NCBI GenBank assembly: GCA_027592745.1
Contig: JAQCLG010000012.1
Location: 1 to 44,919 of the forward strand
Source: Pseudomonadota bacterium
GTDB taxonomy: Bacteria; Pseudomonadota; Alphaproteobacteria; SP197
DNA length: 44,919 nt
Direction: 5' to 3'
Shown here: positions 1-44,919 of the stretch, one piece after another
Layout of the letters: each line of letters starts with the position of its first letter
Numbering within the stretch: the stretch's first letter is position 1
Program-made: the position numbers and the translations under genes
Notes under the pieces: generated by a model
What the model saw: the letters and a program-made list of their open reading frames with translations, nothing else
The model's database searches: none
What the model was told of the DNA's origin: nothing

Positions 1-60
1 TCTTGAATCACATCCAGAACACCTCGGGAATCCCCATTCGATTCCCCACAAACAGGAAAC

Positions 61-70
61 GCTCTAGCCT
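61..70 (+). promoter_or_regulatory. Candidate -10 motif GCTCTAGCCT
   Basis: GCTCTAGCCT ends 26 bases before the ATG at 97. Nearly the same decamer stands 24-31 bases before three other genes (5096, 24580 minus strand, 35960). TAGSCT keeps the T-A-N-N-N-T pattern of a -10 hexamer, but no convincing -35 box is visible, so the role is inferred. Confidence 0.3.
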
Positions 71-96
71 TCGCGCTCCCGGGGCAGGAGACGATC

Positions 97-884
97 ATGA
101 CACTGGCGACCTTCGCGGCCGACGCGCCGCTGGCGGGGTGCTCGAGGCGATGCGCAGCGACGGTGCCGTGATCCTCACCGGCATGCTGCCCCCCGAAACC
201 ATGGCGCAGGTGGCGTCCGAGATGCGCGAGCGGTTCGACACCATGGGGCGGCGCTCCGAGAGCGATTTCAACGGCTACAGGACGCTGCGCATCGGCGGCG
301 TGCTGGGTTATGCCCCGACCACGGCGCAGCTCATCGGCCATGCCCGCGTGCTCGAGATCGCCGATGCCATCCTGCTGCCCTTCTGCCAGAACTACCGCAT
401 CGGCAGCACCACGGGCATCGAGATCCTGCCCGGCGAGGCCGACCAGGTGCTGCACCGCGACGACACGATCTATCCGCTCCACAGCCTGCCCGGCCTGGAA
501 ACCCAGATCGGCGTCATGTGGTCGTTCTGCGACTTCACGGAGCAGAACGGCGCCACGCGGGTGATCCCGGGCAGCCAGCGCCACAGCGATCCCTGGCCGC
601 CCGACGAGGCCGGCCTCGTGCAGGCCGTGATGCCGGCGGGATCGGCGCTCTTCTACCTCGGCTCGGTCTGGCACGGCGGCGGCGCCAACCGCAGCGAGGC
701 CCCGCGGATGGGCTTCATCAACACCTATTCCCTGGGCTGGCTGCGCCAGGAGACCAACCAGTACCTGGCGGTGCCGCCCGAGATCGCCGCGCAGTACCCG
801 CCGCGCATCCGCCGCCTGATCGGCTACGCCCGCCACAGCCCCATCCTGGGCTTCGGGCGCGCCGACGGCGTCTGGGTTGAATGA
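97..884 (+). CDS. Phytanoyl-CoA dioxygenase (PhyH) family protein, probable 1-base frameshift near the start
   Basis: Non-haem Fe(II)/2-oxoglutarate oxygenase of the PhyH family, expected to hydroxylate a small organic or CoA-linked substrate in the cytoplasm. The facial-triad motif HRDD and the distal histidine in SVWHGGG, followed by an Arg suited to binding 2-oxoglutarate, are visible. The core resembles the second PhyH gene at 17220-18131 (shared [28 protein letters not shown]). The start is the odd part. An ATG at 97 with an upstream CAGGAG opens a plausible N-terminus ([14 protein letters not shown]), but this lies in another frame from the conserved body. One extra G in the GGGG run at 135-138 would join it to [11 protein letters not shown]. 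Without that repair the first in-frame ATG is 150, giving a protein lacking about 18 residues. Substrate unknown. Confidence 0.8.
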
Positions 885-888
885 CGAC

Positions 889-1626
889 TCAGCTCTCGGG
901 CAGGGAGATCACCACCGTGCCGCGCGATTTCTGCGAGCTGGGATCGTCGTGCATCATGGCCGCCAGCATGCCGGCCAGCGGCACCCACTTGGGCGGGTAC
1001 TTGTAACGGGCGACGTCGAGGATCAGCACGCTGTCGGTGGCGGCATCCTAGGCGCCGATGGGCGAGATGTGGCCGGTGCCGATCTCGCCGAACTCCTGGC
1101 GGTCGTAGTTGACGATCAGGCGCTTGGCGGGGTCGGCCAGCGTCGCCTTGACGATCTCGCGGAAGCTGTCCTCGCTGAGGTCGCTGGCGAAGTGGACCTC
1201 CGGCGCCATGCCGACGTTCTCGATGAACTGGCCCAGTTCGGCCAGCGTCAGGCCGACCGACATGACCTCGCCGAAGATCTTGGGCTTCTGCCCGGCGGCC
1301 TCAAACAGCTCGTCCTCGGTCCACAGGTGGTAGGGCGCCCAGCGGGTCGACTCCGGCGCGGGCAGCCCCAGCGAGTTGGCGACGATGGTCACGGTCGCCG
1401 GACCGCAGAAGGTCACGACCTCCTCGGACACCATATAGGTGACCAGCGGCACGTAGTCGCCCTTCAGGTCGGCGCCGAACAGGCGCTGGGTGCCTTCGTC
1501 CGTGGTGACGAAGACCAGCGGCCAGGCGCCTTCCTCGGCCGCGGCGGGTCGCGGCGCGGCGGCAAGCAGGGCGATCAGGCAGGCGGCAAGGACCGGCTGG
1601 AGCATGGATGAGGGTGCTCGGGACAT
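889..1626 (-). pseudogene. Phytochelatin synthase-like secreted protein, interrupted by in-frame TAG
   Basis: Papain-like Cys protease family of phytochelatin synthases, which act on glutathione (gamma-Glu-Cys transfer or removal of Gly). The start at 1626 is preceded by GAGGAA and begins a signal peptide (hydrophobic residues about 9-30, ending PAAAEE), so export to the periplasm is likely. The catalytic triad is readable: Cys74 in TFCGPATV, His186 in GHISPIG, and Asp204 in LILDVARYKYPP; the 18-residue His-Asp spacing equals that of known family members. Codon 193 is TAG (1048-1050), at a position where homologues usually carry Tyr, and the frame then continues cleanly for 52 codons to a TGA at 889. 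Termination at the TAG would remove the catalytic Asp and kill the enzyme. It lies 139 bases downstream of the alpha/beta hydrolase gene on the same strand. Confidence 0.8.
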
Positions 1627-1765
1627 GGCGGCATTCCTCGTGGCTGCGGGCTGAGGTCGGTGCCGTGCGCCGTCTCCGGCGCCCCCCGGCACGGGCCCCA
1701 TCGTTCGCGCCTGCAACCGGGAGTCAAGGCGGGCGGTCCGGCGGTTCGCCCGCCACGATGCGCCC

Positions 1766-2557
1766 TCAGGGATGGTCGAGCCCGGCGACGAAGGCGGCCA
1801 TGGCCCTGCCGATCTCCTCGGCATGGGGCCGGAAGTTGTGCGTCATCTCGGGCAGGTCGCAGGCCCTGGCCCCCGGAATCGCCGCGGTCATGGCGCGGAA
1901 CTTCTCCAGGGCGATGTATTCGTCGCGGTGGGCCTCCAGCACCAGCACCGGCCGGTTGATCGCGCCCATCATCTGCGCCGAGATGTTGGGCGTCGTCGCC
2001 CAGGCGCGTTCCAGCGCGGCACCCAGGCGCGCCAGCTTCTCGGCCGGCATGCCCAGGCCCAGCAGGATCTTCGAAAGCCCCATGGGGTCCTCCCGGCCTT
2101 CTGCGATCAGGCGCGGCAGTTCCCGGGTCATGGCATCGGCCGCGGCGTCGTAGCTGTCGCGGTTGCACGGCGTGCCCGAGAGCGTCGCGCTGAGCACCCG
2201 GTGGGGATAGTCGGACAGCAGGTGCAGCGCCGCGCAGCCACCGTCGCTGTGGCCGAAGACGTGCATCGCCCCGTACTCCAGCGCGTTCATGAAGCCGACC
2301 GCGTCGGCGGCCTCGCGGGCATAGGTCACCGGCCCCTCGCCGAAACCCGACTTGCCGTGGCCGCGCGCATCGATCGCGTGGACGCGGAAGTGGCGGCCGA
2401 AGGCATCGAGTGCCACGTCGATGCTGCTGGTCATGCCGAAGCCGCCGTTGAGCAGCAGCAGGGGCGGGCCCTGGCCGACGACCTCGTAGTACATGTCGAA
2501 GTCGTCGATACGCACGAAGGCGCCGTTGCGGTCGGTGCGCGGATCGGTCCAGGCCAT
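1766..2557 (-). CDS. Alpha/beta-fold hydrolase
   Basis: A 263-residue cytoplasmic alpha/beta hydrolase of the esterase/epoxide-hydrolase superfamily. The oxyanion-hole region LLLLNGGFG, the strand IDARGHGKS, the nucleophile elbow GHSDGG (Ser) and a late His in MTHNFRP are visible; an Asp in EAHRDEY is the likely acid. Start at ATG 2557 (MAWTDPR) with GAGAA upstream; a much longer open frame exists but its extension is antisense to the enoyl-CoA hydratase gene and is not used. It is divergent from the hydratase gene at 2666 with about 108 bases between them, which must hold both promoters. The substrate cannot be told from sequence. Confidence 0.88.
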   Translation of the reverse strand: MAWTDPRTDRNGAFVRIDDFDMYYEVVGQGPPLLLLNGGFGMTSSIDVALDAFGRHFRVHAIDARGHGKSGFGEGPVTYAREAADAVGFMNALEYGAMHVFGHSDGGCAALHLLSDYPHRVLSATLSGTPCNRDSYDAAADAMTRELPRLIAEGREDPMGLSKILLGLGMPAEKLARLGAALERAWATTPNISAQMMGAINRPVLVLEAHRDEYIALEKFRAMTAAIPGARACDLPEMTHNFRPHAEEIGRAMAAFVAGLDHP

Positions 2558-2665
2558 GGTCGTGTTCTCGCCGGTGCTGTTGCGCGCGACAGTGAACCCG
2601 CCCGGGAGGGCGATGCCAAGAGCGCCCGATTCGGCTAAACAGGGAACAGACAAGGGGAGCCCGTC

Positions 2666-3442
2666 ATGACCGATTCCGTCCGCCTGGTGCGCCGCGGCGC
2701 CTGCCTGGAAATCACGCTGGATCGGCCCAAGGCCAACGCCATCGATGCACCGACCAGCCGCAGCCTCGCGGCGGCCTTCGACACCTTCCAGGCCGATCCC
2801 GACCTGCGCGTGGCGATCCTCACCGGCGGCGGCGAGCGCATCTTTTCGGCCGGCTGGGACCTCTCGACCAGCGGCAGCGACGACGAGGACTGGGGCAGCG
2901 GCGGCTGGGGCGGCATCTGCCGACGTCTCGACCTGGAAAAACCCGTGATCGCCGCGGTCAACGGCGCCTGCGCGGCCGGCGGCTTCGAGATCGCGCTCGC
3001 CTGCGACCTGATCGTGGCGGCCGACCACGCCCGTTTCTTTCTCTCCGAAGCCACCCTGGGCCTCACCGTCGATGTCGGCACGATCCCGCGCCTCTTCCAG
3101 CGCGTGCCCCATCCGGTTGCCGTGGAGATGCTCTACACCGGCAGGCGTCTGGATGCGCAGGAGGCGCTGGCCATGGGACTGGCTGCCCAGGTCGTGCCGA
3201 TGGCCGGCCTGATGCCGGCGGCGCGCGCCCTGGCCGATCGCATCTGCGCCTCCGCGCCGCTCTCGGTCGCCGCGATGAAGCAGATGATCACCATCGCGTC
3301 GTCGCTGCCGGTGGGTGAGACCTATGCCGCGCTCGATGCCGGCCGTTTCACCGCCCAGCAGCGCGCCCACGGCAGCGAGGACGCGCTGGAAGGCCCGCGC
3401 GCCTACATGGAAAAGCGCGATCCCGTGTGGAAGGGGCGTTAG
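2666..3442 (+). CDS. Enoyl-CoA hydratase/isomerase family protein (CaiD-like)
   Basis: Crotonase-fold protein of 258 residues, the usual family length. The oxyanion-hole segments are seen: FSAGWDLS (about residues 69-76) and [16 protein letters not shown] (about 98-113), followed by SEATLGL. The FSAGWDL version of the first motif is typical of carnitinyl-CoA dehydratase-like members, so hydration of an enoyl- or crotonobetainyl-type CoA thioester is a reasonable guess, not a proof. The ATG is preceded by AAGGGGAG. It ends in TAG, and this stop overlaps the TAA of the convergent monooxygenase gene by two bases (3440-3441). A CaiB-like CoA-transferase occurs elsewhere in the window (19900). Confidence 0.9.
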
Positions 3443-4455
3443 GCCGAAGCGGCGGCCTCCCGGCCATCCGTCACGATCATCTGTTCTGCTACGATCTCGA
3501 AGCTCCTGAGGCGTGCCTCGTGGTCGTGGATGTGGGTCGTCACCATCAGCTCGTCGGCACCGGTCCGCGCGATGAAGGCTTCCAGGCCGGCCTTCACCGT
3601 TCCGGGCGCGCCGTGGACGGAGCAGGACAGCGTCTCCTCGAGCATGTGGCGTTTGGCGCGACCCAGGCTCTCCTCGTAACCCTCGACCGGCGGCGGCAGC
3701 TTGCCCGGCCGGCCGCTACGCAGGTTGACGAAGGACTGCAGCACCGAGGTCCGCAGGAAGGCGGCCTTCTCGTCGCTTTCGGCGGCAACGACGTTGACGC
3801 CCAGCATGACATGGGGATGGCCGAGCTGTTCGGAGGGTTCGAAGCGTTCCCGGTAGATCGCGATCGCCTGCATCATCGCGGCCGGCGCGAAGTGGGAGGC
3901 AAAGGCATAGGGCAGGCCCAGCGCCGCGGCGAGCTGGGCGCCGTAGAGGCTGGAACCCAGGATCCACAGCGGCACGTCCTGGCCCTCGCCGGGCACGGCG
4001 CGGATCGCCTGGCCGGGTTCGGCCGGGCGGAAGTAGTGCTGCAGCTCCAGCACGTCGCGCGGGAAGGCATCGACATCGCCGGTCAGGGTGCGGCGCAGGG
4101 CGTGCGCGGTGTGCTGGTCGGTGCCCGGCGCGCGGCCCAGGCCGAGTTCGATGCGGCCGGGATAAAGCGCGTTGAGCGTGCCGAACTGCTCGGCGATCAC
4201 CAGCGGGGCGTGGTTGGGCAGCATGACGCCGCCGGCGCCGACCTTGATGGTCTGCGTGCCGCCGGCGACATGGCCGATCACCACCGCGGTCGCCGCGCTG
4301 GCGATGCCCTGCATGTTGTGGTGCTCGGCCAGCCAGTAGCGGTTGAATCCGAGCGCCTCGGCACGCCGGGCGAGCTCGAGCGTTCTTCTGAGGGCGAGCG
4401 TGGCATCGCCGCCCTCGGTGATGGGACACAGGTCCAGAACCGAGATGGGAATCAT
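3439..4455 (-). CDS. Luciferase-like (LLM class) flavin-dependent monooxygenase
   Basis: A 338-residue protein of the bacterial luciferase-like superfamily, single-subunit MsnO8-like group, using reduced flavin and O2. Recognisable segments are the N-terminal [18 protein letters not shown] (about residues 39-47), [26 protein letters not shown] and WILGSS. Start ATG 4455 was chosen because SVLD sits at the very N-terminus in the family. A TATATC sequence ends only about seven bases before this ATG, so the transcript may be leaderless or very short-leadered. Convergent with the hydratase gene; transcribed away from the EF-hand gene at 4541. The substrate is unknown. Confidence 0.9.
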
Positions 4456-4540
4456 GGAACCTGATATAGGGGCGCCCGCACCGTCCCGCCAGCGATGAAC
4501 GCGCCGCAATTCCACCGCAAACCGGCCCAAGGATGACGAC

Positions 4541-5056
4541 ATGCGCAAATGGTTGTTCGCTCTTGCCCTGATTCTGCCCGGCGCCGCCACGGCGACGGCC
4601 CAGACCGCCTCGCCCGATGCCCTGCTGGTGCAGCAGTTGATCGACGGCGCGCGCGAACCCTGCAGGACCCAGCCGGCCCAGGTCTGCGTCGACATCGGCT
4701 TCTGGTTTGCCGCCTCCGATCCAGACCGCGGTCTCTCGCTCGACGATGTCGTGCTGCTGCGCCAGCGCCTGGGTGCGTGGTTCCAGGCCTATCAGGAAAC
4801 GCTGGTGCCCCGGGCGCGCACCGGCTTCGGCCTAGGTTTCCTGCTGGCCGACGGCATGACCATACCGAAGCTGCACGGCAGCTTCGACAGCAACGGCGAC
4901 GGCTACGTCAGCCAGGCCGAACTGCTGGCCGACGTTACCCTCGACCAGCGTCCCCTGGGCCAGGTGCTCTCGGATCCCGATGCCGTCGACCGGGTCGGGC
5001 TGGCCAACCGCCTGGGCCTGCCGCCCGCCATGCTCGATCAGCTTTTCCAGAAATAG
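4541..5056 (+). CDS. Secreted EF-hand domain protein, function unknown
   Basis: A 171-residue protein with a clear signal peptide ([21 protein letters not shown]), so periplasmic or secreted. Residues 116-127 form a canonical 12-residue EF-hand calcium loop ([12 protein letters not shown]). An earlier [10 protein letters not shown] stretch may be a degenerate second loop. Two Cys residues (in EPCRTQ and QVCVD) could form a disulphide. The ATG follows AAGGATGACGAC. It is followed after 73 bases by the Rieske oxygenase gene on the same strand, but that gap contains its own candidate promoter motif. No enzyme domain is recognised. Confidence 0.8.
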
Positions 5057-5095
5057 GCGCCGGGCCACAAACCTGTCGCCAGCACACCTGCATCC

Positions 5096-5105
5096 GCTCT
5101 AGCCT
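5096..5105 (+). promoter_or_regulatory. Candidate -10 motif GCTCTAGCCT
   Basis: Same decamer as at 61-70, here ending 24 bases before the Rieske oxygenase ATG and lying in the 73-base gap behind the EF-hand gene. No clear -35 hexamer is seen. Confidence 0.3.
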
Positions 5106-5129
5106 CCGCTGCTTGACGGAGACGGCGCG

Positions 5130-6425
5130 ATGACGAAGGCACAGGGAGAACAGACGGTCGAGGCGCTGGCGGCACGCCATCGCCGGGGCTTCACGCTGGA
5201 GCAGCCGTTCTACAACGATCCCGCCATCTTCGCCCGCGACCTCGAGCAGATCGTCTCCAGGCAGTGGCTGCTGGTCGACCACGCCAGCCGCCTCGGCAAG
5301 GCCGGCGACTGGGTGACCTTCGCGGTCGCCGGCGAATCCATCGTCCTGGTGCGGGGCAGGGACGGGGAGATCCGCGGCTTCTTCAACGTCTGCCGCCACC
5401 GCGGCAGCCGCATCTGCCTGACCGAAGAGGGCAACAGCCGGACGCTGACCTGCCCCTATCACGCCTGGGTCTGGAACCTGGAGGGGCAGCTCCAGCTTGC
5501 CCGCGGCATGGCCGCCGACTTCGACAGGGACGCCTGGCCGCTGCATGCCTGCCAGGTGCGGGTCTGGCACGGCCTGATCTTCGTCAACCTGGCGGCCGAG
5601 GGCGATCCCGAGGTGCTGCCCTTCGAGACGCTGGCGGCCGATTGCGAACCCTACCTCGCGCGCGAGGACCTTGGCCGCACCAGGATCGCCGCGCGCATCG
5701 CCTATCCCACCCATGCCAACTGGAAGCTCGTGCTCGAGAACTTCCAGGAATGCCACCACTGCGCGCCCTCGCATCCCGAGTACACGGCGGTCCATTCTTA
5801 CGTCACCGAGGAGCCGCGCGACCCCGCCGGCTGGTGGGAGCGGCACCAGTCTTGGCAGGGGGCACGCCGCGCCGCCGGCCTCCATGCCGAGATTGCCGCT
5901 CCCTACGACGCCGACCCGCGCCAGCCCCACGGCGGCTGGTACGCGCCGATCCGGCCGGGCATCGACACGCTCTCCAGGGACGGCAAGCCGCTTGCCCCGC
6001 TGCTTGGCAGCCACACCGCCTTCGACGGCGTCGACACCGGCATCTGCCTTGGCCAGTTCGGCTTTGCCCATGTGTGCAACGACCACGCCGTGCTCTTCCG
6101 CTTCACGCCGCGCCGCGTCGACCTCACCGATGTCGAGCTGATCTGGCTGGTCCACGAGGATGCCGTCGAGGGTCGCGACTACGACCGCGACCGCCTCACC
6201 TGGCTGTGGGACATCACCACGATCGAGGACACGAAGATCATCAACGACAACCAGGCAGGCGTGAACTCCAGCCGCTACGCCCCCGGCCCCTACGTCCCGG
6301 CCGAAGCCTACGCCCAGGCCTTCATCGACTGGTACGTCGACCGCATCGGCGGCCAGCCTCCCCAGGCGCGCGCCGCCACGCCCCCCGCCCGCGACTTCCG
6401 CGGCAACGTCGTCGCTGCGGAGTAG
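5130..6425 (+). CDS. Rieske non-haem iron oxygenase, alpha subunit (aromatic-ring hydroxylase/GbcA-like)
   Basis: A 431-residue large subunit of a Rieske oxygenase. The Rieske [2Fe-2S] ligands appear as CRHRGSR and CPYHAW (about residues 88-113), and the mononuclear iron site as NFQECHHCAPSHPEY (about 205-219: bridging acidic residue region plus two His). This pattern, with Glu near the bridging position, is shared with the group that includes glycine betaine, stachydrine and carnitine monooxygenases, so a quaternary-amine substrate is plausible; an aromatic acid is also possible. ATG 5130 has GGAG upstream. No ferredoxin reductase partner is present in the window, so electrons must come from a protein encoded elsewhere. 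Confidence 0.88.
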   Translation: MTKAQGEQTVEALAARHRRGFTLEQPFYNDPAIFARDLEQIVSRQWLLVDHASRLGKAGDWVTFAVAGESIVLVRGRDGEIRGFFNVCRHRGSRICLTEEGNSRTLTCPYHAWVWNLEGQLQLARGMAADFDRDAWPLHACQVRVWHGLIFVNLAAEGDPEVLPFETLAADCEPYLAREDLGRTRIAARIAYPTHANWKLVLENFQECHHCAPSHPEYTAVHSYVTEEPRDPAGWWERHQSWQGARRAAGLHAEIAAPYDADPRQPHGGWYAPIRPGIDTLSRDGKPLAPLLGSHTAFDGVDTGICLGQFGFAHVCNDHAVLFRFTPRRVDLTDVELIWLVHEDAVEGRDYDRDRLTWLWDITTIEDTKIINDNQAGVNSSRYAPGPYVPAEAYAQAFIDWYVDRIGGQPPQARAATPPARDFRGNVVAAE

Positions 6426-6431
6426 GGCAGC

Positions 6432-7886
6432 CTACCGCGCGACGCCGAACATGTTGCTTTCGGACTTCACGAAGAGGTTGAGCAGGGCGTCCTCGACGTT
6501 CTCGACCGTTTACTGCGGCGGCGTGCCCTCGAACTTGCAGGAGGCCAGCACCTGCTCGACGATGAACTTGGGCTGGAAGTAGGCAAGCTGGGCATCGTTG
6601 GCCTTGATCGTGTCCATCACCTGGTCGAACACCGCGTCGGTCAGCTCCATGCCGGCCTTCTTCGACATGCCCTCGAAGACCTTGCGGAAGAGGTCCTCGG
6701 GCGGCTCCACGGCCTCCAGCTTGTAGGCGATGCGGTGCTGGAAGGCCGGGTCCATCAGGTCGTTGGGGTGCAGGTTGGTCGAGAAGATGACGAACTCGTC
6801 GAAGGGGATCTGCACCGTCTTGCCGGTGTGGAAGGTGAGGTAGTCGACCCGGCTGTTGAGCGGCACGATCCAGCGGTTGAGGATTTCCTCGGGCTTGACC
6901 CGCTGGCGCCCGAAGTTGTCGATCAGGAAGGTGCCGTTGAGCGCCTTGATGTGCAGCGGCGCCTCGTAGAACTTGGCCAGCGCGTTGAACTTCAGGTCGA
7001 GCATTTCCATGGTCAGCTCGCCGCCGGTGATGACCAGCGGCCGGAAGCAGGGCACCCAGCGCTTGTCGAAACGCTCGCGCCGCAGGCCGCGGGCGCCGCC
7101 GCCGGTCACCTCCGGCACCTGCTTGTGCAGGGTGGGATCGAAGACCTTGACGATCTGGCCCTCGGCGACAAAGCAGTGGGGAACGTAGACCACGGTCTCG
7201 AAGATCTGGCCGATGATCTCGGCGATGGTCGTCTTGCCGTTGCCCGCCGGGCCGTAGATCAGCATGGCGGTGCCCGAGTTGATTGCCGGCCCCAGCCGCG
7301 TCAGCAGGCGGTCGGGCATGACGATGTGGGCAAAGGCCTTCTGCATCTGCTCGCGGTTGACCAGTTCGCCGCCGATGCGCTGGTGGCGGATGCGTGCGCA
7401 GAAGGCCTCGAAGGAGACCGGGGCGGGGCCGAAGTACTGGCTCTGGTTCATCGCCTCGATCGCTTAGTCGCGGCCCAGCTTGGTCAGGCCGCAGCGGGTT
7501 TCCTGGACCGCGCCGACGCCGGTGTCGATGGCACCCAGGCCCTCGATCAGCTTGCGTTCGGTGGCGTCCGTGATGAGCACGGCCATGACGTTGGCTGGCA
7601 GGCACATCGCATCGCCCATCTGCGACTGCAGCTCCAGGTTCTCCGAATACATGCCCTTCATCATGAGCTGGAGCAGCGCCAGGCCGTCGATGCCGGTGTC
7701 GGCGATGGTGTTGGGTGCGGCGGGAATGTCGGCCACCGCTTCTGCCGCGACCTCGGCGCTGAGCATGCCCAGCGCCACCAGCACATCGGCCAGGCGGCCG
7801 CCGTTCTCGCGCTGGTGTTCGCCGGCCCGCTGGATGTCCTCCAGGCTGACCAGCCTGCGCGCCACCAGAATGTCGGAAAGATTCAT
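6432..7886 (-). pseudogene. AAA+ ATPase with GspE-N-like domain, interrupted by two in-frame TAA codons
   Basis: Read through, this is one 484-codon frame. Residues 1-60 (MNLSDILVARRLVS, GRLADVLVALGML) resemble the small N-terminal domain of GspE/PilB-type ATPases. An AAA+ module follows, with Walker A GPAGNGKTT at about 212-220, a Walker B-like FLIDNFGRQ, sensor-1 IFSTNLHP and an arginine-finger region AFQHRI. Walker B has Asp-Asn where Asp-Glu is usual. TAA codons occur at codon 141 (7464-7466), between the two domains, and at codon 459 (6510-6512), near the C-terminus; both are in frame with the TAG at 6432. Translation could restart at MNQSQYF (7451). The biological role is unknown. The gene is divergent from the MFS gene. 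Confidence 0.75.
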
Positions 7887-7929
7887 CGCCTGCGCCCCCG
7901 TATGACGGAATCCTGAAATCCCGGGGCCG

Positions 7930-7935
7930 ATTGTA
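7930..7935 (-). promoter_or_regulatory. Candidate -10 box TACAAT for the AAA ATPase gene
   Basis: On the minus strand TACAAT lies 44 bases before the ATG at 7886. The -35 region at the right distance is poor, so this is only a candidate. Confidence 0.3.
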
Positions 7936-8047
7936 GAGAGAAGCCGGTGCCGGCATCACCCCGTGACAGGACCCCGCCGGCATGCCATGGAAGCCCGGCC
8001 CGCCGCGCCGTTGGAGCCCTGCGGCAGACGGGGGCGCCCTGGCGATC

Positions 8048-9241
8048 ATGAATCCGGTCTTCCACTCCTGGGCGTTCCGCCGCCTCTGGTTCAGCGTCGC
8101 GTTCAGCGCCGCCAGCGCCTCGGCCGATTTCGTGCTGGTCGGCTGGCTGACGCTGCAGGCTGCCGGCAGCCCGGCCTGGGTCGGCGTTGCCTTTGCCCTC
8201 TACTACGTGCCCATGCTGGTGCTGGGTGTGCCGGCCGGCAGCCTGGCCGACCGCTACGACCGCTACCGCCTGATCCGCGGACTGGAGCTGGCAGGCGCCG
8301 CGATCCTGCTCGCCTTCGCCCTGGTCTTTGTCCTGGTCCAGCCGGGACTGGTCCTGGCCCTCGTGCTGCCGCTGGTCCTGGGCAGCCTGCGCGCGGTGCA
8401 GAGCACGGTGCGCCTGAGTTTTGCCTATGACCTGGTCGGACCCGACAACCTGACGCCGGCGCTGGCCGGCACCAGCGTGGGCACGCGGCTGGGCATGATC
8501 GCCGGTGCCCTGGTCGCCGGTGCGGTGGCGCAGCATTACGGGGCGGCGCCGGCCTTCCTGCTGATGGCGGCCTCCCACGGCGCGGCCTGGGCGGTCCTGG
8601 GCGGCGGCCTGCAGACCGCCTCGATCCAGAAGCCCGATACCACGCCGTTGCTGCGCAACCTGCGCGACAGCGCCGCCGAGGTCGCCCGCAACAGGCTGCT
8701 GCTCACCCTGATCGTGGTCACCGCCGTGGTCGAGGTCTTCGGCGTTTCCTTCCTCACCCTGGTGCCCAGCCTGGCGCAGGACCGCCTGGCGCTTGGCGCC
8801 CAGGGCATGGGCTGGATGCAGGCGGTGCAGTCGGCCGGCGGCCTGCTTGCCGGGCTGGTGATGTTCGCCCTGCCGCCGCTGCGCCGCAACGCCGCGGCCT
8901 ATGCCGCCTCGATCCTGTGCCTGGGGCTTGCCGTCATGGCCCTGGGTGTCGCTGCGGGCCTGGCGGCCCATCTCATCGTGCTGGCGACGATCTCGGCGGC
9001 CATCGCGGTCTGGGACATCCTGACCCAGAGCATGATGCAGCGCAGCGTGCCCGACCACCTGCGCGGCCGCGCCATGGGCGCCTGGGTCTTTGCCATCGGT
9101 TCGGCGCCGCTCGGCCACCTGCAGATCGGCCTGCTGGCCGCCAGCCTGGGGTCCGCCCAGGCGCTGGTCATCAACGGCGCCTGCGTCGTCGGCGTCATTG
9201 CCGTGGCCATGCTGGTCTCGCGCGCGCTGCGCCGGTTGTAG
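8048..9241 (+). CDS. MFS transporter
   Basis: A 397-residue major facilitator superfamily protein of the inner membrane with about 12 hydrophobic segments. The loop-2 signature appears as GSLADRYDRYR after the second segment, and TSVGTRLGMIAGALVAGAVA marks a typical helix 5 region. It resembles the enterobactin-exporter-like (EntS/MFS_3) group, which suggests drug or small-molecule efflux. The ATG at 8048 (MNPVFHSW) was preferred to one at 7982 because the extra 22 residues are Pro/Arg-rich and unlike the family. The gene is divergent from the AAA ATPase and ends about 107 bases before the tRNA. Confidence 0.88.
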   Translation: MNPVFHSWAFRRLWFSVAFSAASASADFVLVGWLTLQAAGSPAWVGVAFALYYVPMLVLGVPAGSLADRYDRYRLIRGLELAGAAILLAFALVFVLVQPGLVLALVLPLVLGSLRAVQSTVRLSFAYDLVGPDNLTPALAGTSVGTRLGMIAGALVAGAVAQHYGAAPAFLLMAASHGAAWAVLGGGLQTASIQKPDTTPLLRNLRDSAAEVARNRLLLTLIVVTAVVEVFGVSFLTLVPSLAQDRLALGAQGMGWMQAVQSAGGLLAGLVMFALPPLRRNAAAYAASILCLGLAVMALGVAAGLAAHLIVLATISAAIAVWDILTQSMMQRSVPDHLRGRAMGAWVFAIGSAPLGHLQIGLLAASLGSAQALVINGACVVGVIAVAMLVSRALRRL

Positions 9242-9347
9242 GACCACGCCGGCGCTTGCCTGGTCCGGCACCCCAGGAGGCGGTCCCTGCGGACCGCTTC
9301 CCCCGCCCCTTGCCCCATCTGGGCGCGCGCCCTAAACAGAAGTGCGT

Positions 9348-9424
9348 GGGCCTGTAGCTCAACTGGTTAGAGCCGGCCGCTCATAACGGTCTGGTTGCAG
9401 GTTCGAGTCCTGCCGGGCCCACCA
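9348..9424 (+). tRNA. tRNA with CAT anticodon, probably tRNA-Ile2 (lysidine-modified)
   Basis: A 77-base cloverleaf with encoded CCA end. The acceptor stem is GGGCCTG/CGGGCCC, the anticodon loop CTCATAA, the T-arm GCAGGTTCGAGTCCTGC. Anticodon CAT could mean elongator Met or Ile2. The C4-G69 and C5-G68 pairs are the acceptor features that the lysidine synthetase TilS uses to recognise tRNA-Ile2, so Ile2 is favoured. It is not an initiator tRNA, since the first pair is matched and the GGG/CCC anticodon-stem signature is absent. Confidence 0.92.
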
Positions 9425-9616
9425 CTCGTTCCGCGCCTTCCGCGGTCTCTCCGGGGGCGTTACAGAATGTCGGGACATTTCCGAGGCTTGGGCGGCATGT
9501 TGACGTCATGTGTTGGTCGATAGACGCCCGAGGAGCGCGAAAGTCGCCCGCTCGGCTCGTAGCGTCTCCGTTCGCGATTTTGGTGACCAAAAGTTTGCCC
9601 AGGACAGCGCCGCCGC
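9425..9616. other. Gap between tRNA and recombinase remnant
   Basis: About 190 bases with no supported gene. The open frame crossing it on the minus strand runs into the antisense of the tRNA and is considered an artefact. Confidence 0.5.
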
Positions 9617-10846
9617 TCATGCGCTGACGGCAGTAAACCCCAGCAGGTGGCGTTGCTCTGTCCATGCCATTGGCAGGGGCAGGGATTGCTTCAATCGGTT
9701 GGCGGTGAGTTCGGGTGGTTGGCTGCCTTCAACGACTGCGGCCGCGATGTCCGGTGCGATGAACGCCAGCGAGATCAGGCGGCTGACGTCGCCGGCATCG
9801 ACCTTCTCACGCTGGGCGATATCGTTGACCGATTGGGCTGTTCCTCTGGCCAGACGATCGAACCAGTCATGGCCACGTGCGACGATCTCGATGAGCTTCT
9901 GGTCCGGTCCCGACTGTAGTTCGTCGTCTCCGCGGACGATCAACTTGCCCTCGACCCCGTGCCGCCGCAACGCGAAGGGCACAACGATCTCGAATGATCC
10001 CTGGAGGTGCTCGTCGCTGTTGATGGCCAGCTGCGTGGCGATGGCGTTTCTCACCAACTGTATGCGTAGTCGACCGGGTGACAGGTCGATCCTCTCGATG
10101 ATCGCCAGCAGGAGATTTCGGCGATGACCCATGCCCATGGTGCTGATCTCTGTCGCGATCTTTTCTCCGCGGGACAAGATGGCATTGATGCTGCCGGGAG
10201 CCATCGAGGCGACGCCGAGTTCGCGTATCAGCCGGGCCCGGTCTTGGAGCAGGCTGATCACAGCGCCGACGGCGGCTGCTTCAAGCTGCGGTGCGGGAAG
10301 GCGTTAGCCGTCGTTTTCCTGACGGATTCCGGTCATGAGGCGGTGAGAGATGTAGTAGCGGTAGCGACGTCCGGCCTTGGTTGCATGCCCTGGTGAGAGA
10401 CGATCACCCGTCTCGTCAAAGACGATGCCCGTCAGAAGGCTCTCTCCATGTCCTCGAACACGGCTCTCACCCACGTGACGTCTACCGGCAAGAAGATCCT
10501 GAACGGCATCCCAGGTCGGCCGGTCAACGATTGCTGCGTGTTGCCCTTCGTAGATGGCGCCACGATGACGCACCAGGCCCAGGTAGAGCGGGTTGGCGAG
10601 CAGGCGATAAAGGTGTCCGCGTGAGAACGGCCCGCCGCCGGTCGTGCGCCCATGTGGGCCAGCCCTCAACTTCGTCCTGAGGCCCAAACCAGTCGCACGG
10701 GCCTTAACTTCACGCACGCTGACCAGATCAAGATAGAGCCGATACAGGGTACTAACGGTCTCTGCCTCGGATTCGTTGACGACGAGTTTTCGGTCGCGGA
10801 CGTCGTAGCCAAGCGGCGGCAGGCCGCCCATCCACATGCCGTTTTT
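9617..10846 (-). pseudogene. Serine site-specific recombinase remnant (N-terminus missing, in-frame TAA)
   Basis: The frame encodes the recombinase domain and C-terminal half of a large serine recombinase: GMWMGGLPPLGYDV at its start, LYRLLANPLYLGLVRHRG (the recombinase-domain hallmark), then a strand-rich segment ending RYRYYISHR. The resolvase catalytic domain with the active Ser is absent; homology stops at KNGM, where AT-rich DNA begins and a TAA blocks the frame. A further TAA at 10304-10306 interrupts the sequence just before RLPAPQLEA, where relatives are continuous (often Trp). The remainder (LLQDRARLIRE... to a TGA at 9617) is in the same frame. It cannot catalyse recombination; it marks an old integration next to the tRNA. 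Confidence 0.85.
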
Positions 10847-10992
10847 TTACAATTACTTACACAAGCAACCAAATTACTGCTATACATCTGCTATTACAGA
10901 TATTCATCGCTTGACTGCTCGGCTCTTTATTTCAAAAATTACACATCAATAGCTCACGCAAGCAATCAGCATCCCGCTAATAAAATGCTGCT
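10847..10992. other. AT-rich gap between recombinase remnant and lipoprotein gene
   Basis: About 150 bases of AT-rich sequence with no gene. A short hairpin (CAGCAT, 12-base loop, ATGCTG) around 10968-10990 lies just behind the lipoprotein stop and might act in termination, but it has no good T-run. Confidence 0.4.
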
Positions 10993-11664
10993 TTACTTCC
11001 TCAAGTAGTTTCCAAAATACTTTTCAACAAAATATGCTGTTTGGGCTTCATCTTGCGAAAGTGTTCCACGCCTATTGCTCGTCCCACTGTATTGAACACC
11101 AAGCGCATTGCCTTGCAATACAATGTGCTGGTCTCCTTCAATCTGCCCATTTTGGCAAACAAAGTAAAAAGCTTTAGCTCCTATTCTCTCATCACCTCTG
11201 TGTATATCCCAACAAGTTTCTACCCCACCATTCCAGTAATCCCATTTTCTGCAGTACTGATTGTTATCAAAACTTACTGTTCCAACGTTCCAATCTGGCT
11301 TTCCAAGTGAAGTTTTTTTCGGCATCCAGCCAACAGTATTTTGCGCACCCTCATAATATATTGCAAACACACCATCCAAATCACCGGACAAGATCGTGTT
11401 ATTGGTTAACAACTCTTTAATCTCACTCGAGTTTAATTTAGAATCCGCAGAAGGCGCAAAAAACACATTTGGCTCTGTTGCGCAAATTGTATTAGCTCTA
11501 CCCGCAAAGGCTTCACTTTCTTTCGTAGTTAATTGATTGGCGGGCAATAAATCTGCTGCATTTGGCTCCGTCAATTTTGGATAGTCTGGCGCATACGTCG
11601 TGCCAGTATTGCAACCCAGCAACACCCCAGCCAAAGTAAAAACCATAACAAATTTGAAATTCAT
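10993..11664 (-). CDS. AT-rich foreign lipoprotein, possibly DUF995-like
   Basis: A 223-residue protein with a lipoprotein signal (MNFKFVMVFTLAGVLLGC; lipobox LLGC, Cys18), so membrane-anchored at the cell envelope. The C-terminal part contains YCRKWDYWNGGVETCWD, a Cys/Trp pattern like that in the uncharacterised DUF995 family; further Cys residues (TICATE, FVCQNG) suggest disulphides. Function unknown. AAAGGATGC precedes the ATG. Codon use is wholly unlike its neighbours (AT-rich codons, TAA stop), which shows recent horizontal acquisition or an assembly join. The gene looks intact. It is the only gene in the AT-rich insert. Confidence 0.8.
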   Translation of the reverse strand: MNFKFVMVFTLAGVLLGCNTGTTYAPDYPKLTEPNAADLLPANQLTTKESEAFAGRANTICATEPNVFFAPSADSKLNSSEIKELLTNNTILSGDLDGVFAIYYEGAQNTVGWMPKKTSLGKPDWNVGTVSFDNNQYCRKWDYWNGGVETCWDIHRGDERIGAKAFYFVCQNGQIEGDQHIVLQGNALGVQYSGTSNRRGTLSQDEAQTAYFVEKYFGNYLRK

Positions 11665-11868
11665 TTAAGCATCCTTTTTTTTCATTTCACACCAGCATCA
11701 CTATGCCAGTCTGCCCCTTGCGCTACTGCACCCTCGCTACCATACAAATCGCCACATTTCACGCCAAAAACGCACACACAGCGCCCTCGCAGCGTGTAGC
11801 ATCCAACAGCAGCAAACTGCCCTCACCCCCACTGTACGCTTGCTACACACGCTGTGCGCAACCACTCC
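11665..11868. other. Gap upstream of the AT-rich lipoprotein gene
   Basis: About 200 bases that grade from AT-rich next to the lipoprotein start to mixed composition at the IS6 remnant. It should contain the lipoprotein promoter on the minus strand, but no convincing -35/-10 pair was found. Confidence 0.4.
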
Positions 11869-12252
11869 CTGGTTCAGACCGGGCGCAACGCCAAGGCCGC
11901 CAAGCGGCTCATGAAGAAGCTGCCCAAGAAGCAGGGCTTTGCGCCCACTCGAATCGTGACCGACCGGCTCCGATCCTATCCTGCCGCGTTCCGCGCCATC
12001 GGCCTCACCGCTCATCATGACCGTGGCCTTCGCGCCAACAATCGAGCCGAGAACTCACACCTTCCGATCCGACGACGAGAACGAAAGCAACAGGGCTTCA
12101 AATCAGCCGGCTCAGCCCAGCGTTTTCTCTCCGTTCACGCCGCAACCCACAACACCTTCTATCACCAGCGCCACCTCACAAGCCGAGCCAACTACAAACA
12201 CCTTCGAGCTGGTTCGTTCGACGCGTGGGCGACGGCCTCAGCCGCCGCCTGA
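11869..12252 (+). pseudogene. IS6-family transposase, C-terminal remnant
   Basis: Matches the C-terminal half of IS6-family DDE transposases: LVQTGRNAKAAKRLMKKL, then FAPTRIVTDRLRSYPAA (second catalytic Asp) and GLRANNRAENSH (catalytic Glu), ending FRAG-like RAGSFDAWATASAAA. The N-terminal helix-turn-helix and first catalytic Asp are missing; family-like sequence begins abruptly at LVQT. An ATG at 11854 opens the frame but the residues before LVQT are not family-like. It cannot transpose by itself. The truncation point coincides with the end of the AT-rich segment. Confidence 0.88.
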
Positions 12253-12524
12253 TCCCACGCCTGCGCAAAAATCGCTCGGCCGACACGCCTTAAGCTGACG
12301 ACACCCCGCCGCCTGATCGCCCTGGAACCCGAGGACCCCGCGCTCGGCGATCTGCTGCGCCAACTCGGCGGCTGACTGCGGATGCGCGAGGAATGACCTC
12401 CAAAGCGCACCGTTCGCCGTTAAATCTGCTGAAATGGTGAAGAAATGGCGGGAAACCTGCCATGCCTCGGCGTGGCGTGATGTTCCGCCGCGAAAGTAAA
12501 TCTGCGATCCTGCCCGCGATGCGA
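12253..12524. other. Gap between IS6 remnant and groESL promoter region
   Basis: About 270 bases. The first part is probably IS6 flank. A short plus-strand frame ending at 12374 (ALEPEDPALGDLLRQLGG then TGA) looks gene-like in composition and may be the tail of a deleted native gene, but it is too short to identify. Nothing else is supported. Confidence 0.4.
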
Positions 12525-12551
12525 TTGCATTCGCCCCGCGCCGCCCCACGT
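12525..12551 (+). promoter_or_regulatory. Candidate heat-shock (RpoH-type) promoter of groESL
   Basis: TTGCAT at 12525 and CCCCACGT at 12544 are separated by 13 bases, close to the RpoH pattern (CTTGAA, 12-14 bases, CCCCATNT). It lies directly before the CIRCE element, as expected for a groESL promoter. Recognised by eye only. Confidence 0.4.
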
Positions 12552-12553
12552 CT

Positions 12554-12580
12554 CTGGCACTCGCCCCGGCAGAGTGCTAA
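12554..12580 (+). promoter_or_regulatory. CIRCE operator (HrcA binding site) of groESL
   Basis: Inverted repeat CTGGCACTC, nine-base spacer, GAGTGCTAA. The right arm is a perfect match to the CIRCE consensus and the left arm differs from TTAGCACTC at two bases. It is 46 bases before the groES ATG, so repression of groESL by HrcA is expected. No hrcA gene is in the window. Confidence 0.92.
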
Positions 12581-12626
12581 TCGTGGCCCCGGCGCGAACC
12601 GCATTCCAGCATTCAAGGAGAACACC

Positions 12627-12932
12627 ATGGCCTTCAGGCCCTTGCACGACCGTGTTGTCGTGCGCCGCATCGATGGCCAGGAGAAGACGGCGGGCGGGAT
12701 CATCATTCCCGATACCGCCAAGGAAAAGCCCATGGAGGGCAAGATCATCGCCGTGGGCCCCGGCGGGCGCGACGAAAACGGCAAGCTGATGCCGCTCGAC
12801 GTCAAGGCCGGCGACAGCGTGCTGTTCGGCAAGTGGTCGGGCACCGAGGTGAAGATCGACGGCGAGGACCTTCTGATCATGAAGGAAGCCGACATCATGG
12901 GCGTCATCGAGGCGACCAAGAAAAAGAAGTGA
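12627..12932 (+). CDS. groES: Co-chaperonin GroES
   Basis: A 101-residue GroES, the lid of the GroEL folding chamber in the cytoplasm. [14 protein letters not shown] at the N-terminus, the mobile loop [17 protein letters not shown] (about residues 19-35) and [10 protein letters not shown] are family hallmarks. Start ATG 12627 follows AAGGAGAACACC; an open frame reaching further upstream covers the CIRCE site and is not used. groEL follows after 59 bases with its own GGAGATAATCGACC ribosome site. The pair is controlled by the CIRCE element and perhaps by RpoH. Confidence 0.98.
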
Positions 12933-12985
12933 GCAGCGCGAACGCTTTCCGTTCGCCTCACGCCACGACGACCCACAGGAGATAA

Positions 12986-14618
<1,633 letters not shown>

Positions 14619-14620
<2 letters not shown>

Positions 14621-14680
14621 AGCAAATCATCCTTCTGCGGAATCGCTTCGCGATTGCGCAGAAGGATGTGAATTTGCTCT
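14619..14680. repeat. Long palindrome 1 (AGAGC...GCTCT), possible groESL terminator
   Basis: A 62-base imperfect palindrome starting inside the groEL stop codon. The arms AGAGCAAAT and CATCCTTCTGCG pair with GCGCAGAAGGATG and ATTTGCTCT; the inner stem AATCG/CGATT closes a small CTTCG loop. A TCA trinucleotide on the right arm is unpaired. Ends and bulge match palindrome 2, which suggests a repeat family. There is no T-run. Confidence 0.85.
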
Positions 14681-14693
14681 ATCCTGTTGATGT

Positions 14694-14755
14694 AGAGCGG
14701 ATTCACACGATTGGTCGGAACCGCCGAGCGGTTCCGACCAATCGTGATCCGCTCT
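14694..14755. repeat. Long palindrome 2 (AGAGC...GCTCT)
   Basis: A second 62-base palindrome, 13 bases after the first. AGAGCGGAT and CACGATTGGTCGGAACCGC pair with their complements; a TCA trinucleotide on the left arm is unpaired. It shares its length, its AGAGC/GCTCT ends and its bulge with palindrome 1, but the bulge is on the other arm and the stem sequence differs. Confidence 0.85.
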
Positions 14756-14917
14756 AGCCTTCGACTTCGCTGAGACGACGACGGTGCCCCCGCGTGGGAA
14801 ACCACAATGGCACCGCCGCTCCGGCGGGTTGCGGCGGCCTTCCCAAGGAACGGCCAGCGCCCCGGCTCTCCCCTGATCCGGGAGCCTTTCCTGGTCATCA
14901 CCGGAGGCGCCCCGACC

Positions 14918-15484
14918 ATGAATCTCCATCTCGTATCCCCCAGCTTTTCCCTCGACCTCATGACGGAACTGGCCCAGTTGCGCCGCTCGGCGCGGCGTCG
15001 CGCCTTCGGTCACGAGGACCTGGCCGACGACCTGATGCAGGAAACCCTGATCCGCGCTAGGGCCCACCGCGACCGTTTCGCCGAAGGCACCAACCTGGGT
15101 GCTTGGCTCCACACGATCCTGCGCAACACCCACATCAGCCACATCCGCAAGGCGAGCCGCGAGCAGGTTGGCCTCGACGAGGGTTGGGAAGACCGCCTGT
15201 CCTGCCCGGCCAACCAGATCGACCATCTCGCCCTGGCCGAGGTCGCCGCCGCCATGGAGCTGCTGCCCGCCGCCGACCGGGACATCCTGCACGCGCTGGG
15301 TGTCGAGGGCCGGCCCCACGAGGAGATCGCCCTGGCCGACGGCTGCGCCCTCGGCACGGTCCGCAGCCGCCTGTCGCGTGCGCGCGGACGCCTGCGCGAC
15401 GTGCTGGAGAACGCTAACCGGGCGCCCGCCGGCATCCTGGGGCGCATCGCTGCCGGCCGGAGCGCCCACCGCCTGGCCTGCTGA
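14918..15484 (+). CDS. ECF-type RNA polymerase sigma factor
   Basis: A 188-residue extracytoplasmic-function sigma factor. Region 2 is seen as EDLADDLMQETLIRARAH and LGAWLHTILRNTHISHIRK (about residues 26-80), and region 4 as LPAADRDILHALGVEGRPHEEIAL followed by GTVRSRLSRARGRLRD, the -35-binding helix-turn-helix. Start ATG 14918 with CCGGAGG upstream; a longer frame from 14807 is antisense-like and not preferred. No anti-sigma factor gene is adjacent, so its control is unknown. It probably directs a stress regulon. Confidence 0.9.
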   Translation: MNLHLVSPSFSLDLMTELAQLRRSARRRAFGHEDLADDLMQETLIRARAHRDRFAEGTNLGAWLHTILRNTHISHIRKASREQVGLDEGWEDRLSCPANQIDHLALAEVAAAMELLPAADRDILHALGVEGRPHEEIALADGCALGTVRSRLSRARGRLRDVLENANRAPAGILGRIAAGRSAHRLAC

Positions 15485-15513
15485 ACGGCGGCGCCTGCCG
15501 GCTGAGGCGGTGT

Positions 15514-17148
15514 TCAGGCCGCGCGGCGGGCGGCGTCCTCGAGCGGGGCGAGCGGTGTGCGGCCGGCGATGGCGTCGGCGATCTTCTCGGCGATCATGAT
15601 GACCGGGGCGTTGAGGTTGGCCGTGACGTTGGACGGCATGATCGAGGCATCGACGACGCGCAGGCCCTCGACGTCATGGACGCGGCCCTCCGCGTCGGTC
15701 ACCGAACCCTCGTCGGTGCCCATCCGGCAGGTCGAGCAGGGGTGGTACTCGGTCGAGCCGATGCTGCGGATCCAGGCCAGGATCTCCTCGTCGGTCTGGG
15801 TCTGCTCCCCGGGCGTCAGCTCGGTGCCGCGCAGTTCGTCCCAGGCCTTCTGGTGAACCATCTCGCGGGTCTTGCGCACGCCGTCGATCATCTGGCGGCA
15901 ATCGTCCTGGGCCTCCAGGTAGTTGAAGCGGATAGAGGGGTGTGTCGAGGGATCGGCGTTGACGAGCTTCACCCGGCCCTGGCTGCCCGGGCGCATGATG
16001 CCCATGGAGAACATGAAACCCTCGGCGAAGTTGCTTTCGTCGGAACCCATGTTGGCGCAGAGCGGATAGAACTCGTGCTGGATGTTGGCGAAGGCGATGT
16101 CGTCGGAGCTCCTGAAGAAACAGCCGGTCTCGCAGAAGTTCGTCGTGCCCAGGCCCTTCTTGAACAGCAGCCATTCCAGGCCGGTGCGCCAGCGCCCCAG
16201 GCGCGAGAGCTTGCGCGCGACCGAGACCGGCTTGGAGGTGCTGTACTGGATCGGCACGATCAGGTGGTCCTCCAGGTGACGCCCGACAGCCGGGACATGG
16301 GCGACCACGGGGATCTCGTGTTCGGACAGGTGCTGGGCATCGCCCACGCCCGAGAGCAGCAGGGTCTGGGGCGAGTTGATCGTGCCGCCGCACAGGATGA
16401 CCTCGCGTTCGGCCTCGGCCCGCGTCGCCACGCCCTGGTGGCGGTATTCGACCGCCACGGCACGCTTGCCGTCGAAGACGACACGCTGGACATGGGCCTG
16501 GATCTCCAGGGTCAGGTTGTTGCGGCCGAGCACCGGGCGCAGGTAACCCGCCGCGGTGCTCCAGCGCCGGCCGTTGCGCGTGAAGCGCTGGGCGACGTGG
16601 AAGCCCTCGTGCTGGCGACCGTTCTGGTCCTCCGTGCGCTGGTAGCCGGCCTGGGGACCGCTGGCGAGGAAGGCCTGGTCGAGCGGGTTGGTCGCCGGGC
16701 AGGTCTCGATGTGCTGCGGGCCGGCGCCGCCGCGCCAGTCGTCGGCGCCGCGGTCGAAGGTCTCCATCTTGCGGAAGTAGGGCAGGACATGGGCATAGGA
16801 CCAGGTCGGCAGGCCGCCGGCGGCCCAGCCGTCGTAGTCGCGCGGGTTGCCGCGGTTGGCGACCATGCCGTTGACCGAGGAGGAACCGCCCAGCACGCGC
16901 CCGCGCACCTCCTGGATCGAACGGTCGTCGAGATGGGGTTCGGGATCCGTGTTGTAGCCCCAGGTGATCCTGGGGTCGCGCGCGGCGATCGCGGCCGAGG
17001 CCGGCATGTGGATGAACATGCTGGAATCCTGCCCCCCGGCTTCCAGCAGCAGGACGCGCACCCCGGCGTCTTCGGTCAGCCGGTTGGCGATGACGCAGCC
17101 GGCCGATCCGGCACCGATCACGATGTAGTCGTAGCTTCTGCCTGCCAT
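15514..17148 (-). CDS. GMC family FAD-dependent oxidoreductase (choline dehydrogenase-like)
   Basis: A 544-residue flavoprotein of the glucose-methanol-choline family. The FAD Rossmann motif GAGSAGCV is near residue 12, the GMC signature RVLGGSSSVNGMV near residue 84, the second signature GTINSPQTLLLSGVG near 256, and the catalytic His in TEYHPCSTCRMG near the C-terminus with the conserved Asn in NLNAPVIM. Length and motifs are close to choline dehydrogenase (BetA), but many alcohols are substrates in this family. It lies 71 bases downstream of the PhyH dioxygenase gene on the same strand. That gap holds a CTATAGT sequence, so it may have its own promoter as well. Start ATG 17148 matches the family N-terminus. 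Confidence 0.9.
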   Translation of the reverse strand: MAGRSYDYIVIGAGSAGCVIANRLTEDAGVRVLLLEAGGQDSSMFIHMPASAAIAARDPRITWGYNTDPEPHLDDRSIQEVRGRVLGGSSSVNGMVANRGNPRDYDGWAAGGLPTWSYAHVLPYFRKMETFDRGADDWRGGAGPQHIETCPATNPLDQAFLASGPQAGYQRTEDQNGRQHEGFHVAQRFTRNGRRWSTAAGYLRPVLGRNNLTLEIQAHVQRVVFDGKRAVAVEYRHQGVATRAEAEREVILCGGTINSPQTLLLSGVGDAQHLSEHEIPVVAHVPAVGRHLEDHLIVPIQYSTSKPVSVARKLSRLGRWRTGLEWLLFKKGLGTTNFCETGCFFRSSDDIAFANIQHEFYPLCANMGSDESNFAEGFMFSMGIMRPGSQGRVKLVNADPSTHPSIRFNYLEAQDDCRQMIDGVRKTREMVHQKAWDELRGTELTPGEQTQTDEEILAWIRSIGSTEYHPCSTCRMGTDEGSVTDAEGRVHDVEGLRVVDASIMPSNVTANLNAPVIMIAEKIADAIAGRTPLAPLEDAARRAA

Positions 17149-17219
17149 TGCACGATCCCCCGTCGGCACGCCCCGACTATAGGTGCGCGCCGCAGCGCCT
17201 GCCAGCCCGCGGTGTCGCG

Positions 17220-18131
17220 TCAGCCCAGCGCGAAGTACTGCGGATCGCCCAGGGATGCGGTCTTGAGCATCCGGGTATCGGCCGTGGCCTCGCCGCCCTC
17301 GGGAGAAGCGGGCATGACATCGGCGTAGCGGTCCTCGAGCACGACGTGGGGATCCTGGCCCTCGACCCAGCCCAGGAAATAGCCGTGCAGCTTGTAGCCG
17401 ATCAGGTGCTGGACCTGTTCGGGCAGGTGGCGCGCGACCTCCGGCGGCACGGCGAGGTACTGGTTCTCCTCCTGGCGCAGCCAGCCCAGGCTGTAGCCGC
17501 AGATCATGCCGGTGCGCCAGTCGTCGGCCGAGACGTTGGCGCCGCCGCCGTGCCAGACCGAACCCAGGTAGATCATCACCGAACCGCGCGGCATGACGGC
17601 GTGCACGATCTCGTCGCTGTCGCGCACGATGCGTTCGTCGTCCCAGTTGTGGCTGCCCAGGATGACGTTGGTCGCGCCGTTCTCGACCGTGAAGTCGGTC
17701 AGCGCCCACATCGTGTTGCACAGCGCCTGGGGTCCGGGATGGGCAAAGGGAAGCAGGGTGTCGTCGCGATGCAGGAACTGGCCCTTTTCGCCCGGGCCGA
17801 TGGCGACCGCCTGGGTGACGTGGAGCTGGTAGCGCTGGCAGCGCGGTGCCAGAAGCCGGTCCATCACGGCCAGGACCTGCGGGTTGGTCGCGACCTTCGT
17901 GCCGAAGGTGGGCGACTTGGCGACCAGGGCGGCGGTGCGTTTGGTCTTGTAGCCCCAGAACTCGCCCTCGCCCAGATAGGCCCGGCCGAGGTAGGGATCG
18001 AGCTCGGCCTGGATGGCATCCATGACGCCGGCGTCGAGTACGCGTTCGTAGATGACGGCGCCGTCGCGCTCGAGGATCTCCATGGCCGAATCGGCCGAGG
18101 TGTCGGGGCTGATCGTGGTGATGCCGGCCAT
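17220..18131 (-). CDS. Phytanoyl-CoA dioxygenase (PhyH) family protein
   Basis: A 303-residue Fe(II)/2-oxoglutarate oxygenase. The iron ligands are in FLHRDDTLLP (HxD) and [10 protein letters not shown] (distal His). GAGGAGACAGAC just before the ATG is a strong ribosome site. It is probably co-transcribed with the GMC oxidoreductase behind it, which suggests successive oxidation of the same substrate: hydroxylation, then alcohol oxidation. It is a paralogue of the gene at 97-884 but about 40 residues longer at the C-terminus. Ectoine hydroxylase belongs to the same superfamily, but no ectoine genes are near. Confidence 0.9.
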   Translation of the reverse strand: MAGITTISPDTSADSAMEILERDGAVIYERVLDAGVMDAIQAELDPYLGRAYLGEGEFWGYKTKRTAALVAKSPTFGTKVATNPQVLAVMDRLLAPRCQRYQLHVTQAVAIGPGEKGQFLHRDDTLLPFAHPGPQALCNTMWALTDFTVENGATNVILGSHNWDDERIVRDSDEIVHAVMPRGSVMIYLGSVWHGGGANVSADDWRTGMICGYSLGWLRQEENQYLAVPPEVARHLPEQVQHLIGYKLHGYFLGWVEGQDPHVVLEDRYADVMPASPEGGEATADTRMLKTASLGDPQYFALG

Positions 18132-18212
18132 GTCTGTCTCCTCGTGCGGGCTCGGGGGCGGGCCAAGTCAGGCACGGCGTGGCGCAGGCGTCAAGCGATC
18201 CGACCAAGCCTG

Positions 18213-18241
18213 TTGCCGAGCCTGTCGGTGAAGCTTACAAG
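18213..18241 (+). promoter_or_regulatory. Candidate promoter of the EamA exporter
   Basis: TTGCCG and TACAAG are separated by exactly 17 bases in the 263-base divergent region between the PhyH and EamA genes. The start codon is about 150 bases further on. The rest of this region shows no recognisable gene. Confidence 0.35.
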
Positions 18242-18394
18242 CCTGGGGTCCGCTCCGGAAACCGATGCAGGCGTGTGGGGCCACGACTGCCGCATCGGTT
18301 GCCATGCCGGTTCGTGGCGCGTGCCCCTGCAACTGAACCGGTCCTGCCCCTCCATGCCCAGCCAGAACGTCCGCCGTCCCGAACGGGGCGCGTC

Positions 18395-19342
18395 ATGACG
18401 CGCGAGACGCGCGCCCTGCCTGTCGATCACGGCCGGCCCAGCGCCAGACAGATCCTGGGCGCCAACGGCGGGCTGGCCCTGGCCATGCTGATGTGGGGCG
18501 GGGCCTTTCCGGTGATCGAGGAACTGCTGGTCTCCTGGGACGTGGTGCTCAACACCACCCTGCGCATGGGTTGCGGTGCCGGCGTGCTGATGGTCGTCTT
18601 CCTGGTCAGCGAGCGTGGCCGCATCCGCAAGGGCCCGGTGCCCTGGGGCAAGGTGATGCTGCTCGGCACCCTGGGTTTCGGCGTCAACTCGCTGGTCTTC
18701 ACCGCCGGGGTCGCCAATGCCGGCGGCGCCAATGCCGCGATGGTCGCAGCGCTTTCGCCCATCATCGGGGCCATCGCGGGCCGCCTGATCAACGGCGAAC
18801 CGCTGCGCCGCTCGACCATGATCGCCGCGGCCATCGCCATCGCCGGCTGCCTGGTGGTCGTCTTCGCGCGCATGCAGGACGTCGGCGAGTTCCGCGGCGG
18901 CGCCCTGCTGGTGCTGGTCGCGATGAGCATGTGGACCTGGTACTCGGTCCAGGCGCAGCGCTGGCTGGCCGGCTGGAGCCAGGTGCGCATCGCGGCCTTC
19001 ACCGCCACCGCCGGCGTCATGGTCATGCTGGTCTTTGCCGGCATCGGGCTGGCGCTGGGCCTGGTCGGCACGCGGACCGACTTCTCGTTGCCCTCGCTGG
19101 TGATGATCGCCTACCTGGCGGCGACCTCGAACGGCGCTGCCCTGGTGCTCTGGTCGAACGGCGTGAAGGTGCTGGGCGTCTCCGTGGCGACGCTGTTTTC
19201 CAACACGATCCCGATCATCGCGGTCGTCATCAGCTTCGTCATCTTCGACCGGCCGCCCCTGCCGCTGGAGCTGCTGGGCGGCGCCATCGTCATCCTGGGC
19301 GTGCTCTACGGCCAGATCGCGCGTATGCGTGGCGGTCGCTAG
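18395..19342 (+). CDS. EamA/DMT family transporter
   Basis: A 315-residue inner-membrane protein of the drug/metabolite transporter superfamily with ten hydrophobic segments in two EamA repeats (first with WGGAFPVIEELL, second beginning LLVLVAMSMWTWYSVQAQ). Members export amino acids, nucleosides or other metabolites; the substrate here is unknown. Start ATG 18395 (MTRETRALP) is preferred; the frame is open upstream to 18179 but the added residues are Pro/Arg-rich and contain no membrane segment. The TAG stop overlaps the stop of the convergent membrane protein gene. Confidence 0.88.
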   Translation: MTRETRALPVDHGRPSARQILGANGGLALAMLMWGGAFPVIEELLVSWDVVLNTTLRMGCGAGVLMVVFLVSERGRIRKGPVPWGKVMLLGTLGFGVNSLVFTAGVANAGGANAAMVAALSPIIGAIAGRLINGEPLRRSTMIAAAIAIAGCLVVVFARMQDVGEFRGGALLVLVAMSMWTWYSVQAQRWLAGWSQVRIAAFTATAGVMVMLVFAGIGLALGLVGTRTDFSLPSLVMIAYLAATSNGAALVLWSNGVKVLGVSVATLFSNTIPIIAVVISFVIFDRPPLPLELLGGAIVILGVLYGQIARMRGGR

Positions 19343-19800
19343 AGAAGCAGGCCGATGAGGAGGGTGAGCGGCGTCAGGATGTCCCACCAGAAGATCGGGC
19401 CGACGTTGTTGATGGCGAAGTTTCCGGCGTCGCGCATCTCGCGGACGTGGCCCCAGGCCGCACCCCAGAGGAAGGCTGCCGAGACGAGGAAGACGGCCCA
19501 GCCGGCGGGCGCACCAAGGAAGGTGGCGCCGATCGCGGCAAGGCCGATGCCCAGGTTGGCGATGCCCACCTCGTACTGGAAGGGGCTGGTTTCCCAGCCG
19601 ATCGAGCGGGCGACCGGCTCGGCCTGGAAGACATGCCTCATGAAGGCCCAGAGGCTGTTCAGGCCCAGGGAGACGAGTAGCATCCACTGGGCGAGCGGCG
19701 CCATGTCCGCGCCGGCGCCGGGCACGGCGAGCCCGGTGACGCCCAGGACAAGGGCGATGGCGTAGAGGACCGCGGGAACGAAGGCCATGGCCGGATGCAT
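19339..19800 (-). CDS. Small integral membrane protein, function unknown
   Basis: A 153-residue protein with four to five hydrophobic segments (MAFVPAVLYAIALVLGVTGL, MLLVSLGLNSLWAFM, a stretch around GLAAIGATFLG, and ILTPLTLLIGLLL at the end). It resembles uncharacterised membrane proteins of the DUF6790 type with a conserved GHVREMRDAGNFAINN loop; I name this only tentatively. GGAGAAATCGC precedes ATG 19800. It overlaps the EamA gene tail to tail and starts back to back with the CaiB-like gene. Confidence 0.75.
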   Translation of the reverse strand: MHPAMAFVPAVLYAIALVLGVTGLAVPGAGADMAPLAQWMLLVSLGLNSLWAFMRHVFQAEPVARSIGWETSPFQYEVGIANLGIGLAAIGATFLGAPAGWAVFLVSAAFLWGAAWGHVREMRDAGNFAINNVGPIFWWDILTPLTLLIGLLL

Positions 19801-19899
19801 GCGATTTCTCCGTGAAGGGGGGATGCGGGCCGCTCGACCGGCATTATCCTGCCACCGGCGGGCACGAGGATTCCACGGGTATTCGAAAGGGAGCAGGCG

Positions 19900-21081
19900 A
19901 TGGGCCAGACAGGTGAGGACGGCGAAGGACTGCTGGCCGGGGTGCGCGTGGTGGACGTCACGCACATGCTGGCCGGGCCGTACTGCACCTGGGTGCTGGC
20001 TTCGATGGGTGCGGAGGTGATCAAGGTCGAGCGTCCCGGCGGCGGCGACTTCACCCGCGGCCTGGCCCCCTTCCACGAGGGCGAGAGCGTCTATTTCATG
20101 AGCGTCAACCGGGGCAAGGAGAGCCTGACCCTGGACCTGAAGGAGCCCCGCGGCAGGGAGGCCTTCCGCCGCCTGGCCGCGACCTGCGACATCCTGGTCG
20201 AGAACAACCGCGCCGGCGCCATGGACCGCCTGGGCCTGGGCTGGGACGACCTGCGCGCCGACAATCCCGGCCTGATCTATGCCTCGATCTCGGGTTTCGG
20301 CTAGACCGGGCCCTACCGCAACCGGCCGGCCTTCGATGCCATCGCCCAGGCGCTCTCGGGCATGATGAGCATCACCGGCGAGGAGGGCGGCGAACCGTGC
20401 CGGGTCGGCGCCTCGATCGGCGACATCGGCGCCAGCCTGTTCGGCGCGGTCGGCATCCTGGCGGCGTTGCAGAAGCGCCAGCGCACGGGCAAGGGCACGC
20501 GCCTCGACGTCGCCATGCTCGACTGCCAGCTTGCCCTGATGGAAAACGCCGTGGCCCGTTGCGCCACCCTGGGCCTGGAGCCGCGCCCCCTGGTCGTGCC
20601 CTTCCAGGCCTTTCCCACGGCGGACCGGCCGCTGGCCGTCTGTGTCGATACCGATGCCCAGTGGCAGCGCCTGTGCGCCGTGCTGGGCTGCCCCGAACTG
20701 TTGAACGATCCCAGATTTGCCCCGGGCAATGACCGGGGCGCCCACCACGGCGAACTCGAACCGCTGCTGAAGTCGGCCTTCGCACGCCATGGCCGCGACC
20801 ACTGGCTGACGCTGCTGGAAGCCGCCGATGTCCCGGCCAGCCCGATCAATTCCGTTTCCGAGGCACTGGCCGATCCGCAGGTGCGCCACCGCGCCATGGT
20901 GCAGGAAGCCCCGGAGGGTTCGGGGCGGCGTTTCGTCGGCCTGCCGATCCATGTCGACGGCGCAACACCGGCGCCGCAGCGTCCGGCGCCGCAGCTTGGC
21001 GAGCAGGGCGATGGGGTGCTTGCGGCCCTGGGTTACGACCGCGAGACGATCGCGGCGATGCGCCGCGACGGTGTGACCTGA
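19900..21081 (+). pseudogene. CaiB/BaiF family CoA-transferase (class III), interrupted by in-frame TAG
   Basis: A 393-codon frame for a family III CoA-transferase, moving CoA between carboxylic acids. LAGPYCTWVLASMGAEVIKVE (residues about 23-43) and SGFG-x-TGPYRNRPAFD are family hallmarks; the catalytic Asp is in GASIGDIGAS. Codon 135 is TAG (20302-20304), where relatives have Gln (SGFGQTGPY), so a single C-to-T change of CAG explains it. After the TAG the frame is clean to a TGA at 21079. Stopping there would leave only the N-terminal third and no catalytic Asp. AGGCG precedes the ATG. The hotdog thioesterase gene lies convergently 7 bases downstream. Confidence 0.85.
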
Positions 21082-21088
21082 GGCCGGT

Positions 21089-21577
21089 TCAGCCCGCCTT
21101 GCGTGGAATGGCGATGCCGCGGCCCGATTCGGCGGGTCGCTCGAGACCGCCGTGGGCCGCCATGACCTCGGCGAGGCGGGTCTGGATCGGCTCGGGCCAG
21201 GGCGCGGGCCTGCGCGTGTCCAAGGCGATGTGGATCTCGATGATCTCGTTCTTGGCGGCGACGTAGTCGTCGCGCGTCTGCATCAGGGTGTGGAAGATGA
21301 CCACCTTGTTGTGGTCGCAGTCGATGAGCTGGGAGAGCACCTGCAACGGGTCGCCCAGCATCACCTCGCGGCGGAACCAGCTGCCCTCCTGGAGGGCAAA
21401 CAGGCTGCCGTTGCCCGGCGCCAGCGAGGCCCGGCTGATGCCCAGATGGCGGTAGAACAGCCGCGCGGCCTGGTCGAAGACCTTGGTGTAGGAACGGATG
21501 CCCATGTGGCCGTTGTGGTCGACCCACTCGGGCGCGACCTCGGTGCGGAACTCGCCAAAGGGTGCGTTGTCGTTCAT
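21089..21577 (-). CDS. Hotdog-fold acyl-CoA thioesterase
   Basis: A 162-residue single-hotdog protein of the 4-hydroxybenzoyl-CoA thioesterase-like family. VAPEWVDHNGHMGIRSYTKVFD near the N-terminus contains the active-site region, with Asp/His and the start of the long helix. Similar domains occur as betainyl-CoA thioesterases and at the C-terminus of carnitine dehydrogenases, so a link with the CaiB-like and CaiD-like genes is conceivable. It is the last gene of the mlaA-mlaC run, 47 bases after mlaC, and may be co-transcribed with it. Confidence 0.85.
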   Translation of the reverse strand: MNDNAPFGEFRTEVAPEWVDHNGHMGIRSYTKVFDQAARLFYRHLGISRASLAPGNGSLFALQEGSWFRREVMLGDPLQVLSQLIDCDHNKVVIFHTLMQTRDDYVAAKNEIIEIHIALDTRRPAPWPEPIQTRLAEVMAAHGGLERPAESGRGIAIPRKAG

Positions 21578-21624
21578 CGGAGGAACCTGACGGCTGGGAC
21601 GGGCGGGCCTGCGTGCGGAGCGGC

Positions 21625-22224
21625 CTACTGGCTCAGGCTGCTCTCCTGCAGGCTGGCGATCAGGCCGTCCAGGCCCTTGCGCTGGATCACGGCGCTGAAC
21701 TCGTCGCGCTGCGTCTTGAGCATCGAAAGCCCTTCGACGACGACATCGATCACCTGGAAGCTGCCGCCGGTGGGGCGGACGCGGAAATCGACGATGATGG
21801 GCTTGCCCGACTGGTCGGTGATGGTGGTGCGCACGGCGACGTCGTTGTTGTTCATCGGCTTGGCCTGGCCGACCTGGAAGGAGTAGCCGGTGAAGGCGTT
21901 GAACCGGGTCAGGTAGGTCGTCACGATGTAGTCGGCGAAGGCCTGGTTGTATTCGGCAAGCTGCTCGTCCGAGGCATTCTGGCGATAGGGGCCAAGCGCC
22001 AGTTCGGCCAGCTTGTCGAGCGCGAAGACCTCGCGCAGCCAGTTGTAGAAGTGCTCGCTGCGTTCGGCTCCGGCCGGCTCGTCGAGGATCGCGATCATGC
22101 GATCGCCGTTGTCCGAGACGAAGGTCTGGGCATCCTGGGAGACGTCGGCGGCGGCGGGCGCCGTGGACAGGACGAGGAAACCCAGCGCCAGAACACGGGC
22201 CAGGCGGAACATGGGAAGATTCAT
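21625..22224 (-). CDS. mlaC: MlaC-family periplasmic phospholipid-binding protein
   Basis: A 199-residue MlaC/Ttg2D-family protein that shuttles phospholipids through the periplasm from MlaA at the outer membrane to the inner-membrane MlaFEDB complex. The signal peptide is residues 1-26 (VLALGFLVLSTAPAAAD). Family features include LGPYRQNASDEQ, FADYIVTTYLTRFNAF and the C-terminal VIDVVVEGLSML. It starts 34 bases after the mlaA stop, so both form an operon. mlaFED are not in this window, so the system is split. ATG 22224 or the ATG four codons later could be the start; neither has a strong ribosome site. Confidence 0.9.
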   Translation of the reverse strand: MNLPMFRLARVLALGFLVLSTAPAAADVSQDAQTFVSDNGDRMIAILDEPAGAERSEHFYNWLREVFALDKLAELALGPYRQNASDEQLAEYNQAFADYIVTTYLTRFNAFTGYSFQVGQAKPMNNNDVAVRTTITDQSGKPIIVDFRVRPTGGSFQVIDVVVEGLSMLKTQRDEFSAVIQRKGLDGLIASLQESSLSQ

Positions 22225-22258
22225 GATGCGTCTTGCTGTCTGTCTTGGAGAAGGGTGA

Positions 22259-23020
22259 TCAGTCGTCGTCGTTGAACAGCGGCATGTCGGCATCGCCGTT
22301 GGCGATCGCGGCATCCCGGTCCTGGCGGTAGAGGCTGCGCACGGTGGCGTAGAAGTCGATCGAGGTGTCGCGCATCGTGTCGTACTCCTCGCCCAGCTCG
22401 GAGCGCTTGTTGACGCCCTCCGCGCCGGCGCGAGCATAACTCCAGCCCGGCGTCAGCAGGTAGGTCAGCGGGTCGGTCAGGATGTCGACGCCCAGGCCCA
22501 CGGTATCGCGCACGTTGGAGGGGCCGATCAGAGGCAGCTCGATGAAGGCGCCCTCGGCCATGCCCCAGACGGCCAGGGTCTGGCCGAAGTCCTCGCGCCG
22601 GGGTTCCTCGTCGAAGTTGCCGGGAATGTCGAAGATGCCGCCCAGGCCCGCCGTGGTGTTGATGAAGAACGAGACGGTGGAATCGACCGTGTTGTCCCAG
22701 TCGCCCTGCAGGGCGCTGTTGAGGATCGTCACCGGCATGCTCAGGTTCTGCAGGAAGTTCTTGATGCCGTTGCGCAAGGGCTCGGGCACACCTTCGCGGT
22801 ACATCGTGGAAAGCGGCATCAGCGCGACATCGTCGACCGCGGTGTTGACGTCGTAGACGTAGCGGTTGAGCGGCTCGATGGGATCGTTGGCCTCGTAGAA
22901 CACTTGGCGCTCAACCGGATCCTCCGGCGGCGTCGCACAGGCGGCAACGATCGTCAGCAGGGCTGCGACCGCAATGCGGCCAGAACGGCCGGAAAACCTG
23001 AAGGGCTGTTGCAGGAACAT
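22259..23020 (-). CDS. mlaA: MlaA (VacJ) outer-membrane lipoprotein
   Basis: A 253-residue VacJ family lipoprotein that removes mislocalised phospholipids from the outer leaflet of the outer membrane. A lipobox-like VAAC (about residue 28) follows a hydrophobic stretch. Family motifs are NDPIEPLNRYVYDVN, NFLQNLSMPVTILN, FFINTTAGLGGIFD and EDFGQTLAVWG. ATG 23020 was chosen over a GTG three codons upstream; no good ribosome site decides. First gene of the mlaA-mlaC-thioesterase run. Confidence 0.93.
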   Translation of the reverse strand: MFLQQPFRFSGRSGRIAVAALLTIVAACATPPEDPVERQVFYEANDPIEPLNRYVYDVNTAVDDVALMPLSTMYREGVPEPLRNGIKNFLQNLSMPVTILNSALQGDWDNTVDSTVSFFINTTAGLGGIFDIPGNFDEEPRREDFGQTLAVWGMAEGAFIELPLIGPSNVRDTVGLGVDILTDPLTYLLTPGWSYARAGAEGVNKRSELGEEYDTMRDTSIDFYATVRSLYRQDRDAAIANGDADMPLFNDDD

Positions 23021-23290
23021 CAGGGCCACACACTCTGAGATTGATCGTCATCGCAGAGAGCAAGCCCAGGCCGCCTTGGCGTGCCGACAGCAAGAGATCG
23101 CCCCCGGTTCAGGAGCTTGAACGGCTCCCTACACGGCACAAGTGATAGCATGTCTGGCGATGGCGAGTCCATCGAACGGCGGGCAAACGTCTCTTCTCTG
23201 CAACGGGTGTTGCCAGGAATCCTCATAAATCGGGCAGGGACGTGCGGCTCGTCACAAGCCCGCCTGCAACCTGCCGCAATGCCCCGGCGT
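23021..23290. other. Intergenic region before mlaA
   Basis: About 270 bases between mlaA and the end of the next MFS gene on the same strand. It must carry the mlaA promoter. A GCTATC sequence on the minus strand around 23146 could be a -10 box, but no clear -35 was seen. No small gene is supported. Confidence 0.4.
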
Positions 23291-24553
23291 TCATGGCGCT
23301 TCGCGCCGTTCGGGCGGCTCCTTCCCCTCTGCCGGCGCGGCGCGGGGATCGAGTTCGCGGGAGATGGGCGTCTCGCCGGCCGGGGGGACGTAATTGCCCT
23401 GTTCGGGCACGGGCAGGGGCGCGCGGCGGCGCATGCGGTAGACCGTGAAGAGGCCGAGCGCCAGGAGGACGACCGCGGCATAGAGCCAGAGTCCGGCCGG
23501 CCCGGCGGCGTCCATCGCCCAGGAGCCGATGTTGGGCCCGGCGATCGCCCCCAGGCTGTAGGCGATCAGCAGGCCGGAACTGACCGCGACGAACTGGTCC
23601 TTCTCGACGTAGTCGTTCGACTGGGCGACGGCCATGCCGTAGATCGGCCCGGTCATGCCGCCGAAGACGAAGGCAAGGATCGGCAGCAGGGCGACGGAAT
23701 AGTCCCCCAGCAGCACGACGAAGGCCGAGACCAGGGTCGCCGCGGCGGTCAGCGCGAGCATGGTCGAGCGCCGGTCGAAGCGGTCCGAGAGCCAGCCGAC
23801 CGGCACCTGCATCGCCAGGCCGCCCAGGATGATGGCGCTGAACAGGGCCGAGACGCCGCCGTCCCCCAGGCCGACCAGTTCGCCATAAACCGCGCCCAGG
23901 CCGTAGATCGCGCTGTTGACGAGGCCGGCGGCAATGCAGCCGACCACGCCCAGGGGCGAAATCTCGAACAGCTTGCGCAGGTTCATGCGCTTGCCCACGG
24001 CGATCACCGGATTGCCGGCACGGGTCAGGGCGATGGGCAGCAGGCAGAGGTTGAAGAGAATGCCGGTGAGGGCGAACAGGCGGAAGGAATCGGGATCGCC
24101 GAGGTTCACCAAGAACGGCCCGACGGCAAAGGCGCCCGAGGAGGCGACCGTGTAGAAGGCAAAGACGCGGCCGCGCTGCTCGTTGCTGGCCTGGCTGTTG
24201 AACCAACTCTCGAGCACCATGAACAGGCCGGCCATGGCATAGCCGATGACGATGCGGATCAGGAACCAGATCGTCGGGCTGAAGAAGAGGCCCATGGCGA
24301 TCACCGCGCAGGCCGCGATGGCGGCAAAGACCGTGAAGGCACGGATGTGACCGACCCGCAGGATGATCGCGGTTGCCGTGAAGGAGCCGGTGAGCAGGCC
24401 GATGAAATGGCCCGAGGCGATGATGCCCACGGTCGAAGGTTCGACGCTGCCGGCCAGGCGCAGGCCGATCAGGGTGAACAGGGAGCCGTTGGCGATGTTG
24501 AGCAGCGCCGTGGCAGCCAGCAGGGCCCCGAACAGCGTCAGAACGGCGCGCAT
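23291..24553 (-). CDS. MFS transporter (YcaD-like)
   Basis: A 420-residue major facilitator protein of the inner membrane with about 12 membrane segments, resembling the YcaD group: GSLFTLIGLRLA, SGHFIGLLTGS, ESWFNSQASNEQRGRVFAFY and GWLSDRFDRRS (loop signature between helices 8 and 9). A hydrophilic tail of about 45 residues (from YRMRRRAPLP) is charged and Pro/Glu-rich. ATG 24553 is preceded by AAGGGAACGTTGC. A GCTCTAGGCT motif lies 26 bases upstream. Substrate unknown. Confidence 0.88.
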   Translation of the reverse strand: MRAVLTLFGALLAATALLNIANGSLFTLIGLRLAGSVEPSTVGIIASGHFIGLLTGSFTATAIILRVGHIRAFTVFAAIAACAVIAMGLFFSPTIWFLIRIVIGYAMAGLFMVLESWFNSQASNEQRGRVFAFYTVASSGAFAVGPFLVNLGDPDSFRLFALTGILFNLCLLPIALTRAGNPVIAVGKRMNLRKLFEISPLGVVGCIAAGLVNSAIYGLGAVYGELVGLGDGGVSALFSAIILGGLAMQVPVGWLSDRFDRRSTMLALTAAATLVSAFVVLLGDYSVALLPILAFVFGGMTGPIYGMAVAQSNDYVEKDQFVAVSSGLLIAYSLGAIAGPNIGSWAMDAAGPAGLWLYAAVVLLALGLFTVYRMRRRAPLPVPEQGNYVPPAGETPISRELDPRAAPAEGKEPPERREAP

Positions 24554-24579
24554 GCAACGTTCCCTTGGTCGTCGCCGCC

Positions 24580-24589
24580 AGCCTAGAGC
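24580..24589 (-). promoter_or_regulatory. Candidate -10 motif GCTCTAGGCT
   Basis: Minus-strand GCTCTAGGCT lies 26 bases before the MFS start codon at 24553. It also forms one edge of a short hairpin (GAGCAG TT CTGCTC), so it could be part of a palindromic repeat rather than a promoter. Confidence 0.3.
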
Positions 24590-24676
24590 AGTTCTGCTCC
24601 GGATTGCATCCATCTGAACGGGTGGACCCCAACGGCTGGGTCCGGCCCGGCCGTTCGCGATGGCGCGGGGCCGCCG

Positions 24677-25681
24677 TCAGTCCTGCGGTGCAAGGAAGGC
24701 CGGCGCGCGCGCCTCGTGGCCCGAGGGGAGGGGCGCGACGGGATCGAACACGAAGGCGGCGATGTCGTCGACCGGCAGGGCGCGGCCGAGATCGCGTAGC
24801 AGCATGTGGAAGCCGTCGGGATAGGTCGCGCTGCGCACCGGGCCGTCGAGCCGGGCGGCGAACCGGGCCATGGCCTCGCGCGGGACGATCTGGTCCTGCT
24901 CGCCATAGACCAGCAGCACCGGCAGCGGCATGGTCCCGCCCGCGGCCAGCCCGGCATCCATCAGGCGCACCAGGCCGAGCACGGCATCGGCCCTGCTCTG
25001 TTTGATGACGAGGGGATCGCGTCCCAGGGCGCGCAGCATCTCGATGTTGTCGGAGGGCCAGATCTCCAGGCCGCTGCCCGACAGCGTCATGCCCGGAACG
25101 AGATGGGCGGTGAGCCAGAGCGAGGCGCGGTAGATCCACGGCATGGTGTCCAGGCCCCAGACGGCCGGGGCGACCAGCACGGCGGCCTGCACGCCGGGTG
25201 GGGGACCCTGGGACAGGACGACGGTGACGACCGCCCCGCCCATGCTCTCGCCCAGCAGCACCAAGGGAACGCCGGGATGGCGTTCCCGGACCAGGGCGGT
25301 GGCGGCCCGCGCGTCGTCGGCCAGCGCGGCGATGCCGGGCCACAGGCCGGGTTCCGGGCTGCGCCCGAAGCCGCGCTGGTCGTAGGCGTAGGTCACGATG
25401 CCCCGTTCGGCCCAGCGCTGCGCCGGCAGGGCAAAGGCGTTGCCGTGGTCGTTGTAACCGTGCAGCGCCAGGATCACGGTGCGGGGATCCTCGGGCGGCA
25501 GCCAGACGTGCAGCGCCAGGGGCATGCCGTCGGCCATGACCAGCGCATCGTCGCCGTAGGCCGGCGCCATGACCGGCTCGCCGGCCGGGCGCAGGACCGG
25601 TGCGCAGGCGGCCAGGGCGGCCAGCAGCAAAAGGGCTGCGGCGGGCGATGGCGCGCGGCGGCTCAAGGCGGTCCCGAGCAT
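24677..25681 (-). CDS. Lipoprotein alpha/beta hydrolase (monoacylglycerol lipase-like)
   Basis: A 334-residue alpha/beta hydrolase of the lysophospholipase/monoacylglycerol lipase family (Hydrolase_4). A lipoprotein signal ends in LAAC (about residue 26), so the enzyme is likely membrane-anchored on the periplasmic side. The oxyanion motif ALHGYNDHG, YDQRGFGRS, nucleophile GESMGG, acid in YGEQDQIVP and His in DGFHMLLRD make a complete triad. It probably hydrolyses lysophospholipids or monoacylglycerols. It is divergent from the ABC-2 permease; the 134-base gap shows no clear promoter. Confidence 0.9.
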   Translation of the reverse strand: MLGTALSRRAPSPAAALLLLAALAACAPVLRPAGEPVMAPAYGDDALVMADGMPLALHVWLPPEDPRTVILALHGYNDHGNAFALPAQRWAERGIVTYAYDQRGFGRSPEPGLWPGIAALADDARAATALVRERHPGVPLVLLGESMGGAVVTVVLSQGPPPGVQAAVLVAPAVWGLDTMPWIYRASLWLTAHLVPGMTLSGSGLEIWPSDNIEMLRALGRDPLVIKQSRADAVLGLVRLMDAGLAAGGTMPLPVLLVYGEQDQIVPREAMARFAARLDGPVRSATYPDGFHMLLRDLGRALPVDDIAAFVFDPVAPLPSGHEARAPAFLAPQD

Positions 25682-25815
25682 GGTTGGCGTCGTCCGGCGG
25701 TCATGGGAACTCCCTGCTGCAACGCTCCGGCGGTCTTGCGGGTTTCCATCGCAGCCCGCGGGAATCTATGGTGGGGGCGAGCTTTCCATCGCCCCCGCGG
25801 CGAAACAAGGACCCC

Positions 25816-26610
25816 ATGACCCAGGCAGACCTCGCACCCGCCCGGCACCGGCCCGGTCTCGGCCTCCTCACGCTCTACCTGTGCGAGGTCCGCCGTTTCA
25901 TGAAGATTCCGGGCCAGACCGTGGTTGCCCCGGCGATCACCACCATGCTGTTCATGGCGGTCTTCGCGCTTGCCCTGGGGCGCGCGGTCAACGAGGTCGG
26001 CGGCGTGCCCTTCCTGGTCTTCCTGGCGCCGGGCCTGGTGATGATGGCGATGCTGCAGAACGCCTTTGCCAATTCCTCCTCCTCGCTGATCATCGCCAAG
26101 GTGCAGGTCAACATCGTCGACCTGCTGATGCCGCCGCTGGGCGCGCTCGAGCTGCTGGCGGGCCTGGCCCTGGGTGCCGCGACGCGCGGCCTGGTCGTGG
26201 GCGCCTTCGTGCTGGTCGTCATGCAGGCCTTCGTCCTGCCGCCGCCGGTGGCGCCGCTGGCGGTGCTCTACTACGCCGTGATGGCCTGCCTGATGATGGC
26301 GCTGATGGGCCTGCTGGTCGGCATCTGGGCCGAGAAGTTCGACCAGATCGCCGCGCTCACCAACTTCTTCATCACACCGCTCACCTTCCTGTCGGGGACC
26401 TTCTACTCGATCTCGCGCCCGCCCGAATCCCTGCAGTTCCTAGCCCACGTGAACCCGTTCTACTATGCCATCGACGGCTTCCGCTACGGCTTCACGGGCC
26501 AGGCCGACGGTTCGCTGCTGGCCGGCGCCCTGTTCCTTGCCGGGTTCGTGGCGGCCCTGGCGGTGATCGCGTGGGTCCTGCTTGAGCGGGGCGTGCGGCT
26601 GAAGGCCTGA
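25816..26610 (+). CDS. ABC-2 type transporter permease
   Basis: A 264-residue inner-membrane permease of the ABC-2 family with about six membrane segments. The family hallmark near the fifth segment reads FFITPLTFLSGTFYS, followed by HVNPFYYAIDGFRYGF. Relatives export polysaccharides, lipids or drugs; YadH-like permeases are closest in pattern. The usual partner ATPase gene, normally just upstream, is missing: the upstream neighbour is a divergent hydrolase. ATG 25816 follows AAGGACCCC and gives the normal length; the frame is open further upstream. Confidence 0.88.
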   Translation: MTQADLAPARHRPGLGLLTLYLCEVRRFMKIPGQTVVAPAITTMLFMAVFALALGRAVNEVGGVPFLVFLAPGLVMMAMLQNAFANSSSSLIIAKVQVNIVDLLMPPLGALELLAGLALGAATRGLVVGAFVLVVMQAFVLPPPVAPLAVLYYAVMACLMMALMGLLVGIWAEKFDQIAALTNFFITPLTFLSGTFYSISRPPESLQFLAHVNPFYYAIDGFRYGFTGQADGSLLAGALFLAGFVAALAVIAWVLLERGVRLKA

Positions 26611-26625
26611 GGCCGCGGCCCGCCG

Positions 26626-26654
26626 TTGACAGCGCCGGGGACCGCCCCGATAGT
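26626..26654 (+). promoter_or_regulatory. Promoter of the argD-argF-hslO operon
   Basis: TTGACA and GATAGT are separated by exactly 17 bases, the best sigma-70-type promoter in the window. Transcription would begin near 26661, about 117 bases before the argD start codon. Confidence 0.75.
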
Positions 26655-26663
26655 GCCGCCCGT

Positions 26664-26692
26664 CCCCGGGGGGCTTGCTCCACGGGGTTTTT
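26664..26692 (+). terminator. Hairpin with T-run in the argD leader (possible attenuator)
   Basis: CCCCG and CGGGG form a stem around a 14-base loop that can pair further inside, followed at once by TTTTT and then CGTTTT. It begins only a few bases after the predicted transcription start. It could be an early terminator/attenuator or a 5'-stabilising hairpin. Confidence 0.45.
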
Positions 26693-26777
26693 CGTTTTGG
26701 CAGTCCGTTCCTTCGGCCGGCACCCCGGAATCCACAGCGTCGGCCGATCGCATGGACGTTTCTTGCGGGAGGTCGCG

Positions 26778-27950
26778 GTGATCGCGCCAGTGATGCCGAC
26801 CTACGGCCGTGCGGACCTCGTGTTCGCGCGGGGCGAAGGTGCCTATCTCTTCACCGAGACGGGCGAGCGTTATCTCGATTTCGGGTGCGGCATCGCCGTC
26901 ACCAGCCTGGGCCATGCGCACCCCCATCTGGTGGCGGCACTGAAGGATCAGGCCGAGCGCCTCTGGCATACCTCCAACCTCTACCGAATCAGCGGCCAGG
27001 AACGCCTGGCCGAGCGCCTCGTCGCGAACAGCTTTGCCGACAGCGTCTTCTTTGCCAATTCGGGCGCGGAAGCCAACGAGGGTGCGCTCAAGATGGCGCG
27101 GCGCTACCAGTGGGCCAACGGGCACCCCGAACGCTACCGGACCATCGCCTTCAACGGCGCCTTCCACGGGCGCACGCTGGCGACCATCAGCGCCGGCAGC
27201 GCGGCCAAGCACCTGGAAGGTTTCGGCCCGCCGGTCGAGGGTTTCGACCACATTCCACTGCACGATTCCAATGCGCTGCGCCAGGCGATCACGGCCGAGA
27301 CCGCCGCGATCATCGTCGAGCCGGTGCAGGGCGAGGGCGGCATCACGCCGGTCGATCCGCAGTTCCTCAAGGCGATCCGTGCAGCGGCCGACGAATTCGG
27401 CCTGATCGTGATCTACGACGAGGTGCAGTGCGGCATGGGCCGTTCGGGCAAGCTGTTTGCCCATGAATGGGCCGGTGTCGCCCCCGACGTCATGTCGGTC
27501 GCCAAGGCGCTGGGCGGAGGCATGCCGATCGGCGCGATCCTGGCCAGCGAACGGGTCGCCTCGGCGATGACCGCGGGCAGCCACGGCTCGACCTTCGGCG
27601 GCAATCCGCTGGCGACGGCCGTGGGCAATGCCGTGCTCGACGTCATGCTCGAGCCCGGCTTCCTGCCCGGCGTCGAGGCCAAGGCCAAGGCGCTGCGCAA
27701 GGGGCTGGACGACCTGGCCCGGAAACACCCCGAGATGATCCTCGAGATCCGCGGCCTGGGCATGATGATCGGCGTCAAGGTCGCCCCGCCGGTGGGCGAG
27801 GTGGTCCAGGCGCTGCGCGACAGGAAGCTGCTGACGGTGCCGGCGGGCGACAACATGGTCCGCCTGCTACCGCCGCTGATCGTGGAACAGGCGCAGATCG
27901 ACGAAGGGCTCGCCGCGCTCGATGCGGTCATGGCCGAGATGACGCCATGA
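26778..27950 (+). CDS. argD: Acetylornithine aminotransferase
   Basis: A 390-residue class III PLP-dependent aminotransferase converting N-acetylglutamate semialdehyde to N-acetylornithine in arginine synthesis (also a candidate succinyldiaminopimelate aminotransferase). LDFGCGIAVTSLGHAHP, FFANSGAEANEGALKMAR, EPVQGEGGI, IYDEVQCGMGRSG and the PLP Lys in SVAKALGGGMPIG are all present. The GTG at 26778 is chosen because GGGAGG lies five bases upstream; the frame is open further upstream. Its last bases overlap the argF start as ATGA, so the two are translationally coupled. Confidence 0.96.
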   Translation: MIAPVMPTYGRADLVFARGEGAYLFTETGERYLDFGCGIAVTSLGHAHPHLVAALKDQAERLWHTSNLYRISGQERLAERLVANSFADSVFFANSGAEANEGALKMARRYQWANGHPERYRTIAFNGAFHGRTLATISAGSAAKHLEGFGPPVEGFDHIPLHDSNALRQAITAETAAIIVEPVQGEGGITPVDPQFLKAIRAAADEFGLIVIYDEVQCGMGRSGKLFAHEWAGVAPDVMSVAKALGGGMPIGAILASERVASAMTAGSHGSTFGGNPLATAVGNAVLDVMLEPGFLPGVEAKAKALRKGLDDLARKHPEMILEIRGLGMMIGVKVAPPVGEVVQALRDRKLLTVPAGDNMVRLLPPLIVEQAQIDEGLAALDAVMAEMTP

Positions 27951-28867
27951 CGCGGGGCAGGCATTTCCTCGACATCGATGCGCTCGACGGGCCGATCCTG
28001 CGGTCGATCCTGGACGATGCCCACGACCTGAAGAAGCGCTGGAAGGCGGGCGACCGGCCGCGGCCGATGAAGGACCGCGTGCTGGCGACGATCTTCGAGA
28101 AACCCTCGACGCGCACGCGCGTGTCCTTCGACCTGGCGATGCGCCAGCTCGGCGGCGAGACGATCAACCTGTCGCCGGCCGACATGCAGCTGGGTCGCGG
28201 CGAGACCATCGCCGACACTGCCCAGGTGCTGTCGCGCTACGTCGATGCGGTCATGATCCGCACGACCGACCACCAGAAGATGATGGACCTTGCCAACCTT
28301 GGCGAGGTGCCGGTCATCAACGGCCTGACCGACCGCACCCATCCCTGCCAGCTGATGGCCGACATCATGACCTTCGAGGAACATGTCGGGCCGATCGAGG
28401 GCAGGAAGGTCGCCTGGGCCGGCGACGGCAACAACATGGCCTGCTCGTGGATCCATGCCGCGGTGCGCTTCGGCTTCGAGCTGCGCGTGGCCTGCCCGCC
28501 AAAGTACCGGCCGGTGCAGCGCGTGCTCGACTGGGCCGCCGAACACCAGGGCAGCGTGAAGATCGTCGAGACCGCCGAGGAGGCGGTCGAGAGCGTCGAC
28601 TGCGTGGTGACCGACACCTGGAAGTCGATGAGCGACGAACGGGCGGTCTCCGAGGAGATCGACACCGATGCGCTGGGCGCCTTCCAGATCGACGCGGCAC
28701 GCATGGCGCTGGCCAATCCGAAGGCGATCTTCATGCACTGCATGCCGATGTACCGCGGCAGCGAGGTGACCGCCGAGGTCGCCGACGGGCCGCAGTCGGT
28801 CGTTTACGACGAGGCCGAGAACCGGCTTCATGCCCAGAAGGCGATCATCAAGTGGTGCCTGACCTGA
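27947..28867 (+). CDS. argF: Ornithine carbamoyltransferase
   Basis: A 306-residue carbamoyltransferase making citrulline from ornithine and carbamoyl phosphate. The carbamoyl-phosphate site FEKPSTRTRVSF (about residues 50-61), DRTHPCQ (about 126-132) and the C-terminal HCMP motif, with Met where most relatives have HCLP, identify it. The ornithine loop reads DTWKSMSDE instead of the common DVWxSMG type. The start overlaps the argD stop by four bases and the end overlaps the hslO start region, so argD, argF and hslO are one operon. Confidence 0.96.
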   Translation: MTRGRHFLDIDALDGPILRSILDDAHDLKKRWKAGDRPRPMKDRVLATIFEKPSTRTRVSFDLAMRQLGGETINLSPADMQLGRGETIADTAQVLSRYVDAVMIRTTDHQKMMDLANLGEVPVINGLTDRTHPCQLMADIMTFEEHVGPIEGRKVAWAGDGNNMACSWIHAAVRFGFELRVACPPKYRPVQRVLDWAAEHQGSVKIVETAEEAVESVDCVVTDTWKSMSDERAVSEEIDTDALGAFQIDAARMALANPKAIFMHCMPMYRGSEVTAEVADGPQSVVYDEAENRLHAQKAIIKWCLT

Positions 28868-29787
28868 GCCAGCCGTCCGCCGGGCTCGATGCCATCCAGC
28901 CCTTCCAGGTCGAAGGGCTGCATCTGTCGGGCCGCCTGGTCCGCCTGAGCGAGACGGTCGACAGCGTGCTGCGCCAGCACGACTATCCGGTCGCTGTGTC
29001 GTCCCTGCTGGGCGAGCTGATGGCGCTGGCCGCGGCCCTGGGCAGCGGCCTGAAGTTCGACGGGCGCATGACCGTGGAGACCCGCGGCGACGGCCCGATC
29101 CGCCTGATCGCGGTCGACTACATGAGCAGCGGCCAGATGCGCGGCTACGCCAGCTACGATGCCGAGCGGGTGGCCGCGGCCCAGGGCACGTCCGCGGGGC
29201 CGGTGCCGCGCCTGATCGGCAACGGCCTGATGGCGCTGACCATCGACCAGGGGCCCCAGACCGAACTCTACCAGGGCCTGGTCAGCCTGGAGGGTGCGAC
29301 CCTGGCCGATTGCGCCCACAACTACTTCCGCCAGTCCGAGCAGATCGACACGGCGCTCAAGCTGGCGGTCGCCCACCGCGAGGGTAGCTGGCGGGCCGGG
29401 GCGCTGACCATGCAGCGCATCGCCGAACTGGGCGCGGGCGACACGCCGGTGCTCTCGGCCGACCGCGAGGACGACTGGCGCAAGGCCGTCGCCCTGCTGT
29501 CGACCGCGACCAGCGAGGAACTCACCGATCCCGGGCTTTCGAGCGAAACCCTGCTCTACCGCCTGTTCCACGAGGACGGCGTGCGGGTCTACGAGCGCAA
29601 GGACGTCAGCTTCGGCTGCACCTGTTCGGAGCAGCGTGCGATGGCCGTGCTTCGCCGCATCCCCGCCACAGAGATCGACGATCTTCTGGTCGACGGCGTC
29701 GTCGAGGTGGTCTGCCAGTTCTGCAATCGACGCCAGGTCTTTACGCCTGAAGAAATCGCCACGCGCGATGAAGGAGAGTCGACATGA
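28855..29787 (+). CDS. hslO: Redox-regulated chaperone Hsp33
   Basis: A 310-residue Hsp33 holdase that is switched on by oxidative stress. The C-terminal redox switch has the four zinc Cys as GCTCSEQ (CxC) and CQFC (CxxC). The N-terminal domain has LLGELMALAAALGSGLKF and the signature region YFRQSEQIDTALKL. There is no ATG near the expected start; GTG at 28855 (or the adjacent GTG at 28852) fits, with AGAAGG upstream, and lies inside the end of argF. Upstream extension of the frame is argF in another frame. hslO next to argF is a common alphaproteobacterial arrangement. Confidence 0.94.
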   Translation: MPDLSQPSAGLDAIQPFQVEGLHLSGRLVRLSETVDSVLRQHDYPVAVSSLLGELMALAAALGSGLKFDGRMTVETRGDGPIRLIAVDYMSSGQMRGYASYDAERVAAAQGTSAGPVPRLIGNGLMALTIDQGPQTELYQGLVSLEGATLADCAHNYFRQSEQIDTALKLAVAHREGSWRAGALTMQRIAELGAGDTPVLSADREDDWRKAVALLSTATSEELTDPGLSSETLLYRLFHEDGVRVYERKDVSFGCTCSEQRAMAVLRRIPATEIDDLLVDGVVEVVCQFCNRRQVFTPEEIATRDEGEST

Positions 29788-30404
29788 CATTGGCCCGTTT
29801 CGATCGCCGCAATGCGCTGGTCCTTGCAGGGTCCGGCCTTGCCACCCTCCTGCTTGGCGCCTGCCAGACCAGCGTCGACCGCACCGTCTGGCCCGACATC
29901 ACGTTCAACCACCGCGAACCCGTGGCGATGTCGGTGGCTGGCGTCGAGGTCAGCGACGTCTCAGGCCCCGGCGCCGTGCAGCCGCCGGCCTACGACATCC
30001 GCAACGCCCTGCCGGTCTCGCCCCTGGCGACCATGGATGCCTGGGCGCACCAGCGCATCAACGCCCTGGGGGGCTACGGCACCGCGCTGATGAAGATCAC
30101 CGAGAACCGTTTCGTTGAGGTTCCGCTGGAGACCGAACAGGGGGTCGGCGGTCTCTTCACCAACAGCCAGTCGGAGCGCTACGAGGGCGCCATGACGGTG
30201 CGCATCGAGATCGTCGGCGATCCGGCCGGCCAGGGGTTCGTCGAGGCCCGCTCCGCGGCGAGCCGGACGGTGCCCGAGGACTACAGCATCAACCAGCGCG
30301 AACAGGCGCTCTACGACATGATCGCCACGATCGTGAAGAACCTCGACGAACGCCTGGTCGCCGAGATGCGCGCCAACCTGTCGCGCTGGGTCATGATGGG
30401 CTGA
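29784..30404 (+). CDS. Lipoprotein, function unknown, last gene of the arg-hslO operon
   Basis: A 206-residue protein with an Arg-rich N-terminus (RFDRRN) followed by a lipoprotein signal LATLLLGAC (Cys about 27). It overlaps the hslO stop by four bases (ATGA), so it is translationally coupled. The remainder has no Cys or membrane segment and ends in an amphipathic helix (MIATIVKNLDERLVAEMRANL). I do not recognise a named domain. Its place behind hslO suggests an envelope role but does not prove it. Confidence 0.85.
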   Translation: MTLARFDRRNALVLAGSGLATLLLGACQTSVDRTVWPDITFNHREPVAMSVAGVEVSDVSGPGAVQPPAYDIRNALPVSPLATMDAWAHQRINALGGYGTALMKITENRFVEVPLETEQGVGGLFTNSQSERYEGAMTVRIEIVGDPAGQGFVEARSAASRTVPEDYSINQREQALYDMIATIVKNLDERLVAEMRANLSRWVMMG

Positions 30405-30421
30405 AGGCTTCCCGTTCCCGC

Positions 30422-31804
30422 TCAGTCCAGCGGCGGGCGTCGCCGGCCGTAGCCGGTGGCGGCCTCGTAGGCCGCGGCGACCTGGAGCACCAGGAGGTCG
30501 GCGCCGGGCCGTCCGACCACCTGCAGGCCGCGCGGCACCCCGGAGACCGAAAAGCCGCAGGGCACGGTGCAGGCCGGCAGCCCCAGCAGGGGCGCGGCAA
30601 AGAGCAGCGACCAGTCCATGGCGTCGCCGGCGTCGTTGTCGTCGAAACCGAAGGGGTCCTGCAGGTCGTCGGGCCAGACCAGGACGTCGTGGCGCGCGAA
30701 GGCCGCGACGACGTCGGCCCACAGGCGGTGGCGGCGCGTCTCGGCATCCATCAGTGCGGCGCCGTCGCGGCCGCGCGACCAGTGGTAGTTGCGCTCCAGG
30801 CGGTGGTCGAGACCGCGCCCGACCGCCGGCTCGACCTCGCGCGCAACACGCTGGTAGGCGAGCAGCGCATAGGCATCGTAGATGCCCTCGTGATCGATGT
30901 CGCAGGTCTCGATGCGGCAGCCCAGGCGTTCGAACACCGCCTTCTCGCGATCGAAGGCCGCGCCGATGTCGGGGTCCATGGGCAGGCTGCCGTGGTCGCG
31001 GCTCCAGCCGATCGAAAGCCCCTGCATGTCGCGGGCGAGTTCGGGCAGGCCCGGCGGGAAGGGCGCCTGGACGACCACGGGGCAGCGCGGGTCGGGGCCG
31101 GCGAGCGCCGAGAGGAAGAGCGCGGCATCGGCGACGGTGCGCGCCATGGGGCCGGGCGTGTTCATGTTGTGCCACATCAGGGGATTGGGCACGTCAGGGA
31201 TCATCCAGGAGGTCGGGCGGTGGCCGACGATGTTGTTCCAGGCCGCCGGGTTGCGCACCGAGCTGCCGATGTCGGAACCGTCGGCCAGCGCGCACAGGCC
31301 GGCGGCCAGGGCGGCACCTGACCCGCCGCAGCTCGCTCCGGGCGCCAGCGCAGGGTTCCAGGGATTGCGCGTCGGGCCGAAGACGGGATTGTCGCAGGTG
31401 TTCATCGCCATCGTGTATTCGGGCGTGTTGAGCTTGCCCAGAATGATGGCGCCGGCGGCCTTCTCGCGCTCGACCACCAGATGATCGAAATCGGGGACGT
31501 GGTCCCTGAAGGCGAGCGAGGCGAGGGTCGTGCGGATGCCCCTCGTGGGGAAGCAGTCCTTGACGCCGATCGGCAGGCCGTGAAGCACGCCGCGGGCCGT
31601 GCCAGCCGCGCGCGCGGCATCGGCGGCGGCAGCCTCCTTGCGCGCCTCGTCCAGGCGCAGGGTGACGAAGGCGTTGAGCAGGGGGTTGTGGCGCTCGATG
31701 CGGGCGGCATGGGCGTCCAGCAGCTCGACGCAGGAGATCGCCCTGGCATCGAGCAGAGCCTTCTGCGCGTGGGCAGGCAGGAAACAGAGATCGTCGGCGT
31801 TCAT
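30422..31804 (-). CDS. Amidase signature family hydrolase
   Basis: A 460-residue amidase signature enzyme with the Ser-Ser-Lys triad: Lys in GLPIGVKDCF (about residue 79), the Gly/Ser-rich GASCGGSGAALAAG (about 154-167), and SDIGSSVRNPAA (about 175-186), where the second Gly of the usual GGS is Ser. It cleaves an amide bond of an unknown compound. It lies 11 bases behind argE and is likely the third gene of the trkH-argE-amidase operon. ATG 31804 is the family-like start. Convergent with the lipoprotein gene. Confidence 0.9.
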   Translation of the reverse strand: MNADDLCFLPAHAQKALLDARAISCVELLDAHAARIERHNPLLNAFVTLRLDEARKEAAAADAARAAGTARGVLHGLPIGVKDCFPTRGIRTTLASLAFRDHVPDFDHLVVEREKAAGAIILGKLNTPEYTMAMNTCDNPVFGPTRNPWNPALAPGASCGGSGAALAAGLCALADGSDIGSSVRNPAAWNNIVGHRPTSWMIPDVPNPLMWHNMNTPGPMARTVADAALFLSALAGPDPRCPVVVQAPFPPGLPELARDMQGLSIGWSRDHGSLPMDPDIGAAFDREKAVFERLGCRIETCDIDHEGIYDAYALLAYQRVAREVEPAVGRGLDHRLERNYHWSRGRDGAALMDAETRRHRLWADVVAAFARHDVLVWPDDLQDPFGFDDNDAGDAMDWSLLFAAPLLGLPACTVPCGFSVSGVPRGLQVVGRPGADLLVLQVAAAYEAATGYGRRRPPLD

Positions 31805-31815
31805 CGGGGTTTCCT

Positions 31816-32982
31816 TCAGGCGGCGAGGCGTTCGATCAGGCGGGTGAGGAAGGCGCGGCATTCCTCGACCTGGGCAAGGGCGATGAACTCGTTGGGCTGA
31901 TGGGCCTGGGCGATGTCGCCGGGGCCGCAGACCACGGCGGGGAAACCGCCCTGCTGGAAGATGCCGGCCTCGGTGGCAAAACTCGCCTGGCTGGTGCTGT
32001 TGGCGCCGGTCAGGGCCAGGGCCAGTTCGGTCGCCGGCGAGGCCGCATCGGGCTTGAGCGGCGGCACGTTGGCACGCAGCGTGGTGGTGACCTCGCACAC
32101 CGGGTTCTGCGCCTGCATCTTCGCCCGCAGGCCATCGAGGCAGGCGAAGGCGCGGGCTTCGATCTCGGCGGGATCGTCGGTCGGCATGGTGCGGTAGTGC
32201 CAGTTCACCAGGCAGTCCTGGGCGATGATGTTGTTGGCCGTGCCGCCCTGCAGGACGCCGACCTGGATGGTCGTGTAGGGCGGCACGAAGCCGAGGTCGG
32301 GACGGGCGCGGGTCTGGTACTCCTCGAACATGTCGTCGAGGAAGGCGACGAAACGGGCCGCGGCATGGGTCGCGCTGACGCCGATGTGGGTCGCGCTGGA
32401 ATGGGCCGGCACGCCGCGGAAGGTCGTGATGTAGCCGGCGATGCCCTTGTGGGCGTCGACCACGGTCATCATCGTGGGTTCGCCGATCAGGGCGGCGCGC
32501 GGGCGGATGCCCTGGGCCTTGACGTCGGCGATCAGGCCGTGGACGCCCAGGCAGCCGATCTCCTCGTCGTAGGACAGCGCGAAATGGATCGGTGCGGAAA
32601 GCCGGCGGGCCTGGAACTGCGGCACCATGGCGAGCGCCACGGCGATGAAACTCTTCATGTCGCTGGTGCCTCGGCCGTAGAGGCGGCCGTCCTTCTCGAC
32701 CACCTGGAAGGGATCGCTGTCCCAGGGCTGGCCGTCGACCGGCACGACATCGGTGTGGCCCGACAGCACGATGCCGCCGTCGCCCTTCTCCCCGATGGTG
32801 GCGAAGAGATTGGCCTTGTGGCCGTCCGCGTCGCGGGAGAGCGAACTCTCGATGCCCCAGCCCTTCAGGTAGTCGGCGACCCAGGCGATTAGCTCCAGGT
32901 TGGAATTGCGGCTGGTCGTGTCGAACGCGATCAGGCGGTCGATCATCTCTCGCGGGGTCATGGTCTGGCCAGGCACGGTCAT
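31816..32982 (-). CDS. argE: Acetylornithine deacetylase (M20 family)
   Basis: A 388-residue zinc metallohydrolase of the M20 family, releasing ornithine from N-acetylornithine. The metal ligands and active site are seen in LSGHTDVVPVDGQPWDSDPF, YGRGTSDMKSF, YDEEIGCLG (catalytic Glu) and the C-terminal AQAHQPNEFI (last His). Its length and the SDMKSF motif favour ArgE over the related DapE. The start codon overlaps the trkH stop by four bases (ATGA), which indicates tight coupling of translation. It faces argD and argF on the other strand about 4 kb away. Confidence 0.93.
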   Translation of the reverse strand: MTVPGQTMTPREMIDRLIAFDTTSRNSNLELIAWVADYLKGWGIESSLSRDADGHKANLFATIGEKGDGGIVLSGHTDVVPVDGQPWDSDPFQVVEKDGRLYGRGTSDMKSFIAVALAMVPQFQARRLSAPIHFALSYDEEIGCLGVHGLIADVKAQGIRPRAALIGEPTMMTVVDAHKGIAGYITTFRGVPAHSSATHIGVSATHAAARFVAFLDDMFEEYQTRARPDLGFVPPYTTIQVGVLQGGTANNIIAQDCLVNWHYRTMPTDDPAEIEARAFACLDGLRAKMQAQNPVCEVTTTLRANVPPLKPDAASPATELALALTGANSTSQASFATEAGIFQQGGFPAVVCGPGDIAQAHQPNEFIALAQVEECRAFLTRLIERLAA

Positions 32983-34430
32983 TCTCTCCAGAACGCGGGG
33001 GTGAACAGGACAAGCACGGTGAACATCTCCAGGCGGCCCATCAGCATGCCCAGGCAGAGCAGGAACTTGGCGGTGTCGGGCAGGGTCGAATAGTTGCCCT
33101 GCGGACCGATCGTGGGGCCAAGTCCCGGGCCGATGTTGCCCAGGGCGGCGGCGGCACCCGAGGCGCTGGTGATGAAATCGAGGTCGTGGGCGGCAAGCCC
33201 CAGGGTGAGCAGGAAGAAGCCGCCGATCAGGATGACGAGGTAGGCGTTGACCGCCTGGGCGACTGGCTCGGTGATCTGCACGTTGTTGTAGTGGGCGACG
33301 AAGACGCCGTGGCGCAGCATCAGCCGGCGCAGCTGGGTGTAGACCGTGGCGACCAGGACATGGACGCGGAACATCTTGATGCCGCCGGCGGTCGAACCGC
33401 TGCAGCCGCCCAGGAAGAAGAGGACGAAAAAGACGGCGACGCCGAAGCCGCCCCAGGTGCTGAAGTCGTCGGAGGCGTAGCCGGTGGTCGTGGCGATGGC
33501 GATGACGTTGAAGGCGGTATCGCGCAGGACGTCCCAGAAGTCGCCTTCGGCCGATCCCAGGTGCAGGCGCCAGGCGGTGAGCACCAGGATGGCGCTGGCG
33601 ACGATGCCGGCGAACCACTTCACCTGGGTGTCGCGCCAGAGATAGACCACGCGGCCGCGCACGAACTGCATGTAGATGACGAAGGGCAGCGAACCCAGGA
33701 CCATGAAGACCATGGCGACCAGCTCGACCTTGACGTTGTCGAAGATCGCGATCGAGCTGTCGTGGGTCGAGAAGCCGGCGGTCGAGACGGTCGTCATGGC
33801 GTGGATCATCGCCTCGAAGCCGGTCATGCCGACCGCCCAGTAGGCCAGGAAACAGAGCACCGAAAAGACGAGGTAGATCGTGGCGATGACCACCGCGATG
33901 CGCACGGTGCGCGGCAGCATCTTTTCCTGGTCGGTCGATTCGGTCTGGAAGAGCTGCATGCCGGCGATGCGCAGCATGGGCAGCACGGCAACCGCCGTGA
34001 CGATGATGCCGATGCCACCCAGCCACTGCAGCAGGCCGCGCCAGACCAGGATGCCCGCGGGCATGTTCTGCAGCCCGACCATGACCGTCGCCCCGGTGGT
34101 GGTCAGGCCTGCCGTCGCCTCGAAGAAGGCGCCGGTGTAGTCCAGCCCGACCTCGGCGAAGGCAAAGGGCAGGGCGGCAAAGGCGCAGAGCACGACCCAG
34201 GAGAGCGTGGTGAGCAGGAAGGCCTGGCGCACGGTGAGGCCGGTGTTGCCGGTGCGGTTGGTCAGGAACAGCGCCAGGCCGACGAACAGCGTCAGGAAAC
34301 CGGCGCCAAGGAAGACGCGCCAGTCGTCGTTGCCCTCGATCAGGTCGGCAAGCATGGGGATGAACATGGCCAGCGCAAGCGTGGCCAGGAGGATGCCGAT
34401 GACCTGAAAGATGGGACGAAAATCGATCAC
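32979..34430 (-). CDS. trkH: Potassium uptake protein TrkH
   Basis: A 483-residue inner-membrane K+ channel-like subunit of the Trk system with many membrane segments. The four selectivity-filter-like Gly turns are seen in ATAGLTTTGATV, TTVSTAGFSTHD, IATTTGYASDDF and ALGNIGPGLGP. The C-terminus ends FTPAFWRE as in the family. GTG 34430 (VIDFRPIFQVIG) is the chosen start; another GTG at 34466 is possible. The regulatory partner TrkA is not in the window. It is first in an unusual trkH-argE-amidase operon. Confidence 0.94.
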   Translation of the reverse strand: MIDFRPIFQVIGILLATLALAMFIPMLADLIEGNDDWRVFLGAGFLTLFVGLALFLTNRTGNTGLTVRQAFLLTTLSWVVLCAFAALPFAFAEVGLDYTGAFFEATAGLTTTGATVMVGLQNMPAGILVWRGLLQWLGGIGIIVTAVAVLPMLRIAGMQLFQTESTDQEKMLPRTVRIAVVIATIYLVFSVLCFLAYWAVGMTGFEAMIHAMTTVSTAGFSTHDSSIAIFDNVKVELVAMVFMVLGSLPFVIYMQFVRGRVVYLWRDTQVKWFAGIVASAILVLTAWRLHLGSAEGDFWDVLRDTAFNVIAIATTTGYASDDFSTWGGFGVAVFFVLFFLGGCSGSTAGGIKMFRVHVLVATVYTQLRRLMLRHGVFVAHYNNVQITEPVAQAVNAYLVILIGGFFLLTLGLAAHDLDFITSASGAAAALGNIGPGLGPTIGPQGNYSTLPDTAKFLLCLGMLMGRLEMFTVLVLFTPAFWRE

Positions 34431-34569
34431 GCCCTGTGCCCGCCGTCCTGCCCGCGTGGAGCGCACCGTTAGAGACCGAATCCCTGCGCTTGTCGAACCC
34501 GCAGGCGCCGGTCAGGCCGCCGCGGCGATCATGGAAAGGCGGCCGGCGCCTGTCCAGCCGCGCGGCGGT

Positions 34570-35181
34570 TCAGGACATCTCGCCGCTGACCGGGTTGCCG
34601 ATGTGGGCGAGGAACTCGCGCCGGGTCGCTGCCTTGGTGCGGAAATCGCCGAGCATCCGGCTGGTCACCATGGTCACCCCGGTCTTGTGGATGCCGCGCG
34701 TGGTCATGCAGTGGTGCGTGGCCTCGACGACGACGCCGACGCCGCGCGGCTCCAGCATGTCGTTGATGGTGTCGGCGATCTGGGCGGTCAGGCGCTCCTG
34801 GATCTGCAGGCGCTTGGAGAAGACCTCGACCATGCGCGCCAGCTTGGAGATGCCCACGACCCGCTGGCGCGGCAGGTAGGCGATGTGGCAGCGCCCGATG
34901 ATCGGCGCGACATGGTGCTCGCAGAAGCTCTCGAAACGCACGTTGCGCAGGGCGACCATCTCGTCGTAGCCGTCGGTCTCGTCGAACGTGGTGCCCAGGA
35001 TCCCGGTGGGATCGACGCCATAGCCGGCGAACCATTCCTCGTAGGCGCGCACGACGCGCTTGGGCGTGTCGAGTAGGCCCTCGCGCGCGGGATCGTCGCC
35101 GGCCCAGCGCAGCAGGGTGCGCACGGCATCCTCGGCTTCGTCGCGGCTGGGGCGCTCAGGGCTCTTCTTGGGATCGGACAC
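34570..35181 (-). CDS. folE: GTP cyclohydrolase I
   Basis: A 203-residue type I GTP cyclohydrolase, first step of folate (tetrahydropterin) synthesis. ESFCEHH with the zinc Cys and His, [28 protein letters not shown] and [10 protein letters not shown] (second zinc Cys) are the family signatures. It lies 72 bases behind apaG on the same strand and may share its transcript. About 140 bases separate its end from trkH; this gap must hold the trkH promoter. Confidence 0.96.
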
Positions 35182-35253
35182 GGTGGCGCAACTCCTCGCG
35201 CGGGTGGTCGGGTCTCTTAAACCAAGGGGTGCGGGCGGTCCAGCCGCGCGGCA

Positions 35254-35646
35254 TCAGTTGACGCGGCGCGCTTCGTGCGGGCTGTCGAGGGAAAAGGCCG
35301 GGACCAGGGCATCGAACATCTCGCCCGAGGCGGCCTGCATCTGGTAGCTGCCGGCCATGATGCCCGAGGGCGTCGAGAGCGGCGTGCCGCTGGTGTATTC
35401 GAAACTCTCGCCGGGTTTCAGCACCGGCTGCTCGCCGACGACGCCAGGACCCTGGACCTCGTGGAGCTGGCCGCGCCCGTCGGTGATCTTCCAGTGGCGC
35501 GTCAGCAGCTGCACGGTCTCGGGGCCCTCGTTGGCGATGGTCACCTGATAGGCCCACACGTAATGGCCCTGGGAGGGGTCGGACTGGCCCTCCAGGTAGG
35601 TCGGGTTGACGCTGACACGGATGCCGCGGGTGATTTCCTGATACAT
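35254..35646 (-). CDS. apaG: ApaG domain protein
   Basis: A 130-residue ApaG protein, an immunoglobulin-like fold linked to Co2+/Mg2+ homeostasis in enterobacteria; the exact role is uncertain. VNPTYLEGQSDP, HYVWAYQVTIANEG, HWKITDGRG, VQGPGVVGEQPVLKPGESFEYTSG (given here in part as family landmarks) and GSYQM are conserved. ATG 35646 is the start; a longer frame upstream runs through the antisense of tRNA-Gly and is an artefact. It precedes folE. Confidence 0.95.
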   Translation of the reverse strand: MYQEITRGIRVSVNPTYLEGQSDPSQGHYVWAYQVTIANEGPETVQLLTRHWKITDGRGQLHEVQGPGVVGEQPVLKPGESFEYTSGTPLSTPSGIMAGSYQMQAASGEMFDALVPAFSLDSPHEARRVN

Positions 35647-35715
35647 CGCCAAACTCCCGGCTCGAACGCGCGGCCTTGATCCTACGCCATCCATGGCCTT
35701 ATAGATCAACGCGAA

Positions 35716-35789
35716 GCGGGTGTAGTTCAATGGTAGAACGAAAGCTTCCCAAGCTTTAGACACGGGTTCGATTCCCGTCACCCGCTCCA
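35716..35789 (+). tRNA. tRNA-Gly (CCC anticodon)
   Basis: A 74-base cloverleaf with encoded CCA. Acceptor stem GCGGGTG/CACCCGC is fully paired, the anticodon stem AAAGC/GCTTT encloses TTCCCAA with anticodon CCC, and the T-arm has GGTTCGATTCCC. Discriminator base is T, as usual for bacterial tRNA-Gly. Confidence 0.95.
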
Positions 35790-35959
35790 GCCTTCCTGCA
35801 GCATTGCCGATTCCAGGGGGAGCAAAGGTTCTCCCGCGCTCGCAGCGACAGGTTGCGGCCATGGTCAGTTCGCCCTTCCTGGCCGCCAATCCCATTGTCT
35901 GGCATCTCCCGGCGCCGTCGGCCGATCCCGGCATGGCGCCTGATGGCGCCGGCCGTCTT

Positions 35960-35969
35960 GCTCTAGGCT
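35960..35969 (+). promoter_or_regulatory. Candidate -10 motif GCTCTAGGCT
   Basis: Ends 31 bases before the ATG at 36001, in the 210-base gap behind tRNA-Gly. The gap has no supported gene; a GGCGCC-TGAT-GGCGCC hairpin lies just before the motif. Confidence 0.3.
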
Positions 35970-36000
35970 GTGTGCCAGGACACGGGTGCGGGAGAGGGAC

Positions 36001-36876
36001 ATGGCGAAGGCGCGGGTGAGCGTTCTGGGCCTCGGCAGCATGGGGGGCGCTCTCGCGGAGGGCCTGATCGCCGCGGGGCACGGGGTGACCGTGTGGAACC
36101 GCAGCCCAGTGCGGACCGAGCCGTTCGCCGGTCGCGCGGCGATCGCTGCCGATGCCGCCGGGGCCATTGCTGCCAGCGAGATCGTCGTGCTCTGCGTGCT
36201 CGACCACGCCGGGGTCGGCGAGGTGCTCGGCCTGCCCGGCGTCCTGCCGGGGCTGGCGGGACGCACGCTGGTGCGCTTCACCGGAGCGACGCCTGGGCAG
36301 TCCCGTGCGAGCGCGGTGACGGTGGAGGCAGCGGGTGGGCGCTATCTCGACGGCTCGATCCTCACCTACCCGGAGACGATCCGAAGCGGTGCCGGCCAGA
36401 TCGTCTATTCGGGCGCGAGCGGCGCCTTCGAAAGCCATCGCAGCCTGTTCGAGGCGTGGGGCGAAGCGTTGTTCGTCGGGGCCGATCCCGGCACCTGCTT
36501 CGTGCTCGACAAGGCGGTCTTCGTCGTCCTCTACGGTGGCATGTTCTCCTTCCTGCAGGCGGCCGCGCTGGCCGATGCCGCCGGTATCGCGCCCGAGGTC
36601 TATCGTCGGGTCGCCGAACGCCAGTTCGAGGAACTGCGCCGCATCGTGCCGTGGTTCGCCGACCTGATGGCCCGCGGCGACTACAGCAATGCTGCTGCCA
36701 GTGTCAGGGTCAGCGCCGAGGCCTATGCGCCCGCCGCCGGCCTGTGCCGCGAGCTCGGCGTCGACGATCTTCTGCCCGCAACGCTCCAGGCCCTGTTCGA
36801 CCGCGCGCTGGCCGAAGGTCGCGGCGAGAACGAGATGGCGGCCTGCTTCGAGATGCTACGCCGACGCCGGGTTTGA
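36001..36876 (+). CDS. NAD(P)-dependent oxidoreductase, imine reductase/3-hydroxyisobutyrate dehydrogenase-like
   Basis: A 291-residue two-domain reductase. The Rossmann motif GLGSMGGALAEGL (about residues 10-22) and WNRSP after strand 2 suit NADPH. The region YLDGSILTYP then IVYSGASGAF and the linker helix DKAVFVVLYGGM follow the pattern of bacterial imine reductases more closely than that of 3-hydroxyisobutyrate dehydrogenases, where a Lys is catalytic. The physiological substrate is not known. GGGAGAGGGAC precedes the ATG. It stands alone between tRNA-Gly and the convergent ankyrin-like gene. Confidence 0.82.
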   Translation: MAKARVSVLGLGSMGGALAEGLIAAGHGVTVWNRSPVRTEPFAGRAAIAADAAGAIAASEIVVLCVLDHAGVGEVLGLPGVLPGLAGRTLVRFTGATPGQSRASAVTVEAAGGRYLDGSILTYPETIRSGAGQIVYSGASGAFESHRSLFEAWGEALFVGADPGTCFVLDKAVFVVLYGGMFSFLQAAALADAAGIAPEVYRRVAERQFEELRRIVPWFADLMARGDYSNAAASVRVSAEAYAPAAGLCRELGVDDLLPATLQALFDRALAEGRGENEMAACFEMLRRRRV

Positions 36877-36893
36877 GGCGTGTCCCGCCGTCG

Positions 36894-37712
36894 TCAGCAC
36901 GCCTTGCCGAGCAGATCCTCCGGCACACCCTTGCGCTCCATCTCGTCGCGGAAGGTCGAGGCGGCGTTCAGCGGCAGGCAGGGATCGAAGCCGGCGTCGA
37001 TGAAGATCCGCAGTATCTCGAGATAGCGGCCGAGAGGGGCGTGGTAGGGACTCATGGGGTCGTTGTCGATCCCGCCCAGTGCCTGTTCGACGAAACGCGC
37101 CGGCACGGTCTCCTCGCCGCCGCCCGAGGCCATGCGCCGGGCGATCAGAAGGCGCACGGCCTCGGGATCTGCGGCTGCGACGGCCTGGTAGAGCCATGTG
37201 TCATCGGGCGGCAGGCCATGTTCGAGCAGCAGGGCCAGGGTGGCGATGCGGTCGGCTTCCTCCTGCGACGCGGCGGGCAGGGGGGCATAGGGGTCGGCAA
37301 GGAAACGGAGGGCGATCGTCTCGCGGCCGCAGAAGGTGAGGTCGTCGAGCGGACGCGGGGCGAGGGCGAGCATGGCGGGGCGCTGGCTCATGGGCTGTGC
37401 CGCGAACGCCTCGTAGAAGGCGCCCTCGGCCCTGCAGGTATGGTCCTGCCACCACAGCCTGGCGCCCCAGGTTGCGCCGGCGAGCACGGCAAGGACGAGG
37501 ATCAGGAGCGGGACGCCGTGCCAGACCAGCGGCCCGTCGCGCACGATCAGCCAGACGAAACAGCCGGCCACGACGAGCGCCCAGACGCCCAGCGCAACGG
37601 CCATGTAGACGGCCCAGCCCAGGCCGTCCCAGCCGCCGGCATACTGGCTCATGGCGAAACAGAAACCGGCGATCAGCAGGAAGGGGATGGAGAGCACGAT
37701 GAGCGTCGTCAC
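36894..37712 (-). CDS. Membrane protein with ankyrin-like C-terminus, function unknown
   Basis: A 272-residue protein. Three hydrophobic segments occupy about residues 1-90 (IVLSIPFLLIAGFCFAM, YMAVALGVWALVVAGCFVWL, HGVPLLILVLAVLAGA). The rest is soluble and contains two stretches like ankyrin repeats (TLALLLEHGLPPDDTWLYQAV then DPEAVRLLIARRM, and EILRIFIDAGFDP). There is no ATG near; GTG 37712, with GGGAG upstream, gives a start 22 bases behind the DUF2207 gene. The lemA-DUF2207-ankyrin-like order suggests one transcript. Confidence 0.75.
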   Translation of the reverse strand: MTTLIVLSIPFLLIAGFCFAMSQYAGGWDGLGWAVYMAVALGVWALVVAGCFVWLIVRDGPLVWHGVPLLILVLAVLAGATWGARLWWQDHTCRAEGAFYEAFAAQPMSQRPAMLALAPRPLDDLTFCGRETIALRFLADPYAPLPAASQEEADRIATLALLLEHGLPPDDTWLYQAVAAADPEAVRLLIARRMASGGGEETVPARFVEQALGGIDNDPMSPYHAPLGRYLEILRIFIDAGFDPCLPLNAASTFRDEMERKGVPEDLLGKAC

Positions 37713-37734
37713 CGCCCGGCGCTCCCTGCCGTGT

Positions 37735-39675
37735 TCACCAGCCGCCACCACCGCCGCCTCCGCCGCCACCGCCCGAGGAGCGGCTGCTGGGTGCGCGGGC
37801 CGAAGAGGCAATGGTGCCGCCCAGGGCACTGCCCAGACCGGAGATCGCGGAGATGCCGCCCATCGAGCGGCCCAGTTGGCCAAGACCGGAACCGCGGTCG
37901 CTGTGGTACCAGGAGGGCGACCAGTCCTGCGGTGCGGCTCCCTGGGCGGCCATGGCCTCGAACCGTTCGGTCCAGGCCTCGGCGACGCCCAGCGCCATGG
38001 CATAGGGCAGATGGCGCTCGAACAGCGCCGGCGTCATCTCCGGTTCGCCCGCCATCATGCCGAGCCGGTCGGATTCGGCGAGGCTGAGGTAGTCGCGGTA
38101 GCCCTCGATGTGGTCGAGCACCTTGCGTCCGGCCAGGGTCGGCGCCTTCATGAGGCGGAGGAACAACGCCGTCACCAGGATCAGCGCCAGGACCAGGACA
38201 CAGAGCGGCAGGCTGGCGACCAGGAAGATCTCCGAACCCACGAAGAGCACGGGAACGAAGAACATGCCGGCAAAGACCAGGGCAGCCAGCGCCGCCGGCA
38301 GCTTGGACCACTTGCCGCGCAGCACCGCCAGCAGGGGATCGAAGGCGGTGCGCAGCAGCATCAGGAAGGCCGCACCGAAGGCCAGGCCGAAGATGCCGAA
38401 AAAGACGATGAAGGCGATCGCGTCGAGCGAGCCGGCATCGACCAGCAGGCCGACCACTGCGCTGGCGGCCGCCAGCAGGCAGCCGCCGATCCAGAAGCCC
38501 CGGTTGTCGCGCCGGTAGAGGTCGCGGTACTCGGCCTTGACGCCGCTGGCGAGATCGCTGACCGCACGTGCGACGGAGGGTTTGTACTTGCCGTCGAGGG
38601 TGACGGCGTGGCCGCCGCTTGCCAGCAGGTGGTTCATGACGACGGCCTCGCCGACCGGCAGTTCGTTGCCGGGCTCGCGCAGCCGCGTCAGCGTGAACGC
38701 CTCGCCGGCCTCGTCGATCCGCAGATAGCCCTTGGTCGCCAGGCTGGTGATGGCCACGGCGAAGGCCTCGTTGCGGCTGAGGCCTGCGCCGAAGCCGCCC
38801 TGCCAGACGTAACCGGCCGCGACCGGCGAGAAGCCTTCGGGCGGGCCGAAATGGGCGATGATGGTGCCCTTGTCGGGGTCGCGCCCGACCCGCCGCCAGG
38901 CAAGCAGGAAATAGGCGACGGTGAGAACAAGGCCGAGGGCGGCGATCAGCGTGCCGGGGTTGTCCTGCACGATCAGCCCGAGCCGTTCGGCCCCGCCGGG
39001 TTCGGCGACCAGCCCCTTGGGCCAGGAGACGGCGACGGTGAGACCCTGGTAGGGACCCAGGGGCCGCGTCGTGGCGAAGGTCACGCGGCCGCCCCGGGCC
39101 TCGATCCGGGCATCGCGCGCGGTCGAACCGTAGGCGCCGGTATAGGCCGCGACGTCGATGGCCCGTGCGCCGGGCGGCAGGACGATGCTGCCGCTTGCCT
39201 GTTCGATCTCGAAGACCCAGTCGGTGCCGGTGACGTTCCAGGCGAATTCGTCGACCGCGTCGAGGAAGGCGATCTGGCGGTCGGTGCGATAGACTAGGGT
39301 GTAGACGTGGCGGCCAGGCGGCACCATGGCGTTTTCGTCGCCGATGTAGATGCGCAGGCCGTTGTCCCTGGGGGTGGTCGACCAGGGTTCGGCCCAGCCG
39401 TCGCGGCGCACCGCAAGGATCTCGAAGCCGACCTTCTCGCGCAGCCCCAGCGGGCCGGCGTATTGCGTGGGGAAATCGCGGTAGATGCCGTGGCGGATGT
39501 CGTCGCCGTCGGCGATGACCGCGATGTTCTCCGTCACGGTGATCGTGCCGTCGGCCGCGATGACGATGTCGGAGGTGAAGGAGAGGATGCGTTCGCGCTG
39601 CTGCGCCGCGGCGGGCAGGGCCGCAGCGGTGAGGACCAGCGCGGCAAGCAGCTAGGCGAGCAGGCGGGCGGTCAT
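37735..39675 (-). pseudogene. DUF2207 membrane protein, interrupted by in-frame TAG at codon 8
   Basis: A 646-codon frame for a DUF2207 family protein: a signal peptide, an extracytoplasmic domain (TENIAV, GIYRDFPTQY), two or three membrane stretches (ALGLVLTVAYFLLAW, FIVFFGIFGLAFGAAFLML), and a C-terminal Gly-rich tail ending in a poly-Gly run and Trp, typical of the family. The true start is ATG 39675; MTARLLA is followed by TAG (39652-39654) inside the signal peptide, then LLAALVLTAAALPAAAQ resumes. Without the signal, translation from a later start would give a misplaced protein. It lies 8 bases behind lemA, a common pairing. Function unknown. Confidence 0.8.
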
Positions 39676-39683
39676 GGCGGCCG

Positions 39684-40253
39684 TCAGAACTTGACCTCGG
39701 GCAGGGAGCGGTCGGCGGGGCTTTCGGCCTCGTAGTACTGTGGCTGCTCGAAGGAGAACCGGCGCGCGACGAGGTTGCTGGGGAAGGATTCGATCATGGT
39801 GTTGAGATCGCGCACGGCGCCGTTGTAGTAGCGCCGCGCCATCTGGATCTGGTCCTCCAGCGAGGAGAGTTCGGACTGCAGGTCGAGGAAGTTCTGGTTG
39901 GCGCGCAGCTCGGGATAGGCCTCGGCGACGGCAAACAGGCGCATCAGCGCGCCCGACATGGCGCTTTCGGCCTGGGCGCGTTCGGCGACGCCGCCGCCCT
40001 CGGCCTCGCGCACGCGGGTGCGCATCTCGGTGACCTCGGCCAGCGTCTGCTTCTCGTGGCCGGCGTAACCCTTCACGGTCTCGACCAGGTTGGGGATCAG
40101 GCTGGCGCGGCGCTTCAACTGCACGTCGATGCCGCTCCAGGCCTCGGCGGTGCGCTGCCGGCGGGCGACCAGGCCGTTGTAGATGGCGATGGCCCAGAGC
40201 GCGATGCCGACGGCCACCAGGACCAGCAATGCGATGACGATGAACTCGATCAT
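39684..40253 (-). CDS. lemA: LemA family protein
   Basis: A 189-residue LemA protein: one N-terminal membrane helix (IEFIVIALLVLVAVGIALW) and a long alpha-helical domain. YNGLVARRQRTAEAWSGIDVQLKRR, IPNLVETVKGYAGHE, QNFLDLQSELSSLEDQI and RRYYNGAVRDLN are family signatures. Role unknown, usually with DUF2207 or TPM-domain proteins. ATG 40253 is the start; the frame is open upstream. First gene of the lemA-DUF2207-ankyrin-like run. Confidence 0.94.
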   Translation of the reverse strand: MIEFIVIALLVLVAVGIALWAIAIYNGLVARRQRTAEAWSGIDVQLKRRASLIPNLVETVKGYAGHEKQTLAEVTEMRTRVREAEGGGVAERAQAESAMSGALMRLFAVAEAYPELRANQNFLDLQSELSSLEDQIQMARRYYNGAVRDLNTMIESFPSNLVARRFSFEQPQYYEAESPADRSLPEVKF

Positions 40254-40384
40254 GTCCCCTCCCAGTGTCCCCGGTCCGGTGTCCCCGGCCCAGAATTGGG
40301 GCGCCGCACCGGATTCGCCTGTGTCGACCGACACCTTCCGGCGCGATGGTGCCTGCTTTTTGCCGTGGCGTCGCGGTCCCGGCT

Positions 40385-41752
40385 TCAGCCCGGGAAGCGG
40401 CGCGCGAGATCGCGTTTCATGGCGGCCTCACGGCGCAGGCGGCCGCCGCCCAGGACGACCTCGCGGACCGCACCCCTGGCGTCCCTGACCAGGGCCGCAG
40501 CCTCGCCGTGGATGCCGTAGCCGCCGGCCAGGCGCACCAGTCCCTTGTCGCGCCCGGTGACGGCGATCTCGCCGGCGTGGTCGAAGGGCTGCAGCAGGGC
40601 GGGCTGGGCGAGCAGGACATGGTCGCGGAAGGGCACCAGGTCGGTGGTGTCCCAGAGGCTCCACCAGCGGCCCGACCAGTCGCGCGTGCGCGCCGTGGGG
40701 GCGCCGCGCTGCTCGAAGGTCTGCAGGATGTGGACGATGCCGCCGGCCCATTCGGCCGCCGGTCCGTCGATGGCATTGGTCAGGACGGAGACCGCCAGGT
40801 CGCGGCCCTCCAGCACCATGGTCGTCGAGAGCCCGCTCTGGAAGGCGCCGCCGTGGCCGAACCAGTCCCAGCCGCCGATCCTGCCGCGGGCGACGCCCAG
40901 ACCGTAATCCTCGGCCTGGGCCATGTGCGGCAGGCTCCACTGACGCCGCGTCATGGTGCGCCGGCTGGCAGGCAGCAGCGGCGAGGATGCCGTGGCGGGG
41001 TCGAGGCTGGCGAAGAAACGTGCGAGGTCGCGTGCGCTGGCGGCAAAGCCGGTTGCGGGCGCTAGGGCTTGGGTCGGATTGTCGCCGGGCACGATCGGGC
41101 GCCAGCCGAGCGGCAGCTTGCGTCCATGGCCGGTGACAAAGGGCACGCGCGGGTCGAGGGGCAGGTCGGGCGCGATCTCGGACAGCCTGCGGGGCCCGAG
41201 GATGGTGTGCGCGACGAAGTCGGCGTAGGGCTGTGCGCTCGCCGCCTCGACGACGAGGCCGAGCAGGCCGAAGGCGTGGTTGGAATACTTGAAGCGGGTC
41301 GCCGCGGGGATCACCGCCGGCCCGGCCAGTTCGGCGCGCAGGGCGGCCTCGTCGAGGAAGGGGCGCTCGTCCTGCCACTGGCCGGCGTCGGCGCCGTCCC
41401 GGATGAGGCCGGCACTGTGGGAGAGCAGCTGCTCCAGGGTCGTGGCGGCGACCTCGGGATGGAGGCCCTCGACGTGGAGGCCGGCGGGATCGTCCAGCGT
41501 GAGCAGGCCCTGCTCGCGCAGGATCATGATCGCGGTCGCCGTGAAGGTCTTGGAATGGGAAGCGACCCGGAAGCGGTGGCGCGGCGTCAGCTTCTCGCCG
41601 GTCCTTTCGCTGGCCAGCCCGAAGGCGCGTTCGAGCACCACCTTGCCCTTGTGGACGACGGCGATGGAACAGCCGGGCTGTTCCGTCAGGCGCATCTGGT
41701 GGTCGAGCCATTCGGGAACGTAGGCGAGCGCCGCCTTCATCCAGGATGCCAT
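40385..41752 (-). CDS. Serine hydrolase (class C beta-lactamase-like/esterase)
   Basis: A 455-residue penicillin-binding-protein-like serine hydrolase. The three active-site elements are SHSK (SxxK, about residue 70), YSN (YxN) and GHGGAF (in place of KTG). Such proteins act as esterases, D-aminopeptidases or peptidases; lactamase activity is not implied. There is no obvious signal peptide, so it may be cytoplasmic. The C-terminal 120 residues form an extra domain. Start ATG 41752 (MASWMKAAL). The desaturase gene ends 10 bases upstream, so both may be co-transcribed. Confidence 0.88.
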   Translation of the reverse strand: MASWMKAALAYVPEWLDHQMRLTEQPGCSIAVVHKGKVVLERAFGLASERTGEKLTPRHRFRVASHSKTFTATAIMILREQGLLTLDDPAGLHVEGLHPEVAATTLEQLLSHSAGLIRDGADAGQWQDERPFLDEAALRAELAGPAVIPAATRFKYSNHAFGLLGLVVEAASAQPYADFVAHTILGPRRLSEIAPDLPLDPRVPFVTGHGRKLPLGWRPIVPGDNPTQALAPATGFAASARDLARFFASLDPATASSPLLPASRRTMTRRQWSLPHMAQAEDYGLGVARGRIGGWDWFGHGGAFQSGLSTTMVLEGRDLAVSVLTNAIDGPAAEWAGGIVHILQTFEQRGAPTARTRDWSGRWWSLWDTTDLVPFRDHVLLAQPALLQPFDHAGEIAVTGRDKGLVRLAGGYGIHGEAAALVRDARGAVREVVLGGGRLRREAAMKRDLARRFPG

Positions 41753-41762
41753 GACGTCTCCT

Positions 41763-42626
41763 TCAGGGTGCGGTCGGCCTGGAGCCGGGCCAGAAACCCT
41801 CGATGCGGGCGCCGTGTCGCTCCAGCGTCGGGCGCAGTTCGTCGAAGACGGCACGATAGCGGTAGAAGGGCACGACGGGGAGCATGTGGTGAATCAGGTG
41901 TAGGTTCTGCTGCAGGTAGAGCAGGTCGGCGCCCGGGAAGAGGCTGATGCGGGTATCGCGGTAGCGGCCGGTTTCGCTGTGGTCGTGGTGGGGGAACCAG
42001 CCGAAGGTCACCTCCATGACGTGTTCACCCACGAACCAGGGGATGATCCACAGGGTCAGCAGTTCCAGGCCGTGGCCGCTGGCGATCAGGCCGAGCAGCA
42101 GGACGATGGTGAGGCCGTAGGCAAGCAGCGTGTCGCGGCGTTCCGCGGGCGTCAGCTTGAGGTCCCGGCAGGACTGCCAGAGCTTCACGCCGTTGAGCTG
42201 GTTGATCAGGCTCCAGGGCGTCTTGACCAGCACGACCGCCCAGAAGTTGCCCATCAGGAAGGTGTCGGGATCGCCCGGCGCGTTGGTCTGCGCGTGATGG
42301 ATGAAGTGCGATTTCCGGTGGGTGTGGAAGAACATGAAGATGGGGAAGGCCGCCAGGGTGCCGACCACCGTGTTGACCCAGCGCAGCCGCTTGTTGCGCG
42401 GCACCACGGCGCTGTGGGAAGCGTCGTGTACCGGGGTGTAGATGGCATAAAGCGCGAGCGTGTTGAGCACCATCGCGAGCCAGAGCGGCAGGAAGCCGGC
42501 CAGCGACAGCGCACTCGAAAGAAGCCAGAGGCCGAGGCATCCGGCCAGAAGGGCAATGGTCGGCCAGGCGATGTCCGGCGTGTGGCGCCGTGCAACCTCG
42601 GCCTCGAAACGTGTCGTGGATTCCAC
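41763..42626 (-). CDS. Membrane fatty acid desaturase/hydroxylase family protein
   Basis: A 287-residue integral membrane di-iron enzyme. Histidine boxes HDASH (about residue 70), HRKSHFIHH (about 107-115) and HLIHHMLP (about 248) bind the two irons, and hydrophobic segments lie between. It would desaturate or hydroxylate a lipid; carotenoid hydroxylase/ketolase-like members look alike. There is no ATG; GTG 42626 (VESTTRFEAE) follows AGGGGAACGCACC. It lies 31 bases behind panE and 10 before the serine hydrolase gene. Confidence 0.88.
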   Translation of the reverse strand: MESTTRFEAEVARRHTPDIAWPTIALLAGCLGLWLLSSALSLAGFLPLWLAMVLNTLALYAIYTPVHDASHSAVVPRNKRLRWVNTVVGTLAAFPIFMFFHTHRKSHFIHHAQTNAPGDPDTFLMGNFWAVVLVKTPWSLINQLNGVKLWQSCRDLKLTPAERRDTLLAYGLTIVLLLGLIASGHGLELLTLWIIPWFVGEHVMEVTFGWFPHHDHSETGRYRDTRISLFPGADLLYLQQNLHLIHHMLPVVPFYRYRAVFDELRPTLERHGARIEGFWPGSRPTAP

Positions 42627-42657
42627 CGGTGCGTTCCCCTGGCATCTGCCGGCCCGG

Positions 42658-43641
42658 TCAGGCGCGGCGGTAGAGCCCCGCAAGTTCCGCCTTCTGCTGG
42701 ACCAGCGCCAGCACCATGTCGATGGCCGGCGTCGGTTCCTCCACGATACGGCCGAGTTCGGCGACGACGGTGACCAGCGCGTCGATCTCCATGGGCCGGC
42801 CCTTCTCGAAGTCCTGCAGCATGGAGGTCTTGTGGGCGCCGACCGCGACCGCGCCGTCCATGCGCTTCTCGACGTCGATGGCAAAACGCACGCCGAGCTT
42901 GCCGCCGATCGCCTGGGCCTCCAGCATCATGGCGCGGCAGACCACGCGGGTTCCGGGATCGGTGCCGATCTGCTCCAGGGTGGCACCGGTCAGCGCCGAG
43001 ACGGGATTGAAGCAGAGGTTGCCCCAGAGCTTGATCCAGATCTCGTCGCGGATGCCGGGCTTGACCGGCGTCTTGAAGCCGGCCTGGCGCATGATCTCGG
43101 CGAGCGCCATGACGCGATCGGTCTTTTCGCCCGAGGGTTCGCCGAGCACGAAGCGGTCGCCCTCGATGTGGCGCACCAGGCCGGGCTCGGGCACGTCGCA
43201 GGCGGGATAGACGACGCATCCGATGGCGCGCTGCGGGCCGATCCTGTCCCACTGGCGCCCGCCCGGATCGACGCTTTCCAGGCGGCGATCCTTCCAGGGG
43301 CCTTCCAGGGCGTGGAAGTACCACCAGGGTACGCCATTGACCGCGGTGACGACGGCGGTGTCGGGCCCCAGCAGGGGCTGCATGGCATCGACCACCGCAG
43401 GCACCGAATGGGCCTTCAGCGCGACGATGACATGGTCCTGCGGTCCGGCTTCGGCAGCATCGTCGGTCGCGGCGATCCGGCGTGTCGTGGTCTGGCCGTT
43501 CATCTCCAGCGACAGACCCTTCTCGCGGATGGCAGCCAGATGCGGGCCGCGGGCGATCAGGGTGACCTGCGCCCCGGCATCGGCGAGCAGGGCACCGAGG
43601 TAACCGCCGATGGCGCCGGCGCCGTAGATCGCGATCTTCAT
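42658..43641 (-). CDS. panE: 2-dehydropantoate 2-reductase (ketopantoate reductase)
   Basis: A 327-residue NADPH-dependent reductase of the PanE/ApbA family, forming pantoate for coenzyme A synthesis. The N-terminal IYGAGAIGGYLGALLA nucleotide motif, KAHSVPAVVDAM (catalytic Lys), NLCFNPVSALTGA and HKTSMLQDFEKGRPMEIDAL (family C-terminal signature) are present. The family also contains reductases with other 2-oxo acid substrates, so the pathway is probable rather than certain. It lies 20 bases behind the acyl-CoA ligase gene, on the same strand. Confidence 0.9.
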   Translation of the reverse strand: MKIAIYGAGAIGGYLGALLADAGAQVTLIARGPHLAAIREKGLSLEMNGQTTTRRIAATDDAAEAGPQDHVIVALKAHSVPAVVDAMQPLLGPDTAVVTAVNGVPWWYFHALEGPWKDRRLESVDPGGRQWDRIGPQRAIGCVVYPACDVPEPGLVRHIEGDRFVLGEPSGEKTDRVMALAEIMRQAGFKTPVKPGIRDEIWIKLWGNLCFNPVSALTGATLEQIGTDPGTRVVCRAMMLEAQAIGGKLGVRFAIDVEKRMDGAVAVGAHKTSMLQDFEKGRPMEIDALVTVVAELGRIVEEPTPAIDMVLALVQQKAELAGLYRRA

Positions 43642-43661
43642 GGTTGGCCTCTTCGAGTGAT

Positions 43662-44919
43662 TCAGGCCGACGGGGCGAGGCCGAGCTTCTGGGCCAGGCC
43701 GATGCGCTGCAGCTTGCCCGTCGCACCCTTGGGGATTTCGTCCATGAAGAGGATGGTGCGCGGCACCTTGAAGTCGGCGAGCCTCTCGGCGGCAAAGGCG
43801 CGCAGTTCCCTTTCCTCGGCCGCCGCACCTTCCTTCAGCACGACGACGGCGGCGACCTCCTCGCCGAGCTTGGCATGGGGCACGGCGAAGGTGACGACCT
43901 GGGCGACGGCGGGATGGTCCATCAGGATCTCGTCGACCTCGCGGGGTGAGATCTTCTCGCCGCCGCGGTTGATGATCTCCTTGAGGCGGCCGGTCAGGCG
44001 CAGGTAACCCGCCTCGTCGAGCACGCCCTGGTCGCCGGTGCGGAACCAGCCGTGGGTGAAGGCCTCGGCATTGGCCTTGTCGTTGGCCTCGTAGCCGGCG
44101 GTGACGTTGGGACCGCGGATGACGATCTCGCCGATCTGGCCCGCCTCCAGGAGATCGCCGCCTTCCGACATGATGGCGACGTCGGGGCCTGCGGCGATGC
44201 CGACCGAGCCGGGGTAACGCGGCGCCGGCGGCAGCGGGTTCGACGCCATCTGGTGGGCCGCCTCGGTCATGCCGTAGGCCTCGATGACGGGACAGCCGAA
44301 GGTCGCCTCCAGTTCGTGCATCACCTGGGGCGGCAGGGAGGAGGACGAAGAGCGGATGAAACGCAACTGCGCATTCTTCACGCTGGCCTCGTTGCGCGGC
44401 GCGCGCGCCAGGATCGCCTGGTGCATGGTCGGCACGGCGGTGTACCAGGTCGGCCTGACCTCATCGAACCAGGCAAAGACCTTGAGCGCGTTGAAACCCG
44501 GCGTGCAGTGGACGCTGGCGCCGGCCGCCAGGCTCGACAGCACGGCGGCGATCAGGCCGTGGATGTGGAAGAGCGGCATGATGTTGAGGCAGCGGTCGCC
44601 CGGCACCAGTTCCAGGCTCCGCCCGATGTGGGCCGCCGAGGCGCAGACGTTGGCCTGGGACAGCGGCACGATCTTGGGCCGCGAGGTGGTGCCCGAGGTG
44701 TGGAGGACGAGCGCGATGTCGTCGGGCGTCACGGGGCCGGCCGTCGCCTGGCCCGAGGGCGTGCTGCCTTCGGCCAGGGCCAGGGTGAAGGCGCCGGCGG
44801 GGGCGCCTTCGGCGACGCTGAGCTCGGCGACCGCCATGCCCAGCTCGCGGGCCACGGCGAGCGCGGGCGAGGCGCTGCCGGCCTCGACCACGAGCAGGCG
44901 GGCGCCCAGGTCCTCCAGG
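43662..44919 (-). CDS. AMP-binding acyl-CoA ligase, N-terminus beyond window end
   Basis: The C-terminal 419 codons of an ANL-superfamily adenylate-forming enzyme, open at the window edge. The P-loop-like HTSGTTSRPKIVPL, then MPLFHIHGL, EAYGMTEAAHQMASNP, WFRTGDQG, GRLKEIINRGGEKISP and the catalytic Lys in PKGATGKLQR are visible. The sequence around the LFHIHGL and MTEAAHQM motifs is closest in pattern to oxalate-CoA ligases (AAE3/Pcs60 type), so oxalyl-CoA or another short acid is a possible product. It appears to start a run with panE, the desaturase and the serine hydrolase. Confidence 0.9.
   Translation of the reverse strand, partial: LEDLGARLLVVEAGSASPALAVARELGMAVAELSVAEGAPAGAFTLALAEGSTPSGQATAGPVTPDDIALVLHTSGTTSRPKIVPLSQANVCASAAHIGRSLELVPGDRCLNIMPLFHIHGLIAAVLSSLAAGASVHCTPGFNALKVFAWFDEVRPTWYTAVPTMHQAILARAPRNEASVKNAQLRFIRSSSSSLPPQVMHELEATFGCPVIEAYGMTEAAHQMASNPLPPAPRYPGSVGIAAGPDVAIMSEGGDLLEAGQIGEIVIRGPNVTAGYEANDKANAEAFTHGWFRTGDQGVLDEAGYLRLTGRLKEIINRGGEKISPREVDEILMDHPAVAQVVTFAVPHAKLGEEVAAVVVLKEGAAAEERELRAFAAERLADFKVPRTILFMDEIPKGATGKLQRIGLAQKLGLAPSA

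Follow-up and report, generated by a model that had tools for sequence, protein, structure and literature searches.

A foreign-composition lipoprotein gene between two truncated mobile-element genes in an alphaproteobacterium is probably a remnant of horizontal transfer

We found that a 44,919-nucleotide stretch of DNA (the window, which is the whole of contig C67) carries an AT-rich insert of foreign composition between a recombinase gene and an IS6-family transposase gene, each of which has lost its N-terminal part. The insert holds an intact lipoprotein gene. We estimate at about 60% the probability that the insert is natural and represents what is left of horizontally acquired DNA in the variable, mobile-element-rich stretch between a tRNA-Met gene and the groESL operon. 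The contig belongs to a 3.85-Mb draft assembly in 263 contigs, with an estimated completeness of 99% and an estimated contamination of 2.2%, and the GC content of the window is 68%, one stretch excepted. The features of this region are listed in Table 1.

Table 1. Features between the left and right conserved arms of the window
Feature	Position	Strand	Evidence and remarks
tRNA-Met (CAT)	9348..9424	+	ARAGORN; last conserved feature of the left arm
Large serine recombinase remnant	9617..10846	-	Pfam Recombinase 2.5e-12; tblastn; N-terminal catalytic half absent, internal TAA near 10306
AT-rich foreign block, about 40% GC	10847..11704		Composition change-point fit, segment GC
Intact lipoprotein gene, 223 aa, divergent DUF995-like core YCRKWDYWNGGVETCW	10993..11664	-	ORF; weak alphaproteobacterial homologues
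58% GC stretch 5′ of the lipoprotein gene, without gene assignment	11705..11867		Segment GC (11701-11863), fold
IS6-family element, right part	11868..12305	+	NCBIfam IS6 3.3e-20, tblastn, comparison with fuller copies in G009/G012/G013
CIRCE-like operator of groESL, CTGGCACTC-N9-GAGTGCTAA	12554..12580	+	Sequence inspection; earliest feature on the intact right arm
groES-groEL	12628..14620	+	groES start codon, Cpn60 (Pfam), blastn to G001

Composition of the insert

A two-changepoint fit placed the low-GC block at 10842-11704, with 11685-11770 as the range of the right edge within 2 log-units, and forcing that edge to 11868 incurred a penalty of 9.7 log-units. The sharp drop at 10846 given in the original prediction was therefore supported, while its recovery near 11865 was not, because the low-GC block already ends at 11704 and the final ~165 bp preceding the IS6 remnant have about 58% GC. 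When ~0.9 Mb of the same genome (about 80 contigs) was surveyed, none of the 8,550 other 800-bp windows was as AT-rich (minimum GC 0.4925 vs 0.411 for the insert). Another low-GC ORF was observed at L063 (G000:C22, 11684-12100), which is AlbA/Schlafen-like by eye and runs off the contig end.

The 58% GC stretch carries an imperfect inverted repeat with arms at ~11789-11801 and ~11840-11854, where a hairpin is possible (fold z -2.6), and no RNA family was identified within the insert by Rfam. For the hairpin at 11789-11854 we weighed an integron cassette (attC) and dropped it, as inspection by eye showed no RYYYAAC/GTTRRRY ends. Given that the origin of this stretch is not assigned, the insert may consist of more than one piece.

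The lipoprotein gene

The claim that the sole cargo is an intact lipoprotein gene with foreign codon use was borne out, as the GC content at codon positions 1/2/3 was 0.45/0.42/0.38 in the lipoprotein ORF vs 0.68/0.39/0.92 in groEL, and a foreign origin of the gene is supported. Inspection of the ORF identified the lipobox LLGC at residues 15-18, with MNFKFVMVFTLAGVLLGC-N read in the ORF, by which the product is classed as a bacterial lipoprotein. An Asn residue after the lipobox cysteine directs lipoproteins to the outer membrane by an established sorting rule, and the sequence suggests an outer-membrane lipoprotein. Single-sequence structure prediction gave a mean pLDDT of 33.9, which is too low to use.

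Searches for relatives of the gene returned little. Blastn with the insert DNA gave no match, no close relative of the lipoprotein was identified in two scans of bacterial and archaeal genomes, in viral contigs, or by tblastn in plasmids and phages, and comparison with Pfam, NCBIfam, PDB and PHROGs gave nothing usable and no Pfam or NCBIfam family. However weak, one match in another alphaproteobacterium allowed a two-sequence profile, which detected proteins in additional genomes of the class (at best 1.7e-10 per genome), and the elements EIxxLLxGNT, YCRxWxxWxxGxxxCW and GNxIG were common to the lipoprotein and these homologues. L041, one of two weak matches from the phylum search, was dismissed, since its similarity lies outside the conserved core and seems to be due to chance. 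One weak homologue scored DUF995 at an E value of 0.069, below the cut-off, and the lipoprotein itself gave no score over the Pfam DUF995 cut-off. Judging from the protein sequences and the IS6 matches, the class appears to be Alphaproteobacteria, and the weak homologues look like small exported proteins. The lipoprotein thus belongs, as a highly divergent representative, to a loose family of small secreted proteins; this family is not foreign to the class, though the window copy has foreign composition.

The two truncated mobile genes

We then compared both edges of the insert with known mobile genes. On the left, tblastn homology covered residues 166-358 of the L011 serine recombinase and ended at 10846, with a TAA immediately after it, and blastn matches to relatives likewise ended at 10841-10846. 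The recombinase has thus lost its N-terminus exactly at the edge, as predicted, and its reading frame is additionally interrupted by an in-frame TAA, so that it is a pseudogene regardless of the truncation, which fits island decay. The Recombinase domain is present and the N-terminal resolvase domain absent, and the remnant is accordingly not counted as a full large serine recombinase. The missing half gave no match elsewhere in the assembly.

On the right, tblastn homology covered residues 105-231 of the 231-residue transposase, starting at 11869, and blastn matches in plasmid IS6 copies began at 11868/11869, in agreement with the predicted loss of the transposase N-terminus exactly at the other edge. 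In relatives the blastn matches began at 11864, and the extra bases before 11868 are probably a few chance bases. Membership of the IS6 family was indicated by Pfam DDE_Tnp_IS240 (1.1e-16, over the cut-off) and by the right terminal inverted repeat at 12286-12305 (GGTGTCGTCAGCTTAAGGCG on the minus strand); the NCBIfam IS6 score is below the NCBIfam cut-off, as expected for a truncated copy. Compared with the fuller copies in the related genomes, the element lacks ~365 bp on its left side, and with them one flank of any 8-bp target-site duplication, and the junction lies at transposase residue 105. Neither another IS6 copy nor the N-terminal half of the transposase was found in the assembly, although draft assemblies can lose repeats. 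The remnant shows no decay, with a dN/dS of about 0.1, i.e. purifying selection, and one change at the 48 sites that are invariant across seven reference copies, and the truncation is therefore either recent or artefactual.

Directly after the right end of the IS6 element we observed a short reading frame at 12306-12374 (+), RRLIALEPEDPALGDLLRQLGG followed by a stop, which is perhaps the C-terminus of a gene formerly interrupted by the IS. A 13-bp exact repeat, CCGCCGCCTGATC, is present at 12242 and 12306.

Surroundings in relatives

The left arm of the window (64-9276) is collinear with contig C151 of G001, the sole sibling species compared, with 88% identity over 9.2 kb, and the tRNA-Met with its 5′ flank was found in contig C22 of G001. 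Beyond the collinear left arm, G001 has PepSY-like and hydrolase genes (translations read by eye), and two parts, seemingly of one hydrolase, lie at the ends of its contigs C151 and C22. The right arm matches G001 groESL from 12542 onwards at 89% identity (blastn). Judged by these alignments, both flanking arms belong to the lineage of the window genome. No relative examined confirmed the adjacency of the two arms, and none carried the insert junctions.

Reading the translations by eye, we found that the tRNA-Met is followed on its 3′ side by nucleotide-sugar genes in G001, by genes for a ROK-type kinase and a GntR-type regulator in G009, and by an oxidoreductase gene in G015, while 5′ of groESL G001 has unrelated TPR-like and TIR-like genes (also by eye) that are absent from the window genome. 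As the genes after tRNA-Met and before groESL differ in relatives, the tRNA-Met–groESL stretch is variable. The DNA downstream of the tRNA-Met (window 9348-9430) was different in each of these three relatives, as for an insertion hotspot.

Two further observations concern the groESL side. A second groESL operon is located at G000:C15 (L029, 4624-6699), with 86% identity to the window operon. Moreover, an intergenic dispersed repeat of ~84 bp lies directly 3′ of the groEL stop (window 14619-14702, minus strand); about 30 copies occur elsewhere in the genome (e.g. G000:C225:11063-11146), with ~80% identity among copies, and the repeat was found in the sibling species too. It is possibly a REP- or MITE-like family.

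Origin of the insert

In the favoured reading, foreign AT-rich DNA with a small gene for an outer-membrane-type lipoprotein would have entered the tRNA-Met–groESL stretch, either carried by an island whose recombinase adjoins the tRNA or inserted separately without homology. The recombinase would then have lost its N-terminal half, and the IS6 element its left part, through deletions or end-joining at non-homologous points. We infer the order of these events, the source of the DNA and the export of the protein, and likewise that the lipoprotein was carried along and did not itself bring about the rearrangement. A natural remnant is supported by the matches of both arms to G001, by the variable DNA after tRNA-Met and by the internal stop of the recombinase. 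It is further supported by the presence of other low-GC accessory DNA in the genome, such as the ORF at the end of its contig C22, and by the missing recombinase and transposase halves being nowhere else in the assembly, while a simple mis-join of intact loci tends to leave them.

An assembly chimera is the principal competitor, which we regard as possible but rather unlikely. Here, a fragment from an AT-rich organism in the same sample would have been joined at two mobile-gene sequences, and the real genome would be without the lipoprotein gene at this site. The undecayed IS6 remnant, the absence of the junctions from the relatives and the 263-contig draft weigh against a natural remnant and for a chimera. 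A chimera is also favoured by the estimated contamination, an insert composition unmatched in the surveyed DNA, and a synteny with the sibling that breaks exactly in the insert interval. The original prediction would have been refuted by the same arrangement being found widely with uniform composition; instead, the insert and its encoded protein occurred in 0 of the 60 relatives searched, which again suits a chimera. However, a chimera requires two independent false joins about 1 kb apart. Graph assemblers join only via shared k-mers, and neither insert edge shows homology running on into the insert, leaving no shared sequence at either edge for such joining. The recombinase is a pseudogene anyway, and no other contig holds the missing halves, though short contigs have possibly been dropped from the record.

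Capture of the lipoprotein gene beside the IS by an IS6-type (IS26-like) replicative rearrangement, as originally proposed, is very unlikely. An IS6-family element with its right terminal repeat does adjoin the insert, and members of this family are known to capture genes and to delete adjacent DNA (PMC7986276, PMC9602291). However, joining by IS6-family transposition takes place at the ends of the element, and a complete IS stays behind at the joint of an adjacent deletion (PMC7986276, PMC9602291). The junction here falls instead within the transposase gene, ~365 bp short of the left end, which is lost, and the left insert edge is without an IS end. The second IS6 copy with matching ends that was expected elsewhere in the genome is not in the assembly. 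An internal cut in the IS and the lack of a further copy in the assembly mean that the junction was not made by IS6 activity.

It is highly improbable that an unrecognised mobile unit brought in the entire insert, with its hairpin-bearing 58% GC stretch and a structured downstream region, as a small single-gene cassette whose selected cargo was the lipoprotein. The least probable account is a one-step capture of a foreign fragment by Ku/LigD end joining at a chromosome break, which would be expected to leave an insertion without homology and with flanking DNA lost on either side, but which is unlikely because no Ku homologue was found in the genome, 99% complete by estimate.

Comparison with known systems

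Overall, the insert is probably real and an ordinary remnant of horizontal transfer. If the junctions are real, it is another case of single-gene foreign DNA retained in a chromosome through non-homologous events amid the debris of mobile elements, its cargo being an orphan lipoprotein. If they are not, it illustrates that abrupt composition shifts at truncated mobile genes in drafts need read-level support. Either outcome leaves current understanding unchanged.

Like an IS26/IS6 pseudo-compound transposon or adjacent deletion, the insert has an IS6-family element directly beside its cargo; unlike them, it has one IS copy, which is internally truncated, and its junction is not at an IS end. 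The lipoprotein has a core similar to that of the DUF995 (PF06191) small secreted proteins, NT..G ... G.W ... YCR.W ... CW/CF, but it has no Pfam match, its lipoprotein N-terminus is longer and its C-terminus bears an additional tail. No repeat of at least 12 bases of the tRNA-Met 3′ end, the direct repeat of tRNA islands, was found in the contig. Although its recombinase is serine-type and truncated and its cargo is a single gene, the insert resembles a decayed genomic island at a tRNA-proximal hotspot, in that it lies by a tRNA, carries recombinase and IS remnants together with cargo of foreign composition, and is variable among relatives.
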